64,000 nt of DNA from Lentisphaerae bacterium WC36 (GTDB lineage Bacteria; Verrucomicrobiota; Lentisphaeria; Victivallales; SZUA-371), in the NCBI GenBank assembly GCA_020683205.1, contig CP085689.1, positions 62,001 to 126,000 of the forward strand, in the 5' to 3' direction. Below, in pieces: positions 1-64,000 of this stretch. Each line of letters starts with the position of its first letter. Within the stretch, counting starts at the first letter, position 1. The notes below the pieces were generated by a model, which did not search any database, had not been told where the DNA came from, and saw only the letters and a program-made list of their open reading frames with translations. The position numbers and the translations under genes are program-made.

Positions 1-131
1 GTAATGCTATCTCCAACGCATGCCACACGTACTGCTTTTGAATTATTACTATTATCTTGATTACAAGAATTATTAAAACTAATTATTATTAAAAAACTAA
101 ATTTTAAAACTGTCTTGAAAACTGATTTCAT
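1..131 (-). CDS. SGNH/GDSL-type hydrolase lipoprotein, N-terminal part only
   Basis: The reading frame starts at ATG 131 on the minus strand and runs off the left edge, so only 43 codons are visible. The first residues are a basic start, a hydrophobic core (LKFSFLIIISF) and an asparagine/serine-rich lipobox ending in NNSC, which fits a lipoprotein signal. The visible end reads VACVGDSIT, the block I GDS motif of SGNH/GDSL hydrolases, with Ser as the expected nucleophile. A GAGGA ribosome site lies about 11 nt upstream. Family members are secreted esterases or acetylxylan/sialate esterases; the substrate cannot be told from this fragment. An unrelated lipoprotein with a chance GDSIT is possible but less likely. 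Confidence 0.6.
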   Translation of the reverse strand, partial: MKSVFKTVLKFSFLIIISFNNSCNQDNSNNSKAVRVACVGDSI

Positions 132-146
132 AAATAAATTATCCTC

Positions 147-176
147 AAAAAGCACCTTTTTATAGGTGCTTTTTTT
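147..176 (-). terminator. Rho-independent terminator after the methyltransferase gene
   Basis: AGCACC (151-156) pairs with GGTGCT (165-170), extended by A/T pairs on both sides, and on the minus strand is followed by a T-run. It lies just past the stop of the 180-1058 gene and separates it from the SGNH lipoprotein gene. Confidence 0.8.
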
Positions 177-179
177 ACT

Positions 180-1058
180 TTAAATTGTGCTTATGCGTGA
201 AAAAATTCCTGCAGGCAATAAATTTTCTGAATTATATTGTGGAATTATCATTTCGCCAGATGTTATAAAATTTCCTTGTGGGAAAAAGTCTTGAAGCAAA
301 CGGCTCAAAACAATTGGCGAATATCCTGGAGAATGACAACTCAAAATAACAAAAAACTCATTATTGTAGTCAATTAATTGCTGTAAATTTGTCAATAAGG
401 GATCTAAATGTTGTTCAATTTTCCATAATTGCCCATTTGCTCCACGACCAAATGATGGCGGATCTAAAATTAATGCATTGTATTTCGAGCCACGACGAAC
501 CTCGCGTGCAGTAAATTTTTGTACATCGTCAGTAATCCAGCGAATGTTATTTGGTACATCGTCATTAATTGCTTGAATGTCTTTACCCCATTCTATCATA
601 CCACGTGCCGCATCAAGGTGTGTTACTTGAGCACCTGCTTGTGCCATTGCCATTGAACCACAACCGCTGTAGGCAAACATATTTAATACTTTTACTTCAT
701 TATTATGCTTGAGCATCTTTTGAATTGTTTCACGTTGCCATTGCCAATTCGTATACTGTTCCGCAAAAAATCCCAAGTGACCGAAATTCGTTGGTTTGAT
801 AACAATATTAACACCACCCCAGCGACATGTCCATGAATCTGGAGTTCCACCATTTAACCATTGCCATTTTCCTGAATTTTTTCCAGTTGTCGCATTACGG
901 GTGAAAATTCCATGAACATTCTTCCATTCACTCTGATTTAAACTTGGTTTCCATGCTGCATTTAATGCTGGGCGTACTAATCTATATTCACCTACTTGTT
1001 CTAATTTCTGCCAATTGCCAGAATCGAGCAATTTATATTCTTGAATCTTATTTTTCAT
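180..1058 (-). CDS. Class I SAM-dependent methyltransferase (COG1092/RlmI-like)
   Basis: 292 residues. The central part shows a Rossmann-type SAM fold: VLNMFAYSGCGSMAMAQAGA (motif I region, about residues 125-142), VTHLDAARGMIEWGKD, and LILDPPSFGRG near residue 200, the DPPSF motif IV typical of RlmI/RlmK-type RNA base methyltransferases. No PUA or THUMP domain is recognisable at the N-terminus, so the substrate (probably rRNA) is inference. It follows nagA on the same strand with a 21-nt gap and ends at a terminator, so the two are probably co-transcribed. ATG 1058 lacks a strong ribosome site. Confidence 0.8.
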   Translation of the reverse strand: MKNKIQEYKLLDSGNWQKLEQVGEYRLVRPALNAAWKPSLNQSEWKNVHGIFTRNATTGKNSGKWQWLNGGTPDSWTCRWGGVNIVIKPTNFGHLGFFAEQYTNWQWQRETIQKMLKHNNEVKVLNMFAYSGCGSMAMAQAGAQVTHLDAARGMIEWGKDIQAINDDVPNNIRWITDDVQKFTAREVRRGSKYNALILDPPSFGRGANGQLWKIEQHLDPLLTNLQQLIDYNNEFFVILSCHSPGYSPIVLSRLLQDFFPQGNFITSGEMIIPQYNSENLLPAGIFSRISTI

Positions 1059-1079
1059 TAATTTTATCTATACTTTAAC

Positions 1080-2330
1080 TTAATTTTTTAACTCTTCATT
1101 TACGTCAAAATCATGACCCGTTAACTTGTTTTCCGAATCGTAAACTATACGTCCACCGCTAATAGTCAAACGTGTTTTATTGTTTTCTTTATAGAAAAAG
1201 GAAATATCAGCTCTTTTGCCTGGTAAAAGCTCTCCTAAATGCTGCAATCCTAAATCATTTGCCGGATTCATGGTTACACAACGCGCCGCTTCAGTATCTT
1301 TAAGGTGTGAATAGGTTACCAAATAATGCCAACCATTTTCAAGGGTTAAAGTTGTTCCAGCTAACGCCCCATCAGCTGTTGTTGAGCGACCATTTTTAAC
1401 TTCGATTTGCGATTTACCTAAATGGTAATATCCATCACGTAAACCAACCGCTGCAATTGCATCGCTAATACCAATGATTTTATCCTTTGGTTTCGCTCTG
1501 CATACAAGGTCGATCATACGAGGGTCTAATAAAATACCATCAAGAATAATTTCAGTAGTCACACGGTCATCGGTTAATGCAACACTTGTTAAGTTAATAT
1601 TGCGTTGGTGTAACGGTGGCATTCCATTATATATATGTGTACAGCGGTCGGCTCCTGCATCTATTGCGCGAAGGACCGCTTTTTCATCAGCCAAACTATG
1701 CCCCATGGATGGGCGAATATTATTTTCTAAAAATAGTTCGATTAACTTGTCACTGTTCTCTAATTCTGGAGCAAAAGTACATAATTTTACATGACCTTTT
1801 CCAGCCGCTATTAGTTCGCGTGCGAACCCTAAATCAACATCTTTGATATCATCAAGAGTTTGCGAACCGTGCTTTTTACGATTAATAAATGGTCCTTCAA
1901 TATGAATCCCAACAGGTTGAGCTCCATTATATGAAACTTCTAATAAATCCGCCAAATAGCTTAAATTTGCCAACATTTTGTCTGCAGACATTGACACTAC
2001 TGTAGGAATAAAAGATGTAACTCCATGTGAAGCAAGTAGTGCGCACATACTAGTAATATCAAATAATCCGTTATCCGCACTGGATGAATCAAAACCTCCA
2101 CCGCCATGAATATGTGAATCAATAAAACCTGGTGTCGCATAACAATCAGGGAATTCAAATATATCAATATCTAAATCACGCGAAAAAGCAGAAGCTCCAC
2201 CAATAGCTAAAATTTTACCCTTTTCAACTAAAATTCCACACTTGTCTATTCGCTTTGTGGGAGTTAAGCCAAAATCAGTAATATAAAGCTGGCGTCGTTT
2301 TTTTATATTTTCTTTACTCTGTTTTTTCAT
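1080..2330 (-). CDS. nagA: N-acetylglucosamine-6-phosphate deacetylase
   Basis: 416 residues, normal for NagA, an amidohydrolase-fold enzyme converting GlcNAc-6-P to GlcN-6-P and acetate in amino-sugar catabolism and wall recycling. Visible motifs in order: the metal site HIHGGGGFD, HIEGPFIN, GHSLAD, THIYNGMPPLHQR, GISDAI with the catalytic Asp, and the C-terminal ADGALAGTTLTLENG. The first 13 residues are unusually Lys/Arg-rich. It heads a minus-strand unit with the methyltransferase. Amino-sugar use fits the sulfatases and glycosidase elsewhere in the window. Confidence 0.95.
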   Translation of the reverse strand: MKKQSKENIKKRRQLYITDFGLTPTKRIDKCGILVEKGKILAIGGASAFSRDLDIDIFEFPDCYATPGFIDSHIHGGGGFDSSSADNGLFDITSMCALLASHGVTSFIPTVVSMSADKMLANLSYLADLLEVSYNGAQPVGIHIEGPFINRKKHGSQTLDDIKDVDLGFARELIAAGKGHVKLCTFAPELENSDKLIELFLENNIRPSMGHSLADEKAVLRAIDAGADRCTHIYNGMPPLHQRNINLTSVALTDDRVTTEIILDGILLDPRMIDLVCRAKPKDKIIGISDAIAAVGLRDGYYHLGKSQIEVKNGRSTTADGALAGTTLTLENGWHYLVTYSHLKDTEAARCVTMNPANDLGLQHLGELLPGKRADISFFYKENNKTRLTISGGRIVYDSENKLTGHDFDVNEELKN

Positions 2331-3052
2331 AGGCTCTAAATTGTTTTCTTTAATTTTATAACACTTTTAATTATATTTATTTAATGTACAATAACACTTT
2401 CACAATAAATTTGCTACTATTTGTCGATAATTAATAATTAAAAAATTAAAAATAAAAAAAGCTATTATATATTACATTTTTAGCGATGAGGTAATATAAT
2501 TTAGTTAATGAAGTATTTGGCTAAAAAAAAGTTATTAAAAAAGTAAGAAATATTATGAAAAAAAAGTGTTTTTTTTTGTTTTAGGTACTTGACAAATTGA
2601 GAAAATTGTTAGAAAAAACTTAAAATAATTAATTTCTTATTGGCTATAAAAAAAAAGTGAATTTTTTTAAAAAAATCATTTGCAATAATGCTTTTATCTT
2701 GGTATGTTCATTAAGTTAAACTTATCAAAAAAAGGAAACCTCCCTTGTTAATAACTTGTTGATAAACTATTGATTAAATAGCTTTAAAAACAGTAAATTG
2801 ACACTTTTAAGCAAGGATTCCAAAAGTTACGTAATAAATGTTCTTTTGTATAATTAAAATTTAGTAATTTTTATTATTTTGAGCTTAAATAAGCTTTTTT
2901 AAAAGCAGTATAGTGTAACTCAGGCAAATTGAAGTTTTATCGGGATTCAAAAAAAATAGATATAAAAATATTTAATTAACAGTCAAAAAATATTGATTGT
3001 TAATAACTAATTGACAACTAAATAAAAAAAATAATAACAGGAAATAGATGCT
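2331..3052. other. AT-rich gap upstream of dnaA, possible replication origin
   Basis: 722 bases without a gene between divergent nagA and dnaA. The sequence is extremely A/T-rich with long A and T tracts. Four 9-mers of the form TGTNNATAA, all in one orientation, resemble the reverse complement of the DnaA box TTATCCACA with one or two mismatches: 2422-2430, 2746-2754, 2757-2765 and 2998-3006. The middle pair is separated by two bases. This fits an origin or a DnaA autoregulatory region next to dnaA. No exact consensus box is present and such 9-mers are expected by chance in AT-rich DNA, so the call is tentative. Confidence 0.35.
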
Positions 3053-4483
3053 ATGCAAAATACTCAACAACCGGTAGTTGATATATGGCAAGCAACGTGC
3101 AAAATTTTGCGTGAAAAAATGCACGAAGCTAGTTATAATCAATGGATAAAAGTGATAGTTCCAATTGAATTGAAGAATGAGGATTTGACACTTGGTGTGT
3201 CAGATAGTTTTTTTGGTGATTGGTTGATAACTAATTTTGGCGAAATGATCACTGAATCACTTAAAAATGTTACCGGTAAAGAGTTGAAGTTAAATATTGA
3301 AATTGGTCATAATCCTGTTGTTGACGAAGAAGAATTAGCTATTAATTATAGTATTGAAGATGATGAATTAACTTTAGTTGATATTAAAGATGAGAAAAAA
3401 GCGATTGTAAAAGAAGAAAAACCAATATCAATCGAGGAACGTTCTGCACGTATAAATTGCTTGTCTCGTCATAGTTTCGAAAATTTTGTGGTTGGAGAGG
3501 AAAATCGTTATGCGTTTGCGGCCGCATCAACCGCTGCAAAATCTCCTGGAGTTTATAATCCTTTATATATATATGGAGGAACAGGGCTCGGTAAGACTCA
3601 CTTAATGCAAGCTGTGGCATTAGAAATTAGTAATAATAATCCGAATGCAAAAATTTTATACATTACTTGCGAAGCATTATTAAATCGTTATGTTGATGCA
3701 ATTCGCCAGGGAAAGCATGCTGAATTTAGAAATGAATTTCGTAATGTTGATGTGTTGTTAGTTGACGACGTTCATCAATTGTCAAATAAATTTCGTCTTC
3801 AAGAAGAGTTTTTTAATATGTTCAATACTCTTTATAATGAGAGTAAACAAATCATTTTAACTTCAGATAAAGAACCTTCTGAAATTACAGGACTTGAAGA
3901 ACGTTTGATTTCTCGTTTTGAGTCAGGAGTGACTACACAAATTATATATCCTGGATTTGAAACTCGTTTGGCAATTTTGAAAGCTAAGCAAGAAGATCAT
4001 CTTGTAAAACTTAGTGAAGATGTTTTACAATTTATTGCGCAACGAATTTCAGCAAGTGTACGTCGTTTAGAAGGAGCTTTATTGCGCTTAGTTGCATATT
4101 CATCGATGATGAGTGATTGTCCAATTAGTTTAGAGAAAGCAGAAGATTTATTAGTTAACCTTCTAGAAAAAGAAGCGGCAAATCGTGCAATTTCAATTGA
4201 ACGTATCCAAAAATATGTCGCAGATTATTTTGAGATTAGCGTAAATGATATTTTAAGTGTAAAGCGTCCAAAAAATATTGCCGAACCTCGTATGGTTGCA
4301 ATGTATTTAGCACGTCGTTTAACGGAACATTCATACCCAGAGATTGGTGAAGCATTTCGTAAAAATCACGCGACAGTAATGCACGCCGAGAAAAAAGTTG
4401 GCAAAAAATGTACTGATGATGAAGTTTTTATGCGAACTATTTCAATGATAGAGCGTCAGCTTCAACAAAAAAACGCTCAGTAA
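3053..4483 (+). CDS. dnaA: Chromosomal replication initiator DnaA
   Basis: 476 residues. Domain I (about 1-85) is followed by an acidic, Lys-rich linker (about 90-130). The AAA+ domain has Walker A GGTGLGKTH near residues 175-183 and Walker B VLLVDDVHQL. The C-terminal DNA-binding domain carries the DnaA signature as NHATVMHAEKK. The protein binds DnaA boxes at oriC and loads the helicase. ATG 3053 has a ribosome site in AACAGGAAA about 8 nt upstream. No dnaN or recF follows; instead come a phosphatase and rex, so this is not the classical dnaA-dnaN arrangement. Confidence 0.97.
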   Translation: MQNTQQPVVDIWQATCKILREKMHEASYNQWIKVIVPIELKNEDLTLGVSDSFFGDWLITNFGEMITESLKNVTGKELKLNIEIGHNPVVDEEELAINYSIEDDELTLVDIKDEKKAIVKEEKPISIEERSARINCLSRHSFENFVVGEENRYAFAAASTAAKSPGVYNPLYIYGGTGLGKTHLMQAVALEISNNNPNAKILYITCEALLNRYVDAIRQGKHAEFRNEFRNVDVLLVDDVHQLSNKFRLQEEFFNMFNTLYNESKQIILTSDKEPSEITGLEERLISRFESGVTTQIIYPGFETRLAILKAKQEDHLVKLSEDVLQFIAQRISASVRRLEGALLRLVAYSSMMSDCPISLEKAEDLLVNLLEKEAANRAISIERIQKYVADYFEISVNDILSVKRPKNIAEPRMVAMYLARRLTEHSYPEIGEAFRKNHATVMHAEKKVGKKCTDDEVFMRTISMIERQLQQKNAQ

Positions 4484-4795
4484 TTTTATCTTTATTAATA
4501 TATATCATTTAATGTTATTGGTTCTTTTGATGATGTCATTGTGCTGGTTTAAATTTCATCAGATCAAGATTTCAAGAAATGCAATAGTAATAATTTTTGC
4601 TTGTAATTATGTTAAGTAGAATTATTTACTAAAATATGAAGACCTTTTTTGAAAAGTAATGATTTAATGGTTTGTCTGTAACCAAATACTAAATAATAAG
4701 TTAAGAAAATAGTGAAGCATGAAGGTGTTTGGTTTTTCTTTCAGAAATAATTTTTAGAGTACTTCAAAATTGTGAAGTGAAAAAATGAGGTAAAA
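4484..4795. other. Gap between dnaA and the PHP phosphatase gene
   Basis: 312 bases without a convincing gene. A short dyad ACTTC/GAAGT (about 4761-4778) lies just before the ribosome site of the next gene and includes one TTGTGAA half-site of the kind Rex binds. The other half is missing, so no operator is called. No terminator with a clear stem was found after dnaA. Confidence 0.3.
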
Positions 4796-5626
4796 ATGAT
4801 TATTGCAGATCTTCATAGTCATACAAAGTTGTGTAAGCACGCAACAGGAATGCCAATTGATTATGTTAAAGCGGCGATTAAGAAAGGTGAATTGGATATT
4901 TTAGGCGTCAGTGATCATTTTCCTTTTTCAGCAGGTTTTGACCTTGAGTCAAGAATGTTTGAAGATGAGTGGAATTGCTATAGGGATGCCGTTTGTGAAG
5001 CTCAAAAATATGGGAAAAAACATAATTTTGAAGTTTTATTTGGTACTGAAATTGATTATGTTGAGGACAAATTTTCAGTTGTTTTAGACGCACTTGAATC
5101 TGTAGGGCAGGATTTAGATTACGTTATAGGGTCTGTTCATTGTGCGAATAATATTGCGTTTGACAATCCAGCTTTTTTAAATGAGTGGGAAAGTGATGAA
5201 TTTTGTGATAAGGTTTATGAATCTTATGCGCTCAATTTAATTGAATTGATTAAGAGTAATTCCTTTAATATTATTGGTCACGTTGACTTACCCAAAAAAT
5301 TTGGTTTTTATCCGTCAACACCACGTCGTCAAAAGCTATTTCATGAGGCTTTAGATTATGCATTTGAGTTGGCTGTCGAATATGGAATAGCCTTTGAAAT
5401 GAATAGTGCTGGAAAATATAAAACAGTTAAAGAGTTTTACCCTAATAAAGACATTTTAAAGTTAGCGGCACAGAGAAATATGTTAGTCACTTTCGGGTCT
5501 GATGCTCATTCTCCTGATGCTGTAGGAAGTGATTTTGCAGAAATGAGAGAGTTAGCCAAACATGCGGGACTAACTCAAAGTGTATTTTTCCGCAAAAAAC
5601 AACCATTTATAGAAAAAATTATTTGA
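4796..5626 (+). CDS. PHP-domain histidinol-phosphatase family protein
   Basis: 276 residues. The N-terminal DLHSHTKLCKHATG and the following VSDHFPF are PHP-domain metal ligands; FGTEIDYV, GSVHCANN, IGHVDLPKKFG and the C-terminal TFGSDAHSPDAVG complete the trinuclear metal site. The order and length match HisJ/HisK-type histidinol-phosphate phosphatases, which make histidinol in histidine synthesis. No other his gene is nearby, so a different small phosphoester substrate is possible. A GAGG ribosome site precedes ATG 4796. Confidence 0.85.
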   Translation: MIIADLHSHTKLCKHATGMPIDYVKAAIKKGELDILGVSDHFPFSAGFDLESRMFEDEWNCYRDAVCEAQKYGKKHNFEVLFGTEIDYVEDKFSVVLDALESVGQDLDYVIGSVHCANNIAFDNPAFLNEWESDEFCDKVYESYALNLIELIKSNSFNIIGHVDLPKKFGFYPSTPRRQKLFHEALDYAFELAVEYGIAFEMNSAGKYKTVKEFYPNKDILKLAAQRNMLVTFGSDAHSPDAVGSDFAEMRELAKHAGLTQSVFFRKKQPFIEKII

Positions 5627-5678
5627 ATATTAGTCGAACCATCTCTATATTTAATAGAAATATATTAATTAATAGGTA

Positions 5679-6335
5679 ATGCTTGTCATGAGAACAAAAA
5701 TATTAAAAAAACCAACAATTAAAAGATTACCAACATATTTGCATATTCTAAGACAATTAAGTAATGAGGGCGAAGAATACGTTTCAACGACCAAGTTGAT
5801 TAATGAGTTGGAGTTTGAGCCAGTATTAGTTCGTAAAGATTTGGCAACAATGGACTTGCCGGGAAAACCGAGACTAGGTTATAAGCTGCAAGATTTGATT
5901 AATGCTATAGAGGAATATTTAGGTTGGAATGAAACTTCAGATGCTTTTTTGGTAGGCTGTGGTTCGCTTGGTGTTGCTTTGATGGGGTATGATCCTTTCA
6001 AGGACTATGGGTTGAATATTGTTGCTGGCTTTGATAATGATAGCTCGAAAACAGGGAAATCAATTCATGGCAAACAGGTTTACAATATTGCAGAATTACC
6101 GCAAATGATTAAAGAGCAAAATATTGAAGTTGCCGTGTTGACGATTCCTTGGCAATATGCACAAGATGTTGCTAATGATTTGATTAAGGCGGGCATTAAA
6201 GCAATTTGGAATTTTACGACTGTTAAGTTAAAGGTTCCAGAAGGCGTTGTTACTCATAATGAAAACCTTGCCAGTGGTTTAGCTCTTTTCTCTGTGAAGA
6301 AAAAACTTCGTGATAATTCTGATATTGAGGATTAA
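5679..6335 (+). CDS. rex: Redox-sensing transcriptional repressor Rex
   Basis: 218 residues. The N-terminal winged helix (about 1-85) contains KRLPTYLHILRQL and VRKDLATM. The NAD(H)-binding Rossmann fold begins with VGCGSLGVALMGY near residue 91. The C-terminal swapped helix is NLASGLALFSVKKKL. Rex senses NADH/NAD+ and represses fermentation and anaerobic-respiration genes when NADH is low. A second ATG three codons downstream (5688) is equally possible. It stands alone and converges on the MscS gene. Confidence 0.95.
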   Translation: MLVMRTKILKKPTIKRLPTYLHILRQLSNEGEEYVSTTKLINELEFEPVLVRKDLATMDLPGKPRLGYKLQDLINAIEEYLGWNETSDAFLVGCGSLGVALMGYDPFKDYGLNIVAGFDNDSSKTGKSIHGKQVYNIAELPQMIKEQNIEVAVLTIPWQYAQDVANDLIKAGIKAIWNFTTVKLKVPEGVVTHNENLASGLALFSVKKKLRDNSDIED

Positions 6336-6479
6336 GTTTTATAAATTTTTAAGAAAAAATTTTCTCAATTATTTTAATTTAGCAAAGATTGCAAATTTGT
6401 ATCGATGTTTTTTGAGTTTAATTTGTTTTTCATATGTTTTGGTAATCAAAAAAGGCAACTTTCTTATTTTAATGATAAA

Positions 6480-7457
6480 TCATTTAAAAATGGAACGATT
6501 GTTAGGGATGCCTCCGAGCAGTTTTGGATCATGTTGTTCTTGATGAATGCGTAACGTGTTATATGCTAAACTGATATCTTCGTTTTTTTCGATAGCATTA
6601 AGAATTGATTGCCACATTTTATCTTCACTGAAGCGGCGTTCGCGTGGTTTGACTAAGTAGCGCAAGCTTACCAAAACACCATTATCTTTGACTTTTGTGT
6701 AAACAATAGGCGTTAGCTTGGTGTATACCAGCATATATTTTTTTGATGAATGACGTAATTCTTGAGCCTCTTTTTCGGTAAATTTTCTGACGTGTAAATC
6801 ACAAACTTTTTCCATTAGCTTAATTGTTTTTTGCCAGTTACTTTCAAAGGTAATTGTGAAACTCATTTCGTTCCAAATATAGGCGAATTCGGCGGTATAG
6901 TTAGCAACGTGTTTTGTTAAAAGTTGACTATTAGGTATATGAATAATTCTTCCTGTACTTTGGTCAAGTCCTGCCCATTCATTGATTTCATTGATCGTGA
7001 ATTTCCATGCTCCAATATCGATGACATCGCCTTGTGTGTCGCCAATTTGAATTCTGTCTCCAGTAGAAAATGGTCTACGGGCGATAATATAAACCCAGCC
7101 AGCGAAACATTTAATCATATCTTGTAGCGCAATCGCTAGTCCAGCGCCAACTAGCCCCAAAAAATTAATCATTGTTTTTTGGTCTTCAATCCAAATTCGA
7201 ATTAGAATTAAAAATAGTAATATTCCCATTGATGTTGTGAAAGCTTTTTTTACTGCAAGTAGTCTGCCTAAGCTCATTTCCTTGTGGGAAATTAAATAAA
7301 GCACCGATTTGCGCACTAGAATAAAGCATCCAACTGTCAATAAAGTGTCTAAAATTGACTCTGCTGTGTGACGGTTGACATCAATAAGTTCTTCGGTGAA
7401 TTCAAGAATAGAATTACGAATTATATCTAATTTAGTAAAAAATTTAGACTCAATCAC
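6480..7457 (-). CDS. MscS-family mechanosensitive channel
   Basis: 325 residues starting at GTG 7457, chosen because AAAGG lies 8 nt upstream and no better start exists. Three hydrophobic segments lie in the first 150 residues. The pore-lining TM3 and beta domain read GAGLAIALQDMIKCFAGW and PFSTGDRIQIGDTQGDVIDIG, the hallmark MscS core. A cytoplasmic alpha/beta vestibule follows. It releases solutes on osmotic downshock or acts as a small ion channel. It faces rex tail to tail. Confidence 0.9.
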   Translation of the reverse strand: MIESKFFTKLDIIRNSILEFTEELIDVNRHTAESILDTLLTVGCFILVRKSVLYLISHKEMSLGRLLAVKKAFTTSMGILLFLILIRIWIEDQKTMINFLGLVGAGLAIALQDMIKCFAGWVYIIARRPFSTGDRIQIGDTQGDVIDIGAWKFTINEINEWAGLDQSTGRIIHIPNSQLLTKHVANYTAEFAYIWNEMSFTITFESNWQKTIKLMEKVCDLHVRKFTEKEAQELRHSSKKYMLVYTKLTPIVYTKVKDNGVLVSLRYLVKPRERRFSEDKMWQSILNAIEKNEDISLAYNTLRIHQEQHDPKLLGGIPNNRSIFK

Positions 7458-7735
7458 AAATCGTACCTTTATGTTATAATCTTTTATTTATAACATAAAG
7501 GTTATCTTTAAAATTGTCTAGAGATATTTTTTAAGGATGATTTAGAATCACCTATTTTTCTACATGTTACGATAATTTTAAACTGCTAACCTCAAAGAAT
7601 CTAAGTGCTCGTAATTTGTGCTGAAATAAAATTAACTATATAATAGTTTTTTTATTGTTATTTAGATAAGAGTTGTGAACACTCTCATGTAGCCGTAAAA
7701 AGAACATAAATTATATTTTTAAATAATACTGCGGT

Positions 7736-8350
7736 TTATTTTTTAGCAATTTCAAACACGCATATTCTAGCAAATAAATTTGGCATTATTTGTGCTAAAA
7801 AGTGTCCTTTGCGACCAAGTGGAGTTTCAGATATAATGCGAATATTTTTTTGTTCGCATAGTTCGCGAAAATCCTTAATCGTCCCAAAGTGGATGTTTGG
7901 TGAATCATACCACTCGTATGGCAAAGCACTACTTTTTGGCATTTTACCCTTTAAAAAAAGTTGTAGACGGTTGCCGATATAAGAGAAATTAATGAAGCTA
8001 ATTAAAGCGCGTTCACCAACGCGTAGCATTTCGTCTAAAAGAAGGTCAGGGCGGTCAACTGCTTGTAAGGTTTGACTTAAAATAACTGCATCAAAATGAC
8101 AATTTTTAAACATTAACGATTTATTTAAATCCCCTTGAATAACGCTTACGCCATTTTTTATGCATTGAATAATTTTTTCTTGTGAGACTTCAACGCCAGT
8201 TCCTTTAACACTTTTATCTTTTGCTAATCCTTCAAGTAATCTGCCATCGCCACAGCCAAGGTCCAGCACTTTCCAGTTGTCATTGATTAATGAATAAATT
8301 TTCTTTAAGTCTGGACGTTTAATAAAGTTTGTTAATAATTCTTCAGTCAT
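7736..8350 (-). CDS. metW: MetW-like SAM methyltransferase-fold protein
   Basis: 204 residues. It has the SAM-binding motif VLDLGCGDGRLLEGL near residue 28 and the MetW signature blocks QGDLNKSL, VILSQTLQAV, FPYEW-like LPYEWYDSPNIHFGTIKDF. MetW is required with MetX for efficient homoserine acetylation in many bacteria. Here it starts 5 nt after the metX stop on the same strand, the usual metXW pair. Its enzymatic role in the family remains unsettled. Confidence 0.92.
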   Translation of the reverse strand: MTEELLTNFIKRPDLKKIYSLINDNWKVLDLGCGDGRLLEGLAKDKSVKGTGVEVSQEKIIQCIKNGVSVIQGDLNKSLMFKNCHFDAVILSQTLQAVDRPDLLLDEMLRVGERALISFINFSYIGNRLQLFLKGKMPKSSALPYEWYDSPNIHFGTIKDFRELCEQKNIRIISETPLGRKGHFLAQIMPNLFARICVFEIAKK

Positions 8351-8355
8351 ATTTA

Positions 8356-9513
8356 CTAATCCTCCAAATTGCTTAAAAAATCATGAATCATTTCGCCAAG
8401 GGTTTCACACTCAAGTAAAAACGCATCATGTCCATAGCTTGATTCAATACAGCAGTAGCTACAGGCTATATCATTTTGCAATAAAGCTCGCACTATCGCT
8501 TCGCTTTGATATGGAGGGAATAACCAGTCGCTTGAAAATGAGATAACTAAAAAATTAGCATCTTTATTTACTACTCTAAATGTATTCGTTAAACTTCCAT
8601 CGTTTGCAGCTGATAAATCAAAATAATCCATTGCTCTAGTTATATATAAATAACTATTTGCATCGAATCTCTCCACAAAGCGTTGACCTTGGTACTCAAG
8701 ATAACTCTCAACCGCAAAATCACGAGCAAAATCAAAAGAAATATTTTCATTTTCCTGAAGGTTACGACCAAATTTTTTACTCATAGATTCATCGCTTAGG
8801 TAAGTGATATGCGCCAACATTCTCGCTGTTGATAACCCTTTGATTTCTCCATTATCTTTATAATAACCATTTTGCCATGCATGGTCAGTTTTAACCGCTT
8901 CACGTCCCACCCAGTCAAATGCAATACTTTGTGGTGATAATTTTGCCGTTGTTGCCAAAGCAATAACGCCATTGACTGCTTCAGGAAAACTAATACTCCA
9001 CTCCAATGCTTGCATGCCTCCCATTGAGCCGCCTGCAATCGCTAACCATTTCTCAATTTTTAGGTGTTGCATTAAACGATGTTGTGCTTTAACCATATCT
9101 TGAATTGTTATAACTGGAAAATTCATGTTATATGCATCATTAGTTTCTGGATTGATACTTTTTGGACCTGTAGAACCAGAGCAGCCGCCAATAACATTAC
9201 TACATACAATAAAATAACGCTCGGTATCAAATGGTTTATTTGGTCCGACCATTTCATCCCACCAGCCTGGTTTTTTATCATCAATATGGTGTTTGCCTGC
9301 TACGTGTGCGTCTCCTGTAAGGGCGTGCAAAATTAATACGGCATTGCTTGCATCAGCATTTAACGTTCCATAAGTTTCATAACAAATCGTCACTGGACCA
9401 AATGACTTACCATTTTCTAATAATAATTTGTCCACGTCGCTTTCACCAAATGTGAAAAATTTTGGTTGAACGATATAATCATTATTATTGTTATTATTAA
9501 ATTCTTTTGACAT
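8356..9513 (-). CDS. metX: Homoserine O-acetyltransferase
   Basis: 385 residues with an alpha/beta-hydrolase fold. The early motif VLILHALTGDAHVAG and the nucleophile elbow GGSMGGMQALEW (about residues 161-172) are diagnostic. The acid and base are in SSDWLFPP and SYGHDAFLLE. It transfers acetyl from acetyl-CoA to homoserine (some homologues use succinyl-CoA) in methionine synthesis. A run of Asn residues after the start, NNNNNND, looks like slippage-prone AAT repeats. It is transcribed divergently from the DAHP synthase gene. Confidence 0.94.
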   Translation of the reverse strand: MSKEFNNNNNNDYIVQPKFFTFGESDVDKLLLENGKSFGPVTICYETYGTLNADASNAVLILHALTGDAHVAGKHHIDDKKPGWWDEMVGPNKPFDTERYFIVCSNVIGGCSGSTGPKSINPETNDAYNMNFPVITIQDMVKAQHRLMQHLKIEKWLAIAGGSMGGMQALEWSISFPEAVNGVIALATTAKLSPQSIAFDWVGREAVKTDHAWQNGYYKDNGEIKGLSTARMLAHITYLSDESMSKKFGRNLQENENISFDFARDFAVESYLEYQGQRFVERFDANSYLYITRAMDYFDLSAANDGSLTNTFRVVNKDANFLVISFSSDWLFPPYQSEAIVRALLQNDIACSYCCIESSYGHDAFLLECETLGEMIHDFLSNLED

Positions 9514-9832
9514 AATTATTAGTTTTGTTCACAGTAGTGTATGTTAATAATGGCTGTTTTACCAAAAAATAAAATTAAAACATCTTTAATTTAAATGAAT
9601 ATTTTTAAAATTACTACCAAAAAAAACAAAATACAACCAATTATTTACTAGTTAATGACATATTTGTCGTAAAAGCCTTTATATTCATAAAAAATCTTAA
9701 GTTTTTAATTGCAAAATTTAATGTAAAGTGTTTATTACCTTTAAGATTATTTTTTGTATAGATGGAGTAATTAAATATACATAAAAAGGAAAAATATAAG
9801 TATAGATAGATAATTTGGGAGATTTAGACCTA
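9514..9832. promoter_or_regulatory. Divergent metX / DAHP-synthase control region with a possible leader hairpin
   Basis: 319 bases without a gene. AATCTTAA (9693-9700) is repeated inverted as TTAAGATT (9741-9748) and followed by ATTTTTTG, so a terminator-like hairpin could form in the leader of the aromatic operon. No Trp/Tyr/Phe-rich leader peptide was seen. ATGACA and TTTATA, 17 bases apart at about 9656-9684, are a weak promoter candidate. No SAM riboswitch was recognised upstream of metX. Confidence 0.25.
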
Positions 9833-10867
9833 ATGTTACGCAGCAACAATATTAACATCAAAAGCCAGTCAGCGTTAATTACGCCAGTGGAGGTTAAGGA
9901 ACTGCACCCAGCTTTAGAAGCAGATATCGTAAAAGTTATTGAGGCTAAAGATTGTATTAAAGATATTTTAGACGATAAAAGCAATAAATTTATGGTTATT
10001 ACTGGACCATGCTCAATTCATGATAAAAATTCTGCTTATGAATATGCGAACCGTTTAGCAAAATTAGCAGAGGTTGTTGGTGATAAAATTATGTTAGTTA
10101 TGCGTGTCTATTTTGAAAAACCAAGGACAACTGTTGGTTGGAAAGGCTTAATTTATGATCCAGAATTGAATGATTCTAGTGATATAGCTACAGGCATAAA
10201 AATGGCACGTGAAATTATGTTGGAAGTTACTAGAAAGGGTTTGCCTATTGCTACAGAAATTCTTGAGCCAATCATTCCACAGTACATTGATGATTTAATT
10301 AGTTGGACGGCAATTGGTGCAAGAACAACAGAATCACAGACGCATCGTCAATTAACAAGTGGATTGTCAATGCCGATTGGTTTTAAAAATGCAACAGATG
10401 GCGATATTAATGTTGCTGTTGATGCAATTAAAACGGCTTCGCATGAGCATAGTTTTATTGGCATTACGGATGGAGGTTGCGTAGGTGTATTTAATACAAA
10501 AGGTAATAAATACGGTCATATTGTATTGCGTGGTGGAAATAAAGGACCAAATTATGGTTCAGAATATATCGCATTTACAAAAGAGGTCATGCGTAAAAGT
10601 GGCTTAGAGGCAAATATTATTGTCGATTGTAGCCATGCAAACTCGGCTAAGAATCATAGTAATCAATGTAAAGTAGTTGACTCAGTGATTGAGCAATTAA
10701 ATAATGGGGAAAAAACTATTAAGGGAATTATGCTTGAAAGTCATTTAGAGGCTGGAAATCAAAACATTAATAGCGAGCAGTTAAACCCAAATGTGTCAAT
10801 TACAGATGCGTGTATTGATTGGGATGAAACTGAAGCATTAATTAAAAAATTACATCAAGCATTGTAA
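9833..10867 (+). CDS. 3-deoxy-7-phosphoheptulonate (DAHP) synthase, class I
   Basis: The first enzyme of the shikimate pathway joins PEP and erythrose-4-P. The 344-residue protein shows the E. coli AroFGH-type motifs VITGPCSIHD, MRVYFEKPRTTVGWKGL, IGARTTESQTHRQL, GFKNATDG and IVDCSHANSAKNH. I start it at ATG 9833 because GGGAG lies 11 nt upstream; an in-frame TTG at 9815 has no ribosome site. The stop is 7 nt before the next gene. Aromatic feedback type cannot be told from sequence by eye. It heads a run that includes aroK and aroC. Confidence 0.94.
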   Translation: MLRSNNINIKSQSALITPVEVKELHPALEADIVKVIEAKDCIKDILDDKSNKFMVITGPCSIHDKNSAYEYANRLAKLAEVVGDKIMLVMRVYFEKPRTTVGWKGLIYDPELNDSSDIATGIKMAREIMLEVTRKGLPIATEILEPIIPQYIDDLISWTAIGARTTESQTHRQLTSGLSMPIGFKNATDGDINVAVDAIKTASHEHSFIGITDGGCVGVFNTKGNKYGHIVLRGGNKGPNYGSEYIAFTKEVMRKSGLEANIIVDCSHANSAKNHSNQCKVVDSVIEQLNNGEKTIKGIMLESHLEAGNQNINSEQLNPNVSITDACIDWDETEALIKKLHQAL

Positions 10868-10874
10868 ATAAAAA

Positions 10875-11714
10875 ATGAATCAAAGTAGTAACAAGAAAAA
10901 TTTTTCATATAAAGCCACTAATAGTAAAAATAGTGGTAATGTAAAACGCAATATCAAAGCTAAAAATCATAAAAAAGGCACTAATAAAGCAATTAGTAAT
11001 GATTTGAGGCTACAAAAATTTATGGCTGATTGTGATGTTGCGTCACGCAGAGCGTGTGCCGAAATTATTAAGAAAGGAAAAGTTGCTGTTAATGGTAATG
11101 TGGTAACAGAACCTGGGTTTAGAGTAACAGCAAAAGATGAAATAATTTGTGATGGAGTTAAGTTAAAAGTTAATCGCAAAAAATATTACATTATGCTTAA
11201 TAAACCTCCAGGATATACGTGTTCAACCAATGACCGTCATGCAAAAAAGTTAGCTTTAGATTTAATTAATTTCCCTGACGCACGTTTATTTGGTGTTGGA
11301 CGTTTAGATAAAGAAAGTGAAGGGTTGATTTTGTTTACCAATGATGGTGATTTTGCTAATAAAATCATTCACCCGAGTAATGAAATTGAAAAACGTTATT
11401 TAGTTGATACTAATAAAAGTATTGATTCAAAGAAATTTGCTCAAATGCGTAAAGGAATTATGGATGATGGTGAAGAGCTAAGAGCTAAATATGTAAAGCA
11501 AATTTCACCAAATCGTTATATGTTTATTATGAACGAAGGGAAAAAGCGTGAAATTCGTCGTTTAGTAAAGTGGACGAAGTGTCGCGTGGAAAAATTACAA
11601 CGTATTACCATTGGAGCTCTTGATTTAGGTGAATTGGCTCTGGGTAAGTGGCGGCATTTAACAGAAAAAGAGTTGAAAGCGGTGGTTAAACGTAATAAAA
11701 CGGCGTTCAAATAA
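10875..11714 (+). CDS. rRNA pseudouridine synthase, RsuA/RluB family
   Basis: 279 residues. An Asn/Lys-rich basic tail (about 1-45) precedes an S4 domain, LRLQKFMADCDVASRRACAE with GKVAVNG, and then the catalytic domain with GVGRLDKESEGLILFTNDG, where Asp is the catalytic residue, and EGKKREIRR near the end. The family isomerises uridine in rRNA; whether it acts like RluB (23S) or RsuA (16S) is not certain. It lies 7 nt behind the DAHP synthase. Confidence 0.9.
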   Translation: MNQSSNKKNFSYKATNSKNSGNVKRNIKAKNHKKGTNKAISNDLRLQKFMADCDVASRRACAEIIKKGKVAVNGNVVTEPGFRVTAKDEIICDGVKLKVNRKKYYIMLNKPPGYTCSTNDRHAKKLALDLINFPDARLFGVGRLDKESEGLILFTNDGDFANKIIHPSNEIEKRYLVDTNKSIDSKKFAQMRKGIMDDGEELRAKYVKQISPNRYMFIMNEGKKREIRRLVKWTKCRVEKLQRITIGALDLGELALGKWRHLTEKELKAVVKRNKTAFK

Positions 11715-11761
11715 AGATTAATGAATCATTTTTTAATATAATTTGGATTGAATAAAACCAA

Positions 11762-13054
11762 ATGAAGATAAAAGAAGTAAATTATAAGAAATATATAAAA
11801 CAAACTCCAGAAGTGATGGCTCCGGCTGGCTCTTTTGAATCATTGTCTGCGGCGTTGCGTAGTGGGGCAAACAGTGTTTATTTTGGAGTTGGTGATTTGA
11901 ATATGCGTTCGCGTGCAACTGCAAATTTTGCCGTTAGCGATTTGAAAAAAATCGTAAGAATGTGTCATAAATATAATGCAAAGGCATATTTAACATTAAA
12001 TATTGTTGTATATGATGATGAATTGGGTGAAATTCACCGTTTATGTGATGAAGCAAAAAAATGTAATGTTGATGCAATTATTGCTAGTGATATTGCGGTA
12101 ATAACATATGCGAAAAGTATTGGATTGTCAGTACATATTTCAGTACAGGCAAATGTTTGTAATATTGAATCTGTAAAATTTTATAGTCAATTTGCTGAAG
12201 TTGTTGTGTTAGCGCGTGAACTAACATTGCAAAAAATTAAAGATATTAATGATGCGATTTGCAAACAAAATATTACGTCTCCAAGTGGAAATTTAATGCG
12301 CACAGAGATTTTTGTTCATGGTGCGTTGTGTGTTGCAGTGTCGGGAAAATGTTATATGAGTTTAGGCATTTACAACACATCGGCAAATCGTGGAGCATGT
12401 TTTCAAAATTGTCGTCGTTCGTATCATGTCAAGGATACTGAGACAGGCGAAGAGTTGATTATTGACAATAAATATGTAATGTCGCCAAAAGATATTTGTA
12501 CTATTGAGGTTTTGGACCAATTATTAATTGCCGGTGTTGGTGTTTTAAAAATTGAAGGACGTGGTCGTTCTGCTGATTATGTAGGATTAACAACCAAAGT
12601 TTATCGTCAAGCAGTTGATGATATTTTAAATAATGAGTATACTGTTGAAAAAAGTACGCAATATGTTGAAGATTTAAGAACCGTTTTTAACCGTGATTTT
12701 TGGGAAGGTTATTACTTAGGTGAAAAATTAGGCGAATGGACTGGATATTCAGGAAATAGAGCTAAGAAGAAAAAACATTTGATTGGGAAAATTACGAAAT
12801 TTTTCACCAAAATTATGGTTGCCGAAATCGAATTGCAATCAGGTGATTTTAAAGTTGGAGACCAATTGCTAATTACAGGAGTGACGACTGGAGCAGAAGA
12901 ATTTACTGTTGAATCAATCCGTAAAGCTGGTAAAGATGTAAGCGAAGCCGTTAAAGGTGATGTTATTTCAATTTCGGTGCCAGTTAAAGTTAGAAAAAAT
13001 GATAAGGTTTTTCGCCAAGATTGGTTTCAGTTTGGTGATCTTGATTTGAAATAA
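11762..13054 (+). CDS. U32-family protein (TrhP/YegQ-like)
   Basis: 430 residues. It shows EVMAPAGSFESLSAALRSGANSVYFG at the N-terminus, HVSVQ-like VHISVQANVCN, and the U32 signature around FVHGALCVAVSGKCYMSL followed by NRGACFQNCRRSY, whose clustered Cys residues are conserved. Members annotated as collagenase-like peptidases include TrhP, needed for 5-hydroxyuridine in tRNA with prephenate as the oxygen-linked precursor. The chorismate-pathway neighbours are suggestive. Function as tRNA hydroxylation is inference. Confidence 0.88.
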   Translation: MKIKEVNYKKYIKQTPEVMAPAGSFESLSAALRSGANSVYFGVGDLNMRSRATANFAVSDLKKIVRMCHKYNAKAYLTLNIVVYDDELGEIHRLCDEAKKCNVDAIIASDIAVITYAKSIGLSVHISVQANVCNIESVKFYSQFAEVVVLARELTLQKIKDINDAICKQNITSPSGNLMRTEIFVHGALCVAVSGKCYMSLGIYNTSANRGACFQNCRRSYHVKDTETGEELIIDNKYVMSPKDICTIEVLDQLLIAGVGVLKIEGRGRSADYVGLTTKVYRQAVDDILNNEYTVEKSTQYVEDLRTVFNRDFWEGYYLGEKLGEWTGYSGNRAKKKKHLIGKITKFFTKIMVAEIELQSGDFKVGDQLLITGVTTGAEEFTVESIRKAGKDVSEAVKGDVISISVPVKVRKNDKVFRQDWFQFGDLDLK

Positions 13055-13095
13055 AATAATAATTAAAGAATTAATATAGATAAAAAACAAATACA

Positions 13096-13644
13096 ATGCG
13101 ATATATTTTTATAGGAATGAAACATTGTGGTAAGAGTAGCCACGGAAAATTATTTGCCGAAAAAAGAAATTTACCTTTTTTTGATACTGATGATTTAGTT
13201 GAAGAGCTTTATGCAGCAAAATTGAGCAAAAAAGGTAATTGCCGTGAAATTTTTAATGAACACGGAGCTGAATTTTTTGCAGAATTAGAAAAAGAAATTT
13301 TAGCGAAATTATTGAGCGAAGAAAAATTTTATAATTGTGTCATCGCAATGGGCGGAAGAATGCCAGTAGCGCCAGATTTACAAAACGAGCTAAAAAAATT
13401 AGGTTGCTATGTGTATATTAAAGTGGCAGATAATGTTATTTTTGAGCGTATTAAACGCCGTGGATTTCCATCGTTTGTTGATCAACAAAATCCGTATGAA
13501 AGTGTTTGTAAATTGATTAGAGATAGAGAAGTTTTTTACGATAATTTAGCGACAATTACAATTAATGTTGAAGATTTACCTAAAAATGTTGTCGCGAATA
13601 AAATTGCTAAAGAAATAGAGGAGTTTGAAAATAATGTCAGGTAG
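13096..13644 (+). CDS. aroK: Shikimate kinase
   Basis: 182 residues. Walker A is GMKHCGKSSHGKLFAE (about 7-22). The shikimate-binding block is FFDTDDLVEELY, and AMGGRMPV replaces the usual GGG motif. It phosphorylates shikimate with ATP. Its last codons overlap the aroC start by 11 nt, which argues for translational coupling. The protein is a little divergent but length and context fit. Confidence 0.85.
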   Translation: MRYIFIGMKHCGKSSHGKLFAEKRNLPFFDTDDLVEELYAAKLSKKGNCREIFNEHGAEFFAELEKEILAKLLSEEKFYNCVIAMGGRMPVAPDLQNELKKLGCYVYIKVADNVIFERIKRRGFPSFVDQQNPYESVCKLIRDREVFYDNLATITINVEDLPKNVVANKIAKEIEEFENNVR

Positions 13645-14692
13645 TGTTTTTGGAAAAGAATTTACAATTTCAACATTTGGCGAATCACACGGCGGAGCTG
13701 TAGGTGTGATTGTTGATGGAGTGACTCCTAACATTGAAATTAGTGCGGAAAATATTCAAAAAGAGTTAAATAAACGTCGTCCAGGACAGTCAAAAATTAC
13801 TACTCAACGTGACGAACGTGATATGGTAAAGATTTTATCAGGCGTTTATGAAGGGCGTACAACTGGTGTGCCAATTATGTTAGTGGTTTTTAATAAAGAT
13901 GCAAAATCAAATGCATATGATAATATCAAGGATTTATTTCGTCCAGGACATGCTGATTATGCATATTTACAGAAATATGGTATTCGTGATCATCGTGGTA
14001 GCGGACGTGCTTCGGGGCGTGAGACGATTGGCCGTGTAGCGGCTGGAGCGATTGCTAAGAAAATTTTAAAAGAAAAATATAATATTGATATTACGGCGTA
14101 TGTTGTTAACGTGGCAGGAATTAAAGCGCAAAAAATTGATTATAGTGAAATTGAAAATAATATTGTTCGTGTTGCGGATAAAGATGTTGCTGAAGAAATT
14201 GTCGCCAAGATTACTGAATTAATGAAACAACATGACAGCACCGGTGGAATTATTGAATGTAATATTACTGGAGTTATGCCAGGAATTGGCGAACCGACAT
14301 TTGATAAATTAGATGCAGATTTAGCGAAAGCAATGTTATCAATTGGCGCAGTTAAAGGTATTGAGTTTGGTGCTGGATTTGGGGTTGCGGAGATGTCTGG
14401 TAGCGAAAACAATGACTGGATGGACGAAGGTGGATTTCAAACGAATAACGCTGGCGGTATTATTGGTGGAATTTCAACTGGTCAAGATATTGTTTTCAGA
14501 GTTCCTGTTAAGCCAACGTCGTCAATTGCCAAACCTCAACCAACCGTTGACATTAATGGAGAAGAGGTTGTTTGTGAAACATTTGGGCGTCATGATCCAA
14601 TTATTGCACCTCGTGCAGTGCCAGTGGTTGAAGCAATGGCGGCGATTGTTATTTTAGATCATATTAAACGTCAAAAAGCTTTGCATGCTTAA
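13634..14692 (+). CDS. aroC: Chorismate synthase
   Basis: 352 residues from ATG 13634. The start SGSVFGKEFTISTFGESHG is typical, and GAGGAG sits 9 nt upstream inside aroK; a TTG three codons earlier is less likely. Conserved blocks are RRPGQS, RPGHADYAY, HRGSGRASGRETIGRVAAGAIA and RHDPIIAPRAVPVVEAM. It removes phosphate from EPSP to give chorismate using reduced FMN. It completes the aroK-aroC pair. Confidence 0.96.
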   Translation: MSGSVFGKEFTISTFGESHGGAVGVIVDGVTPNIEISAENIQKELNKRRPGQSKITTQRDERDMVKILSGVYEGRTTGVPIMLVVFNKDAKSNAYDNIKDLFRPGHADYAYLQKYGIRDHRGSGRASGRETIGRVAAGAIAKKILKEKYNIDITAYVVNVAGIKAQKIDYSEIENNIVRVADKDVAEEIVAKITELMKQHDSTGGIIECNITGVMPGIGEPTFDKLDADLAKAMLSIGAVKGIEFGAGFGVAEMSGSENNDWMDEGGFQTNNAGGIIGGISTGQDIVFRVPVKPTSSIAKPQPTVDINGEEVVCETFGRHDPIIAPRAVPVVEAMAAIVILDHIKRQKALHA

Positions 14693-15086
14693 AATATTTT
14701 TTTGGGGGGAATTTTTACGAAATCTAATGTTTTATTTGTTATCGCATTAATTGTGGAGCAATTGTTACACAGAGGCTGTTTTTCGCCATTGGCAACTGTA
14801 CAAAGATTTGAGAACCCTAGCAAATTAGAGCCTTCAGTAATGCCAGCTACTATTATGGATGGATCATTAATTTTTGGTTGTTATTCTGGAGATACAATTA
14901 GAAAATGCGGGGAGCCTAGCTTGGGGAACCAACTGTTTAGCTATATCATTTTCCCTACAGCGTTAATGATTGATTTGCCATTTTCTCTTGTAACTGATAC
15001 GATTTTTTTTTGCTTATGATATTTATAATGATTATCAAAGAGAACCACAAAAAGATGACAAATATCAGAATGAGTTCGAGAAATAA
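14685..15086 (+). pseudogene. YceK/YidQ-family (DUF1375) lipoprotein broken by frameshifts at T-runs
   Basis: One frame (about 14702-15011) encodes a hydrophobic segment, GC at a degenerate lipobox, and the family core FPTALMIDLPFSLVTDT. The family normally continues with a polar tail after DTLLLP. Here that tail (AYDIYNDYQREPQ onward, ending at TAA 15084) is in another frame and is joined if the T9 run at 15003-15011 is read as T8. At the 5' end no ATG precedes the frame; ATG 14685, overlapping the aroC stop, is joined if the T7G6 tract at 14697-14709 gains one base. The gene is either decayed, rescued by slippage, or affected by sequence errors; a TTG start at 14702 is an alternative. Confidence 0.65.
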
Positions 15087-15120
15087 ATTTTACTGATTTA
15101 GGCTGTTAATCTTCAGAAGT

Positions 15121-15128
15121 TAAAACAA
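15121..15128. repeat. Left 8-bp target-site duplication of the IS1595-type element
   Basis: TAAAACAA immediately precedes the left inverted repeat and recurs exactly at 15852-15859 after the right inverted repeat. Eight bp is the usual duplication length for the IS1595 family. Confidence 0.85.
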
Positions 15129-15851
15129 GGTTCAAGATACTTTAACTTGAAAAATTAACTATTTAAGTTATTCTAATTCAATGAAAAACAAATATATGAT
15201 TCGTGCAATAATTTCTGAAGCCAAATTCAGAGAAATTATTCGCTATTTTTCGTTTGATATTGAAGCTAATAAAATTGCCCATTTAACTGGTTCGAGCCGT
15301 CTTTGCATTCATCGAATTTTAAAGGCTACAGGGCAGCGCATTGCTGAGTTTTGTGAAAACGAAAGCCTATTTGATGCTGGTGAAATCGATGAAAGCTATT
15401 TTGGAGCCCGTCGCGTGCGTGGAGTCAGATGTCGTGGAAAACATATCGTTTTTGGGCTAATAAAACGCCAAGGGTGAGTTTACACGCAGTTCGTTACAAA
15501 TTGCTCTGCGAGCACACTTTTGCCGATTATTAGAGAAAAAGTCAATGAAAATTCAGCTGTTTACACCGATGGATTCAAGTCCTATGATGGACTCGTCGAC
15601 GCTGGCTATAAAAAGCATTATAGAGTAAAACATGGCGAAAATGAATTTGCCAAAGGGTACAATCACATCAACGGAATTGAAAACTTTTGGGGCTTGGTTA
15701 AGACCAGATTTGCAAAATTTCGTAGTATCACCAAAAATACATTTTATTTTCACTTGAAAGAGTGCGAATTTAGGTTTAATTACAGAACAAAGACTTGTAT
15801 TTAATGATGTTAAAAATCATCAGAAATAAACCGCTTAAAGTATCTTGAGCC
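15129..15851 (+). mobile_element. IS1595-family insertion sequence, 723 bp, complete ends
   Basis: The ends are imperfect inverted repeats: the left begins GGTTCAAGATACTTTAA at 15129 and the right is its near-complement ending at 15851, differing at one of the first 17 positions. An identical 8-bp duplication flanks both ends. The interior is filled by one transposase reading frame. Intact ends and duplication indicate a fairly recent insertion in which no flanking sequence has been lost. Confidence 0.9.
15181..15848 (+). pseudogene. IS1595-family transposase with an in-frame stop and a frameshift
   Basis: The N-terminal part (15181-15474) ends GEIDESYFGARRVRG...VFGLIKRQG, the first catalytic Asp region of ISXO2-like DDE transposases. 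A TGA at 15475-15477 interrupts the frame just before VYTQFV. The same frame then resumes with IIREKV, VYTDGFKSYDGL and HINGIENFWGLVKTR (second Asp and the catalytic Asn/Glu region). Near the end the family's KDLYLMMLKIIRNKPL appears only if one base is added to AAA at 15789-15791, giving a stop at 15846. As written the protein should be inactive unless the stop is read through. Confidence 0.88.
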
Positions 15852-15859
15852 TAAAACAA
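15852..15859. repeat. Right 8-bp target-site duplication of the IS1595-type element
   Basis: TAAAACAA, identical to 15121-15128, directly follows the right inverted repeat. Confidence 0.85.
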
Positions 15860-15894
15860 ATAGCCATTTTCTATTATTTTATACATATATTTTG

Positions 15895-16077
15895 TTATTG
15901 TTCTTCGATGATTTGCAGGATATAGCCTAGCACGTCGTTTTTGTTAGTGCTTAAAATCGCTCGAGGTTTTTCGAGCAGGGTACGTCTTGGAATTTGTAAA
16001 AATTGAGAAAATTCATGTGGTTTGACGAGGACGGTCATTTTTGTAAACTTTTTATCTTTGATATTAGTTTTTTCCAT
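15895..16077 (-). CDS. Small hypothetical protein, 60 residues
   Basis: The frame opens at ATG 16077 with a weak CAGG ribosome site 7 nt upstream. The product is basic at the N-terminus (MEKTNIKDKKFTKMTVLVK) and has PHEFSQFLQIPRRTLLEKP in the middle; it has no membrane segment or motif I recognise. It sits downstream, on the same strand, of a structured non-coding patch. It could be a small regulator of a lost element or a chance frame. Confidence 0.4.
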   Translation of the reverse strand: MEKTNIKDKKFTKMTVLVKPHEFSQFLQIPRRTLLEKPRAILSTNKNDVLGYILQIIEEQ

Positions 16078-16466
16078 TTTTAAACCTGTGAGTTAAATTT
16101 TTATTAAGCTCTAAAATGGTATTAAAGGCACAAAAAAGAGCGTATTTAAATCTCTACATCTAAACCAAGGCACCGCCAAGCGCCGCGAACAAAATGTAAA
16201 AATAAAAACACGCTCAAAATATCTATAAAACCGTATTAAATTTTAATACAGCTAAATTATACAGTATTTTATAGATATAGTGAACGGCTTTCAAAATTTC
16301 AATACGTTTTTGTTCTAAAAATTGGCGGTTTTTGATTTAAAACGCAAAAATAGTGAAAGTAACACTATAAAATATTTGATTGTAAGTTTTAAAATAGTGC
16401 CAGAAAATTGAAAAAGCAAATTTATGAGGAGGCAATATCATTAAAATGAGAAATTAGCAAATGATT
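16078..16466. other. Non-coding stretch with nested inverted repeats and a GC-rich patch
   Basis: 389 bases without a gene. TATCTATAAAA (16220-16230) and TTTTATAGATA (16267-16277) are perfect 11-bp complements and enclose a second dyad, GTATTAAA/TTTAATAC (16233-16249). GAGCGT and ACGCTC, about 16137-16215, bracket a patch (about 16168-16192) whose GC content is far above its surroundings and which contains GGCACCGCC and GCGCCGCG. In an AT-rich genome such a patch often marks a structured RNA or a control region of a mobile element. No known family was recognised. Confidence 0.4.
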
Positions 16467-16700
16467 TTAATTTTTTGGTTCTTTCTTTTTAATAATCTTA
16501 GAATTAATAAAAAATCCCAGAATTAACATTATAAGCCCGAGTGTTCCAGTATTTAACCCTTTATTAAACATTTCATCTATTTTTGAAGTATCTATTTCGT
16601 TAGCTTTTAATATGATATAACCAAAAAAGAATATTGCTCCAAATCCAGTAATATTTTTATTAAAGCTTTTTAATTCGTCTATTTTCTTTTCATTGTACAA
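16467..16700 (-). CDS. Small two-helix membrane protein, unknown
   Basis: 77 residues from TTG 16700, chosen because GGGAG lies about 10 nt upstream and the only nearby ATG is out of frame. Two membrane segments are clear: ITGFGAIFFFGYIILKA and TLGLIMLILGFFINSKII, joined by a polar loop with several Asp/Lys. The tail is KKKEPKN. I do not recognise the family. It stands alone in an accessory region. Confidence 0.5.
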   Translation of the reverse strand: MYNEKKIDELKSFNKNITGFGAIFFFGYIILKANEIDTSKIDEMFNKGLNTGTLGLIMLILGFFINSKIIKKKEPKN

Positions 16701-16900
16701 TGTTTGTTTCTCCCAATAATTTAAATTTATTTATAGTCAATTATTTATATAAATAGCACTCGAGAATAGGAAGTGCAAATTATATTTTTTAATTACAAAA
16801 AGTTTAAAATTACTAAAAGTAAGCATTTCATTTGCTATTTTTTTTTGTGCAATTATCTTAAAAATGTAATTGTTTAATTTATAAACTTAGGAAAATAAAA

Positions 16901-17725
16901 ATGAGCGATAAAACGACAATTTGTGTTGTTAATTATAAAACTGAAGAATTAACGAAATTATGCTTGAGAAGTATTCGTAAATACTCTAAAAATGAAAATA
17001 TTGAGGTCATTGTTGTTGATAATAACTCTGCAGATAGTTCGCTTGATTACCTGCGCACGGTCAAATGGATTAAATTAGTTGAGCGCAATGCTGAAGAAAT
17101 GAATGATGGTTCTGGAGAAAATATTAAAGGATCGATGGCGCATGGTTCGGCCCTAGATTGTGGACTTCGCGCTGCGAGCGCTGACTCAAAATATTTTATT
17201 GCTTTACACTCTGATACTTTTGTGAAAAAAGAGGGGTGGTTAAAGTTTTTATTAGATAAATTTACAGATGATAATATTATGGTGGTTGGTTGTGGTAAAC
17301 TTGACCTTAAACCTTGGTGGGAACGTACGTTAAAGCGTTGCACTGATATTAAGGAGTGGATTCGTCGTATGAATCCACATCATCGTGAGCGCGCTAACTT
17401 TTATATTCGTAGTATTTGTGCAGTTTATCGCAAAGACATTTTTGAAAAAGAGGATGTTTGGTTTACAACTGGAATTGCTGATGGTTTTACGATTGGCAAA
17501 AAATTATATTATGAAATCGTTAAGCGAGGCTATGATACTGTGGTAGTTGACGAATTCAAAATGGCAAATTATATTGACCATCTAGCGCATGCAACAATGG
17601 TGTTGAATCCCGAAGAGTTTAGTACTCGTAAGAAAACGGACAAAAAATATTATAAACGCCTGAAAAAAGTTTTGGATAGAAAAATTGTTCACGAAATTTT
17701 AGCAGACACATCTTTAGACCAATAA
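16901..17725 (+). CDS. Family 2 glycosyltransferase
   Basis: 274 residues. The GT-A start TICVVNYKTEELTKLCLRSIRKYS and VIVVDNNSADSS are typical of GT2 enzymes, with FIALHSDTFVKKEGW supplying a DxD-like HSDT motif near residue 104. The C-terminal part is basic and has no membrane helix. It probably adds a sugar to a surface polysaccharide or LPS; donor and acceptor are unknown. It is followed 16 nt later by a VOC gene with its own AAGGAG site. Confidence 0.85.
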   Translation: MSDKTTICVVNYKTEELTKLCLRSIRKYSKNENIEVIVVDNNSADSSLDYLRTVKWIKLVERNAEEMNDGSGENIKGSMAHGSALDCGLRAASADSKYFIALHSDTFVKKEGWLKFLLDKFTDDNIMVVGCGKLDLKPWWERTLKRCTDIKEWIRRMNPHHRERANFYIRSICAVYRKDIFEKEDVWFTTGIADGFTIGKKLYYEIVKRGYDTVVVDEFKMANYIDHLAHATMVLNPEEFSTRKKTDKKYYKRLKKVLDRKIVHEILADTSLDQ

Positions 17726-17741
17726 AAAAGGAGTAAAGAAA

Positions 17742-18116
17742 ATGAATTTTTATTTCGCACATAATAATTTAAATGTTTTTGACCTAGAAAAAAGTTTAAA
17801 TTTTTATAAAGAGGCGCTGGGATTAGAAGAAACTCGCCGCATTACACCAGAAAGTGGTGAATTTATTATTGTATATTTAGGTGATAATAAAACACCACAT
17901 CTTTTGGAATTAACTTGGATGCGTGATATGAATCGCCCCTATAATCTTGGTGATAATGAAATTCATTTGGCATTTAGAACTGATGATTACGAAAATGCTT
18001 TAATCAAACATAAGCAAATGGATTGTGTCTGTTTTGAGAATAAAGATATGGGTATATATTTTATTGAAGACCCTGATGGCTATTGGTTAGAAATTATTCC
18101 AGAAAAAAGACATTGA
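17742..18116 (+). CDS. VOC-family protein, lactoylglutathione-lyase-like
   Basis: 124 residues in two beta-alpha-beta-beta-beta modules. Candidate metal ligands are His8 (FAHNNLNV), Glu in HLLELTW, His in NEIHLAF and Glu near the end in YWLEIIPE, the pattern of glyoxalase I. It would detoxify methylglyoxal if a thiol cofactor is available; other VOC reactions cannot be excluded. A strong terminator follows. Confidence 0.8.
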   Translation: MNFYFAHNNLNVFDLEKSLNFYKEALGLEETRRITPESGEFIIVYLGDNKTPHLLELTWMRDMNRPYNLGDNEIHLAFRTDDYENALIKHKQMDCVCFENKDMGIYFIEDPDGYWLEIIPEKRH

Positions 18117-18140
18117 TTTTTTTATTATTAAAATTTATTT

Positions 18141-18175
18141 GATACAGAACCTGTTGGTTTTGTATCTTTTTTTTT
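18141..18175 (+). terminator. Rho-independent terminator after the VOC gene
   Basis: GATACAGAACC (18141-18151) pairs with GGTTTTGTATC (18156-18166) across a 4-base loop with one G-T pair, followed by a T-run. Confidence 0.88.
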
Positions 18176-18362
18176 GTAAAAATATTTATTTTATAATCAT
18201 TTTATAATAAGTAGCTAAGAAAAAGCACACTAAAATAAACTTTTTTTAAGATAAATCTTTTATTTATTTAAAAAATGCGTTATATTATATGCAGTTGATG
18301 AAATTTAAAATTAAAACAAATCTGTACCTCATATTTATTTGAGGAACAAAAGTGGGGAATTT

Positions 18363-19640
18363 ATGAAATTAATAAATGTTTTTTTGAAACGGTTTTTACT
18401 GTTTGTATGTTGTTCTTTTTTGGTTGTTGCGGTAGTTTGTAAAGCAGCAGATGATTGGTTGTCTTTGGCTCAAGAGGCGGAAAAGATTTTAAATGAATCA
18501 TATGAAAAAGATTCTGTTGTAGCTAAAACTTTGAGAAAAGAGTTGGATAGAATTCTTAATGGAAAATATTCGGAAAAAACTAAAGTTAAAAAGTTAAAAT
18601 CCTTTATAAAAAAAATTAGAAAAAATGGAACTGAATTGTCTTCAAAAGAGAAAGATCTAATTGAAGGTTATCGGGACAGTTTGGTGGTTGTCGAGGGATC
18701 TAAAGGTGTTGGCTCTGGATTTGTTACTGAAATCAAAGGAAAGAAGTTTATTTTTACTAATGCACACGTTGTAGTTGGTAATTCTAGTGTGAAATTCTTT
18801 AATATTGATGGTAAAAAGCTAAAAACAAAATCGCTTTATATGTCAAGAGATAGAGATATTTTTATCGCTCTTTTAGACACCGAAAAAAATGATATGCCAG
18901 CGTTGCCTATTCATGAGGATGTTTCAAGTTTAAAAGTTGGAACTTCTGTTTATGTGACTGGAAATAGTGCTGGTGGTGGAACAATGACTAAGCTTAAAGG
19001 AAAAGTTAAATCAGTTGGTCCATCAAAAATTGAAGTTGATGCGAAGTTCGTTACAGGTAATAGTGGTAGTCCTATTGTCACTCCTGATGGAAAAGTTGTA
19101 GGAATTGCTACGTATATTACAAGGGCGCGAGTTAAATGGCATAACAAAGATAGTGAATTCACTAAAGTGCGTCGTTTTGGTTTCCGTGTTGATAATATTG
19201 AACACTCTAACAAAAGTTGGATCAAAATTAATTTGGCTCGCTATAAACGGGATTTAAATGTTTATAAACGAGTGCAAAAAGCAAATGAATTAGGTGTTAC
19301 ATTGATTACTGATTTATGGTATGATAATGATAAAATTCGTTTGTCACCATCTAATTATTTAGATCACAAAGGTGCTCAAGATTTGGTTAAAGAGTGGAAT
19401 ATGGCATTAACTAGTGGTACATTTATGAATTATTCAGTATTCATTGATCGCATGAAAGATATGATAGCAAAACCTGGTTTAATTAGTAAAAAGCACCGTT
19501 TTACATATCCATTATTTAAGAACTATTTTCTGAGGAGTGAGCAGGAATTTAATAAAATTTTGGTCAAAGAATTTACAGGAATTTCAAAAGATATTGAGGC
19601 TAATTTTAATGAATATCGCCGTCGTAGATATCGTAGATAA
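18363..19640 (+). CDS. Secreted trypsin-like serine protease
   Basis: 425 residues from ATG 18363, chosen over an upstream TTG because GGGGA lies just ahead. A signal peptide (LKRFLLFVCCSFLVVAVVCKA) is followed by a Lys-rich helical segment (about 40-100). The chymotrypsin-fold domain has His135 (FTNAHVVV), Asp165 (RDRDIFIALL) and Ser234 (VTGNSGSPI). After it comes a 170-residue tail without a recognisable PDZ domain, ending in basic YRRRRYRR. It probably acts in the periplasm or outside the cell; the substrate is unknown. Confidence 0.85.
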   Translation: MKLINVFLKRFLLFVCCSFLVVAVVCKAADDWLSLAQEAEKILNESYEKDSVVAKTLRKELDRILNGKYSEKTKVKKLKSFIKKIRKNGTELSSKEKDLIEGYRDSLVVVEGSKGVGSGFVTEIKGKKFIFTNAHVVVGNSSVKFFNIDGKKLKTKSLYMSRDRDIFIALLDTEKNDMPALPIHEDVSSLKVGTSVYVTGNSAGGGTMTKLKGKVKSVGPSKIEVDAKFVTGNSGSPIVTPDGKVVGIATYITRARVKWHNKDSEFTKVRRFGFRVDNIEHSNKSWIKINLARYKRDLNVYKRVQKANELGVTLITDLWYDNDKIRLSPSNYLDHKGAQDLVKEWNMALTSGTFMNYSVFIDRMKDMIAKPGLISKKHRFTYPLFKNYFLRSEQEFNKILVKEFTGISKDIEANFNEYRRRRYRR

Positions 19641-19667
19641 TGAATAAATTTTAAACCGAATTTTCAG

Positions 19668-19702
19668 AAAACCATGTTTGATAATATAAGCATGGTTTTT
19701 TT
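19668..19702 (+). terminator. Rho-independent terminator after the protease gene
   Basis: AAACCATG (about 19669-19676) pairs with CATGGTTT (about 19691-19698) and is followed by T7. Confidence 0.8.
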
Positions 19703-19741
19703 GTGATTAATTAGGAAGAAATTATATTTTATTTATGATTT

Positions 19742-19858
19742 ATGATTTGCGTGGTTGTTCCAATAGCATGGTTGTTGTGTGAAATTTACAATCAACATAA
19801 ATTTTTTAGAAGATCGTTAGGAATTTTAACAATTTTTTGCAGCACGTTTCTATTTTGA
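19742..19858 (+). CDS. Possible small membrane peptide, perhaps a gene remnant
   Basis: A 38-residue frame begins ICVVVPIAWLLCEIYNQHK and continues RRSLGILTIFC, two hydrophobic segments around a basic loop. It stops at TGA 19856, 57 bases before the ExbD-like frame. No good ribosome site precedes it. It may be a remnant of a longer small membrane protein; support is weak. Confidence 0.3.
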   Translation: MICVVVPIAWLLCEIYNQHKFFRRSLGILTIFCSTFLF

Positions 19859-19914
19859 AGTGCTAAAAGTTCAAGAAAATCTTTAAAAATAGTTATTATG
19901 TATCAAGATTTATT

Positions 19915-20358
19915 ATGACAACAACAGAGTGTATTGATAGAGAAAAATATTCTGAAGAGAGCAAAGAATTTACAAATCTTAATGAAAGTTTGTACTTGAA
20001 ACAAATTTCAAAACCGCAATTTCCTAAGTTATTACTTGAGAGCACTGGGCGATTGGAAACTATGTTAGCAAATAATGAAAATGTTGCTCAAAAAATTCAA
20101 ATACCAATGAATAATGAGCAAATTCATATTAAAAATGTTGGTTTAACAATTGCTATTAGTGAACAATGTTTTGCAGTAAATAATATAGTTTAAGTAAAAA
20201 ATTCGTTAGAAAAGCATATTAAAAGTTTAAATTTGGCAAAAGATAAAATTATTTATATCAAAGCGAGTCGGTTTATAGAATATTCAAAAATAGTTGAAAT
20301 TTTTGAATTATTACACAAGCTTGGTTTTAAAAATATAAGATTGGTAACAGCTCAATAA
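19915..20358 (+). pseudogene. ExbD/TolR-like frame interrupted by an in-frame TAA
   Basis: Codons 1-92 end in IHIKNVGLTIAISEQCFAVNNIV and TAA (20191-20193). The same frame continues for 54 codons with SLEKHIKSLNLAKDKIIYIKA, SKIVEIFELLHKLGFKN and IRLVTA, which matches the C-terminal periplasmic domain of ExbD (the VxIRAD, MDLL and LVT blocks) in order. The usual single N-terminal membrane helix of ExbD is absent. The gene is therefore probably a remnant; no exbB or tonB is nearby. It is also possible that the 92-codon frame alone is still made. Confidence 0.6.
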
Positions 20359-20367
20359 TTAACGAGT

Positions 20368-22587
20368 CTATTGCTTAATACGGTTAAGTAAATTACTAAA
20401 GCGTGGTTGGCGGGTAAAGTTGCTTACCGCCATGGAAACGGCTTTATCATTTCCAATTAAAATTAATAATTTTTTTGCACGAGTCATGCCTGTATAGATT
20501 AAATTGCGCTGCAACATCATGTAATGAGCAGTTGTTATTGGCATGATAACAACTGGAAATTCACTGCCTTGTGATTTATGAATTGTCACTGCGTAGGCGA
20601 GGGTGATTTGATCTACTTCATTAAATTCATAAAGTACAGTGTGATTATCAAAATGCACCTCAAATGTTTTTGCATGGTTATTAATGTTACCGATGTAACC
20701 AGTGTCGCCATTAAAAACTGATTTATCATAATTATTGCTGATTTGCATCACTTTATCGCCACTTTTATAAACTTTATCTCCACTTTTAAATTGTGGTTTA
20801 TTGCCACTGTTAAGGTGTTCTTGAAGTAAGGCATTTAAGGCAATAGTTCCAGTTTCACCGCGGTTTGTCGGCGTTAAAATTTGAATGTCGCGCTTGGCAT
20901 TAAATTTAAAACGCTGTGGGATTCGCTCGGTTGCCATCTTAAGAATTAATTCAGGAATTTTGCTTGAATCATTTTGCACAATCCAATAGAAATCTGTTAA
21001 ACCTTGACCTTGTTTTTGAACTCGTTGCGGCAAAATTCCAGCATTAACATTGTGGGCATTGGTAATAATATTACTGGTTGATCCTTGACGAAAAATTTGG
21101 GTTAAATTGCTGACCTTAAATAGTCCACAATTAATAAAATCATGCAAAACCTCTCCAGGTCCAACTGAAGGTAACTGATCAGGGTCACCAACTAAAACTA
21201 CCGTTGTTGTTGGTTTTATAGCCTTAAATAAAGACACTGCTAAATTAATATCTAGCATAGAAACTTCGTCAACAATCAATAAATCACACTTAATTGGTTC
21301 ATATTGATTATGGGTAAAACCATTCGACGCAGGGTCAAATTTCAAAAGGCGATGAATCGTTGTTGCTTCTAAATTTGCTGATTGCGATAATCTTTTGGCG
21401 GCCTTTCCCGTTGGCGCAGCTAACTTAATCTTCAATTTTGCCTCAGTTGCTCGCTTAACAATTTCACTAATAACGGTTGTTTTACCAACCCCAGGACCAC
21501 CTGTAATAATTGATAAAGGACTTTTGCTAACATTATCAACTGCTTGAAGTTGTTCGTCAGAAAACTTGCTACTACTGTTATCTAATGCTAAATTATTGCG
21601 CAAAATTTGGCATTTATGTTTATTTGCCATTGCCAAACGACGTACTAAAATTACTAACTCTGTTTCAGCTTTATACAATGAATTAAGATAAATACTTGGT
21701 TCAGAAAAGGCTATTTCACGCACCAATTTTTTTTCATTGATTGCTTCGTTAATTGCCAATTGAATTGTCTTAATATCAACATTTAATGCTTCAACTGCTA
21801 ACTTAATTAACTCATTTTCTGGTATGCAACAATGACCGTTTTGCTGTTGTTTTTTAAGAATATAGCTAATGCCTGAAATTAGACGGTTTTTTGATGTTGC
21901 GCTTAATCCCATTTTGAGCGCAATTTTATCTGCAGTTAAAAAACCAATTCCATCAATATCATCCGCGATTTGATATGGATTTTCTTTTAAAACATTAGCT
22001 GTTTCACTTTTATACTTGAGATAAATTTTGTTGCAATAGCTTGGAGTAACTCCTAAACTCTGTAAAAAAATATAAATATCACGTCGTGATTGTTGATTCT
22101 CCCATGCCTCTTTGATATTTTTCGCTTTGCCTTTGCCAATACCAGGAACTTCGGTTAACCGAGATGAGTAATTATCGAGAATTTCGAGCGTTTTTAACCC
22201 AAAATGGGTCACAATTTGTTTTGCTAACTTTGGACCTATACCTTGAATTAAATTTGAGGATAAATATTTTTCAATTCCTTCACAGGTAACAGGTAACGTA
22301 TAGTGATAATCTTTAATTTTTAGCTGTTTGCCGAAATCTTTATGATGGTCAATTATTCCATTTATTACAATGCCTTGACCTATATAACCGCCAGTTACAA
22401 CCCCTACGGCTGTGTGACGAACTCCTTGAGTATCGGTAATTTCCATAATAGTAAAATTGTTTTCTTCATTATGAAATTTAACCTTAGAAATTTCGCCACG
22501 CACTTCGACAGTTGTCAATGAAGAATGTGATGTATAATTCTCTTCATTTGAATTGAAATTAAAGTTATTGTCGAAATTTTCAGCCAT
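20368..22587 (-). CDS. recD2: RecD2-type ATP-dependent DNA helicase
   Basis: 739 residues. The N-terminal extension has an OB-like segment and helix-hairpin-helix repeats (IQGIGPKLAKQIV, LTEVPGIGKGKAKNI), diagnostic of RecD2 rather than RecD of RecBCD. Superfamily 1B helicase motifs follow: Walker A TGGPGVGKTTV (about residue 362), AAPTGKAAKRL, DEVSML, GDPDQLPSVGPG, and near the end YAVTIHKSQGSEFP and YTGMTRAKK. It is a 5'-3' helicase implicated in repair. The gene ends 9 bases from the ExbD-like remnant on the opposite strand. Confidence 0.95.
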   Translation of the reverse strand: MAENFDNNFNFNSNEENYTSHSSLTTVEVRGEISKVKFHNEENNFTIMEITDTQGVRHTAVGVVTGGYIGQGIVINGIIDHHKDFGKQLKIKDYHYTLPVTCEGIEKYLSSNLIQGIGPKLAKQIVTHFGLKTLEILDNYSSRLTEVPGIGKGKAKNIKEAWENQQSRRDIYIFLQSLGVTPSYCNKIYLKYKSETANVLKENPYQIADDIDGIGFLTADKIALKMGLSATSKNRLISGISYILKKQQQNGHCCIPENELIKLAVEALNVDIKTIQLAINEAINEKKLVREIAFSEPSIYLNSLYKAETELVILVRRLAMANKHKCQILRNNLALDNSSSKFSDEQLQAVDNVSKSPLSIITGGPGVGKTTVISEIVKRATEAKLKIKLAAPTGKAAKRLSQSANLEATTIHRLLKFDPASNGFTHNQYEPIKCDLLIVDEVSMLDINLAVSLFKAIKPTTTVVLVGDPDQLPSVGPGEVLHDFINCGLFKVSNLTQIFRQGSTSNIITNAHNVNAGILPQRVQKQGQGLTDFYWIVQNDSSKIPELILKMATERIPQRFKFNAKRDIQILTPTNRGETGTIALNALLQEHLNSGNKPQFKSGDKVYKSGDKVMQISNNYDKSVFNGDTGYIGNINNHAKTFEVHFDNHTVLYEFNEVDQITLAYAVTIHKSQGSEFPVVIMPITTAHYMMLQRNLIYTGMTRAKKLLILIGNDKAVSMAVSNFTRQPRFSNLLNRIKQ

Positions 22588-22657
22588 AGGATTTTATTAA
22601 TATATTAGAACTTAACGCTTAAAGTTTAAACTCTAATATTGATCTTTTAATTTAAAA

Positions 22658-23779
22658 TTAGTGATGTGAGAAAATACGCTCAGGTGCATGGTATAATGCC
22701 ACGCCTAACTCATTAGCACGCTTAATTACAGCTGCATCTTGTAATGAACCAGCAGGAGCGATAATTGCTTTAACGCCAGCATTCGCTGCAACTTCAACCG
22801 CATCTGGGAATGGGAAGAATCCATCACTTGCCATAACTGAACCTTCTAAAACTTCGTCGCCAGTGTATTTGTCGTTAAACTTAATAATAGCTTGCTCAAC
22901 AGCACCTACGCGATCCTGTTCGCCAGTACCAACAGCTAATGTTTGACCATTGCTAACAATTACAACACCATTTGAACGTACATTAATGTTTACATACCAA
23001 GCAAATAGTAAATCGTCCATTTGTTGAGCAGTTGCATCAACGTTTGACTCTTGGAAACCACATTTTTTGTTTTCGCCAGTAGCTTTTTTGATGTCGGTAA
23101 CAGAGCGGATATTTGTTAATAGTGGTGCAGCCAAAACAACTGAGCCATCAGCTAGAACTTTGAATGTTGTTGCATCAATTGTAGAATCTTCGCCGACATA
23201 TTTAGGTAGTAAACTTAAATCACCACATTTAATAATTCTAATGTGACGGTTTAGTTTGTATGTTTCAGTGTCGTTGAAAATTTCTAAACACCCATCTTCG
23301 TAATCAGGAGCAACCACACATTCAACAAATGTTGTCATAATTTCTTTAGCAGTTTCAACATCTAATTTTGTATTAAATGCGATTGCACTACCGAATGCCG
23401 CACGGTTGTCCGCATCACGAGCTTTACGGTAAACATCAATTAAATCTTCACCTTCAACCATTACTGCTGCCCCACTTGGATTAACGTGTTTCATTACAGC
23501 GCAAGCTGGTTTTTCGAAAAATTTACAGATATTTAAAGCATAAGAAATATCTTCTAGATTAGTTTGTGATAAACCACTTTTTCCATCTTTAAGAATTTGC
23601 ATATCACCGATTGGAGATACTTCACTTGCTGGCTTATAGTACGCTGCTGGCTGGTGTGGATTTGTGCCGTAGCGTAAATCGTTAACTTTTACATATTCTT
23701 TGCCGTTGATAGTTAAAGTTTCGGCAAAGTCACCAATATTTTTAGATAAATATGCGTTTCGATTGAGTTCTTTACTCAT
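22658..23779 (-). CDS. Stand-alone AICAR transformylase (PurH C-terminal domain)
   Basis: 373 residues, against about 520 for bifunctional PurH. It begins directly in the transformylase domain: LRYGTNPHQPAAYY, then PACAVMKHVNPSGAAV with the catalytic Lys-His pair, DADNRAAFGSAIAFN, VRSNGVVIVSNGQTLAVGTGEQ and the end SDGFFPFPDAVEVA. It formylates AICAR to FAICAR in purine synthesis. The IMP cyclohydrolase (MGS-like) domain is missing, and no cyclohydrolase gene is in view. Single-domain versions are known in some bacteria. Confidence 0.9.
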   Translation of the reverse strand: MSKELNRNAYLSKNIGDFAETLTINGKEYVKVNDLRYGTNPHQPAAYYKPASEVSPIGDMQILKDGKSGLSQTNLEDISYALNICKFFEKPACAVMKHVNPSGAAVMVEGEDLIDVYRKARDADNRAAFGSAIAFNTKLDVETAKEIMTTFVECVVAPDYEDGCLEIFNDTETYKLNRHIRIIKCGDLSLLPKYVGEDSTIDATTFKVLADGSVVLAAPLLTNIRSVTDIKKATGENKKCGFQESNVDATAQQMDDLLFAWYVNINVRSNGVVIVSNGQTLAVGTGEQDRVGAVEQAIIKFNDKYTGDEVLEGSVMASDGFFPFPDAVEVAANAGVKAIIAPAGSLQDAAVIKRANELGVALYHAPERIFSHH

Positions 23780-23939
23780 TATTTATAACTCCATAAATAA
23801 ATTTTGCTATTTTTTTAAATTTTCTATTGAATGTCTATAAAAATACATTAAGTTCCTTTTTACTGCAAATATAAAATGATATATTCTGCTTTTAAACTTG
23901 TTTAAAACATTAACATATAGATTTCTAGGGTGAGCAAAA

Positions 23940-24587
23940 GTGACAAAACAAGGTTTTTTTATTACAATTGAAGGTGCGGAAGGTGCTGGGAAATCGACAC
24001 AAATAGCATTATTGAAAGAATATTTAGAAGAAAAATATAGTTATGAGTGTGTTTTGACTCGTGAACCGGGCGGGACTATGATTGCTGAGAAGCTTCGTGA
24101 TATTGTGAAATATTGTCAAGATGAAGAGATTTGTGATGAAGCTGAGTTAATGTTGTTCAATGCTGCTCGAGCACAGCATGTTTTTAATCTAATAAGACCT
24201 GCAGTACAAGATGGTAAAGCTGTGATTTGTGATCGTTTTTATGATTCAACAACGGTTTACCAAGGTTATGCGCGTGGTCTTGATTTAGATAGCGTCAATT
24301 TTATTAATTCGTATGCAGTAGGTGACTGTCGTCCAGATTTAACTATTGTATTGAATATTGACACAGAGGCTGGTTTTCAGCGGGTGAATAGTCGTGCTCA
24401 TGAAAATATTGATGTTGATCGCTTTGAGCAAGCAGGGGGTAGTTTTCATGAAAAAGTTCGTAAAGGTTTTTTAACGATTGCTGAGTTGGAGCCTGAACGA
24501 GTGAAAGTTGTTGATGCCGCAAATTCCATCGAAGAAGTGCATGCAAATGTTAGAGAGGTTGTAGATGAATTTATTAGCAAATTATGA
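23940..24587 (+). CDS. tmk: Thymidylate kinase
   Basis: 215 residues from GTG 23940. Walker A is EGAEGAGKSTQ, the DR-x motif is TREPGGT and CDRFYDSTTVYQGYARG is the TMP-binding and LID region. It phosphorylates dTMP to dTDP. Its end overlaps holB by 23 nt, so the two are translationally coupled. Confidence 0.95.
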   Translation: MTKQGFFITIEGAEGAGKSTQIALLKEYLEEKYSYECVLTREPGGTMIAEKLRDIVKYCQDEEICDEAELMLFNAARAQHVFNLIRPAVQDGKAVICDRFYDSTTVYQGYARGLDLDSVNFINSYAVGDCRPDLTIVLNIDTEAGFQRVNSRAHENIDVDRFEQAGGSFHEKVRKGFLTIAELEPERVKVVDAANSIEEVHANVREVVDEFISKL

Positions 24588-25659
24588 GAAAAAATTCCCT
24601 GTAATTGTTAAAGCTTTATTGAATGCTGCGAAGAATAATCGTTTGGCTCATGCTTATTTATTATATAGCGATAGTGTAGAAATTCGTAAAAATTTTGCGA
24701 TTGCTTTAGCTCAGTTGAGTTGTTGTACTACTCGCTTAGATAATGGAGCTGCATGTGGTGAATGTGTTAGTTGTCGCCAAATTGCTAATAATACTTACGC
24801 TGAGATTCATTATTTAACGCCAGTTGGTAAATTGCGAAAAATTCGTGTTGGAGATACTGTTAATCCTGAACCAAATACTGCTCGTTGGTTTGAGAATTTA
24901 TTTTACTTAACCAACATTTCAGGATCAAAAAAAATTGGTGTTATTCATGATGCTGAATGTATGAATAAAGAGGCTCAGAATTCATTTTTGAAAACTTTAG
25001 AAGAACCACCTGCTGATTCACAATTTATACTAGCAACTGGCAATAAGTCAAAATTGTTGCCGACGACAATTTCGCGCTGTCAGTTATTAACTTTGCTTGA
25101 AAATGATTGTAAATACCAATTTTCGGGAACAGAAAAGTTATTTTTTGCATTAGCTGATCTTTATTTTAATGGTGATAATAATATTGTTGTTGCAGAAAAA
25201 TCCACTCAGATTATTTGTGAAATCGCTAATAGTTTAAAAGCGCAGGTTGATGAAAAAATTGATGCTGAATTAGCAATTGAATTAGAAAAGTATGATGATT
25301 CAATTAAAAAGAATATTGTTGAACGTTTCGAAAATCAAAAACATGGCAACTATGTAGAGATTCGCCATAGTTTTATTGACGCTATTCATAGCTTTTATTC
25401 ACAGCTGTATTTACTTTCTGAGGGTTGTGATTTTCAAAAGTTAGCAAACCAAGAGATTTTTGAAAATTTAAATTTTAATCTACAAGATTGTAGTTTCACT
25501 GGAAAACTTAACACGCAAAAAGCTTTTTCATGTATGATTTTTGCTGAAGAGTTGATTCAAAATTTGCGTTGGCAGGTCGCTGAATCATTAGCTTATCGTG
25601 TTTTTTGTATGAAAATTGCATTCAAAACCTCCAATGTAAAAGCTTCAAAAGTATATTAA
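24565..25659 (+). CDS. holB: DNA polymerase III delta-prime-like clamp-loader subunit
   Basis: 364 residues. It has the clamp-loader start LAHAYLLYSD, a zinc module with CGECVSC (about residues 63-69), and MNKEAQNSFLKTLEEPPADSQFILAT with ISRCQ, the sensor 1 and arginine-finger region. The P-loop is degenerate (no GKT), as expected for delta-prime rather than DnaX. The tmk-holB overlap is a common arrangement. The C-terminal 150 residues are poorly conserved. Confidence 0.88.
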   Translation: MNLLANYEKKFPVIVKALLNAAKNNRLAHAYLLYSDSVEIRKNFAIALAQLSCCTTRLDNGAACGECVSCRQIANNTYAEIHYLTPVGKLRKIRVGDTVNPEPNTARWFENLFYLTNISGSKKIGVIHDAECMNKEAQNSFLKTLEEPPADSQFILATGNKSKLLPTTISRCQLLTLLENDCKYQFSGTEKLFFALADLYFNGDNNIVVAEKSTQIICEIANSLKAQVDEKIDAELAIELEKYDDSIKKNIVERFENQKHGNYVEIRHSFIDAIHSFYSQLYLLSEGCDFQKLANQEIFENLNFNLQDCSFTGKLNTQKAFSCMIFAEELIQNLRWQVAESLAYRVFCMKIAFKTSNVKASKVY

Positions 25660-25838
25660 TGGTATTTAAAAAACGAATTTGGTAAATAAATTCCTTTTTT
25701 ATTTTAATTAATTTTTATCTCAAAAGTTATTTTTAGAAGTACCTTTATGTTTTTTTTTGAATTTGTCATGCGTATTTGATTTTGCATTATAAAAAACTAA
25801 ATTACACAAAATGTATTTTTTAGATTAGGAACTATTTT

Positions 25839-27275
25839 ATGAATTATATCAATTTTTTATATCGAGCATACCGTTTTATGGCAAGTAGTATTACGAGCAA
25901 AGATGGGAGCTTTAAGCATATTTGGCAAGTAGCGTATCCATTAATTATTATGAGTGCAACGCTAACTATTATGCAGATTTGTGATCGTAAATTTTTGTCA
26001 ATGCAATCGACTGATTATGTTGCAGCTGCATTGCCTGCGGGTATGTTAGCATTTAATATGGGTAGTTTTTTCTTGGTGACAATTAATTTCACCTCATCGG
26101 TAGTAGCACAATATTTTGGCAAAAAAGCGGATAAACCATGTGTGACTGCTGCATGGAGCGCAATTGCATTAGCTTTAGTTGCGGGAATATTTATCTCTTT
26201 TTGTTTGCCGTATGTTGGAATTGAAATTTTAAAATTTGTCGCAAGTGATGAACACTTATGTGGCTTGCAAATTGAGTATTTTTTCCCTCTTTCGTCTTCA
26301 GTGGCTTTTGCCTGTTTAACGAGTGCATGTTGTTCCTATTTTTCAGGGCAAGGAATGACAAAAGTTGTTGCAATTGCTAACTTCTTTGGAATGTTGGTAA
26401 ATATTTTACTCGATTATTTGCTAATTTTTGGTCATAAAGGTTTTCCTATGTTGGATATTGGAGAAATTCCTGCTTTGGGACTCACTGGAGCAGGTGTTGC
26501 AACCAGCTGTGCCGCATTAACTACGGCTTTGGTTTCATTGGGCTTTTTCTTTTTCTACCGTCCTAACAAGATGTTAAAAGTTATTGAATTTATTAAATTT
26601 GATATTAAAATGGTCTATAAAATTTTTAAGTTTGGTGTACCTGTTGGCTTAATGGTGGTAATGGATGTTGGTGCGTGGTTTATTGCAATGTCACTGATTG
26701 GGCGTATTAGTAAAGAAGCGGCCGCTGCTATGACGATTACCGTATCTATTAATCAACTTAGCTTTATGCCGATGCTTGGGTTTACTGATGCAGCATCGAT
26801 TATTTTTGGGAAAAATATTGGACGTGGCAAATTGAGGCTTGGTGAAATTGTAATTTACAGATCGTGGGTTATGATCTGGAGCTATATGGCTATCACTGCC
26901 ACAATTTATCTATTGTTCCCAATGAATTTATTGAATTTTTTTGCGCCTAGTATTGTTGATGGCGATTTTTCTGAAGTTTTAGTAATTGGCAAAATATCTC
27001 TAACTTGTGCAGCATTTTATAATTTCTTTGATTCTGCTAAGTTCATCTTGATGGGTGCATTACGTGGAGCAGGGGATACTAAAATTTTGGTAATTGTGGT
27101 CGTTGCGGCCTGTTGGTTGTTTATGGTGCCAGCAATTTTATTAACAATTATGGTTTTCAACGGAACGATTATTAACGTTTGGATGGTCTTTGCAGCATTA
27201 ATTTTAATTCAAACAATTTCTTTTTTTATACGCTTTAAATCACGAAAGTGGGCAAATATCAAGTTAACTTCATGA
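25839..27275 (+). CDS. MATE-family multidrug/sodium antiporter
   Basis: 478 residues with about 12 membrane segments. The first half includes QVAYPLIIMSATLTIMQICDRKFL and FNMGSFFLVTINFTSSVVAQYFGKK, and the second GVPVGLMVVMDVGAWF, the paired halves typical of MATE (NorM-like) exporters. MGALRGAGDTKI is the conserved GALRGxGDT motif near residue 406. Substrate unknown. It is monocistronic with a strong terminator. Confidence 0.92.
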   Translation: MNYINFLYRAYRFMASSITSKDGSFKHIWQVAYPLIIMSATLTIMQICDRKFLSMQSTDYVAAALPAGMLAFNMGSFFLVTINFTSSVVAQYFGKKADKPCVTAAWSAIALALVAGIFISFCLPYVGIEILKFVASDEHLCGLQIEYFFPLSSSVAFACLTSACCSYFSGQGMTKVVAIANFFGMLVNILLDYLLIFGHKGFPMLDIGEIPALGLTGAGVATSCAALTTALVSLGFFFFYRPNKMLKVIEFIKFDIKMVYKIFKFGVPVGLMVVMDVGAWFIAMSLIGRISKEAAAAMTITVSINQLSFMPMLGFTDAASIIFGKNIGRGKLRLGEIVIYRSWVMIWSYMAITATIYLLFPMNLLNFFAPSIVDGDFSEVLVIGKISLTCAAFYNFFDSAKFILMGALRGAGDTKILVIVVVAACWLFMVPAILLTIMVFNGTIINVWMVFAALILIQTISFFIRFKSRKWANIKLTS

Positions 27276-27398
27276 TAAAATTCATAGAAAACAGAAGATA
27301 ATACTTGTTTTTTATCAGTTTTAGTAGTAATTTATTGTTATGTGAGACAAATCATCAGTGCACATGATGGTTTGTATTCCTTCATTTCTTTTTTGCCT

Positions 27399-27425
27399 GC
27401 AGACCTTAGGGTCTGCTTTTTTTTT
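27399..27425 (+). terminator. Rho-independent terminator after the MATE gene
   Basis: GCAGACC (27399-27405) pairs with GGTCTGC (27410-27416) around a short loop and is followed by a run of nine T. Confidence 0.92.
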
Positions 27426-27536
27426 GACATTTTATTATTTTTGAGGCAATAATTAAGATTTTTTTTCGTTTTAGTTTAGAAGGAAAAAAATTTTTACAAA
27501 AAATTTTTACAAAAAATTAAATTAGGAAGAAATAAA

Positions 27537-29015
27537 ATGAACAAAAACACTTATAAAAATAGTTTGCTATTTTTAGGACTAATGACCACTGCAACGTTAT
27601 ACGCAAGTGATAAACCAAATATTGTATTAATTTACGGTGATGATGTAGGTTATGGTGATATTAGTTGTAATGGTGCAAAATTAGTGAAAACACCAAATAT
27701 TGACCGAATCGCTAAAAATGGAATACGTTTTACAGATGGACACTGTTCTGCTTCAACTTGTACTCCTTCTCGTTACGCTATGTTGACAGGCAGAGCTGCA
27801 TTTCGTAATAAGGCACGAATTCTTCCTGGTGACGCTCCATTATTAATTGATACAAATATTATAACACTACCAAAAGTGTTGCGAAAAGCTGGTTATAAAA
27901 CTGGAGTTGTCGGAAAATGGCATTTAGGTTTAGGAAATGGTAATTTGAACTGGAATGAAGAGATTAAACCTGGACCTCGTGAAATAGGGTTTGATTATTC
28001 ATTTTTAATTCCAGCAACAGGAGATAGAGTTCCATGTGTATATGTCGAAAATCAGCGTGTGGTAAATTTAGATCAAAATGATCCAATTACTGTTAGTTAT
28101 AAGAAAAAAGTTGGAGATTGGCCAACTGGTAGAGAAAATCCTGAATTGTTAAAAATGACTTTATCAAAAGGACATGATATGACTATTGTCAACGGCATTA
28201 GCCGAATAGGTTATATGACTGGAGGTACAAAAGCTTTATGGGTAGATGAAGATATGGCTGATGAAATTACTAATAAAGCTGTAAGTTTTATTGATAAAAA
28301 TAAAAAGCAACCATTCTTTTTATATTTTTCATTTCATGATATTCATGTACCAAGGGTTCCGCATCCTCGCTTTGTAGGTTCAACAAAAATGGGACCTCGC
28401 GGTGATGCTATTGCACAAATGGATTGGTGTGTCGGGCAGGTTTATAAAAAATTAGCAGCTGAAGGGTTGCTAGAAAATACTATTATTATTTACTCAAGCG
28501 ATAATGGTCCGGTACTTGATGATGGTTATAATGATGATGCGGTTGAAAAATTAGGAAAACATAAGCCTGCGGGGCAATTTCGTGGCGGAAAATATGGACT
28601 TTATGAAGGAGGTAATAGAATGCCTTTTATCATTTCATGGCCTAAAAAAATTGCTAAAGGTGAAGTTTCTAATGCCTTAGTAAGTCAACTTGACTTTTTA
28701 GCCTCATTTGCGGCTTTAACAGGGGTTGAAATTGAAAAAGAACAGTTGAATAAATTAGATTCAAAAAATATTCTGACAGCTTTTCTTGGAGAAGATAAGG
28801 TTGGAAGAAGATATCTTTTAGAAGAAGGATATGGAATTGCTTTACGTGATGGAATGTGGAAATTGATTACTAAAAAACGTAAAAATTATACAGTGCTATA
28901 TAATTTAGGTGATGACATTGGTGAAAAAAATAATTTAGCTGAAAAATATCCTGAAAAGGTTAAAGAATTAAAGAGAAAACTCGCTGAAATCAAAGCTAAT
29001 CCAAGAGCGCAGTAA
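27537..29015 (+). CDS. Secreted Cys-type sulfatase
   Basis: 492 residues. A signal peptide ends near ATLYA-S (residue 23). The alkaline-phosphatase-superfamily core shows NIVLIYGDDVGYGD (metal site), CTPSRYAMLTGR with Cys75 as the formylglycine precursor (C-x-P-S-R), VGKWHLG, and YSSDNGP. It needs a formylglycine-generating enzyme or anSME for activation; none is in view. It probably removes sulfate from host mucin or algal polysaccharide, but the sugar is unknown. AGGAAG lies just ahead of ATG. Confidence 0.93.
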   Translation: MNKNTYKNSLLFLGLMTTATLYASDKPNIVLIYGDDVGYGDISCNGAKLVKTPNIDRIAKNGIRFTDGHCSASTCTPSRYAMLTGRAAFRNKARILPGDAPLLIDTNIITLPKVLRKAGYKTGVVGKWHLGLGNGNLNWNEEIKPGPREIGFDYSFLIPATGDRVPCVYVENQRVVNLDQNDPITVSYKKKVGDWPTGRENPELLKMTLSKGHDMTIVNGISRIGYMTGGTKALWVDEDMADEITNKAVSFIDKNKKQPFFLYFSFHDIHVPRVPHPRFVGSTKMGPRGDAIAQMDWCVGQVYKKLAAEGLLENTIIIYSSDNGPVLDDGYNDDAVEKLGKHKPAGQFRGGKYGLYEGGNRMPFIISWPKKIAKGEVSNALVSQLDFLASFAALTGVEIEKEQLNKLDSKNILTAFLGEDKVGRRYLLEEGYGIALRDGMWKLITKKRKNYTVLYNLGDDIGEKNNLAEKYPEKVKELKRKLAEIKANPRAQ

Positions 29016-29029
29016 TGCATAAACATAAA

Positions 29030-29064
29030 AAAATCGCTGAAAATTTTTTTACAGCGATTTTTTT
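29030..29064. terminator. Bidirectional terminator between the sulfatase and RIC genes
   Basis: AAAATCGCTG (29030-29039) pairs with CAGCGATTTT (29052-29061). T-runs lie on both sides, so it can end both convergent transcripts. Confidence 0.88.
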
Positions 29065-29080
29065 AGATTAAACATTTGTT

Positions 29081-29824
29081 TTAATTAATTACTTTTAGTG
29101 CATTAATTTGTTGCTCAAGATCTATTGATTTAGGTTGTAAAATACTATCTTCAAGTGTTATATGTAAAAATATGTCTTGGTGAAGTTTATCAACTAACTG
29201 AATAAATTTTAAGTAATTATCGCTAGCATTTTTTGGTGGATTTTTATATTTTACAAAACGACAAACTTTTGCTACTAATTTACTTGCTTTGCGATGATCA
29301 TTAGTTAAAATTTTAACATAACTACGTGTTGAATGCGGAAAACTTTGGTTGTAAACAGTTTCTTTATTGGCTATTTTTACCATTTTTTTTACAAAAGGAA
29401 AATATTCTTGTTCTTCCATTTTGAGGTGACGATACATAATCTCTTCAAAATCTTTGAATGACTTCAAAGCGCTATGAAGTGCGGGGAATTCATTACCTTG
29501 GTATTCAGATGCTTTTATTAAATATTCTTCCATTTTAGGAACATTGCGGTATAAAAATTGATGATGATTAACCACAATATACTTGCAAAGTTCATCTAAT
29601 GGCATATTTAAAAAATCTGGTTGCTCCCCTGGTAAAGGTGGAGGCACTTTGTGTAGGTCTGCTAAAATATTTTCAATATTTAAATCTAATTTTTGACAAA
29701 CTTCACCAATTTTTTTAGTGTTTTTCCTGCCAATGTTAATGCCATAATTGTCAAAAATTGGAGCAGTTTTGACATTTTCAGCAATAACTAAACCAATTGT
29801 AGAATTTTTAGTAATTTCAGTCAT
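29081..29824 (-). CDS. RIC/ScdA-like di-iron protein with an altered N-terminus
   Basis: 247 residues. The ScdA-N-like domain (about 1-60) reads APIFDNYGINIGRKNTKKIG where family members have a Cys pair (YGIDFCCGG type). Two hemerythrin-like His/Glu blocks follow: IVVNHHQFLY with ALHSALKSF and YRHLKMEEQEYF, then LTNDHRKASKLV with LHQDIFLHITLEDSIL. The family repairs iron-sulfur clusters after nitrosative or oxidative stress. The di-iron ligands look intact, but the Cys pair is missing, so function may differ. AGAGG precedes ATG. Confidence 0.82.
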   Translation of the reverse strand: MTEITKNSTIGLVIAENVKTAPIFDNYGINIGRKNTKKIGEVCQKLDLNIENILADLHKVPPPLPGEQPDFLNMPLDELCKYIVVNHHQFLYRNVPKMEEYLIKASEYQGNEFPALHSALKSFKDFEEIMYRHLKMEEQEYFPFVKKMVKIANKETVYNQSFPHSTRSYVKILTNDHRKASKLVAKVCRFVKYKNPPKNASDNYLKFIQLVDKLHQDIFLHITLEDSILQPKSIDLEQQINALKVIN

Positions 29825-29898
29825 ATTGACAACCTCTTTTTTGAGTGTTTTTTCATGTATTATAATTTATTGTAAAATCTCACTAATAAATTGTCAAT

Positions 29899-29927
29899 AA
29901 AAAAGGGAACTATAAAAAGTTCCCTTG
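29899..29927 (-). terminator. Rho-independent terminator after mtnP
   Basis: GGGAACT (29905-29911) pairs with AGTTCCC (29919-29925); on the minus strand the hairpin is followed by a T6 run. Confidence 0.88.
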
Positions 29928-29957
29928 TAAAATTTAATTAAATAAATTGGTAAAATG

Positions 29958-30842
29958 TTATTGCATTGGAAAATATTTACTAATAATTGGTGCTAAGCGC
30001 TCACGAATGTCGGTTGTAACTGCTTCTTCTTTAGTAATGATTGCACATGATAATGCTTCACGGCATTTGCAAACTAATTGAGTACTATTTTTAGTTAATT
30101 CTACGATGTTTTTAATAATGTTTTGCGATATTGCAACATTACTTAACAAATTGGCAATAACTAGATCGACAGTCACATTATCATGATCAGGATGCCAACA
30201 GTCATAATCAGTTACCATAGCAATTGTTGTGTAACATATCTCAGCCTCACGCGCTAGTTTAGCTTCAGCCATATTAGTCATACCAATAATGTCCATACCA
30301 AGCTGACGATAAACATTAGATTCAGCTTTTGTTGAAAACGCTGGTCCTTCCATATTTACATAAGTTCCATTGCGGTGCACTTTTATTTTGCTTTGTGTTT
30401 GCCGAACTGCTAATGTCACTGCATCTTCAGCAATGTTCGCTAACTCTTTGCAAACAGGTTCAGCCATCGGAACATGAGCAACTATTCCGTCGCCAAAAAA
30501 TGTATGATTTTTACTTTTTGTTCGGTCAAAGTATTGGTCTGGAATTACGACATCGCATGGTGCAATGTTTTCTTGTAAACTGCCAACTGCTGAAATACTA
30601 AAAATCGTACCGATTCCAAATTTTTTTAATGCATAGATATTAGCGCGGTGATTTAATTCACTTGGCATAATATTATGGTCTCGGTTATGGCGTGGCAAAA
30701 ATACTAACTCTGTACCATTTATTTCGCCAACAATTAATTTATCTGAGGGTTTGCCAAAAGGAGTTTCAATTGCTACCTCATTTTTGATTTTAAATCCTTC
30801 AATATTATATAATCCGCTACCGCCGATGATTGCAATTTTCAT
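29958..30842 (-). CDS. mtnP: S-methyl-5'-thioadenosine phosphorylase
   Basis: 294 residues. The PNP-superfamily start IAIIGGSGLYNIEGF, the phosphate and substrate blocks FLPRHNRDHNIMPSELNHRANIYAL, the QENIAPCDVVIPDQYFDRT segment and TYVNMEGPAFSTKAES with GMTNMAEAKLAREAEICY match MTAP closely. It splits methylthioadenosine to adenine and methylthioribose-1-P, recycling the by-product of polyamine and quorum-signal synthesis. No salvage partner (mtnA) is adjacent. Confidence 0.93.
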   Translation of the reverse strand: MKIAIIGGSGLYNIEGFKIKNEVAIETPFGKPSDKLIVGEINGTELVFLPRHNRDHNIMPSELNHRANIYALKKFGIGTIFSISAVGSLQENIAPCDVVIPDQYFDRTKSKNHTFFGDGIVAHVPMAEPVCKELANIAEDAVTLAVRQTQSKIKVHRNGTYVNMEGPAFSTKAESNVYRQLGMDIIGMTNMAEAKLAREAEICYTTIAMVTDYDCWHPDHDNVTVDLVIANLLSNVAISQNIIKNIVELTKNSTQLVCKCREALSCAIITKEEAVTTDIRERLAPIISKYFPMQ

Positions 30843-30943
30843 AATGATTTTTTCCTATAGTTAAGAAATGAATTTTTTTATAATCATTTAAAATAAAAGC
30901 ATTCTCAATTAATTACAAAAAAATAGTTATAAATAAATTCAAT

Positions 30944-31369
30944 TTATTGGTTCATTAAATAATAACGCATTATTGACAGAGCCAAGAAAACAATAATAAG
31001 TAGAAATAAGATAATAATATCAGTGGTTACTATTTTTTTTGAAATTCGTTTGAGATTAACTAATAAAATAATTCGGGTGAAAATTACATAAACGCAGCTT
31101 AAAAAAAGAAATAAACTTAAAGAGTTTCTTAAGTGTATTTCTTGATGATGAATAATTGAATGAAAATCTCGAGTGAGACCACAGTAAATGCATTCCTTTT
31201 GAAAAATTCTTTTGTACTGACACTGCCAAATTTGAGGCATAATTGTTCTGAAAAATGGAGACGTAAATGGTAATGTTACACAATAAATAAAAAAAAGTAA
31301 AATTGTCCAATTAAATGATTGGTAATGCAATTTTACTTTTTCTATGAAACTCTGAAAAATACTTAACAT
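30944..31369 (-). CDS. DUF2752 membrane protein
   Basis: 141 residues with three membrane segments. The motif KECIYCGLTRDFHSIIHHQ followed by LRNSLSL matches the CPxCGxTR..N pattern of DUF2752, whose role is unknown. It lies 12 nt behind the DUF4190 gene on the same strand, so the two are probably one operon. Confidence 0.72.
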   Translation of the reverse strand: MLSIFQSFIEKVKLHYQSFNWTILLFFIYCVTLPFTSPFFRTIMPQIWQCQYKRIFQKECIYCGLTRDFHSIIHHQEIHLRNSLSLFLFLSCVYVIFTRIILLVNLKRISKKIVTTDIIILFLLIIVFLALSIMRYYLMNQ

Positions 31370-31381
31370 TTTATTAATATA

Positions 31382-31891
31382 TTACTCGTCAGTATCTTCG
31401 TCCTCATCAGAATCTTCATCGTCAATATCTTCGTCCTCATCAGAATCTTCATCGTCAGAGTCAATATCTTCGTCTTCTTCATCAGAATCTTCATCGTCAA
31501 TATCTTCGCCTTCTTTATCAGAATCTTCATCATCAGAGTCAATATCTTCGTTTTCATCGTCAGAATCTTCATTATTATTTGCTTTGGCTGCTTGAAGCTT
31601 TTGTTGTTTTTCAATTTCTTGAGATAGTTGTTCAAATCCTTCTTGAAATTCAACTTTAGCATTTTTTAAGTATATACTACCCAAAAGAATAATGACGATA
31701 ATAGCAATAATGTTTAAAATGATCGCTGCAGTAGCCAAACCTTTTGCTTCGCCAGTTTTTGATTTTTTAGAACTATCAATCCCACCTAAAATTAGACCAA
31801 CAATAGCTGGAACAATCCCAAAAAATCCACACAATGGAACCAGTCCAATCACAATTGAAATAATACCAAGAATCAATGCTGCAATACCCAT
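31382..31891 (-). CDS. DUF4190-like membrane protein with an acidic repeat tail
   Basis: 169 residues. The first 75 form two hydrophobic hairpins (ALILGIISIVIGLVPLCGFF; GLATAAIILNIIAIIVIILLG) separated by a polar loop, as in DUF4190. A short coiled segment (QEGFEQLSQEIEKQQKLQAAKA) leads to about 55 residues made almost only of Asp, Glu, Ser and Ile in alternating units of about 11 and 14 residues (EDIDSDDEDSD, EDIDDEDSD). AGGAG lies 9 nt before ATG. The tail could bind cations; this is inference. Confidence 0.75.
   Translation of the reverse strand: MGIAALILGIISIVIGLVPLCGFFGIVPAIVGLILGGIDSSKKSKTGEAKGLATAAIILNIIAIIVIILLGSIYLKNAKVEFQEGFEQLSQEIEKQQKLQAAKANNNEDSDDENEDIDSDDEDSDKEGEDIDDEDSDEEDEDIDSDDEDSDEDEDIDDEDSDEDEDTDE
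31385..31570 (-). repeat. In-gene tandem repeats coding an Asp/Glu/Ser tail
   Basis: The DNA alternates short and long units built around TCAGAATCTTCATCGTCA and ATATCTTCGTCCTC (plus strand). Unit lengths are multiples of three, so gain or loss keeps the frame. About four units plus a partial one are present. Confidence 0.8.
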
Positions 31892-32039
31892 AAAAAATTT
31901 CTCCTAAAAATTATTTTTTTTAAATACTAAGTTTTAATATATAACTTATTTATTAGTTTACAAATATTTAATACTCATTTTTTAATACTAAAATAGTCTC
32001 TTAAACCAAGCTTATATGAATTTCAGAAGTAGTTAGCTT

Positions 32040-32369
32040 TTAAGCATTGTTATCATCTGTTTTATTTGCAGCCTTTTCTTCCATGTTTTCTTGCAATTTT
32101 ATTTGCATATGTTTCATTTCTTCTGGATCAATATTATCTCCAAAAATTATTAAAATGGTCCAGGTTAGAAGAACCCCAATTGTGACAATATTTAATATAA
32201 GACCTGCAAGAGCTTGTCCTTTAGGCTCTTCACTTTTGGGATCTTTTGAATAAGCTACTGCCCCTAGAATTATTCCAACTGTTGCTGGGATTAATGAAAA
32301 ATATCCACATATTGGAATAAAGCTAATCATAAGTGAAACAATACCAATAATTAATGATGCTACACCCAT
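32040..32369 (-). CDS. DUF4190-like membrane protein, paralogue without the acidic repeat
   Basis: 109 residues. SLIIGIVSLMISFIPICGYFSLIPATVGIILGA and GQALAGLILNIVTIGVLLTW align segment for segment with the 31382-31891 protein, including the Pro-x-Cys-Gly turn. The C-terminus is a short charged helix (EEMKHMQIKLQENMEEKAANK) in place of the acidic repeats. GGAG precedes ATG. It is separated from the paralogue by 148 nt, consistent with tandem duplication. Confidence 0.75.
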   Translation of the reverse strand: MGVASLIIGIVSLMISFIPICGYFSLIPATVGIILGAVAYSKDPKSEEPKGQALAGLILNIVTIGVLLTWTILIIFGDNIDPEEMKHMQIKLQENMEEKAANKTDDNNA

Positions 32370-32467
32370 AAAATTTCTCCAAAAATTAAATTATTTTTAT
32401 TTATTAAATTTTGCTTTATTATATATCTTATTTATTAGTTTACAAATACTTGGCAATTATTTTTATC

Positions 32468-32503
32468 AAAAAAACACTTATGCAAAACAAATTTACATAA
32501 GTG
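32468..32503 (-). terminator. Rho-independent terminator after the GH31 gene
   Basis: CACTTATG (32475-32482) pairs with CATAAGTG (32496-32503); on the minus strand seven T follow. Confidence 0.85.
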
Positions 32504-32532
32504 CTTGGAATATTTTTTAATTTGAGACAAAT

Positions 32533-34713
32533 TTATTGTTCAATGACAATTGCTAAAGTTTCACCATCGGTTCCATTCGCAGTATATAACTTACCATTAT
32601 TGTGAATATTAACGTGTAACTTTCTGCTTGGACGTTGACGCTTTCCGTTTGTAGAATCAACTTTAACTATAATCTTACCATGTTCTAATGTTGCAACATA
32701 TTTTGTTGATAAATAATCGCCATTTTTGTATTCATAACCATTGCCATCATCTTCGTAAAGTGTTCCCTCTGCATATCCATTTTGGTTCAGCACAACACTT
32801 AAAGTTAATTCTTCTAAAATGTTATCCATTGTACTTTGTTGTAGTTTTCCTACTGGAATAATTGAACCGTAACGCTGTTTCAATGTTGGCTGGTAGCCGT
32901 CATTTTCTTCAGCTTTGCCCATAATGTTGATTTTTTGCCAAAACCCCTTTAATGCTGGTGGATTTTTATCCCAAACTGGAATAACAAGTAAATTTTTACC
33001 AATTAAAAAACTTTCTTGTTCAGTCCTTAACTTTTTATTAGTAATTTCTGCAAAGAAAACTGGACGAATTACGGGCAGTCCATTGGTTGAAGCTTCACGC
33101 ATTAAAGTGTAGAAATATGGTAGCAATCGATAACGGCGATTAATAGCTGTACGAACTACATTTTCTGTTTTTTCTCCATATATCCAAGGTTCTTTATGTT
33201 CTTTTTGTGTTGAATGACCACGAGAAAATGGATATAATGCTCCTACAGCCCACCAATGAGCAGCTGACTTAGAATTCATTTTACCTGCAAAGCCTGGAAT
33301 GTCTGGTCCAACAAAAGGCTGACCTGATAATCCCATTGTAATCAACATTGGAGTTGCAAGTTCACGGTGAGCCTTTGAGGTTGAATTATCACCTGTCCAA
33401 GTAGCTGCGTAGCGTTGTCCGCCTAAGAAATTTGCTCTTGTTAACACGAATGGGCGCTTGTTTGGGTATGCCTTTTGTAGACCTGCTTTACTAGATTTTG
33501 CCATTAACATACCATAAACATTGTGATATTTTGTATGTGGACCCGCTGGAAGTTTTCCTCCACCGCGATGTTTATTTGTGATAGGCATCGATTTATCAGG
33601 TCCATTAAAAACAGCGGGTTCATTCATATCGTTCCAAACTGCATCAAATCCATATTGTAACATAAAACTACTTAATTGATCACGCCACCATATTCGTGCT
33701 TTGGGCATTGTAAAGTCTGGAAACACACATTTCCCTGGCCAAACCTTTCCTACATAGTCGTTGTCATCTTTATCTTTTATCCATATATTTTTCTTTGTAC
33801 CATCTTTATATACATCAAAATTTTTATTTTTTGCTAAACCTGGGTCAATCATGTTAATAACATGAAATTTTTGTTCATGAAGATCTGAGACCATTTTTTT
33901 CATATTTGGAAAATATTTTTTACTAACAGTGAATACCTTAAATTTATCCATATAATCAATGTCTAACCAAATAACATCGCATGGAATTTTTTTTACTCTG
34001 AAAGTGTTTGCAATCTCACGAACTCGTTTTTCAGGATAATATGACCAACGGCATTGTTGATAACCTAAGCTCCACATTGGTGGTAAATCCATCGTTCCAG
34101 TTAGCGACGCAAGTGTTTTAACTACATCTTGAGGCGTTTTTTCTTCAATAACATAGACACTGTAATCTTCTGGTGTTGTAGCCGTGAAGTTAATTATTCC
34201 AGGTTGTGTTAAATCTAACTTTGCGTGGTATGTCGTATCAAAAATAATCCCAAATGAAGTACCATCTTTTCTGACTCCCATTATCCAAGGGTGTGATTGG
34301 TAAAGACGTTGACCTTTATCTCTTATGTACCAGCAGTTATCAGTATTCCAAAGGGTAATTGTTGTTCCATTACGACGTAAATCACCTACTACTTCTCCTC
34401 CGCCGTAAAGATCAATGCTTTTATCTATATTGAAGATGACCTGTTTTTTGTCTTCGTCGGTAATGAATTTTGGTTTTAATTTCCACTTTTTAGGCAATTT
34501 TGCAATTGATTTAGGAATGCCATCGAATGTTAAAGAATAAGTTAAATCACTTTCGTTCATTGTGTCTGGCATCATTCTGGCAACATTGCTTCTAATGAGG
34601 TTATTTCCATCTTTATTAATTTTTGATAACCGATTACTTCCTAATAAAGAATTTCCAAAGGTTAACCCAATTAAAAGTAATGGACTAATTAAAATATTTT
34701 TTTTTGTTTTCAT
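32533..34713 (-). CDS. Secreted GH31 alpha-glucosidase-type glycoside hydrolase
   Basis: 726 residues. A signal peptide (KNILISPLLLIGLTFGNSLLG) is followed by an N-terminal beta-sandwich with LYGGGEV and the GH31 barrel. The nucleophile is Asp362 in DAVWNDMNEPAVF, and the acid/base is Asp442 in WTGDNST; VIWLDIDYMD and FPDFTMPKA are further GH31 blocks. It probably cleaves alpha-glucosides or alpha-xylosides in the periplasm or outside. It is divergent from an MsmK/UgpC-like ATPase gene, which suggests linked sugar use. Confidence 0.93.
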   Translation of the reverse strand: MKTKKNILISPLLLIGLTFGNSLLGSNRLSKINKDGNNLIRSNVARMMPDTMNESDLTYSLTFDGIPKSIAKLPKKWKLKPKFITDEDKKQVIFNIDKSIDLYGGGEVVGDLRRNGTTITLWNTDNCWYIRDKGQRLYQSHPWIMGVRKDGTSFGIIFDTTYHAKLDLTQPGIINFTATTPEDYSVYVIEEKTPQDVVKTLASLTGTMDLPPMWSLGYQQCRWSYYPEKRVREIANTFRVKKIPCDVIWLDIDYMDKFKVFTVSKKYFPNMKKMVSDLHEQKFHVINMIDPGLAKNKNFDVYKDGTKKNIWIKDKDDNDYVGKVWPGKCVFPDFTMPKARIWWRDQLSSFMLQYGFDAVWNDMNEPAVFNGPDKSMPITNKHRGGGKLPAGPHTKYHNVYGMLMAKSSKAGLQKAYPNKRPFVLTRANFLGGQRYAATWTGDNSTSKAHRELATPMLITMGLSGQPFVGPDIPGFAGKMNSKSAAHWWAVGALYPFSRGHSTQKEHKEPWIYGEKTENVVRTAINRRYRLLPYFYTLMREASTNGLPVIRPVFFAEITNKKLRTEQESFLIGKNLLVIPVWDKNPPALKGFWQKINIMGKAEENDGYQPTLKQRYGSIIPVGKLQQSTMDNILEELTLSVVLNQNGYAEGTLYEDDGNGYEYKNGDYLSTKYVATLEHGKIIVKVDSTNGKRQRPSRKLHVNIHNNGKLYTANGTDGETLAIVIEQ

Positions 34714-34914
34714 TATTAACTTCCGGAATTTTAGTTGATTTTTGTTAAGAAATTGAACCTTAAGTAGTTAAATTTAACATTGAAATTTATAAAATAAAGG
34801 AAATATTATAAACTTTCACTGAAATATTTTTTTCACTAAAAGTTTAAAAAAAATTAATTGGTAGTATGTTAAAAGTAACGTTAAAAGCAAAAAATAATTG
34901 TTGAGCATAATATT

Positions 34915-36012
34915 ATGGCAAAAGTTACATTGAATAATGTTTCAAAAGTTTATGAAAATGGTTTTGAAGCAGTTAAAAATATTAATTTAGAAATTTATAA
35001 TAAAGAATTTATGGTTTTAGTTGGTCCTTCAGGTTGTGGAAAGTCGACAACATTGAGGATGATTGCGGGGCTAGAAGAGGCAAACAATGGAGAGATTAAA
35101 ATTGGTGAAAAAGTTGTCAATAATGTGTTGCCTAAAGACCGTGATATTGCGTTTGTATTTCAAAATTATGCGTTATATCCACATATGACAGTTTTTGAAA
35201 ATATGGCATTTGGTTTAAAGTTGCGTAAAGTAAAAAAGGCCGAAATTAAAGAACGAGTAGAGGCGACTGCAGCAGTGTTGGGTTTAAGTGAAGTTTTAAA
35301 TCGTCGTCCAAAACAATTGTCGGGAGGACAGCGTCAGCGTGTTGCGGTAGGTCGAGCAATTGTTCGAGATCCAAAAGTATTTTTATTTGATGAACCATTA
35401 TCAAATTTAGATGCAAAAATGCGCGTGCAGATGCGTGCTGAAATTAGTAAATTACATAGTTCATTAAAGTCGACAATGGTTTATGTTACCCATGACCAAA
35501 CTGAAGCTATGACGATGGGTGATCGTATTTGTGTTATGAATCACGGGGTTATTCAACAGTTAGCAACACCTTTGGAACTGTATGATTATCCAAACAATTT
35601 ATTTGTGGCAGGTTTTATTGGTACTCCAGCAATGAACTTTTTTGAAGGGGTTATTTTTGAAGATAAAGATTATGCTCAATTTGTTGGAGATGGAATAAAA
35701 ATAGATTTAAATGACACCCAAAAACAACAGTTATCAGCATATAATGGTCGAGCTGTTATTATGGGAATACGTTCAGAGTTTATTCAAATTGCTGATGTAA
35801 AAACTAATTCAGGACAACATAATAATGCAATAGTTGAAGTTATTGAACCAATGGGTAGTGAAACATATTTATACTTGAAAATCAATAGCCATAGCTTCGT
35901 TGCTAAAGTTGAAGCACACAATAAAGTGGTGGTTGGTCAAAATTTAGCTTTAATTTTAAATGCAGAAAAAATGCATTTTTTTGATAAAGAAACTGAGTTA
36001 GCGATTAGGTAA
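34915..36012 (+). CDS. Sugar ABC-transporter ATPase, MsmK/UgpC/MalK type
   Basis: 365 residues. Walker A is GPSGCGKSTT, the Q-loop VFQNYALYPHMTVFENMAFGL, the signature LSGGQRQRVAVGRAIVRDP, Walker B VFLFDEPLSNLDAKMR and the H-loop VYVTHDQTEAMTMGD. The C-terminal TOBE/regulatory domain (about 235-365) is typical of CUT1 sugar importers. No permease or binding protein is near, so it may be a shared ATPase serving several importers, as MsmX does. ATG follows a long AT-rich leader without a strong ribosome site. Confidence 0.93.
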   Translation: MAKVTLNNVSKVYENGFEAVKNINLEIYNKEFMVLVGPSGCGKSTTLRMIAGLEEANNGEIKIGEKVVNNVLPKDRDIAFVFQNYALYPHMTVFENMAFGLKLRKVKKAEIKERVEATAAVLGLSEVLNRRPKQLSGGQRQRVAVGRAIVRDPKVFLFDEPLSNLDAKMRVQMRAEISKLHSSLKSTMVYVTHDQTEAMTMGDRICVMNHGVIQQLATPLELYDYPNNLFVAGFIGTPAMNFFEGVIFEDKDYAQFVGDGIKIDLNDTQKQQLSAYNGRAVIMGIRSEFIQIADVKTNSGQHNNAIVEVIEPMGSETYLYLKINSHSFVAKVEAHNKVVVGQNLALILNAEKMHFFDKETELAIR

Positions 36013-36065
36013 AAAATTACTCTAAAAAGAAAAACTGTATTTAAAATTTTGTATTGAGATAGAAA

Positions 36066-36414
36066 ATGGTGAATGGAAAGAAATTGCGTCAAGAGTTTAC
36101 TATTGATATTGGAGCATTTACTGATAATAAATTAAGTTTTGAAAATTTTGTATTGAAGTATCAAGATATCGAAATAGAAACTTGCATTTTGGGTAATTAT
36201 ATTCAAGATTTTTTTAAATTTTACTTATGATAATGAAAAACTATTTTTGCGTTCTAGAGATAATTTTGAAGATATTGGTGAATCAAAAGATGTTGTTGAA
36301 ATTGCGTTAACAAACAAGAATGGAGGAAAAGAAAATTATTTCATTAATTTTAAATTTTTTCGCACAGATATTCAATATATGAACAGGTATTGTTTTTTAA
36401 AAGAATGTCAGTAA
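36066..36414 (+). pseudogene. Hypothetical protein gene with a frameshift at a T7 run
   Basis: ATG 36066 opens a frame (MVNGKKLRQEFTIDIG...) that stops at TGA just after GAT-T-run. If the T7 at 36209-36215 is read as T6 the frame continues as NFTYDNEKLFLRSRDNFED through FKFFRTDIQYMNRYCF to TAA 36412, giving about 115 residues with uniform coding character. I do not recognise the family. It could be a decayed gene, a slippage-dependent gene or a sequence error. Confidence 0.45.
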
Positions 36415-36455
36415 GATGAAGATACTATATTATTTTTTAGAAAAAGTGATTTATT

Positions 36456-36610
36456 ATGGAGAAACCTAAAAATATTTCTTCTCTTTTATCCTGTAATACT
36501 TTTTTGGGGAAGTTTTTACTATTTTTGGTAATTTCAAAACTGCAACAGTAATTTTAGCAATTCCTTTGACAATAATTTTTATTTTGTTTTACTATCTTGA
36601 TAAGTTCTAA
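36456..36610 (+). pseudogene. Possible small membrane-protein gene with a frameshift at T6
   Basis: ATG 36456 encodes MEKPKNISSLLSCNTF; adding one base to the T6G4 tract (36500-36509) joins it to GNFKTATVILAIPLTIIFILFYYL, a membrane helix ending at TAA 36608. The joined product would be about 50 residues. Support is weak and the whole 36013-36863 stretch may be decayed DNA. Confidence 0.3.
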
Positions 36611-36863
36611 TCAACAGGTTTACATGGTTGCGTTCTATTTAGGTCATTAAAAAAATGTTGTAAAGGCGGCGTAATAACTCCAATTTTAAGAGAATACCAT
36701 TAAATAGTGAAATGATTGTTGTTAAAGAATCGCAAGTAAAATTTTTTTTTCATAAAATGAGGATTTTTATGATTTTATATTTAATAACAGCAACGCTGTC
36801 TTCATTTTTTATTGTGATTTTATGGACGATTGAATTTTTTATTTACTTAAAGGATAAAAAAAA
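36611..36863. other. Gap before the L,D-transpeptidase gene
   Basis: About 250 bases. A 60-codon frame (36712-36894) holds one hydrophobic segment but lacks a ribosome site and overlaps the transpeptidase gene by 31 bases; I do not call it. No terminator or repeat was seen. Confidence 0.4.
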
Positions 36864-37589
36864 ATGCAGAATTTTAAAATTAAGAATGTTTTAGTATTAT
36901 TGATTGTCGCAATCACTGGGGTTTTAACGCTGTATTTTTATGGGCGAAGTTTATGGTATCCTGTTTATGCAAAAATTAAAGGTCGTGAAACAGTCAGTAG
37001 TGTGGTTGTCAAGTATGAAACTGCGGTTAAGCAACGCTTACGCAAAGTTTTTGAACGAGCGAAATTAGTGGCTGAATATCCAGAAAACTTAACATTTTTG
37101 GTATTCAAAAAAGAGCGCAAACTTGAAGTTTGGACTAATGTTGAAAATAAAATTATTTTCCTAAAAAGTTACTCAATGACAGCATTTTCTGGTAAGCTTG
37201 GCCCTAAATTAAAAGAAGGTGACTGTCAAATTCCTGAGGGAATTTATAAAATTATTTTCCTAAATCCAAATAGTAGTTATCACCTCTCAATGCGAGTGAA
37301 TTATCCAAATAGTTTTGATAAAAAAATGGCAAATCTTGAACAACGTACAGATTTGGGCTCTGACATTATGATTCATGGCAAAGATGCTACTATTGGTTGC
37401 ATTCCGGTAGGCGATGAAGCTATTGAGGAGCTTTTTATCATGGCGGCAAAAGCAAAAATTCATAACATTACCTTGTTGATTTTTCCTCAAGATTTTAGAA
37501 CCGATGAAAAAATTACTCCAAATGACCGTCAATGGGTCAATGGATTATATTTACGGCTTAAAAATAAGTTGAAAGAATATAAGCATTAA
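36864..37589 (+). CDS. L,D-transpeptidase (YkuD/ErfK family)
   Basis: 241 residues. An N-terminal membrane anchor (VLLIVAITGVLTLYFYG) precedes the YkuD domain. The catalytic block is IMIHGKDATIGCIPVGDEA, with His171 and Cys179. The family makes 3-3 crosslinks in peptidoglycan or attaches lipoproteins; some members are amidases. It is anchored in the inner membrane facing the periplasm. AAGGA lies about 10 nt upstream of ATG. Confidence 0.88.
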   Translation: MQNFKIKNVLVLLIVAITGVLTLYFYGRSLWYPVYAKIKGRETVSSVVVKYETAVKQRLRKVFERAKLVAEYPENLTFLVFKKERKLEVWTNVENKIIFLKSYSMTAFSGKLGPKLKEGDCQIPEGIYKIIFLNPNSSYHLSMRVNYPNSFDKKMANLEQRTDLGSDIMIHGKDATIGCIPVGDEAIEELFIMAAKAKIHNITLLIFPQDFRTDEKITPNDRQWVNGLYLRLKNKLKEYKH

Positions 37590-37635
37590 TTTTTATAGAT
37601 TTTTAGGAAGGATTTAAAAAAATTACCCAATTAGG

Positions 37636-38634
37636 CTAAAATTTTAAACTAATAATTAAAGAATTATGATCAGAGCCAATGTTTGAACCTATTTTGCGAT
37701 CTATAATTTGTATATCATTTGATATTAAACAATGATCAATTGGAATTCTTAACAAAAATAATTTAGCTGGCCAACTTGTTTGTAGACCAAAGCCACATTG
37801 TGAATTAGTCAAATTGCCATCTTTCAGAAGCTTTTTAAAGTAATATGAAAATGGTGAGATATTTAAATCACCTAAAATAATTGTAGACTGACTTGAATCT
37901 ATTTTTTTTGCTAAGTAGGCAAGCATTTCATTTCTTTCTTTGCTGAGGTTAGCTCCAATTGGAGGCAATGTATGAACGCCGAAAATAGAAATATTTTTAC
38001 CATTTATCAAATATTCTGCTCTGATATAAGGAATTTTTCTTGAACCATAATATAGCAAATTAGCTGAAGTCATTTTGAATTTTGAAAACATTGCTATCCC
38101 AAAATTATCTTCTTGAGGATAGGTAATTTTAAATGGATATTTTTTCTCAAGTTGTTTTAAAGCTAATAAACAGCTTGAATTTACCTCTTCTAGCAAAACA
38201 ATGTCAGGATTATTCGCCAAAATATAATTTTCGATCTGATTGTAATTATTATTTGCCGTATTGATATTAAAATGCATTAATTTAATAATTTTTTTTGCAG
38301 AATTATCACTTGCAGAGCTTGGAGGAGCAACATATAATGGAAAAATTTCTAAAAAATTTATCAGCAAAGTGAAACATGTTAAAATGGTAAATATAATTAA
38401 TGCTTTTGAGTTTTTCTTTTTTCTTTTTCTTAAAAAAAATGCTACTATAAGAATAGTTAAAAAACATAAAGTTAGTATAAAATATTGCATTTTAAAATGT
38501 GCGAACAAGTCAAGAAACCAATGGTATTTTCCAAAGTAGCCAATCAAAGAGCTAAGTAAGGTAATTACCAATGCTACATAAATAAATATCATAAAATTAA
38601 TTTTATGCGTGATTATTTTTTTTAGTAAACTCAT
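37636..38634 (-). CDS. Membrane-anchored endonuclease/exonuclease/phosphatase-family protein
   Basis: 332 residues from ATG 38634, chosen because GGAG lies 6 nt upstream; an in-frame TTG at 38646 is weaker. Three membrane segments occupy about residues 10-110. The EEP domain follows: LMHFNIN, IVLLEEV, FGVHTLPP, IILGDLNISPFS, DHCLIS and GSDHNSLI, with the Glu, Asp and final His of the family in order. Typical activities are DNA or phosphoester hydrolysis; substrate unknown. Confidence 0.82.
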   Translation of the reverse strand: MSLLKKIITHKINFMIFIYVALVITLLSSLIGYFGKYHWFLDLFAHFKMQYFILTLCFLTILIVAFFLRKRKKKNSKALIIFTILTCFTLLINFLEIFPLYVAPPSSASDNSAKKIIKLMHFNINTANNNYNQIENYILANNPDIVLLEEVNSSCLLALKQLEKKYPFKITYPQEDNFGIAMFSKFKMTSANLLYYGSRKIPYIRAEYLINGKNISIFGVHTLPPIGANLSKERNEMLAYLAKKIDSSQSTIILGDLNISPFSYYFKKLLKDGNLTNSQCGFGLQTSWPAKLFLLRIPIDHCLISNDIQIIDRKIGSNIGSDHNSLIISLKF

Positions 38635-38654
38635 ATTTATCTCCAAAAATTACC

Positions 38655-39278
38655 TTAATTTTTATATGTATCTTTATATATAATATCAAGTGGTACAATG
38701 ACCTTTTTACTCTTATTATAAAGCACTTCAAATTCATTTTCACGTAATTTGTCAATTATTTCAGGGGAGACATTAGCTTTGTATTTATTAAAGTTTTGTG
38801 AATCAATTGCAATTTTTATTTCATAAAAACAGCTATGCCTTGTTTTGTACCTCTTTGCATATATTAATTTTGCAGTTTTTAATGTTCCTTCTTTAAATAG
38901 TTGCACTTTTTTCATTTTTGTATATAATTCAATTATCGAAAAAACAACAAACAGTAAGAACGTAAAAGTTATTTTTTGATATTTTTTACAAACTTCAATG
39001 AAATCTGTTTTTTCAGCTGGTAATTTTGCCAATTTTCTTATTAACTGTTTTTGCTTATAGTCAGAATCAAAAAAATGATATTCAGTTAGAATGATTACTA
39101 TTAAGCCAATGAATAGTATTATACTAAAGGTGAAAAGAAACTTTGCTCTAGAATTGGAGATGTATAACAAAAAGTTGCTTGGAATTTTTCTTGGGCTAGG
39201 CTGTGATATAAAATCATTAAATTTGTGAAATGATCCTTTCATTTCATCATTAATTAGCTGCTCTGTTTTTTTTAACAT
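38655..39278 (-). CDS. Two-helix membrane protein, unknown
   Basis: 207 residues from ATG 39278, preferred over ATG 39311, which lies inside the neighbouring terminator hairpin; GGGGAAGG precedes 39278. Two membrane segments (KFLFTFSIILFIGLIVIIL and TFTFLLFVVFSIIELYT) flank a charged loop, and a C-terminal soluble domain (about 130-207) may be a beta-sheet domain. No family recognised. It lies 20 nt ahead of the EEP gene and is probably co-transcribed with it. Confidence 0.6.
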   Translation of the reverse strand: MLKKTEQLINDEMKGSFHKFNDFISQPSPRKIPSNFLLYISNSRAKFLFTFSIILFIGLIVIILTEYHFFDSDYKQKQLIRKLAKLPAEKTDFIEVCKKYQKITFTFLLFVVFSIIELYTKMKKVQLFKEGTLKTAKLIYAKRYKTRHSCFYEIKIAIDSQNFNKYKANVSPEIIDKLRENEFEVLYNKSKKVIVPLDIIYKDTYKN

Positions 39279-39292
39279 ATCCTTCCCCTGTA

Positions 39293-39330
39293 TTAAATAA
39301 AAACACTGCATTAAATGTTAATACAGTGTT
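39293..39330 (-). terminator. Rho-independent terminator after paaK
   Basis: AACACTG (39302-39308) pairs with CAGTGTT (39324-39330); an inner ATTAA/TTAAT extends the stem. The minus-strand flank is T-rich. Confidence 0.8.
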
Positions 39331-39339
39331 TTATTGTAA

Positions 39340-40683
39340 TTAATCGACGAGATTTCTGGAATCAGTAACTCGTTGTGCTTTGCCAACAAAACGTTCTAAA
39401 GTATTTGGTGCAACTAATTCAATATTAGCTCGAATTCCAATAATTGAGCTAATTTCACGGCTGATAGCTTCTTTAAGTTTTTGCATTTCTCGCATTTGAT
39501 CGCTGAATAACTCTGGAGTCATTTCAACTTTAATTCCTAATAAATCGGTATTATTTGGGCGACTTACCTCAATTAAATAATGCGGTGCAATCCCTTCAAC
39601 TCGAAGCAATGCTTCTTCAATTTGACTTGGGAAAATATTAACTCCTCGAATAATTAACATATCATCGCTTCGACCAATTACACGCCCCATCCGTGCCGTT
39701 GTACGACCGCATTTGCATTTATCATAATACAATTTGCACAAATCACGGGTGCGATAACGCACTACAGGCATTGCTTCTTTAGTTAATGTTGTAATCACTA
39801 ATTCGCCAGTTTCACCTTCACCAACAGGCTCTAGAGTATCTGGGTTTAAACATTCAACAATAAAGTGATCCTCTTGAATGTGCATTCCAGTATGGTATTC
39901 ACATTCGCCACTAACTCCAGGACCAATAATTTCGCTTAATCCATAGTTATTCCAGCATTTGATATTTAATGCATTTTCAATTTTGAAACGCATATCTTCA
40001 GTCCACTGTTCGCCTCCAAAGAAAGCATGTTTTAAATTCAACTCTGATGGGTCAATATTCATTTCACGAAGTGTATCAATAATTGTTAATGCATAACTTG
40101 GTGTACAAATTAAAATTTCTGCTTCAATATCTTGCATTAACATAATTTGTCGCTTTGTATTGCCAGAAGATGCAGGAATAATACTTGCTCCAACTTTTTC
40201 AATACCGTAATGTAGACCAAATCCACCCGTAAATAGACCATATCCAAATGCTACTTGTGTGACGTGTTCTTTTCTCAGTCCACCTGAATAAAGAAAACGT
40301 GCGCACAAATCACTCCATAATTCAAGATCATTTTTTGTATATCCAACAAAGGTCGGTTTACCTGTTGTACCACTTGACCCATGAAATCTTGATAATTCAC
40401 TTTTTGGTACGGCTAAAAGTCCTAGTGGATAATTATCACGCATATTTGCTTTGGTTGTAAAAGGTAATTTACGTAGATCTGCTAATGAATTAATATCTTT
40501 ACTGACATCAATATTCAATTTCGCAAACTCTTGTTGATAAAAAGGAACTTTAGTTGCTTGTAATAAACTTTTTTTTAAACGTTCAAGTTGTAATGCTTCT
40601 AATTCAATTCGCTCTAAAGTTTCATTCTTATCCCAAATGCCTACACTTCGGCATTCTAAACATTCATTAATTTCCGCAATCAT
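39340..40683 (-). CDS. paaK: Phenylacetate/aryl-acetate-CoA ligase
   Basis: 447 residues from the second ATG (40683), because AAGGA is 9 nt away from it but touches the first (40692). The AMP-binding core is RFHGSSGTTGKPTFVGYT; NYGLSEIIGPGVSGEC, YRTRDL and GRSDDMLIIRGVNIFPSQIEE complete the adenylating-enzyme motifs. It converts phenylacetate or indoleacetate to the CoA thioester or runs in reverse. With the ACT protein, iorB and iorA next to it, it probably handles products of aromatic amino-acid fermentation. Confidence 0.92.
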   Translation of the reverse strand: MIAEINECLECRSVGIWDKNETLERIELEALQLERLKKSLLQATKVPFYQQEFAKLNIDVSKDINSLADLRKLPFTTKANMRDNYPLGLLAVPKSELSRFHGSSGTTGKPTFVGYTKNDLELWSDLCARFLYSGGLRKEHVTQVAFGYGLFTGGFGLHYGIEKVGASIIPASSGNTKRQIMLMQDIEAEILICTPSYALTIIDTLREMNIDPSELNLKHAFFGGEQWTEDMRFKIENALNIKCWNNYGLSEIIGPGVSGECEYHTGMHIQEDHFIVECLNPDTLEPVGEGETGELVITTLTKEAMPVVRYRTRDLCKLYYDKCKCGRTTARMGRVIGRSDDMLIIRGVNIFPSQIEEALLRVEGIAPHYLIEVSRPNNTDLLGIKVEMTPELFSDQMREMQKLKEAISREISSIIGIRANIELVAPNTLERFVGKAQRVTDSRNLVD

Positions 40684-40695
40684 AAAACTCATTCC

Positions 40696-41133
40696 TTACG
40701 ATTTTTGGCTAAATAGTTCTAAAGCAGATAATGTATCAATGCTACTATTTTCTAATGCTGTCACAGCTGAATTTGTGTCTTCAAAACGAAATACAATTAA
40801 AGCTTTGTCATTGTATTTATATGTAAAGGCATACATGTATTCAACATTAATGTTATTCGCATCCAATGCTGATAGTAGTGCTGCTAATCCGCCAGGGCTA
40901 TCATCTACAGGTAATGCCACAACTTCTGTGACTTTAACCACAAAACCAGCATTTTCTAAAACTTCTTTCGCTTTCTGCCAATCTTCAATAATCAATCTCA
41001 TTATTCCAAACTGCTCAGTATCGGCCAATGATAAGGTAATAATGCTTAGATTATTTTCTGCTAAAACTTTGCATACAGCATTCAAACTGCCAGACTTATT
41101 CTCAATGAATAATGATAGCTGATTGATTTTCAT
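40696..41133 (-). CDS. Tandem ACT-domain protein
   Basis: 145 residues with two ACT folds: INQLSLFIENKSGSLNAVCKVLAENNLSI and, after ALPVDDSPGGLAALLSALDANNI, the second. Such proteins sit next to paaK-ior clusters in anaerobes and are thought to bind aromatic amino acids. The stop is 12 nt before the chosen paaK start. Confidence 0.88.
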   Translation of the reverse strand: MKINQLSLFIENKSGSLNAVCKVLAENNLSIITLSLADTEQFGIMRLIIEDWQKAKEVLENAGFVVKVTEVVALPVDDSPGGLAALLSALDANNINVEYMYAFTYKYNDKALIVFRFEDTNSAVTALENSSIDTLSALELFSQKS

Positions 41134-41172
41134 AACTTTTCTCCACTTTTTATAAAGGATATTTAATAAATA

Positions 41173-41196
41173 AAGGAGGGTAGTTAAACCCTCCTT
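41173..41196 (-). terminator. Hairpin terminator after iorB
   Basis: AAGGAGGGT (41173-41181) is complementary to ACCCTCCTT (41188-41196). The T-tract on the minus strand is interrupted (TTTATTTATT), so termination may be partial and let paaK-ACT be read from upstream. Confidence 0.7.
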
Positions 41197-41209
41197 AATA
41201 TAATCTAAG

Positions 41210-41689
41210 TTACTTTTTTAATGATGCGCCATATTTAAAGGCTTCAAAGTTAACTTCTTGTATTTTTTCAGGTAAATTATTTTTTAGAGCTTTTGTCCAG
41301 CATTCCTCTGGGATGTCTAGGTAGCTGCTTAAAAATCCTAATAGAGCAACATTCATGCTTTTCTTGTTGCTTAATTTATCCATATCAATGTCATTTACCG
41401 TTAAAAGAACACCAGTTGGTGCTAATTTATGATCATTAACCACCACTTGAGTCTCTTCTAAAACTACTAAAAAATCACTTGATCCAGTTGGCACCATTGG
41501 GCTGAAAACTTCAGCACCATAACGAACTTCACTACAAACAGAACCACCACGTTGGCTCATTCCGTGAACTTCGCTTTTCTTTACGTCTAAACCAGCTAAA
41601 AAAGCTGCGTCGGCAAGAATATCGCTCACTTTTAAGACACCTTGCCCACCAAGACCAGCAAATGTAACGTTTACAACTTTGTTATCCAT
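41210..41689 (-). CDS. iorB: Indolepyruvate ferredoxin oxidoreductase, beta subunit
   Basis: 159 residues, shorter than the usual 190-200. It shows the gamma-type 2-oxoacid:ferredoxin domain: VTFAGLGGQGVLKVSDILADAAFLAGLDVKK, VHGMSQRGGSVCSEVRYG and PMVPTGSSDFLVVLEE. With IorA it oxidises aryl-pyruvates to aryl-acetyl-CoA, CO2 and reduced ferredoxin. The iorA stop is 20 nt upstream. Confidence 0.92.
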   Translation of the reverse strand: MDNKVVNVTFAGLGGQGVLKVSDILADAAFLAGLDVKKSEVHGMSQRGGSVCSEVRYGAEVFSPMVPTGSSDFLVVLEETQVVVNDHKLAPTGVLLTVNDIDMDKLSNKKSMNVALLGFLSSYLDIPEECWTKALKNNLPEKIQEVNFEAFKYGASLKK

Positions 41690-41709
41690 AATAAATTATT
41701 CTTCCTATA

Positions 41710-43296
41710 TTAAGCGTTTTTTTCAGCCATTTTCTTATCTTTAGCTAAAGCTAAAATACAAGGGCGACGTACTACAATTACTGATAAGTCGTTTGAAGCC
41801 AAACGTTTTTCAATTAATGCTTTTAAGCCATCTTTATCTTTTAATGGATCAACAACATCGCAATGATCAACGCCTAACCCTTTTACGCTGTCTTCGATTT
41901 TTATTTTATTTGCAGTAGTATAATCTAGCTTACGACCTGTGCCAGGGTGTTCTTGAAGTCCTGTCATTGCTGTTGTTGCATTGTCAAGAATAATTACCAA
42001 GTGACCTGTTTCAGGACGATTGTAAACCATTTCAGTAATACCATTTAAGCCAGTGTGCATGAATGTACTATCACCAATCACACTCACAACACGACGTGCA
42101 TCACTTTCAGGTAAAGAAGCACGCATACCAAGCCCCATTCCAATACTCGCTCCCATGCAAACAACAGCGTCAATCGCTTGAAATGGTGGTAGTACTCCTA
42201 ATGTGTAGCAACCAATATCTCCAGAGACAATACAATCTAAATCACGAAGGATTTCATATGAGATACGGTGTGGGCAACCAACGCAAAGTTGAGGAGGTTT
42301 TCCTGGTTTTGGTGGTTCTTCTGGAGTTGTGTCTTTTGCTAAAATACGTTTTACACGATTAACGTCTAACTCTCCGAAACGATACATCTCATCCTTGCCC
42401 TCAACGTTAATATTATTAACTTTGCAAGCTTCATATAGATGTGGATCGCCTTCTTCAACAACTACGCAACGCTTTACGCTTTCAGCAAATTTGCGCATTT
42501 TTTCGATCGGTAATGGGTATGTTAAACCAATTTTTAAGATATTTGCTTCCGGAGCAGCATCACGACAATGTACATAGCTGATACCTGAGCAGATAATACC
42601 TAGTTCATCATTAGCGCCTTTGATGATTTTGTTGAAATCACTTTCTTCATTAATTGCTTGAATGTCTGCTAAACGTTGGCGCATTTTACGATGTGCCATA
42701 CGCGCGTAAGCAGGAATCATTACACGATTTTTAATATCTTTAATGAACTCTTTGACTGGTTCAGTTGAAACCTTTTCAGCACGTTCAACAATACACTTTG
42801 AGTGGCAAATACGAGTTGTAACACGTAAAATAACTAATGTATTAAATTTTTCTGCTAACTCAATAGCTTTGATTGTAAAATCATATGCTTCTTGAGAATC
42901 TGATGGTTCTAAAACTGGTACGCCAGCAGCAACAGCATGACGACGAGTATCTTGTTCATTCTGGCTAGAAGCCATGCCTGGATCATCAGCAACTACGCAA
43001 ACTAATCCGCCTGGAGTTCCAGAGTATGCTACAGTGTATAATGGATCAGCAGCCACGTTTAAACCAACGTGCTTCATTGTTGAAATAACGCGGCTTTTGC
43101 AGAATGCAGCGCCAATAGCAACTTCTAATGCTACCTTTTCATTTGGAGCCCATTGAGCACGACCACCAAATTCAGCAAAATTTTCTAAAATTTCTGTCGA
43201 CGGCGTCCCAGGATACCCTACACCTAGAGAAACACCTGCATCTTTTGCGGCAATAGCTACCGCTTCATTACCGCTTAAAAATAACCTTTTGTCCAT
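41710..43296 (-). CDS. iorA: Indolepyruvate ferredoxin oxidoreductase, alpha subunit, lacking the ferredoxin domain
   Basis: 528 residues. The N-terminal pyrimidine domain starts LFLSGNEAVAIAAKDAGVSLGVGYPGTPSTEI; the TPP domain has LCVGCPHRISYE and GDIGCYTLG, then the Mg-TPP motif GDSTFMHTGLNGITEMVYN with LDN. It ends soon after VVRRPCILAL. Well-known IorA proteins carry a further 60-100 residues with two CxxCxxCxxxC clusters; none is present here and the frame ends in Lys/Ala-rich residues. It is the first gene of the ior-ACT-paaK run. Confidence 0.92.
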   Translation of the reverse strand: MDKRLFLSGNEAVAIAAKDAGVSLGVGYPGTPSTEILENFAEFGGRAQWAPNEKVALEVAIGAAFCKSRVISTMKHVGLNVAADPLYTVAYSGTPGGLVCVVADDPGMASSQNEQDTRRHAVAAGVPVLEPSDSQEAYDFTIKAIELAEKFNTLVILRVTTRICHSKCIVERAEKVSTEPVKEFIKDIKNRVMIPAYARMAHRKMRQRLADIQAINEESDFNKIIKGANDELGIICSGISYVHCRDAAPEANILKIGLTYPLPIEKMRKFAESVKRCVVVEEGDPHLYEACKVNNINVEGKDEMYRFGELDVNRVKRILAKDTTPEEPPKPGKPPQLCVGCPHRISYEILRDLDCIVSGDIGCYTLGVLPPFQAIDAVVCMGASIGMGLGMRASLPESDARRVVSVIGDSTFMHTGLNGITEMVYNRPETGHLVIILDNATTAMTGLQEHPGTGRKLDYTTANKIKIEDSVKGLGVDHCDVVDPLKDKDGLKALIEKRLASNDLSVIVVRRPCILALAKDKKMAEKNA

Positions 43297-43357
43297 AAAA
43301 ATTTACTTCCTTTCTTTATCTAAATATACTTGACTTATATTAAATTAATTTATTATT

Positions 43358-45022
43358 TTAGTCGCCACGTTCAACATCAACAACTTCATTAACTGCATCA
43401 TTGTATTGTTGGTCATGATCGATAATATTTTTATCAATTCCTTCAAAGCATAAATTAATATGCTCAGAACTTGGTTTTTTCGATAATAAACTAACGATTA
43501 CCAAAACTAATATTGACAATGGCAATGAGAAAATAATTGGATCAATTACTGGCCATGGTTGAGCTGTGATTAAAACATCTTTGCCAAATAATAATTTACA
43601 AATTCCTAAAATTTTAGCCTCTTTACCATGCAAAAATGTTAAGCAAAATGTGCTAACTGCTAAACCAGCAAAAATGCTTGCATAAACACCTTGTTTGGTT
43701 GCTCTTTTCCAAAATACTGCTGCCGTATAGCTTGGTAAAAACGTACCAGCGCAAATTCCAAAGAAAATTGCCGTTCCACGTGCTACAATGCCATCTTCAG
43801 GTAAACTTAATGCTAAAATTGTGCTTAAAATAATACCAACAACAATACCAGTTTTTGTAGCAATTATGCTTTGTTTGTTTTTTTTCATTAAGTTTGTATA
43901 GCAATCGTATCCTACGCTTGCTCCCATTGCATGGAATAATGCACTAAGTGTTGACATCCCCGCTGATAACAACGTTACCGTAAAAATATAAACAAACCAA
44001 TCAGGCATCGCCACACTAATAAATTGTGGAATTACAGAATCCACATCACCATTTGCCGCTTGCATAGCAGTTTTTCCAATAGTTTGAAAAAAATAAACGT
44101 TTGATAATGAACCAACTACATAGGCAATTCCTGCCGTGCACATAATAAATATTGCGCCAACTAATACTGCACGATTGAGTTCGCGGTTGCTTTTAACTGT
44201 CATAAATCTTACGCTTAGTTGTGGTTGCGCTAATGTCCCAATTCCAACCCCTAAAATTAAGGTGGAAACCAACACCCACCACCATGTTGAGCCAAAGGCC
44301 GGCATCTTTGTCCAGCCTTGATGACCAACGGCCTTTAATTTTTCTGGTACCAAATGCGCCATATCTGTTAAAGCCTGATGCCCTTCAACTACTCCGCCAA
44401 TTTTATAGTAAGTCATAACTAATAAAAATAGCATCCCACTAATCATAATTGTGCCCATTAGAGCATCAATATACATAACAGCTTTGAGCCCACCAATAAT
44501 CACATACAGTGCAATAAAAACAGCAAAACAAACAATGGCTATTTTGAAGTTTAAACTAACAATGTTGCCAATAAATTTAGCGCCACCAATTAAAACAACA
44601 GCTGCATATAGTGGCATAGTTGAGAAAATAATTGCACCACAAATCACTTTAATTCTATCACTTTGAAAACGGTTGCCAATAAATTCAGGGAAGCTATGAG
44701 CTTTGATATTTAGCCCCATTCTACGAGTTCGTTTACCAAAAAATACGAAGGCAATAAAAATTCCAATGACAATATTACATAGTGGTAGCCATAATAAGCC
44801 CAGCCCAAAACGTCCTGCTACCCCACCAAAACCGACAATCGCCGAAGTGCTAATAAATGCTGCACCATATGACATTGCCATAACAAATGGGTGAATTTCA
44901 CGTCCGCCAACTAAAAAATCAGCTGAACTTTTAGTCTTTTTGTAACCCAGATAACCAAGACCACCTATTAAAATAGCAAAAATAGCAATTACTAAACAAA
45001 ACTTTACAATATCTACTTCCAT
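43358..45022 (-). CDS. Sodium:solute symporter (SSS family)
   Basis: 554 residues with about 13 membrane segments. LIGGLGYLGYKKTKSSADFLVGGREIHPFVMAMSYGAAFISTSAIVGFGG is the typical SSS start (residues shown span two motifs), and LLSAGMSTLSALFHAMG is the sodium-site helix. The closest type is an acetate/proline-like transporter; the true substrate is unknown. Its 42-residue partner is just upstream, and iorA follows 62 nt downstream, so an aryl-acid or amino-acid substrate is plausible. Confidence 0.9.
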   Translation of the reverse strand: MEVDIVKFCLVIAIFAILIGGLGYLGYKKTKSSADFLVGGREIHPFVMAMSYGAAFISTSAIVGFGGVAGRFGLGLLWLPLCNIVIGIFIAFVFFGKRTRRMGLNIKAHSFPEFIGNRFQSDRIKVICGAIIFSTMPLYAAVVLIGGAKFIGNIVSLNFKIAIVCFAVFIALYVIIGGLKAVMYIDALMGTIMISGMLFLLVMTYYKIGGVVEGHQALTDMAHLVPEKLKAVGHQGWTKMPAFGSTWWWVLVSTLILGVGIGTLAQPQLSVRFMTVKSNRELNRAVLVGAIFIMCTAGIAYVVGSLSNVYFFQTIGKTAMQAANGDVDSVIPQFISVAMPDWFVYIFTVTLLSAGMSTLSALFHAMGASVGYDCYTNLMKKNKQSIIATKTGIVVGIILSTILALSLPEDGIVARGTAIFFGICAGTFLPSYTAAVFWKRATKQGVYASIFAGLAVSTFCLTFLHGKEAKILGICKLLFGKDVLITAQPWPVIDPIIFSLPLSILVLVIVSLLSKKPSSEHINLCFEGIDKNIIDHDQQYNDAVNEVVDVERGD

Positions 45023-45075
45023 TTTTTTACCTTTCTAACAACACATTTAGTTAAAATCATAGCATTAAAATTGAT

Positions 45076-45204
45076 TTAATCTTCTAGCTTTGATTTGTCA
45101 GTACTATTCCAATTAATGATTCCATATATAACGCAAAGTAATACTGCGATAATATTGCCAATATAAACTGCGCTAATCCACACATCTCCAAGACCTAAGA
45201 GCAT
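45076..45204 (-). CDS. Symporter small accessory protein
   Basis: 42 residues from ATG 45204, with AAAGGTG upstream. The sequence MLLGLGDVWISAVYIGNIIA continues as one membrane helix ending VLLCVIYGIINWN and a charged tail. This GxGDxW...YGIINWN pattern matches the short partners found ahead of SSS genes in many anaerobes. It starts the symporter unit, with 53 nt to the symporter ATG. It probably stabilises or assembles the transporter; this is inference. Confidence 0.78.
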   Translation of the reverse strand: MLLGLGDVWISAVYIGNIIAVLLCVIYGIINWNSTDKSKLED

Positions 45205-45295
45205 TTTTTCACCTTTGTTATTTCTTTATGAAAAATTTTTTACCAGTAAAAATTATAACCAGCAAAAATTTTATAAATTAAACTATTCATTCAAA

Positions 45296-46333
45296 TTAGT
45301 TACTTAAATCATTAAGCTGCTTTTGCAAATCTTTGATTTGTTGCTGCATTTTTTTCACTTTTTTAGGTAAAGTTAAGCGTGTCATAAACTCACGTTGTGG
45401 TTCAGCTGGAGTTCCTACCATAATACTGTTTGGAGGACAACCTTTTACTAGATTTGATGTTCCAGCTACTTTTGTTCCGTCACCAACTTTAATGTGACCA
45501 TTAACTCCTGCACGTCCAGCAATAATACAGCCACGACCAATTTTTGCGCTTCCTGCAACACCAGATTGACCAATTAATAGTGAGAATTCACCAATTTCTA
45601 CATTATGTGCAACTTGTACTAAATTATCAATTTTCACTCCAGTTTTAATAATTGTTTTACCAAAACGAGCTCGGTCTACACAGACATTAGAGCCAATTTC
45701 AACGTCGTCGTGGATTTCAACATTTCCAACTTGAGGAATCTTAATAATACCTTGAGGTCCAGGAACAAAACCATAACCATCCGCTCCAATAACTGTCCCA
45801 CTATGAATAATACAACGATTGCCAACAACGCAACGCTCACGAATCGTAACATTTTGATAAATTAAGCAATCTTCGCCAATTACTGTATTAACTCCAATGT
45901 ATGTTCCCGCTGTAATTACAGAATTGTTGCCAATTTTAACTCCTTCGTCAATAATAGCACATGGTCCAATATGAACATTTTTGCCGATTGTAGCCGTTTC
46001 AGCAACAACTGCACTTGAATGGATTTCGCTAGGATATTCTATTGCTGGCGGAGCAAACATCATAATCATCATTGAAAAACTTAAATCAACATTATCACTT
46101 AGTAAAAAAGCTTTTCCTTCTGCGGGTTCTTTTGTATAATCAGCAGGAACGATAAAAGCAGACGCAATTGATTCTTCAACTAAGTGTTCATATTTTTTAT
46201 TGCCTAAAAAAGAGATAAATCCTTCTTTAGCTTCGTCAAGAGATCCAACTCCTGAGATCTCGATATTATTGTTTCCTTTTAACTCGCAATTTAATTCTTT
46301 AGCAATGTCTGAAATAGAAAATTTTTTGCTCAT
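45296..46333 (-). CDS. lpxD: UDP-3-O-acyl-glucosamine N-acyltransferase
   Basis: 345 residues. The N-terminal uridine-binding domain has GVGSLDEAKEGFISFLGNKKY; the left-handed beta-helix hexapeptides follow, with GADGYGFVPGPQG and VAHNVEIGE, where His is the catalytic base. A C-terminal helix (about 320-345) closes it. It adds the second acyl chain in lipid A synthesis, so the cell makes LPS. It lies 32 nt behind ompH, the usual ompH-lpxD order. Confidence 0.95.
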   Translation of the reverse strand: MSKKFSISDIAKELNCELKGNNNIEISGVGSLDEAKEGFISFLGNKKYEHLVEESIASAFIVPADYTKEPAEGKAFLLSDNVDLSFSMMIMMFAPPAIEYPSEIHSSAVVAETATIGKNVHIGPCAIIDEGVKIGNNSVITAGTYIGVNTVIGEDCLIYQNVTIRERCVVGNRCIIHSGTVIGADGYGFVPGPQGIIKIPQVGNVEIHDDVEIGSNVCVDRARFGKTIIKTGVKIDNLVQVAHNVEIGEFSLLIGQSGVAGSAKIGRGCIIAGRAGVNGHIKVGDGTKVAGTSNLVKGCPPNSIMVGTPAEPQREFMTRLTLPKKVKKMQQQIKDLQKQLNDLSN

Positions 46334-46365
46334 TTTTAATGCCTTATTTATGTTAAATTTATCAA

Positions 46366-46965
46366 TTATTTTTTTATTGTTTCTTTGGAAGCTGGTTTAT
46401 GTTGAGTACTGTTCAAATTGTTAAGAACTTTACTTGTGATGTTTAATGACTCATTAAAATAAACGATTGAAGGGATATTATTAAGTGTACGACCAGATTT
46501 GTCTAACACAATATCAATTTTTTCTGCAATAGCAATCTTTGCAACTTCTGCTCGGATTTCATTAAGAATTTCAGCACGAGCTTTTTCAAAATCGGCATTG
46601 ATTGATTTCTGTTTTTCAGCAGTGTATTCTCTAATTTCAGCTTCTTTTTCTCTCATCAGTGTGTATTGCTCTGTTGCTAAAGCTTTTTTTCTTTCGCGTT
46701 CTGTTTCATCAAGGACAATATTCAATGATTCGTCCCGAAGTTTTTCAAAAGATTTTTTTAACTTCATGCGAGCTTGTGCTAATTTTTTTGCCCAACCCTG
46801 ATATGCTTCTTGTTGTTTTTTTAGTCTTTGTTCAACTATTTGTGTTTTATAATAATCTTTAAATAGTATATCCATGTCAATTACTGCTATTTTTGTTCCA
46901 GCGTTGTCAGCAAAGCATGCTAATGAACTGAAAAACAATGCAACTATTAAAAAAAATCTTTTCAT
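46366..46965 (-). CDS. OmpH/Skp-family periplasmic chaperone
   Basis: 199 residues. A signal peptide (KRFFLIVALFFSSLACFA) precedes KIAVIDMDILFKDYYKT and a long helical coiled-coil region rich in Lys/Glu (about 45-145), then IDIVLDKSG. Skp proteins carry unfolded outer-membrane proteins across the periplasm. The bamA gene that often precedes it is not present; an XRE regulator gene is upstream. Confidence 0.9.
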   Translation of the reverse strand: MKRFFLIVALFFSSLACFADNAGTKIAVIDMDILFKDYYKTQIVEQRLKKQQEAYQGWAKKLAQARMKLKKSFEKLRDESLNIVLDETERERKKALATEQYTLMREKEAEIREYTAEKQKSINADFEKARAEILNEIRAEVAKIAIAEKIDIVLDKSGRTLNNIPSIVYFNESLNITSKVLNNLNSTQHKPASKETIKK

Positions 46966-47012
46966 GCTATTTAATATCCTTTTTTAGTTTTTTAAATTAA
47001 AATAATTACTAA

Positions 47013-47399
47013 TTAGTGTTTCTTGCGTTTTTTAACTTCTTGAGTTGCTAAACTACATATTTCAATAAGTTTATCTTCGCGCATTGATTTAGGAAGTTCA
47101 TTGAATGCCTCAAGCAAAATTTTTTCATCACTAGTTAACTCTACAAAATCAAACTCACCTGTCGAAAATTTACTATCTACTGAGCGTCGTTTTAAAGCTT
47201 CACTATCCTCTGATAAAAATGGTGCAATTAGTGGATATAATTTATCTAATGTTTCTTCCTTTATAGTCTGTGTTTGACGTGTTAAATAATTTGTAAGAGT
47301 GTTTGAATGAATATTTGCACGCTTAGCAAATTCCGATTGTGAACCAATCACATCGATTGCAGACTGCATTGCATTTAAAATATCTTCTGTTATTTTCAT
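47013..47399 (-). CDS. XRE-type helix-turn-helix regulator
   Basis: 128 residues. The N-terminal HTH is VIGSQSEFAKRANIHSNTLTNYLTRQTQTIKEETLDKLYPLI (recognition helix around SNTLTNYL). The C-terminal part (ELTSDEKILLEAFNELP) is an alpha-helical segment typical of XRE regulators, ending KKRKKH. Its target is unknown. It is divergent from the kinase gene at 47623, so it may control that gene. Confidence 0.82.
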   Translation of the reverse strand: MKITEDILNAMQSAIDVIGSQSEFAKRANIHSNTLTNYLTRQTQTIKEETLDKLYPLIAPFLSEDSEALKRRSVDSKFSTGEFDFVELTSDEKILLEAFNELPKSMREDKLIEICSLATQEVKKRKKH

Positions 47400-47622
47400 A
47401 TTTATCTATACCTCTTTTAAAGAAATTCTGAAATATTAAATTAATATAACATGAAATTTAAAAACTAAAAATAAATAGCTAAAAATGCAGCAAATTTTTT
47501 TCCAAATTGATAAAAAACTGGTAAAAGTTAATAAAGAGGTTTAATTTAAAAGAAAAAAGCAGATTTAAATGATATTAATTCTTAAAAATTTGTGGTAAAT
47601 TTATTAAAACTAAGGCAAAAAA

Positions 47623-48711
47623 TTGAAAAAAATTAACATCAATAATTGGACCTTATTTTTTGATTGTGATTCTTTTAGTCAAGAGCTTGAGAATTCTATT
47701 AAAAATTTAACGTCATTAACAGCTGTAAAAGAAAATAACAAAAGAAAAATTTTCCATATTAAAATTAAAAATAGTAGCTGTTTTTTGAAATTACATTTAG
47801 CAAAAAATTTTAAGGCAAAAGTATATTCATTGTTTAAAAATAAAGCTTTAAGTGAATATAATTCATGTAAGTTGCTTCAAAAAAAAGGTTTTGAGGTTGC
47901 TGATTACTTTGCTTGGGGTATTAATACGAATGGTGAAACGTTACTTATTTCTCAAGAACTTGAAAATTCTCAAACAGCCCGCAGTTATTACTACAATTTA
48001 ACTATGGACGAATTTAATCGTCCATTAGAAAATAATGTTGGGGATGTGACAAAAGAATTAAAAATTTTTATTGAACAACTTAAAGAGTTATTGGGTAATT
48101 TTATCAAGAAAAAAATTTATCACCCTGATCTGCATTTTGGAAATTTACTGTGGGAAGTTAATAAGCAGAAAATTTGTTTAATAGACCCATACGGTATAAA
48201 AAAGGTTCGAACTTATACTGCAAAGCAAAAGTTTAATGTTCTTGGCATTATTGTGGGGTTAAGAAATTATTTTTCGCTAGAAGAGTTGGCTATGTTTTGT
48301 GTTGATATACAACTATATGAAACTGTTGAGGAGGCATTGATTTTTCTTGAAAAATATTTGCAAATGCAGTTTGATAGTAATAAAGATTGGAGCAAGCGTT
48401 TTAAGCAAATTCTGGCAGGACGAACAAAATATAATTTGCGAATAAAAGATTTTGATAATAGCGAAGAAAAGTGTAATTTATATGTTCGATGTGGTTTTAA
48501 TGAGCAATTATTAGAAACGGTTGAAAATTGTGCTGACGAAGCTTATTTACAGGAAAAATATTTTGCGATTGAATATATTAATAAACATGAAGCACGTAAA
48601 ATTTATTTGGAATCATTTATTGATGAATATGATTTTATCAAGCAATATAGAAAACCTATCATCATGAAAAAATTTCCAGGGAAAATAATTATTTATTTCA
48701 CCAATAATTAA
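47623..48711 (+). CDS. Lipopolysaccharide-kinase-like protein (InaA/WaaP family)
   Basis: 362 residues from TTG 47623, chosen because AAGG lies 7 nt ahead and no ATG fits. Kinase-like motifs: CFLKLHLAKNFKAKVYSLF (Lys of the N-lobe), YHPDLHFGNLLW (catalytic loop, Asp and Asn) and ICLIDPYGIKKV (metal-binding Asp). These match WaaP/InaA kinases that phosphorylate heptose or Kdo in the LPS core. The C-terminal 100 residues are less conserved. It is followed by a repeat protein in the same direction. Confidence 0.82.
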   Translation: MKKININNWTLFFDCDSFSQELENSIKNLTSLTAVKENNKRKIFHIKIKNSSCFLKLHLAKNFKAKVYSLFKNKALSEYNSCKLLQKKGFEVADYFAWGINTNGETLLISQELENSQTARSYYYNLTMDEFNRPLENNVGDVTKELKIFIEQLKELLGNFIKKKIYHPDLHFGNLLWEVNKQKICLIDPYGIKKVRTYTAKQKFNVLGIIVGLRNYFSLEELAMFCVDIQLYETVEEALIFLEKYLQMQFDSNKDWSKRFKQILAGRTKYNLRIKDFDNSEEKCNLYVRCGFNEQLLETVENCADEAYLQEKYFAIEYINKHEARKIYLESFIDEYDFIKQYRKPIIMKKFPGKIIIYFTNN

Positions 48712-48754
48712 AATTAATTAATAAGATAAATAATATAGGAAGGAGAGTTGTAAA

Positions 48755-49816
48755 ATGCTTAAAAAAATTGAAGTTTTTGGGGTAGTTATTTTAGTTTTAA
48801 TTGGTCTAGTTTGGGGTGGAGTCGAAATTTATTTGCGATGTTTTGCCAATAAAATAAAACTTGAAATGCAGGCTAGTGTCCGTTTTGAAAGAAAAGAATT
48901 TTTCTATAGTTCAATGTTGGCTCGATGTGCATTTAAAGCAAAAAATGAACATGCCGTTTTATTAATTTGTTTATCTGAATTGATGCGCAGGAATCCAAAC
49001 AGTGCAGAGTATTGGCTCGGCAAATGTAAAGTTTCGAGTTTTTCTAAGGAGGTTAAACAAGGAATCAATTTAATGATTCTTATGCAACAAAAAAAGTATA
49101 AAGAAGCTTGTGAATTTTTTAATAAACTTCCTGCAAAAAGTAAATCTAGGCTATATAAGGTTGCTTGCTCAGAACTTGTGATGAGTGGAAAATATAATTT
49201 TAAGGAAGACGTAAAAACCTTTCAAAGTTATGCTGATGAAGGGCATAAAGATGCTCATGCTACTTTAGCTTGTCTTTACTTATTAACATTAAATACTCCA
49301 ATGGCAGAAAAATATTTATTAATATGTGCTTATAATGGTGATGAATGGGCAGTTGCAGAGTTAGCAAATTATTATGAAAAACATGAGAAAAAAGATAAGG
49401 TCATTGAATTATTCCAAGAATTTGCAAATAAAGATGTGAAATATAATTATGAATTAGGAACTATATTTAAGAAAAACCACCAATATGGCAAAGCTTTAGA
49501 GTGTTTTGAAAAATATCGAAAAATTAATCGTAGAATTGCTTTTAATAAAATATTTGAAACTTATAAAGACATGAAAAAATATTCGGAAGGAATAAAATAT
49601 TTTACAAAAATATATGAAACTGGTGATAAATTAGTAATTTATCGTATCGCTCTATTGTATATGTATGATAAAAAATATAATGAAGCAATTATTTGGCTTA
49701 AAAAAATCTCAAAAGAAAATCCTAAAAATGAGCATATTAAAGATTTATTAACAGAGTGCTATGATAAAACCACTAATAAATCTGTTTTAAAGGAATTGGC
49801 TAGAAATAGAAAATAG
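48755..49816 (+). CDS. TPR/Sel1-like repeat protein with a membrane anchor
   Basis: 353 residues. An N-terminal helix (VFGVVILVLIGLVWGGVEIYL) anchors it. The rest is alpha-helical with repeated A-x-L-x4-Y patterns (for example AHATLACLYLLTLNTPMAEKYL, ALECFEKYRKIN, AIIWLKKISKENP) characteristic of TPR/Sel1 solenoids. AAGGAG precedes ATG. The function is unknown; such proteins bind partner proteins. Confidence 0.72.
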   Translation: MLKKIEVFGVVILVLIGLVWGGVEIYLRCFANKIKLEMQASVRFERKEFFYSSMLARCAFKAKNEHAVLLICLSELMRRNPNSAEYWLGKCKVSSFSKEVKQGINLMILMQQKKYKEACEFFNKLPAKSKSRLYKVACSELVMSGKYNFKEDVKTFQSYADEGHKDAHATLACLYLLTLNTPMAEKYLLICAYNGDEWAVAELANYYEKHEKKDKVIELFQEFANKDVKYNYELGTIFKKNHQYGKALECFEKYRKINRRIAFNKIFETYKDMKKYSEGIKYFTKIYETGDKLVIYRIALLYMYDKKYNEAIIWLKKISKENPKNEHIKDLLTECYDKTTNKSVLKELARNRK

Positions 49817-49947
49817 TTGATATTATAGCAAATATATAGAGAATAAAATATAAAAAATAAGTAGTTGGATTAGCGCTTTTATAATGGTAGGTTTGTTGTT
49901 TGAGAAAGAGAAATATATTTTTAAAATTGTAAATAAAAATGAATTAT

Positions 49948-49978
49948 TCCCAGAATAAGTTTATTTTTGGGATTTTAT
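49948..49978 (+). terminator. Probable terminator after the TPR protein gene
   Basis: TCCCAGAATAA (49948-49958) pairs with TTATTTTTGGGA (49961-49972) with a bulge, followed by a T-rich stretch. Confidence 0.6.
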
Positions 49979-50143
49979 TGCAACAAAAAGCGTATGCTAT
50001 TTTACAAACAACCTCTAGAAAATAATTTAATAGTGTTATAATAAAATTAATGACAAAATTAACATCTTAAAATAATATTAAATATTCAGATATTGTTTAA
50101 TTTTGGTTAAATACTCATCAATATTAAATAATTTAAGCAAAAA

Positions 50144-50183
50144 AAACTAACACATAAAAAATGAAATGTGTTAGTTTTTTTAT
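50144..50183. terminator. Bidirectional terminator before the Sel1 lipoprotein gene end
   Basis: AAACTAACACA (50144-50154) pairs with TGTGTTAGTTT (50167-50177), an 11-bp perfect stem; T-runs flank both sides. It serves the convergent 50202-51956 gene. Confidence 0.88.
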
Positions 50184-50201
50184 TAGGTATAACCATATAG
50201 T

Positions 50202-51956
50202 TTATTGGTTAAATCTCTTGTAATCAATTTGTGGCGCTTGAAGATTGTATTGAGGTTTAGTCATACGATTTGTTTCAGCGTCATAAAACTCTTGCTGTTT
50301 TGGAATTTCCTTAAAAGACCCTAAACTTGTAACAGGAAATCCAGTTGTTACTGATAATTTTTTCGCATCAATTAATAATGGTTGAGCCCAATGGTTAATA
50401 TAATTTAATAAAATTGTATTACTGGCATCTAATTTACCATTTTCAAATAGAAAGTTATAGGCATCATTTTTGCGAGTAATAATCATTAATGCAGAAGCAC
50501 GCGTTAAAGCTGCCATATCGCTTAAAGTTTTGTCATTATTACGTTGCGCAATTTCACGAAGTTTTACAGTACTGTACATTGCAAAGTCTGGTCGTGCCGA
50601 TAAATTTGATGCCACACCGTAACATAACCAATATCCAGCTGTGGATTTAACTTTATTGTTAACGGCCGCAAAAATTTGCCCTGCCATCTTCATAGGCATA
50701 TTATTTTTGTATACATGATACCAGTCAAGCATATAGTAATATGATGATGGTGAAGCATTTAAATTTCGCTCAAAAACTCGCATTGTTCCGCCTGTAATAT
50801 CAGCTTTAAAACCTTCAATTTCACGTTCAATAGATGAATCATATTTGATAAAATTGGCTGGTTTTTTCAGCGGAGCCCATACCTCCTTAACTAATGAATA
50901 TAAACCCGTCGAACGATCTAAAATTGAAATTTTTTCTTCAACACTTTTAATGCCATTTTTTTGTGATAGATTGTATAGTATCATTGCTTTTACTTGGTTT
51001 TTATTCGTACCAAATCCGTCGCTGTAGCAATCTGCTAATAATGGCATTGCTTGTATATAATTACGGCTAATTGAGCATTTTAGCCAATTGAAGCCTTTTT
51101 CAATGTCTGCTTTAGAGTTTCCAACAATTCCATTTAAATAGAGGGCTCCAAGGTTTTTTTGAGCTGCTGCATTTCCATTTTTTGCTGCATTTTTAAATAG
51201 TGCAAAAGCAGTTTTTAAATCTTTTGGCACTCCTTTTCCCGCAGTATACATGACTCCAAGTTCGTTCATTGCTGGGGGATAATTCAAACGTGCCGCTTTT
51301 CGAAACCACAGTGCAGCTTTTTCAAATTCTTTACGCTTTGCATAACATAAACCTAAACCATAAAGTGCTGGAGGATAATTTTTTGAAATTGAACGCTGAA
51401 AATACTCCATTGCACGGACTGTGTTTGGTTGAACATCTATTCCGTTTAGATACATGAAACCCACATTAGCAATAGCAGGAATATATGATTCAGCAGCCGC
51501 TCGTTTAAAAAATTGCATCGCTTGAGAGTAGTTTTGTTTTACGCCATATCCATTTAAAAAAGCTTCTCCAAGAGCATTCTGAGCGTAAACATTATTGCTA
51601 ATCGCCAATGATCGAAGTCCTGGAATAGCCCTCTCAAAAAGTTCATGAGCTTGTACTGTATCTGGATATTGCATTGCTAATCCTTCATGGTTGATTACCC
51701 CAAGGATGTATAATCCCATTGGATCACCGACCGATGCAGATTGGCTTGCTAAACTTTTTGCTTGATTATAGTCGACATTAAAGAGGAATCCATTAATATA
51801 ACTGTTGGCAACCAATGCTTGATAATACGCATTCCCTTGAGCCACTTCTTGTTGCCATTCATCTTTTAATGAAGTGCATCCCGTGAAATTCAATGTTGCT
51901 AGTGCTACTGCTGCAGCACAAAATAGATTATACTTTAAATACTTTGACTTCTTCAT
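50202..51956 (-). CDS. Sel1-repeat lipoprotein
   Basis: 584 residues from ATG 51956; a longer TTG start (51974) is possible because GGAG lies between the two. A lipoprotein signal ends ATLNFTGC. Residues about 45-370 hold around nine Sel1-like repeats (patterns such as AQNALGEAFLNGYGVKQNY, AMNELGVMYTAGKGVPKD, AQKNLGALYLNG). The remaining 200 residues are helical without a known domain. It is probably an outer-membrane or periplasmic scaffold for protein contacts. Confidence 0.85.
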   Translation of the reverse strand: MKKSKYLKYNLFCAAAVALATLNFTGCTSLKDEWQQEVAQGNAYYQALVANSYINGFLFNVDYNQAKSLASQSASVGDPMGLYILGVINHEGLAMQYPDTVQAHELFERAIPGLRSLAISNNVYAQNALGEAFLNGYGVKQNYSQAMQFFKRAAAESYIPAIANVGFMYLNGIDVQPNTVRAMEYFQRSISKNYPPALYGLGLCYAKRKEFEKAALWFRKAARLNYPPAMNELGVMYTAGKGVPKDLKTAFALFKNAAKNGNAAAQKNLGALYLNGIVGNSKADIEKGFNWLKCSISRNYIQAMPLLADCYSDGFGTNKNQVKAMILYNLSQKNGIKSVEEKISILDRSTGLYSLVKEVWAPLKKPANFIKYDSSIEREIEGFKADITGGTMRVFERNLNASPSSYYYMLDWYHVYKNNMPMKMAGQIFAAVNNKVKSTAGYWLCYGVASNLSARPDFAMYSTVKLREIAQRNNDKTLSDMAALTRASALMIITRKNDAYNFLFENGKLDASNTILLNYINHWAQPLLIDAKKLSVTTGFPVTSLGSFKEIPKQQEFYDAETNRMTKPQYNLQAPQIDYKRFNQ

Positions 51957-52440
51957 AACTATCAATTTCTCCAAAAATATTATAAATATTAATCGTAATA
52001 TTTTGTAATTATTTAAGACGATTTACATCATTGATGATGCAAAAATAACCCTTTTTAAAAATTTTTTGTTAAAATTTTTCTTTTTTAAAATTCTCTGATT
52101 ATCAATATTATTTAGAGGTTGAAATATATTCTAACAAATTCATTGAGTAATATATAAAATTACCCATAAAATTAACTTACATCATAAAATGATAAACTGC
52201 AAATTTTTGCTTATAAATAATGTAAAATGTCATGTTCAGTAGTTGTAACGGCTATTTATAGTATTTTGAAATAACTTTTTTTAGATCAGTTTTTGAAATT
52301 TTACAAGAACTCTTTATTTTATGTTCAAAATTTTTGAGAAGAGTGTTCTGAGATATTTTTTAAGTTGTATTTTTTAAAAATTGTAATAGATTAATCAATA
52401 AGGATAATTTGGGATATGTAATATATAAAATGATAATTTT

Positions 52441-52543
52441 ATATCAAATTTTTAGTTTTATCTCTGCCTACTTACCAAATTTTTTTGGAAAGTCCTATTT
52501 TTTTGACCTGCTGATTGTGAAAACTATTAGCAGGTTTGTTTTT
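52441..52543 (+). ncRNA. Possible third small-RNA unit ending in a terminator
   Basis: ACCTGCT (52506-52512) pairs with AGCAGGT (52529-52535), followed by TTGTTTTT. Upstream, TCTCTGCCTA and a TTTTTTTGGAAAG tract loosely recall the CTCTCTA and TTTTTTAGAAAG blocks of the two repeats below. No gene on the plus strand precedes it, so the hairpin probably ends a non-coding transcript. Homology to the repeats is doubtful. Confidence 0.4.
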
Positions 52544-52651
52544 CGATAATAATAGAATAAAAATAAAAAAATATAAAAAAATATAAAAAAATGAAAAATT
52601 TGACAATATCCTGTTAAGAAACTTTTTTCTAAATGGTTTATATTAGTAAAA

Positions 52652-52780
52652 TAGGACATTTCTAAAAATTTCATAAATATAGCCTTTACATTTTTAAAGC
52701 TATTTCTCTCTACAAAAAAATTGATTTTTTAGAAAGATTAAAAAAGTCAGGGTATTAAAACTCTGACTTTTTGTTTTTTT
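52652..52780 (+). ncRNA. Candidate structured small RNA, copy 1
   Basis: About 125 bases nearly identical to 53113-53231. Predicted by eye: P1 TTTCTAAAAA (52659-52668) with TTTTTAGAAA (52726-52735); P2 ATAGCCTTTA (52679-52688) with TAAAGCTAT (52695-52703), one bulge; P3 AGTCAGGG (52745-52752) with CTCTGACT (52761-52768) followed by T-runs, a terminator. TTGACA at about 52600 is a promoter candidate. No family recognised. Confidence 0.65.
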
Positions 52781-53112
52781 TATACACAGTTTTTACTTGC
52801 AATCATGATATTGCCCTTGTCAGAAACTTTTAATCTTTACAAATAATTTCATATTAGTTGTGATTTTTTAATTTATCATTATTTTAATAATTTTATTAAG
52901 TAAAGGCTACAACTTTGATAGAATTAATTTTTATTTAAATATAGTAAAACTTTATTATTGATTTATTTTTTTTATAAATTGGTGTTTGATTTGAGAAGTT
53001 TTATTAGTAAAAATTGAGTTCAAGAAGTGTAAAAATGCTAAAATAGCAATTTTTTAAAGAAAACTTTAAATTTTATGTTAAGATCTAGGTTTTTAGTTAG
53101 TTTAATTATTAC

Positions 53113-53231
53113 ATAGGACATTTCTAAAAATTTCATAATATAGCCTTTACATTTTAAAGCTATTTCTCTCTACAAAAATTTGATTTTTTAGAAAAAATTA
53201 AGCCAGAGTGTTAAAACTCTGGCTTTTTTTA
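53113..53231 (+). ncRNA. Candidate structured small RNA, copy 2
   Basis: Second copy. P1 53121-53130 with 53185-53194; P2 53140-53149 with 53155-53163; P3 AGCCAGAG (53201-53208) with CTCTGGCT (53217-53224), then T7. Relative to copy 1 one T-A pair in P3 is C-G here, a compensatory change, and a G-T pair became A-T. The P3 hairpin may also end the convergent lipoprotein gene on the minus strand. Confidence 0.65.
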
Positions 53232-53247
53232 TATTAAGACTTAGTCG

Positions 53248-54144
53248 TTAATCTAAAACAATGACATTATGAACAGAGCCAGTTCTGCGTGGATTTTTCC
53301 AATGCCAAATAACTTTGTTATTAGGAGAAAATTCAATTAATTGGACTCCTTTATTGGAGTCATTCGCACCATGTCCTGTCCAGTTAGCTACAATGATGTT
53401 GCCATTTTTCATTAGCTGCATTCCACTAAAAAAGTGAAAACCGAGCTTTTGGGCTTGAGGATGGTTTTTCCCACCATACTCTTTAACAACTTTATTATTT
53501 TTTAAATTAATTTCTGTAATATTTTGCCCATAACCATTGGCAACTAAAATATTACCATTAGCTAATTTTTGAACTTCATAAATATGACGGGCTCCTGCAA
53601 CCGTAATATCATGATAAATTTTCTTTGAAAAATCACTAATTACTACATGGTTATTATTGCAACCAAACATTAGTTTGCCATCGTTATCGATATTTAACAA
53701 GCGAATATTGCGATATTGAGGGAAATTAATGTGTTTAATGATTTTATCATTTTTATCTAATTTATAAATATTAATGCCATTTCTGCTATTGCCCGCTAAA
53801 ATCGTGCTACCATCGTCTAAACGAATTGCATTCATATTAGATCTGAATTTACCATTAAACTTTTTGGTTGTTTTTAATGATTTACGATCAATTTCTCTAT
53901 AGCCATTATCAGTGCTTATTAAGAGTTTGTTATCGGCAATTAATTGTAAATCACGTGATTTAACGTTTAATTTAATAATCCAGTCGTTCTGAGTATTTGC
54001 TAAATCAACCTGTAAAACTTGTTTGCGTGATTCATCTGACAAAATAAATTTATGTTTTTGAGGATTATACTCTTTATTTACAGCACAACTACTAATTGTT
54101 AATAACGAACCTAAAATACTTAATGCTAAAAAGATTTTTTTCAT
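53248..54144 (-). CDS. Beta-propeller-like lipoprotein
   Basis: 298 residues from ATG 54144, chosen because AAGGAAC precedes it; a frame extension to 54177 overlaps the cytochrome gene. The signal KKIFLALSILGSLLTISSC gives a lipidated Cys. The rest is made of repeated beta-strands with D-G-N/L patterns (ANGNILVANGYGQNITEIN, KNGNIIVANWTGHGAN, FSPNNKVIWHW), like six-bladed propellers in PQQ/arylsulfotransferase-type proteins. It begins 4 nt after the large cytochrome gene and probably works with it in the periplasm. Confidence 0.75.
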   Translation of the reverse strand: MKKIFLALSILGSLLTISSCAVNKEYNPQKHKFILSDESRKQVLQVDLANTQNDWIIKLNVKSRDLQLIADNKLLISTDNGYREIDRKSLKTTKKFNGKFRSNMNAIRLDDGSTILAGNSRNGINIYKLDKNDKIIKHINFPQYRNIRLLNIDNDGKLMFGCNNNHVVISDFSKKIYHDITVAGARHIYEVQKLANGNILVANGYGQNITEINLKNNKVVKEYGGKNHPQAQKLGFHFFSGMQLMKNGNIIVANWTGHGANDSNKGVQLIEFSPNNKVIWHWKNPRRTGSVHNVIVLD

Positions 54145-54148
54145 TATA

Positions 54149-57100
54149 TTATTGTTCCTTTTTCTGTATTTTTTCATATTCTTTTTCTTGTTCTCTAATC
54201 AAACATGACCCACAAACACATTTTTGAGGACCACGTCCACATGTCCCTTCAATATCGTGAGAAATCATTGGTTCTAAGCAGTCATTTACCAATTTGACAA
54301 GTTTTTGATATTTTGGATCATTTTTAGATTTAAATAATGGATACATTTGTCCCCAACCGCCAGCTTCTATTGCCAATGGGGCTAATAAAATCCTACTCAA
54401 ACTTAAGTCTGAATGGTTAATTAATGCAGCCGTTGGTTGTTGTGCTGTTTTTTCTCCAAAAGTTTCTTTAACAAACTGCTTTAATTTTTTAACACCTTCT
54501 TGGTTAATTTTGCGATATTCTGGACGATTGTAAGAGTAATTGCCATAGAATTGTGCGTTGACATCTAACCAGTCAATAACCCTTTGGATTTCATCTTTAG
54601 TTAATTTTGTTTTGCCATGGCCAGCTCTTAACATTTTTGGTAAAATGCTATTTGGTGAGAAGAAATCCTTATAAGTGCTGTATGCAGGTTCATTACGGTT
54701 ACGCATTAGACGTTTATAGATTTTGTTGTTGTTAACTAACGTTGCATATGATATGCTTGTTCTTATCCTACTCGCTCCAATGTGTCCAAAATATTGTTGC
54801 TTAATATGTCCAATTAGGTTAACATTGCCACGTTCATTTTTACGATTTAGACCATGGCATGAAATACAATGTTTATCTAAAACAGGTTGTACTGTGCGTC
54901 CAAAATTAAACCCTTCAGTTTCGGCGTAAGTTGGTCCTGCTGGAGGAGTAATTTTACTTAATTTTAAGTTTCTAAGGCGGAAATTGCGGGGATCCATAAT
55001 TGGTGTTTTATCACGCTGTTCATGACAGCCAAGGCAACTAGCAAATTCACCTGGGTGTAAGTAAATAAAACTACGCATTGTCATTACAGCTTCACCATTT
55101 TCATCAAGAAGTTGTAGCTGTAAAGGTTTCGATGCTGGTGCTTCAAAATATGCCGAACCATTACTATTAACGGGTACTGTACCAATAATTTTCTTGGTTG
55201 CTTCATTTGCAACAGCGCCACGATTGGGTTTCCATGGAGTCGGTTGGTTTAGGATTTCGTTGATACGAATTCTTTTAATTGTACCTTTTGGAATATTTGC
55301 TGTGCTTTCATAAACATTTTGAATGAAGTAAGTTCCAGTTAAACTTTTGCTATTAGGATCTAGGCTACTTGGAATAACTGGTGGAGCTTCACGTTTTTGA
55401 ATTGGAATAGGTGAAAATACCGAGACTTTAGGATCATCAAGAATCTTGATTTTATAAACATTATCACCAAGAATTTTTTCTCCTAAATTAAAAGCTAAAT
55501 ATAGACCAAAAGCGTTTGGTTCTTGTATTCTAGTTTGATAAATGTAGTTGTTTGGTGTGTATGAGACCAAGAAAAGATCTTCAGTGATTGGGTATGGTGT
55601 AGCATAAGATTCAGTTGGCGTACCTTCTGATTCAGGGAAACAAACATTGGCCGTCAAGCGTGTAATTGGTTCTGCTCCTTCTTCTCCTTTATTGCGGTCA
55701 ATTAAAATGATTGAACCATTAGCAAAAGAGTGGTGTGCTGTAGCAGTTCCGATAATTTTCGTGCCATGAGAGCTTGGCACTTCGCGCGGATTCATAATAG
55801 AATATGGATTAACAGTTAAATTTCCATAATAGTTTTTGTTGTTTGTTCCATCTGGGTTCATCGCCCACATCATGTGAAATTGAGTATCATGTCGGTTAAT
55901 ATACTCCCAACGGTTGTATAAAATTCTTCCATCGCTCAACACGGTTGGTACAGTTTCATTGGCTTCACCAAAAGTTAATGGTCTGATATCTGAACCATCA
56001 AGATTTGCGCTATATATTAAAAAAGCTGGGGCATTTCTGCGTCCGTGGCAACGCGCGACATTTTGTGAACGCGTTGAAGTAAAGGCGATTCGTCCGTTTG
56101 GTAGGTAGGTTGGATCAAAATCTTGAATCATTTGCGTATAACGACCACCTAAGCGTTTAAAATTATCATTTTTAGAGCCTGTAATTTGACGAACCCAAGA
56201 TCCATCAATTGCAGCCTCGTAAATAAAATAACGACGTTTCAATGGGTTTGGTTCTGTAAAATCAGCATACTCAAATAATACTTTTTTGCCGTCATAACTT
56301 AATTCTGGATGCGAAAAAGATCCTTTAGGTAATTTATCTTGTAAAATATGTTCAACTTTACGTGATGAATTTTTCCACTCTTTAATAATAGTAATACCTG
56401 GGCAGATTCCTGCGTGTTTTGCCAAATATTGGTCAACGTTATGCGAATAACGTGGAACTTGACGCATATTTACTAAGAGATCTTTAAATTGTAATTTGGG
56501 ATGAGTTAAGATGATTTCTTTACATAATTGATCGACCTCTACAAATAATGATTTTATTTTATTTTCATCATTATTTTTTATAGCGACGGTTAACTGTTGT
56601 GATTTTTTATCAATCTGATCAGAAAAATCCTGTTTTCCTCCAGCTTTTTTTACCTCTTTATTTAATTTTGAAGCAATCACAATTTTAGCCATTTGTTCTA
56701 TATATTTAAATGGAGTTCCATTATGAAATTTTGTAATCAATTTGCGTAAAGTATTGTTATCTGTTGTTGGGAAAAGCCCTTTAATATTCTGTAATTTTGC
56801 AGTATATTCACTGCAAAATGATTTTATAAATTTATTTTTTCCTTTGAAAAATTTTTCTTGACGCCTTAGTGATTCATCATATTTTTTAATTTTTTCTAAT
56901 AATAGGCAACGATTTTCAATTTTAAAAAGTAGCTCAATCCACTTTGGAGAATCAAGCTTTAACTTGTTCTTTTGATATCTTTTTAACTCGAGCAACAGAG
57001 GAGCATAAAGATTTTTGTCATTTGCCATCAATTCATAGCAGTGGTCTTGAAATAATTTAGCTTTAGAGGCATTTATCAAAAATTTACCATATTTGAATTG

Positions 57101-57373
57101 AGCTTTAACTCTAAAGTATCCATTTGCAATAGCGGGATATCTAGATCTCAGTCTACCAATAGTCCATAATTCATTTTTTGTAATATGGGCAATAAGTGTT
57201 TTGGCAAATTCTGTAACGTTTTCGCCCTTGTAGTAAACATCTGTATTAGATGTTCGTTTTGTTTGTGCATTATTTGCTGTTTTAGCAAATAATTCTGCTG
57301 GTGTTGACATTGCAAATAATGGCAATGTCACAGATAATGCATGGAGCATTAGCTTTTTGTTTAATAAATTCAT
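54149..57373 (-). CDS. HzsA-related multidomain cytochrome c protein
   Basis: 1074 residues. A signal peptide (about 1-30) is followed by a helical N-terminal region of about 300 residues. A TolB/PD40-like propeller (about 340-620) has FSHPELSYDGKKVLFEY and FDPTYLPNGRIAFTSTRS. The C-terminal part carries two haem-attachment motifs, CLGCH near 779 and CISCH near 833, then a Cys cluster (CGRGPQKCVCGSC) near the end. This order matches HzsA-related proteins widespread in Planctomycetota and Lentisphaerota. The true reaction is unknown; hydrazine synthesis is not implied. Confidence 0.82.
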   Translation of the reverse strand: MNLLNKKLMLHALSVTLPLFAMSTPAELFAKTANNAQTKRTSNTDVYYKGENVTEFAKTLIAHITKNELWTIGRLRSRYPAIANGYFRVKAQFKYGKFLINASKAKLFQDHCYELMANDKNLYAPLLLELKRYQKNKLKLDSPKWIELLFKIENRCLLLEKIKKYDESLRRQEKFFKGKNKFIKSFCSEYTAKLQNIKGLFPTTDNNTLRKLITKFHNGTPFKYIEQMAKIVIASKLNKEVKKAGGKQDFSDQIDKKSQQLTVAIKNNDENKIKSLFVEVDQLCKEIILTHPKLQFKDLLVNMRQVPRYSHNVDQYLAKHAGICPGITIIKEWKNSSRKVEHILQDKLPKGSFSHPELSYDGKKVLFEYADFTEPNPLKRRYFIYEAAIDGSWVRQITGSKNDNFKRLGGRYTQMIQDFDPTYLPNGRIAFTSTRSQNVARCHGRRNAPAFLIYSANLDGSDIRPLTFGEANETVPTVLSDGRILYNRWEYINRHDTQFHMMWAMNPDGTNNKNYYGNLTVNPYSIMNPREVPSSHGTKIIGTATAHHSFANGSIILIDRNKGEEGAEPITRLTANVCFPESEGTPTESYATPYPITEDLFLVSYTPNNYIYQTRIQEPNAFGLYLAFNLGEKILGDNVYKIKILDDPKVSVFSPIPIQKREAPPVIPSSLDPNSKSLTGTYFIQNVYESTANIPKGTIKRIRINEILNQPTPWKPNRGAVANEATKKIIGTVPVNSNGSAYFEAPASKPLQLQLLDENGEAVMTMRSFIYLHPGEFASCLGCHEQRDKTPIMDPRNFRLRNLKLSKITPPAGPTYAETEGFNFGRTVQPVLDKHCISCHGLNRKNERGNVNLIGHIKQQYFGHIGASRIRTSISYATLVNNNKIYKRLMRNRNEPAYSTYKDFFSPNSILPKMLRAGHGKTKLTKDEIQRVIDWLDVNAQFYGNYSYNRPEYRKINQEGVKKLKQFVKETFGEKTAQQPTAALINHSDLSLSRILLAPLAIEAGGWGQMYPLFKSKNDPKYQKLVKLVNDCLEPMISHDIEGTCGRGPQKCVCGSCLIREQEKEYEKIQKKEQ

Positions 57374-57639
57374 TCTCTTGTAACCCTTTTTCTTTCTCTT
57401 TTTTAAAATAATGCAAATTTACGATTTTGTAAATCCTTTAAAAATACAAAATAGTAAAATAAATAACTCCATGAGTAAGCTTTTGTCAAGTAAAATGAAA
57501 GAAAAATATAAAAAAGTTCGTTAATATTTGCATCATGGAGTATTAAATGTCTTTAGCATATTTCTAATCGTCATAAAAAATAACTGATTATATTAGCTGT
57601 TTTTTAAATCGAATTAGACATAATTCACTACTAGCTATA

Positions 57640-58092
57640 TTATTTAACTGGTAAGATTAGCATCGATAAAAGTGCGCCGCAGTAGCAAAAAATTGCTGCT
57701 AATAAGATAATTGCGGCATTTTTTAATGCCGTTGTCTTATTATTTCGTTGAACTATCGCTTTGGTTAATGTATTGATATTTAGTTCTACTAAAGAACTAC
57801 TCATCCAGCTAATGCGTAAAATTTTTGAATAAATATAAGATGCTCCAAAAAATACTAGAAGCAGCCCAACAATAATAAAAGCTTTGGAAATATTATTTAT
57901 TGCTGCAATGTAGCGACCTGTAAAACCGCTCAATGTTATCATAATACCTGCGACACTTAAGTATGCTTGAGCTCTGTTTTGTAAAATAGCGAATTGTTTA
58001 TCAAGTAAATCATGTACTTTAAAAAAATCTTCGCCAGAATGTTCTAAAAGTAGCTTTGCTTCTTTTTCAATTAATTGCTTTTTTTCATTCAT
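57640..58092 (-). CDS. Small membrane protein, unknown
   Basis: 150 residues. A charged N-terminal helix (KEAKLLLEHSGEDFFKVHDLLDKQFAILQNRAQAYL) leads to three membrane segments: SVAGIMITLSGFTGRYIAAI, AFIIVGLLLVFFGASYIYS and AIILLAAIFCYCGALLSMLIL. The layout recalls small membrane effectors such as Pycsar-type proteins, but no partner cyclase is near, so I leave it unnamed. It follows the Minf_1886 gene by 9 nt. Confidence 0.6.
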   Translation of the reverse strand: MNEKKQLIEKEAKLLLEHSGEDFFKVHDLLDKQFAILQNRAQAYLSVAGIMITLSGFTGRYIAAINNISKAFIIVGLLLVFFGASYIYSKILRISWMSSSLVELNINTLTKAIVQRNNKTTALKNAAIILLAAIFCYCGALLSMLILPVK

Positions 58093-58101
58093 TATTTAAT
58101 T

Positions 58102-58515
58102 TTAACCCAAAAATTTAATTTGATCAGAGCGTACGGTATAGTTTTTTTGATGTTGAGTAAGAGCTTGAATTATATTACAATCATAATCAAAGTCACTTAA
58201 AGAATCATCTTCACTTTGATGTAGTAATTCAACCTCTATTAAATTGAATACTACTTTCCCCACATCAATGGCATTAATTAAATTAAGTTTAACCAAAACC
58301 TCAGAAGCAAAAAAACCATATTCTTTAATAGCGTAATCAATGACACTTTGGACAATTTTTTTTGCTCCAATATGATGTGATTGCTTTTGTGAGCTGTGTT
58401 GTTCTTTCGATGCTGCATGAATAACATCAGTAATAAGTTGATATGCATCTTTTGGATAACTACTGTCTTTTGATAAAATTACGGCTATTTTTTTTTGTAA
58501 AGGAATATTAGTCAT
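58102..58515 (-). CDS. Minf_1886-family protein
   Basis: 137 residues. The pattern YPKDAYQLITDVIHAA, HHIGAKKIVQSVIDYAIKEYGFFASEVL, INAIDVGKVVFNLIEVELL and then acidic DDSLSDFDYD matches the Minf_1886 family, which is found in Planctomycetota, Verrucomicrobiota and Lentisphaerota. Its function is unknown. It is the best taxonomic marker among the small genes here. Confidence 0.82.
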   Translation of the reverse strand: MTNIPLQKKIAVILSKDSSYPKDAYQLITDVIHAASKEQHSSQKQSHHIGAKKIVQSVIDYAIKEYGFFASEVLVKLNLINAIDVGKVVFNLIEVELLHQSEDDSLSDFDYDCNIIQALTQHQKNYTVRSDQIKFLG

Positions 58516-58740
58516 CTTTTGTACTCTGTATATAATTATCTTTATATTTAATTTCTTGTTGGAAATTAATTATTTTATATGTTACATTAACACTCAATAG
58601 AGGTTTTAACAAAAGTTAAAGGTCGAAAATCAATAAAATTTAACTTATTTTTCAATCTATAATATAAAAAATAGTGCGAAAAGAGTTTACAAAGTGTATT
58701 ATTATATATTGAAGACTTTAAGTCTTAAAGAGAAGATATT

Positions 58741-60099
58741 ATGAGAAAGCTATTTGGTACAGATGGAATTCGTGGTAAAGCAAATTGTTACCCGATTACT
58801 CCTGAAGTAGCATTGCAACTAGGCAAAGCGATTGCATGTTACTTTGGAAATAACAATAAAAATTCCCAACAACGCTTGAAGGCGGTGGTTGGTAAAGATA
58901 CTAGGTTGTCTGGATATATGCTTGAAACTGCTCTAACGAGTGGACTTGTTAGCATGGGGATGGATGTGTTGCAAATTGGTCCGATGCCGACTCCTGCTGT
59001 TGCGCATTTAATTCGTTCTATGAATGCTGATTGTGGTATCATGTTAACGGCTTCACATAATCCTGCTGACGATAATGGAATCAAAGTTTTTGATTGTGAT
59101 GGATTTAAACTACCAGATGAAGTTGAAGCTGAAATTGAAAAAATGGTGCTGAGTGGTGAAATTAATAGTGAGCATATCAATACGTCTTTAATTGGTAAAG
59201 CATATCGTATTGATGATGCTAAGGGGCGCTACATTGAGTATGCTAAATCAGTAATCAAAAACCGCTCGTTAAAAGGTTTAAAAATTGTTTTAGACTGTGC
59301 TAATGGTGCGGCCTATAACATTGCGCCAGCGATTTTTCGTGAACTTGGAGCTGAAGTTGTAACTATGGCAACTGAGCCAGATGGCTTTAACATCAATGAT
59401 AAATGCGGGGCAATGTATCCTGAATCCGCGGGGAATTTAGTAAAGATGCTAAATGCTGATTGTGGAATATCTTTTGATGGTGATGCTGACCGAGTTATTT
59501 TTACGGACTGTTTTGGCAACGTTGTTAATGGAGACAGAATTATTGGATTGTGTGCCATTGATGCTAAAAAACAGCAGCAATTGACTAATAATACAGTTGT
59601 CGTGACTTCGATGAGCAATTTAGGATTTGTTAAAGCAATGCAACATAATGGTATTGATGTTGAAATTACTGATGTAGGCGATCGTTATGTTATTGAGAAT
59701 ATGCGGGAAAATAATTATTGCATTGGTGGGGAACAGTCAGGGCATATTATTTTTATGAATTATGGCACAACTGGAGACGGAATAATTAGTGCTTTAAATG
59801 TCTTAAAAATTATGCTTGATAATAAAAAGCCATTGCATGAATTGGCAGATTTTATGGTTGATTATCCTCAAGAAATAAAAAGCATTGATGTTAATAAAAA
59901 GCCGCCAATTGATAGTGTTAAACCGTTAATTGATGTTATAAAAGAGTGTACTGAAAAATTAGGAAATTCTGGTAGAGTCATTGTTCGCTACTCTGGAACA
60001 GAAAATAAAATTAGAGTTTTATTAGAAGCTGCTGAACAAGATCATATTGATTTTTGGATGAATAAATTTGCAGCAATTATAGATGAACATTTAAAATAA
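58741..60099 (+). CDS. glmM: Phosphoglucosamine mutase
   Basis: 452 residues. It starts KLFGTDGIRGKAN, has the phospho-Ser loop MLTASHNP (Ser105), the metal loop FDGDADR, the sugar-binding GEQSGHII and the phosphate-binding RYSGTENKIRV. It converts GlcN-6-P to GlcN-1-P for UDP-GlcNAc synthesis. Next, 27 nt on, is a GlmU-like beta-helix gene. Confidence 0.96.
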   Translation: MRKLFGTDGIRGKANCYPITPEVALQLGKAIACYFGNNNKNSQQRLKAVVGKDTRLSGYMLETALTSGLVSMGMDVLQIGPMPTPAVAHLIRSMNADCGIMLTASHNPADDNGIKVFDCDGFKLPDEVEAEIEKMVLSGEINSEHINTSLIGKAYRIDDAKGRYIEYAKSVIKNRSLKGLKIVLDCANGAAYNIAPAIFRELGAEVVTMATEPDGFNINDKCGAMYPESAGNLVKMLNADCGISFDGDADRVIFTDCFGNVVNGDRIIGLCAIDAKKQQQLTNNTVVVTSMSNLGFVKAMQHNGIDVEITDVGDRYVIENMRENNYCIGGEQSGHIIFMNYGTTGDGIISALNVLKIMLDNKKPLHELADFMVDYPQEIKSIDVNKKPPIDSVKPLIDVIKECTEKLGNSGRVIVRYSGTENKIRVLLEAAEQDHIDFWMNKFAAIIDEHLK

Positions 60100-60126
60100 T
60101 TTCTAAATGTACAAGGAGAAAATATC

Positions 60127-61050
60127 ATGAATATTTCATTTGCTCCAAACTTAAAATGGTCTCGAATGGAGCCAATAGCAAGTTCGCTTAACTTTAGTGA
60201 TATAGAATTTGCTGGCTTTACCATACAAAGTTATTTAAATAAGATTTTTACCGAATTGAATAAAAGATTAGCGCACAATGAACTAGAGATTTCGATTAAA
60301 GAAGGTTTTATTCCATCTAGAGCATTAGTGAAACATATAGGTCCTTTACTAGTGCAAAATATTGATATAGAAGTTGTGTGCGCAACTTCAAAACAGAAAA
60401 AAGAGGTTGTTTTAACAATTTCTAAAAAGGCGCATAGTAGTGTTGAGAGACCACTTAAAAAATTAGTCGCAACAAAAGATTGCGTTTTATTGAAATACCC
60501 TTGGGATCTTTTGGCATTAAATGAACAATTAATTAAGCACCTCAAGGGGAAAAAAATATTAGGAACAGTCCGTGAGTGTGCAGTTATAGATGGAGTTTTG
60601 CATCTAGGAGCTGGAAGCGTAATTTTACCAGGGGTGTATATTGAAGGTAATGTTATTATTGGGAAAAATTGTAAGATTGGACCTAATTGCTATATTAGAG
60701 GAAATACTTCAATTGGCGATAATTGCCATATTGGACAGAGTGTTGAAGTTAAAAATTCATTGATAATGAGTAGTGTTAATGTTGGACACCTTAGTTATGT
60801 AGGTGACAGTGTAGTTTGTCCTAACGTTAATTTTGGTGCAGGAACAATTATTTCAAATTTCCGTCATGATGGAAAAAATCATCACTCTATGGTCAATAAC
60901 GTTTTAATTGACACTATGAGGCGAAAATTTGGTGCTATTATTGGCAGCAATGTTTTTACTGGAATAAACACGTCGATTTACTGTGGTAGAAAAATTTTTG
61001 CTAATAAAACCACCCGGCCATGTGAAGTTGTTAAAAAAGATTTGCAATAA
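60127..61050 (+). CDS. GlmU-like left-handed beta-helix protein without a nucleotidyltransferase domain
   Basis: 307 residues. The first 130 lack the GxGTRL pyrophosphorylase signature. LLKYPWDLLALNEQL (about 120-135) is the linker seen in sugar-1-phosphate nucleotidyltransferases, and a beta-helix with hexapeptides follows (GAGSVILPGVYIEGNVIIGKN, IGDNCHIG, FGAGTIISNFRHDGK). The helix part resembles the acetyltransferase domain of GlmU-type proteins. The N-terminus matches nothing I recognise. AAGGAG precedes ATG, and glmM lies 27 nt upstream. Confidence 0.78.
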   Translation: MNISFAPNLKWSRMEPIASSLNFSDIEFAGFTIQSYLNKIFTELNKRLAHNELEISIKEGFIPSRALVKHIGPLLVQNIDIEVVCATSKQKKEVVLTISKKAHSSVERPLKKLVATKDCVLLKYPWDLLALNEQLIKHLKGKKILGTVRECAVIDGVLHLGAGSVILPGVYIEGNVIIGKNCKIGPNCYIRGNTSIGDNCHIGQSVEVKNSLIMSSVNVGHLSYVGDSVVCPNVNFGAGTIISNFRHDGKNHHSMVNNVLIDTMRRKFGAIIGSNVFTGINTSIYCGRKIFANKTTRPCEVVKKDLQ

Positions 61051-61165
61051 AAATGGCTAAAAATTTGCTAATTGCAAATAGTAAAATAGATTACATTATT
61101 GTCTGAATAATTAATAGTAAAATGCTAATTAAAATATTTAATTAGCTGGAGGTAAATAGATAATT

Positions 61166-61738
61166 ATGAAAGCATTATTAATTAATGGTAGTCCAAGACC
61201 CGTTAGTAATACAAAGATGATGATTGAGCGTTGTGCAAAAAAACTTGAAGAGCAAGGTGTTGCAACTGAAATTGTTAAGTTAGGTAACGCTAAAGCTCAT
61301 GGTTGTACAGGCTGCATGATGTGCTTGAAAAATAAAGATAAAGAGTGTGTTATTAAAGATGATGTTAATGAATGCATCAAGAAAATGGTTGAAGCTGACG
61401 CTGTAATAGTAGGAAGTCCAACATATTTTGGTAACGTAACAGCAGAAATTAAAGCATTTATCGACCGTGCAGGTATGATTGGTCGTGTGAATGGTTTTTG
61501 TTTTGATAAAAAAATTGGTGCTCCATTGGTCGCAGTACGTCGTGGCGGTGCGGTGCCAGTCGCAGATGCAATTAATCGTTTATTTCAGATTAATAAAATG
61601 ATTATTCCATGTTCGACATACTGGAATTTTGCTTTTGGTTTAAAGCCTGAGGAAGTTGCTAATGACCCTGAGGGTATGGAAAATGTTGATGATTTAGCAG
61701 ATTCAGTAGCATGGTTGTTAAAGAAAATAAAAGCATAA
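61166..61738 (+). CDS. Flavodoxin-fold NAD(P)H-dependent oxidoreductase
   Basis: 190 residues. KALLINGSPRPVSNTKMMIE is the FMN phosphate site, GSPTYFGNVTAEIKAFIDR the isoalloxazine site, and AHGCTGCMMCLKNKDKEC a Cys motif (CxxCxxC...C) that binds an iron-sulfur cluster in iron-sulfur flavoproteins. It reduces a small electron acceptor or quinone; the partner is unknown. GGAGG precedes ATG, and the next gene begins 4 nt after the stop. Confidence 0.88.
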   Translation: MKALLINGSPRPVSNTKMMIERCAKKLEEQGVATEIVKLGNAKAHGCTGCMMCLKNKDKECVIKDDVNECIKKMVEADAVIVGSPTYFGNVTAEIKAFIDRAGMIGRVNGFCFDKKIGAPLVAVRRGGAVPVADAINRLFQINKMIIPCSTYWNFAFGLKPEEVANDPEGMENVDDLADSVAWLLKKIKA

Positions 61739-61741
61739 ATT

Positions 61742-62803
61742 ATGATTGAAAAAACTAAAAAAGTTGTTTTTTTCACGAGATATGCAGAAAATGGAGCTTC
61801 AAGCAGGCTCCGTTTTTTGCAATATATTCCAATCTTAAATAAACATGGAATAGAAATAAAAGTTAAGAATTTTTTTAGTAAGCAGTATTTGAAAAATAAA
61901 TATAAAAAAAAATCATATGGCATAACTAAAATTTTTAAATTGTATTTAAAACAGTTTAAATTTCTGCTAGAAAATCACAAGGATTTTAATACTACTTGGT
62001 TCATTGAGTATGAATTGTTGCCATTTATTCCATATTTTATTGAAAAATTATTTTTAAAAAATAGACGTTATATTTTAAATTTTGATGATAATGTGTGGGA
62101 AAAATATCAGCGCGCTCCATTCAAATATTTTCTTAAAAATAAATATTACAAATTAATAAAAAATGCCAAAAATGTGATAGTCGCAAACCATTTTTTGGCT
62201 GATAAAGTAAAACAATATAATGATAATATTGTTTTCATTCCAACAGCAATTGACGCTACTAAATATCAACGGCATCAGAATGGCAAATTTGAACGCTTTA
62301 CCGTTGCGTGGATTGGAACTCCAGAAACATTTCATTATGTTAGAAATAGTAGCTCAATATGGCAAAAATTAGCAGAAAAAGTTGATTATAAATTTTTGAT
62401 TATTGCGCGTGAAAGTTTAAAAGATTATGAGATTAATGGCGTTGATATGGAATTCATCAATTGGAGTGAGCGAATTGAAGCTACATTGTTACCACAATGT
62501 CATATTGGGGTTATGCCGTTAGATGATAGCAATTTTTCATTGGGGAAATCAGCTTACAAAATTATTCAATATTTTGCCAGTGGCGTTGTTCCTATTGCCA
62601 GTAATGTTGGCGAAAATAATCATGTAATTCATAACAATCATGATGGATTTTTAGTTCAAAATGATGATCAATGGGTTTCCGTAATAGAGGAATTGTATAA
62701 TGATCGAAATTTACTGGAAAGATTATCGATAAATGCAACTGCGAGCGCAAAAAAATTTGATATAAAAGTTTATTCAGAAAAGATTTTAAGTTTAATTGAT
62801 TAA
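61742..62803 (+). CDS. Glycosyltransferase, GT-B type
   Basis: 353 residues. The N-terminus lacks a clear family motif, but the C-terminal half has FTVAWIGTPETFHYV, IGVMPLDDSNFSLGKSAYKIIQYFASGVVPIASNVGENNHVI and HDGFLVQNDDQWVSVIEEL, the GT4-like donor site (E/GKSxYK, PIAS, G-N). It probably transfers a sugar to a surface glycan. It starts 4 nt after the flavoprotein stop. Confidence 0.85.
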   Translation: MIEKTKKVVFFTRYAENGASSRLRFLQYIPILNKHGIEIKVKNFFSKQYLKNKYKKKSYGITKIFKLYLKQFKFLLENHKDFNTTWFIEYELLPFIPYFIEKLFLKNRRYILNFDDNVWEKYQRAPFKYFLKNKYYKLIKNAKNVIVANHFLADKVKQYNDNIVFIPTAIDATKYQRHQNGKFERFTVAWIGTPETFHYVRNSSSIWQKLAEKVDYKFLIIARESLKDYEINGVDMEFINWSERIEATLLPQCHIGVMPLDDSNFSLGKSAYKIIQYFASGVVPIASNVGENNHVIHNNHDGFLVQNDDQWVSVIEELYNDRNLLERLSINATASAKKFDIKVYSEKILSLID

Positions 62804-62875
62804 TAATTATATTGCGCTATAGTGTGTTTGTAGCAAAGGTAGGATTAACTTTTATTTTATGCGAGAATGCAAACC

Positions 62876-64000
62876 ATGAAAACACGACCTAATATCATTT
62901 TTATTTTGAGCGATGACCAAGGACACTGGGCAATGAATTGCGCAGGTAATAATGAATTAATTACTCCAAATTTAAATAATTTAGCGGCGACAGGAATCTT
63001 ATTTGACAATTTTTTCTGCACTTCACCAGTTTGTTCACCAGCTAGGGCTTCAATTTTAACAGGAAAAATTCCTTCGCAACATGGCGTACATGACTGGATT
63101 CGCAAAGGAAATATAAAAGATATAAATGGTGATTATGGATATCAAGGTAAAGATCGCCCAATCGATTATTTAGCAAATTTGGCACTTTATACTGAAATTT
63201 TAGCGGACAATGGTTATAATTGTGGCTTGTCTGGGAAATGGCATTTGGGAGATAGTGGACGTCCTCGTTTTGGGCATAGATATTGGTATAGTCATGCATT
63301 TGGAGGAAGTAGTTATTATAATTATCAAGTTTTTGAGAATGGCGAGTTAAAAACCAAAACAAAATATTTAACCGAAGAGTTTACCGACAAAGCATTGGAT
63401 TTTCTTGATATGCAAAAAGGTTGTGAAGAGCCATTTTATTTAGGGGTTCATTATACCGCTCCACATTCTCCATGGGAAAAAGAGGAGCATCCTGCTGAAA
63501 TTTGGGCTCTTTATGATGATTGTGAATTTAATTCGGTACCAAATTTACCACCTCACCCATGGGATAATGGGATGATTTATGCATTTACTCCAAAAAAACG
63601 TCGTGAAACGTTACAAGGGTATTTTACGGCAATTACGGCGATGGATAAGCAAATTGGACGTATTATTGATAAACTTGAAGAGATGAATATTCGTGAAGAA
63701 ACTATTATTATTTTTACTGCTGATAATGGTATGAATATGGGACATCATGGAATTTTTGGCAAAGGTAATGGTACATTCCCAATGAATATGTATGACTCAG
63801 CTATTAAAGTGCCATTTATAATTTCAGCACCAAGTAAAGTGGAGCAGGGTGTTATTAATAGTAATATGCATAGCCATTATGATATTTTCCCGACGTTAAT
63901 TGATTATTTACAGTTAGAAGTAGCTGAAACAAACAATCGATTTGACACTGATGTCATTGTTGATTTACCAGGGAAAAGTTTTGCTGGAGTTTTAAATGGA
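62876..64000 (+). CDS. Second Cys-type sulfatase, cut by the right window edge
   Basis: 375 codons are visible without a stop. It starts MKTRPNIIFILSDDQGHWAMN and has CSPARASILTGK with Cys53 as the formylglycine precursor (C-x-P-A-R), SGKWHLGDSG and TADNGMNMGHHG. There is no signal peptide, so the visible protein appears cytoplasmic, unlike the secreted sulfatase at 27537. I start it at ATG 62876, nine bases behind a GCGAGA site; an ATG at 62867 in frame is an alternative. The C-terminus is missing. Confidence 0.92.
   Translation, partial: MKTRPNIIFILSDDQGHWAMNCAGNNELITPNLNNLAATGILFDNFFCTSPVCSPARASILTGKIPSQHGVHDWIRKGNIKDINGDYGYQGKDRPIDYLANLALYTEILADNGYNCGLSGKWHLGDSGRPRFGHRYWYSHAFGGSSYYNYQVFENGELKTKTKYLTEEFTDKALDFLDMQKGCEEPFYLGVHYTAPHSPWEKEEHPAEIWALYDDCEFNSVPNLPPHPWDNGMIYAFTPKKRRETLQGYFTAITAMDKQIGRIIDKLEEMNIREETIIIFTADNGMNMGHHGIFGKGNGTFPMNMYDSAIKVPFIISAPSKVEQGVINSNMHSHYDIFPTLIDYLQLEVAETNNRFDTDVIVDLPGKSFAGVLNG

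Follow-up and report, generated by a model that had tools for sequence, protein, structure and literature searches.

Three sibling small RNAs (sRNAs) of Lentisphaerae bacterium WC36, two of them encoded in the window (the whole 64,000-nucleotide stretch of DNA analysed here) and one elsewhere in the same genome, probably act in trans and block translation of an AraC-family regulator gene, AraC1, at its initiation region; the copies and the complementarity were computed, and transcription, binding and repression are what we infer. The complementarity to AraC1 is stronger support for a trans-acting sRNA than the base changes in the terminator hairpin (P3) of the copies.

Repeat copies in the window and in the genome

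The features of the two copies in the window, and the position of the third copy, are:
52612-52644 (+), copy 1 promoter-like sequence: TGTTAAGA at 52612-52619 and the -10-like TATATT at 52639-52644, the upstream block being conserved in three copies
52651-52780 (+), sRNA copy 1, from the repeat, the fold and the third genomic copy; putative start at around 52651, its terminator U-run reaching about 52780
52659-52735 (+), copy 1 P1 helix with the enclosed P2 and CU-rich loop, from the fold; the P1 3' strand is retained in copy 3
52741-52772 (+), copy 1 intrinsic terminator hairpin (P3), from a terminator search
53076-53106 (+), copy 2 promoter-like sequence: TGTTAAGA at 53076-53083 and the -10-like TTTAAT at 53101-53106
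53113-53233 (+), sRNA copy 2, from the repeat and the fold
53200-53225 (+), copy 2 terminator hairpin, called on both strands
G000:C1:3351317-3351416 (-), sRNA copy 3, from a search of the organism's own 3.66-Mb single-contig genome

The original prediction described two nearly identical segments of about 120 bases that lie in the same direction, about 460 bases apart, in one gene-free stretch, and this description holds: a global alignment of copies 1 and 2 gives 114 identities over 130 columns, with no difference in the first 26 nt, and both copies lie on the plus strand with starts 462 nt apart. The gene-free stretch (about 51957-53247) has two minus-strand neighbours, the Sel1-repeat gene at 50202-51974 and the beta-propeller-like gene at 53248-54177. 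The sRNA body contains no ATG and no plus-strand gene follows copy 1 or copy 2 within the window, which makes the body neither mRNA nor leader; copies 2 and 3 are each followed by a convergent gene. A cis-regulatory leader or riboswitch was ruled out, there being no same-strand gene downstream and copy 3 facing a convergent gene, and a search of the repeats for tRNA and tmRNA found none.

Copy 3 has an S41 peptidase gene on one side and a PglD-like acetyltransferase gene on the other, and a covariance model run against the organism's own genome returned exactly three copies and nothing else close. A body of 67 nt is near-identical in the three copies, copy 1 alone differing, by two 1-nt indels. 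Beyond the body the linker has diverged, yet P1 keeps its 10-nt 3' strand, and the terminator stem of copy 3 is unrelated to those of copies 1 and 2. Upstream, the likeness of the copies stops right at the putative start, and beyond it only the -10-like and -35-like boxes are alike: TGTTAAGA is common to all three copies, and the -10-like hexamers TATATT, TTTAAT and TATAAT of copies 1-3 each stand 6 nt from ATAGGAC. This pattern of boxes, body and terminator at three sites is, as far as sequence can tell, the appearance of independent sRNA genes. Copies 2 and 3, each tail to tail with a convergent gene, probably share that gene's terminator. It is scarcely credible that the copies are non-functional, untranscribed repeats of AT-rich intergenic DNA, a reading that would fit their AT-richness and the lack of relatives in the other genomes searched: about 67 nt are identical bar two 1-nt indels at three sites, and each site keeps a terminator although the flanks and the copy 3 terminator are unrelated.

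Promoter-like boxes, an intrinsic terminator, no ORF and a position other than that of a downstream gene's leader are the marks of a standalone sRNA found here, and with three related copies in the genome the element counts as a multicopy sRNA family (two or more closely related copies). With boxes, body and terminator at three sites, no ORF, no dependent gene and no Rfam match, the element fits an undescribed trans-acting sRNA; the suggested sRNA pair is a trio, and its undescribed nature is supported.

Fold and terminators

As predicted, both window copies form the same helices: P1, the bulged P2 and the terminator hairpin fold alike. In copy 1, P1 has 10 bp (52659-52668 paired with 52726-52735) and the bulged P2 has 9 bp (52679-52703). 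The MFE z-scores of the two window copies against dinucleotide shuffles are -3.6 and -4.8, and none of 200 shuffles is as stable. The region has three terminator-like sites where 0.1 would be expected, and the copy 2 hairpin is symmetrical, so that it can also terminate the convergent gene at 53248-54177 (-). The compensatory changes noticed earlier in P3 (T-A to C-G, G.T to A-T) are real; they are no evidence of function, because any intrinsic terminator requires that pairing. P1 and P2 are without covariation support, since neither helix has a single substitution between the copies.

Family and homologue searches

The earlier statement that no known family is recognisable agrees with Rfam 15, in which no match exceeds the gathering threshold; the best sub-threshold matches of a permissive search have at most 23 bits, all with E of at least 0.18. 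The suggested comparison with homologues that keep the P1-P3 pairings had no material, as a covariance-model search of 137 genomes of the order returned the organism's own copies only. A DNA search of 60 relatives likewise gave no homologue (one 29-nt match lies inside a coding gene), and about 85,000 species genomes (genome_contigs) gave no match to an exact 21-nt pattern, a search that diverged relatives could escape. Phage and plasmid collections held no match to the sRNA, and a single 21-nt match in viral contigs was rejected, sitting in unrelated sequence. As far as could be searched, the sRNA thus seems limited to this one genome, and both the sRNA family and its target appear undescribed. 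The phosphoglucosamine mutase encoded in the window shares 66% identity with a protein of an uncultured bacterium and 62% with one of 'Lentisphaeria bacterium RGIG5364'; judged by this single protein, the organism is most likely of Lentisphaeria type.

Complementarity to the AraC1 leader

The conserved loop UUUCUCUCUAC recurs only once elsewhere in the genome: the 5' UTR of AraC1 contains it in reverse orientation. The sites concerned are:
52703-52718 (+), copy 1 seed UUUCUCUCUACAAAAA, mostly unpaired, fully complementary over its 16 nt to the AraC1 5' UTR
53163-53178 (+), copy 2 seed UUUCUCUCUACAAAAA, from the seed match
G000:C1 about 3281005-3281832 = L307:9006-9833 (-), AraC1, AraC-family regulator gene

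The longest perfect block between sRNA and AraC1 is 16 nt, UUUUUGUAGAGAGAAA, and is followed in order by the matching blocks AUAGU, UUUAAAAUGUAAGGU (the Shine-Dalgarno sequence), UAUG with the start codon, UUUUUAGAGA (codons 2-5) and CUAU. The duplexes predicted with the AraC1 leader (RNAduplex) reach -45.5 kcal/mol for copy 1, -50.2 for copy 2 and -46.8 for copy 3, the last of them comprising 52 pairs over 65 nt. AT-rich sequence favours long weak duplexes, and among 120-nt windows of the genome, about 17,000 in number, the best non-self one reaches -37.5 kcal/mol. A duplex of -50.2 (copy 2) is expected about 0.04 times genome-wide by a conservative exponential-tail extrapolation, which was preferred over Gumbel fits of the duplex energies, these being poor in the tail. 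Against shuffled sRNA or shuffled leader the AraC1 duplex has z = -6 to -7, and none of 1000 shuffles reaches it; a local alignment of the sRNA with the AraC1 antisense strand scores 64.5, compared with a mean of 30.6 (sd 4.8, maximum 49) for shuffles.

The stretch that pairs is the stretch that is identical among the copies, and the copy-specific indels fall at unpaired positions. The seed has an unpaired probability of about 0.8-1.0 in all copies, its first base excepted; the P2 segment needed for pairing with the Shine-Dalgarno sequence would be hidden within the sRNA fold. A genome-wide scan for complements of the seed found no excess of sites (65 against 94 in the control).

The carbohydrate gene cluster and other candidate targets

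The target search covered a sample of about 480 kb with 351 gene starts, together with genome-wide pattern searches. The three strongest of the 351 starts are AraC1 (-50.2, a rank that is not independent, AraC1 having been found through its seed match), a divergent prepilin-like gene (-37.8) and AraC2 (-36.5), the mean being -20.6, and all three lie within one 8-kb carbohydrate gene cluster, which also encodes a GH2 beta-galactosidase and an NPCBM-domain protein. That ranks 2 and 3 both fall among the 13 other sampled starts of this locus has, by our calculation, a chance probability of about 0.001. AraC2 is a paralogue of AraC1 (6 kb away, protein 33% identical), and its pairing likewise includes UAGAGAGAAA, both the Shine-Dalgarno sequence and the start codon, and also a CUAU within the first few codons. 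Taken alone, the duplexes of AraC2 and of the prepilin-like gene are not significant genome-wide; the two are perhaps weaker candidate targets. The pairing of the genome's 11 other AraC genes with the sRNA is unremarkable.

Between AraC1 and AraC2 lie two short ORFs (L307:12692-14114, -) that resemble, by eye, the N-terminal half of AraC proteins. The longer of them has no Pfam match and neither leader pairs with the sRNA; they are possibly decayed regulators.

The motif TAGAGARRAA was also observed in the 5' UTR, before the Shine-Dalgarno sequence, of several prepilin-like genes, at a sulfatase start and at a GH20 hexosaminidase. The starts that bear it are:
L343, G000:C1 about 2446956
L350, G000:C1 about 3574609
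L340, G000:C1 about 1406439
L341, G000:C1 about 1601587

These leaders are a possible wider regulon of the sRNA or share a common leader element. They also bear on an alternative that we consider unlikely: the sRNA trio would be real, AraC1 would not be its target or not the main one, the likeness to AraC1 would stem from AraC-leader ancestry or chance, and the loop would act on 5' UTRs with UAGAGARRAA. The motif does precede the Shine-Dalgarno sequence of two more prepilin-like genes, the sulfatase and the hexosaminidase; duplexes with these other leaders are, however, much weaker (-28 to -31), the number of TAGAGARRAA sites is no higher than in the control, and AraC1 is an outlier among all tested leaders. 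It is less probable still that the shared TTTGTAGAGAGAAA-type sequence serves as a DNA operator (of the AraC proteins, for instance) which the sRNA loop matches by coincidence or as a decoy. A similar sequence with short inverted arms (AACTTTTTGTAGAGAGAAAGTT, AACTTTTGTAGAGAAGAAGTT) precedes both divergent genes, as an operator might, but the collinear likeness runs about 65 nt into the Shine-Dalgarno sequence, the start codon and the coding region, which is superfluous for an operator, and in AraC2 and the prepilin-like genes the motif lies downstream of a -10-like box, in transcribed sequence.

Proposed mechanism and origin

If the three sRNAs silence AraC1, as we favour, each would be a transcript of about 120 nt with a promoter of its own, and its end would be set by its own terminator or by one shared with a convergent gene. 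The open loop UUUCUCUCUAC would nucleate on UAGAGAGAAA of the AraC1 5' UTR, and pairing would spread by strand invasion of P2 and P1, sequestering the Shine-Dalgarno sequence, the start codon and the first codons. Ribosome loading would thereby be blocked and AraC1 translation would fall, probably with decay of the mRNA being triggered; the effect is taken to be repressive because the pairing sits at the translation start. A lower level of AraC1 would in turn lower expression of the carbohydrate gene cluster presumed to be under its control, gene order being the reason for regarding AraC1 as an activator of its neighbours. A search for Hfq (PF17209) in the 93%-complete single-contig genome gave no match, the controls being detected: either the extended pairing would dispense with a chaperone or another RNA-binding protein would serve.

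Read on the opposite strand, the body looks like an AraC1-type gene start as far as ATG (AAA) TTT TTA GA, which suggests that the sRNA gene may derive from the antisense strand of such a start region. This translation-start-like appearance, similar to AraC1, could also mean that the minus strand is what is conserved, as duplicated remnants of AraC-type gene starts or as short ORFs (ATG AAA TTT TTA GAA ATG TCC TAT). We regard this as highly improbable: the three minus-strand frames share nothing past eight codons, that of copy 3 has a stop after 13 codons, conservation extends into the plus-strand -10-like and upstream boxes at fixed spacing, and the terminators are on the plus strand.

The near-absolute conservation of the pairing stretch in three copies with diverged flanks favours either selection or very recent duplication; for an sRNA of antisense origin, the complementarity seen in this one genome may reflect descent without present regulation as well as selection. 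We put forward, tentatively and with more doubt than conviction, that the sRNA was born recently as an inverted copy of an AraC-type start, was triplicated with its promoter and silences the parental-type regulator in trans by about 50 bp of pairing across the 5' UTR, the Shine-Dalgarno sequence and the start codon. The case hints at the birth of a trans-acting sRNA from the antisense of a gene start region, and birth by inverted copying, if true, would give bacteria a counterpart of the microRNA genes that arise through inverted duplication of their targets. Silencing by such an sRNA would also be, to our knowledge, a first case of post-transcriptional control over a sugar cluster in the phylum.

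Comparison with known sRNA systems

Multicopy paralogous intergenic sRNAs are known from the glycan degrader Bacteroides thetaiotaomicron, in which FopS/GibS (14 copies) attach close to the start codons of mRNAs for polysaccharide utilisation and repress their translation, FopS targeting SusC-like transporters through a short 5' seed (PMC11697453). The WC36 sRNAs are similar in having several paralogous intergenic copies with a shared 5' part and divergent 3' parts; they differ, by description, in the phylum, in copy number (three against 14) and in having no Rfam match, and unlike in FopS the strongest candidate is an AraC regulator, for which a pairing of about 65 nt is predicted. LhrC1-5 of Listeria monocytogenes form a group of sibling sRNAs; several copies are present, partly in tandem, and their unpaired loops are CU-rich (PMC4132741). 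Several copies, a partly tandem arrangement and a CU-rich unpaired loop recur in WC36, whereas the loop motif is CUCUCUAC, the predicted pairing is much longer and a sequence relation is not indicated by Rfam. The LhrC sRNAs bind Shine-Dalgarno regions. In Neisseria, NgncR_162/163 (NmsRA/B) are two near-identical tandem sRNAs acting on metabolic mRNAs (PMC9973317, PMC5362039). The tandem arrangement of near-identical sRNAs is shared with WC36; in contrast, the sequences are unrelated by Rfam search and no Hfq was found in this genome. The Neisseria sRNAs depend on Hfq.

On sequence grounds we would file the trio as a new family within a known class, that of multicopy sRNAs acting at start codons. 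In the open-access literature we found no base-pairing sRNA described in Lentisphaerota. The trio and AraC1 provide a concrete candidate sRNA-target pair in a glycan-degrading lineage with no detectable Hfq and, if the pair is true, would be a counterpart, in an unrelated phylum, of the way in which Bacteroides controls polysaccharide utilisation by multicopy sRNAs.

Other observations

A second terminator-bearing element lies upstream of copy 1 at 52440-52545 (+). Its GTCCTATTTT (52492-52501) is complementary to the sRNA 5' end AAAATAGGAC and stands directly before a strong hairpin (about 52504-52536) followed by a U-run. The element is possibly a further small RNA, or else a sponge; as a sponge it was not retained, the energy of the whole duplex being unremarkable (-23 to -26). 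A 1074-aa protein is encoded at 54149-57373 (-); no relatives were found in three family genomes searched, and at least 10 long relatives (at least 500 residues, 30-38% identical) are spread across its own genome, so the protein family is a large lineage-specific expansion. Near sRNA copy 3, at L012:4995-7040 (-), a protein with collagen-like G-x-y repeats (GDKGDTGEKGDKG) is encoded.
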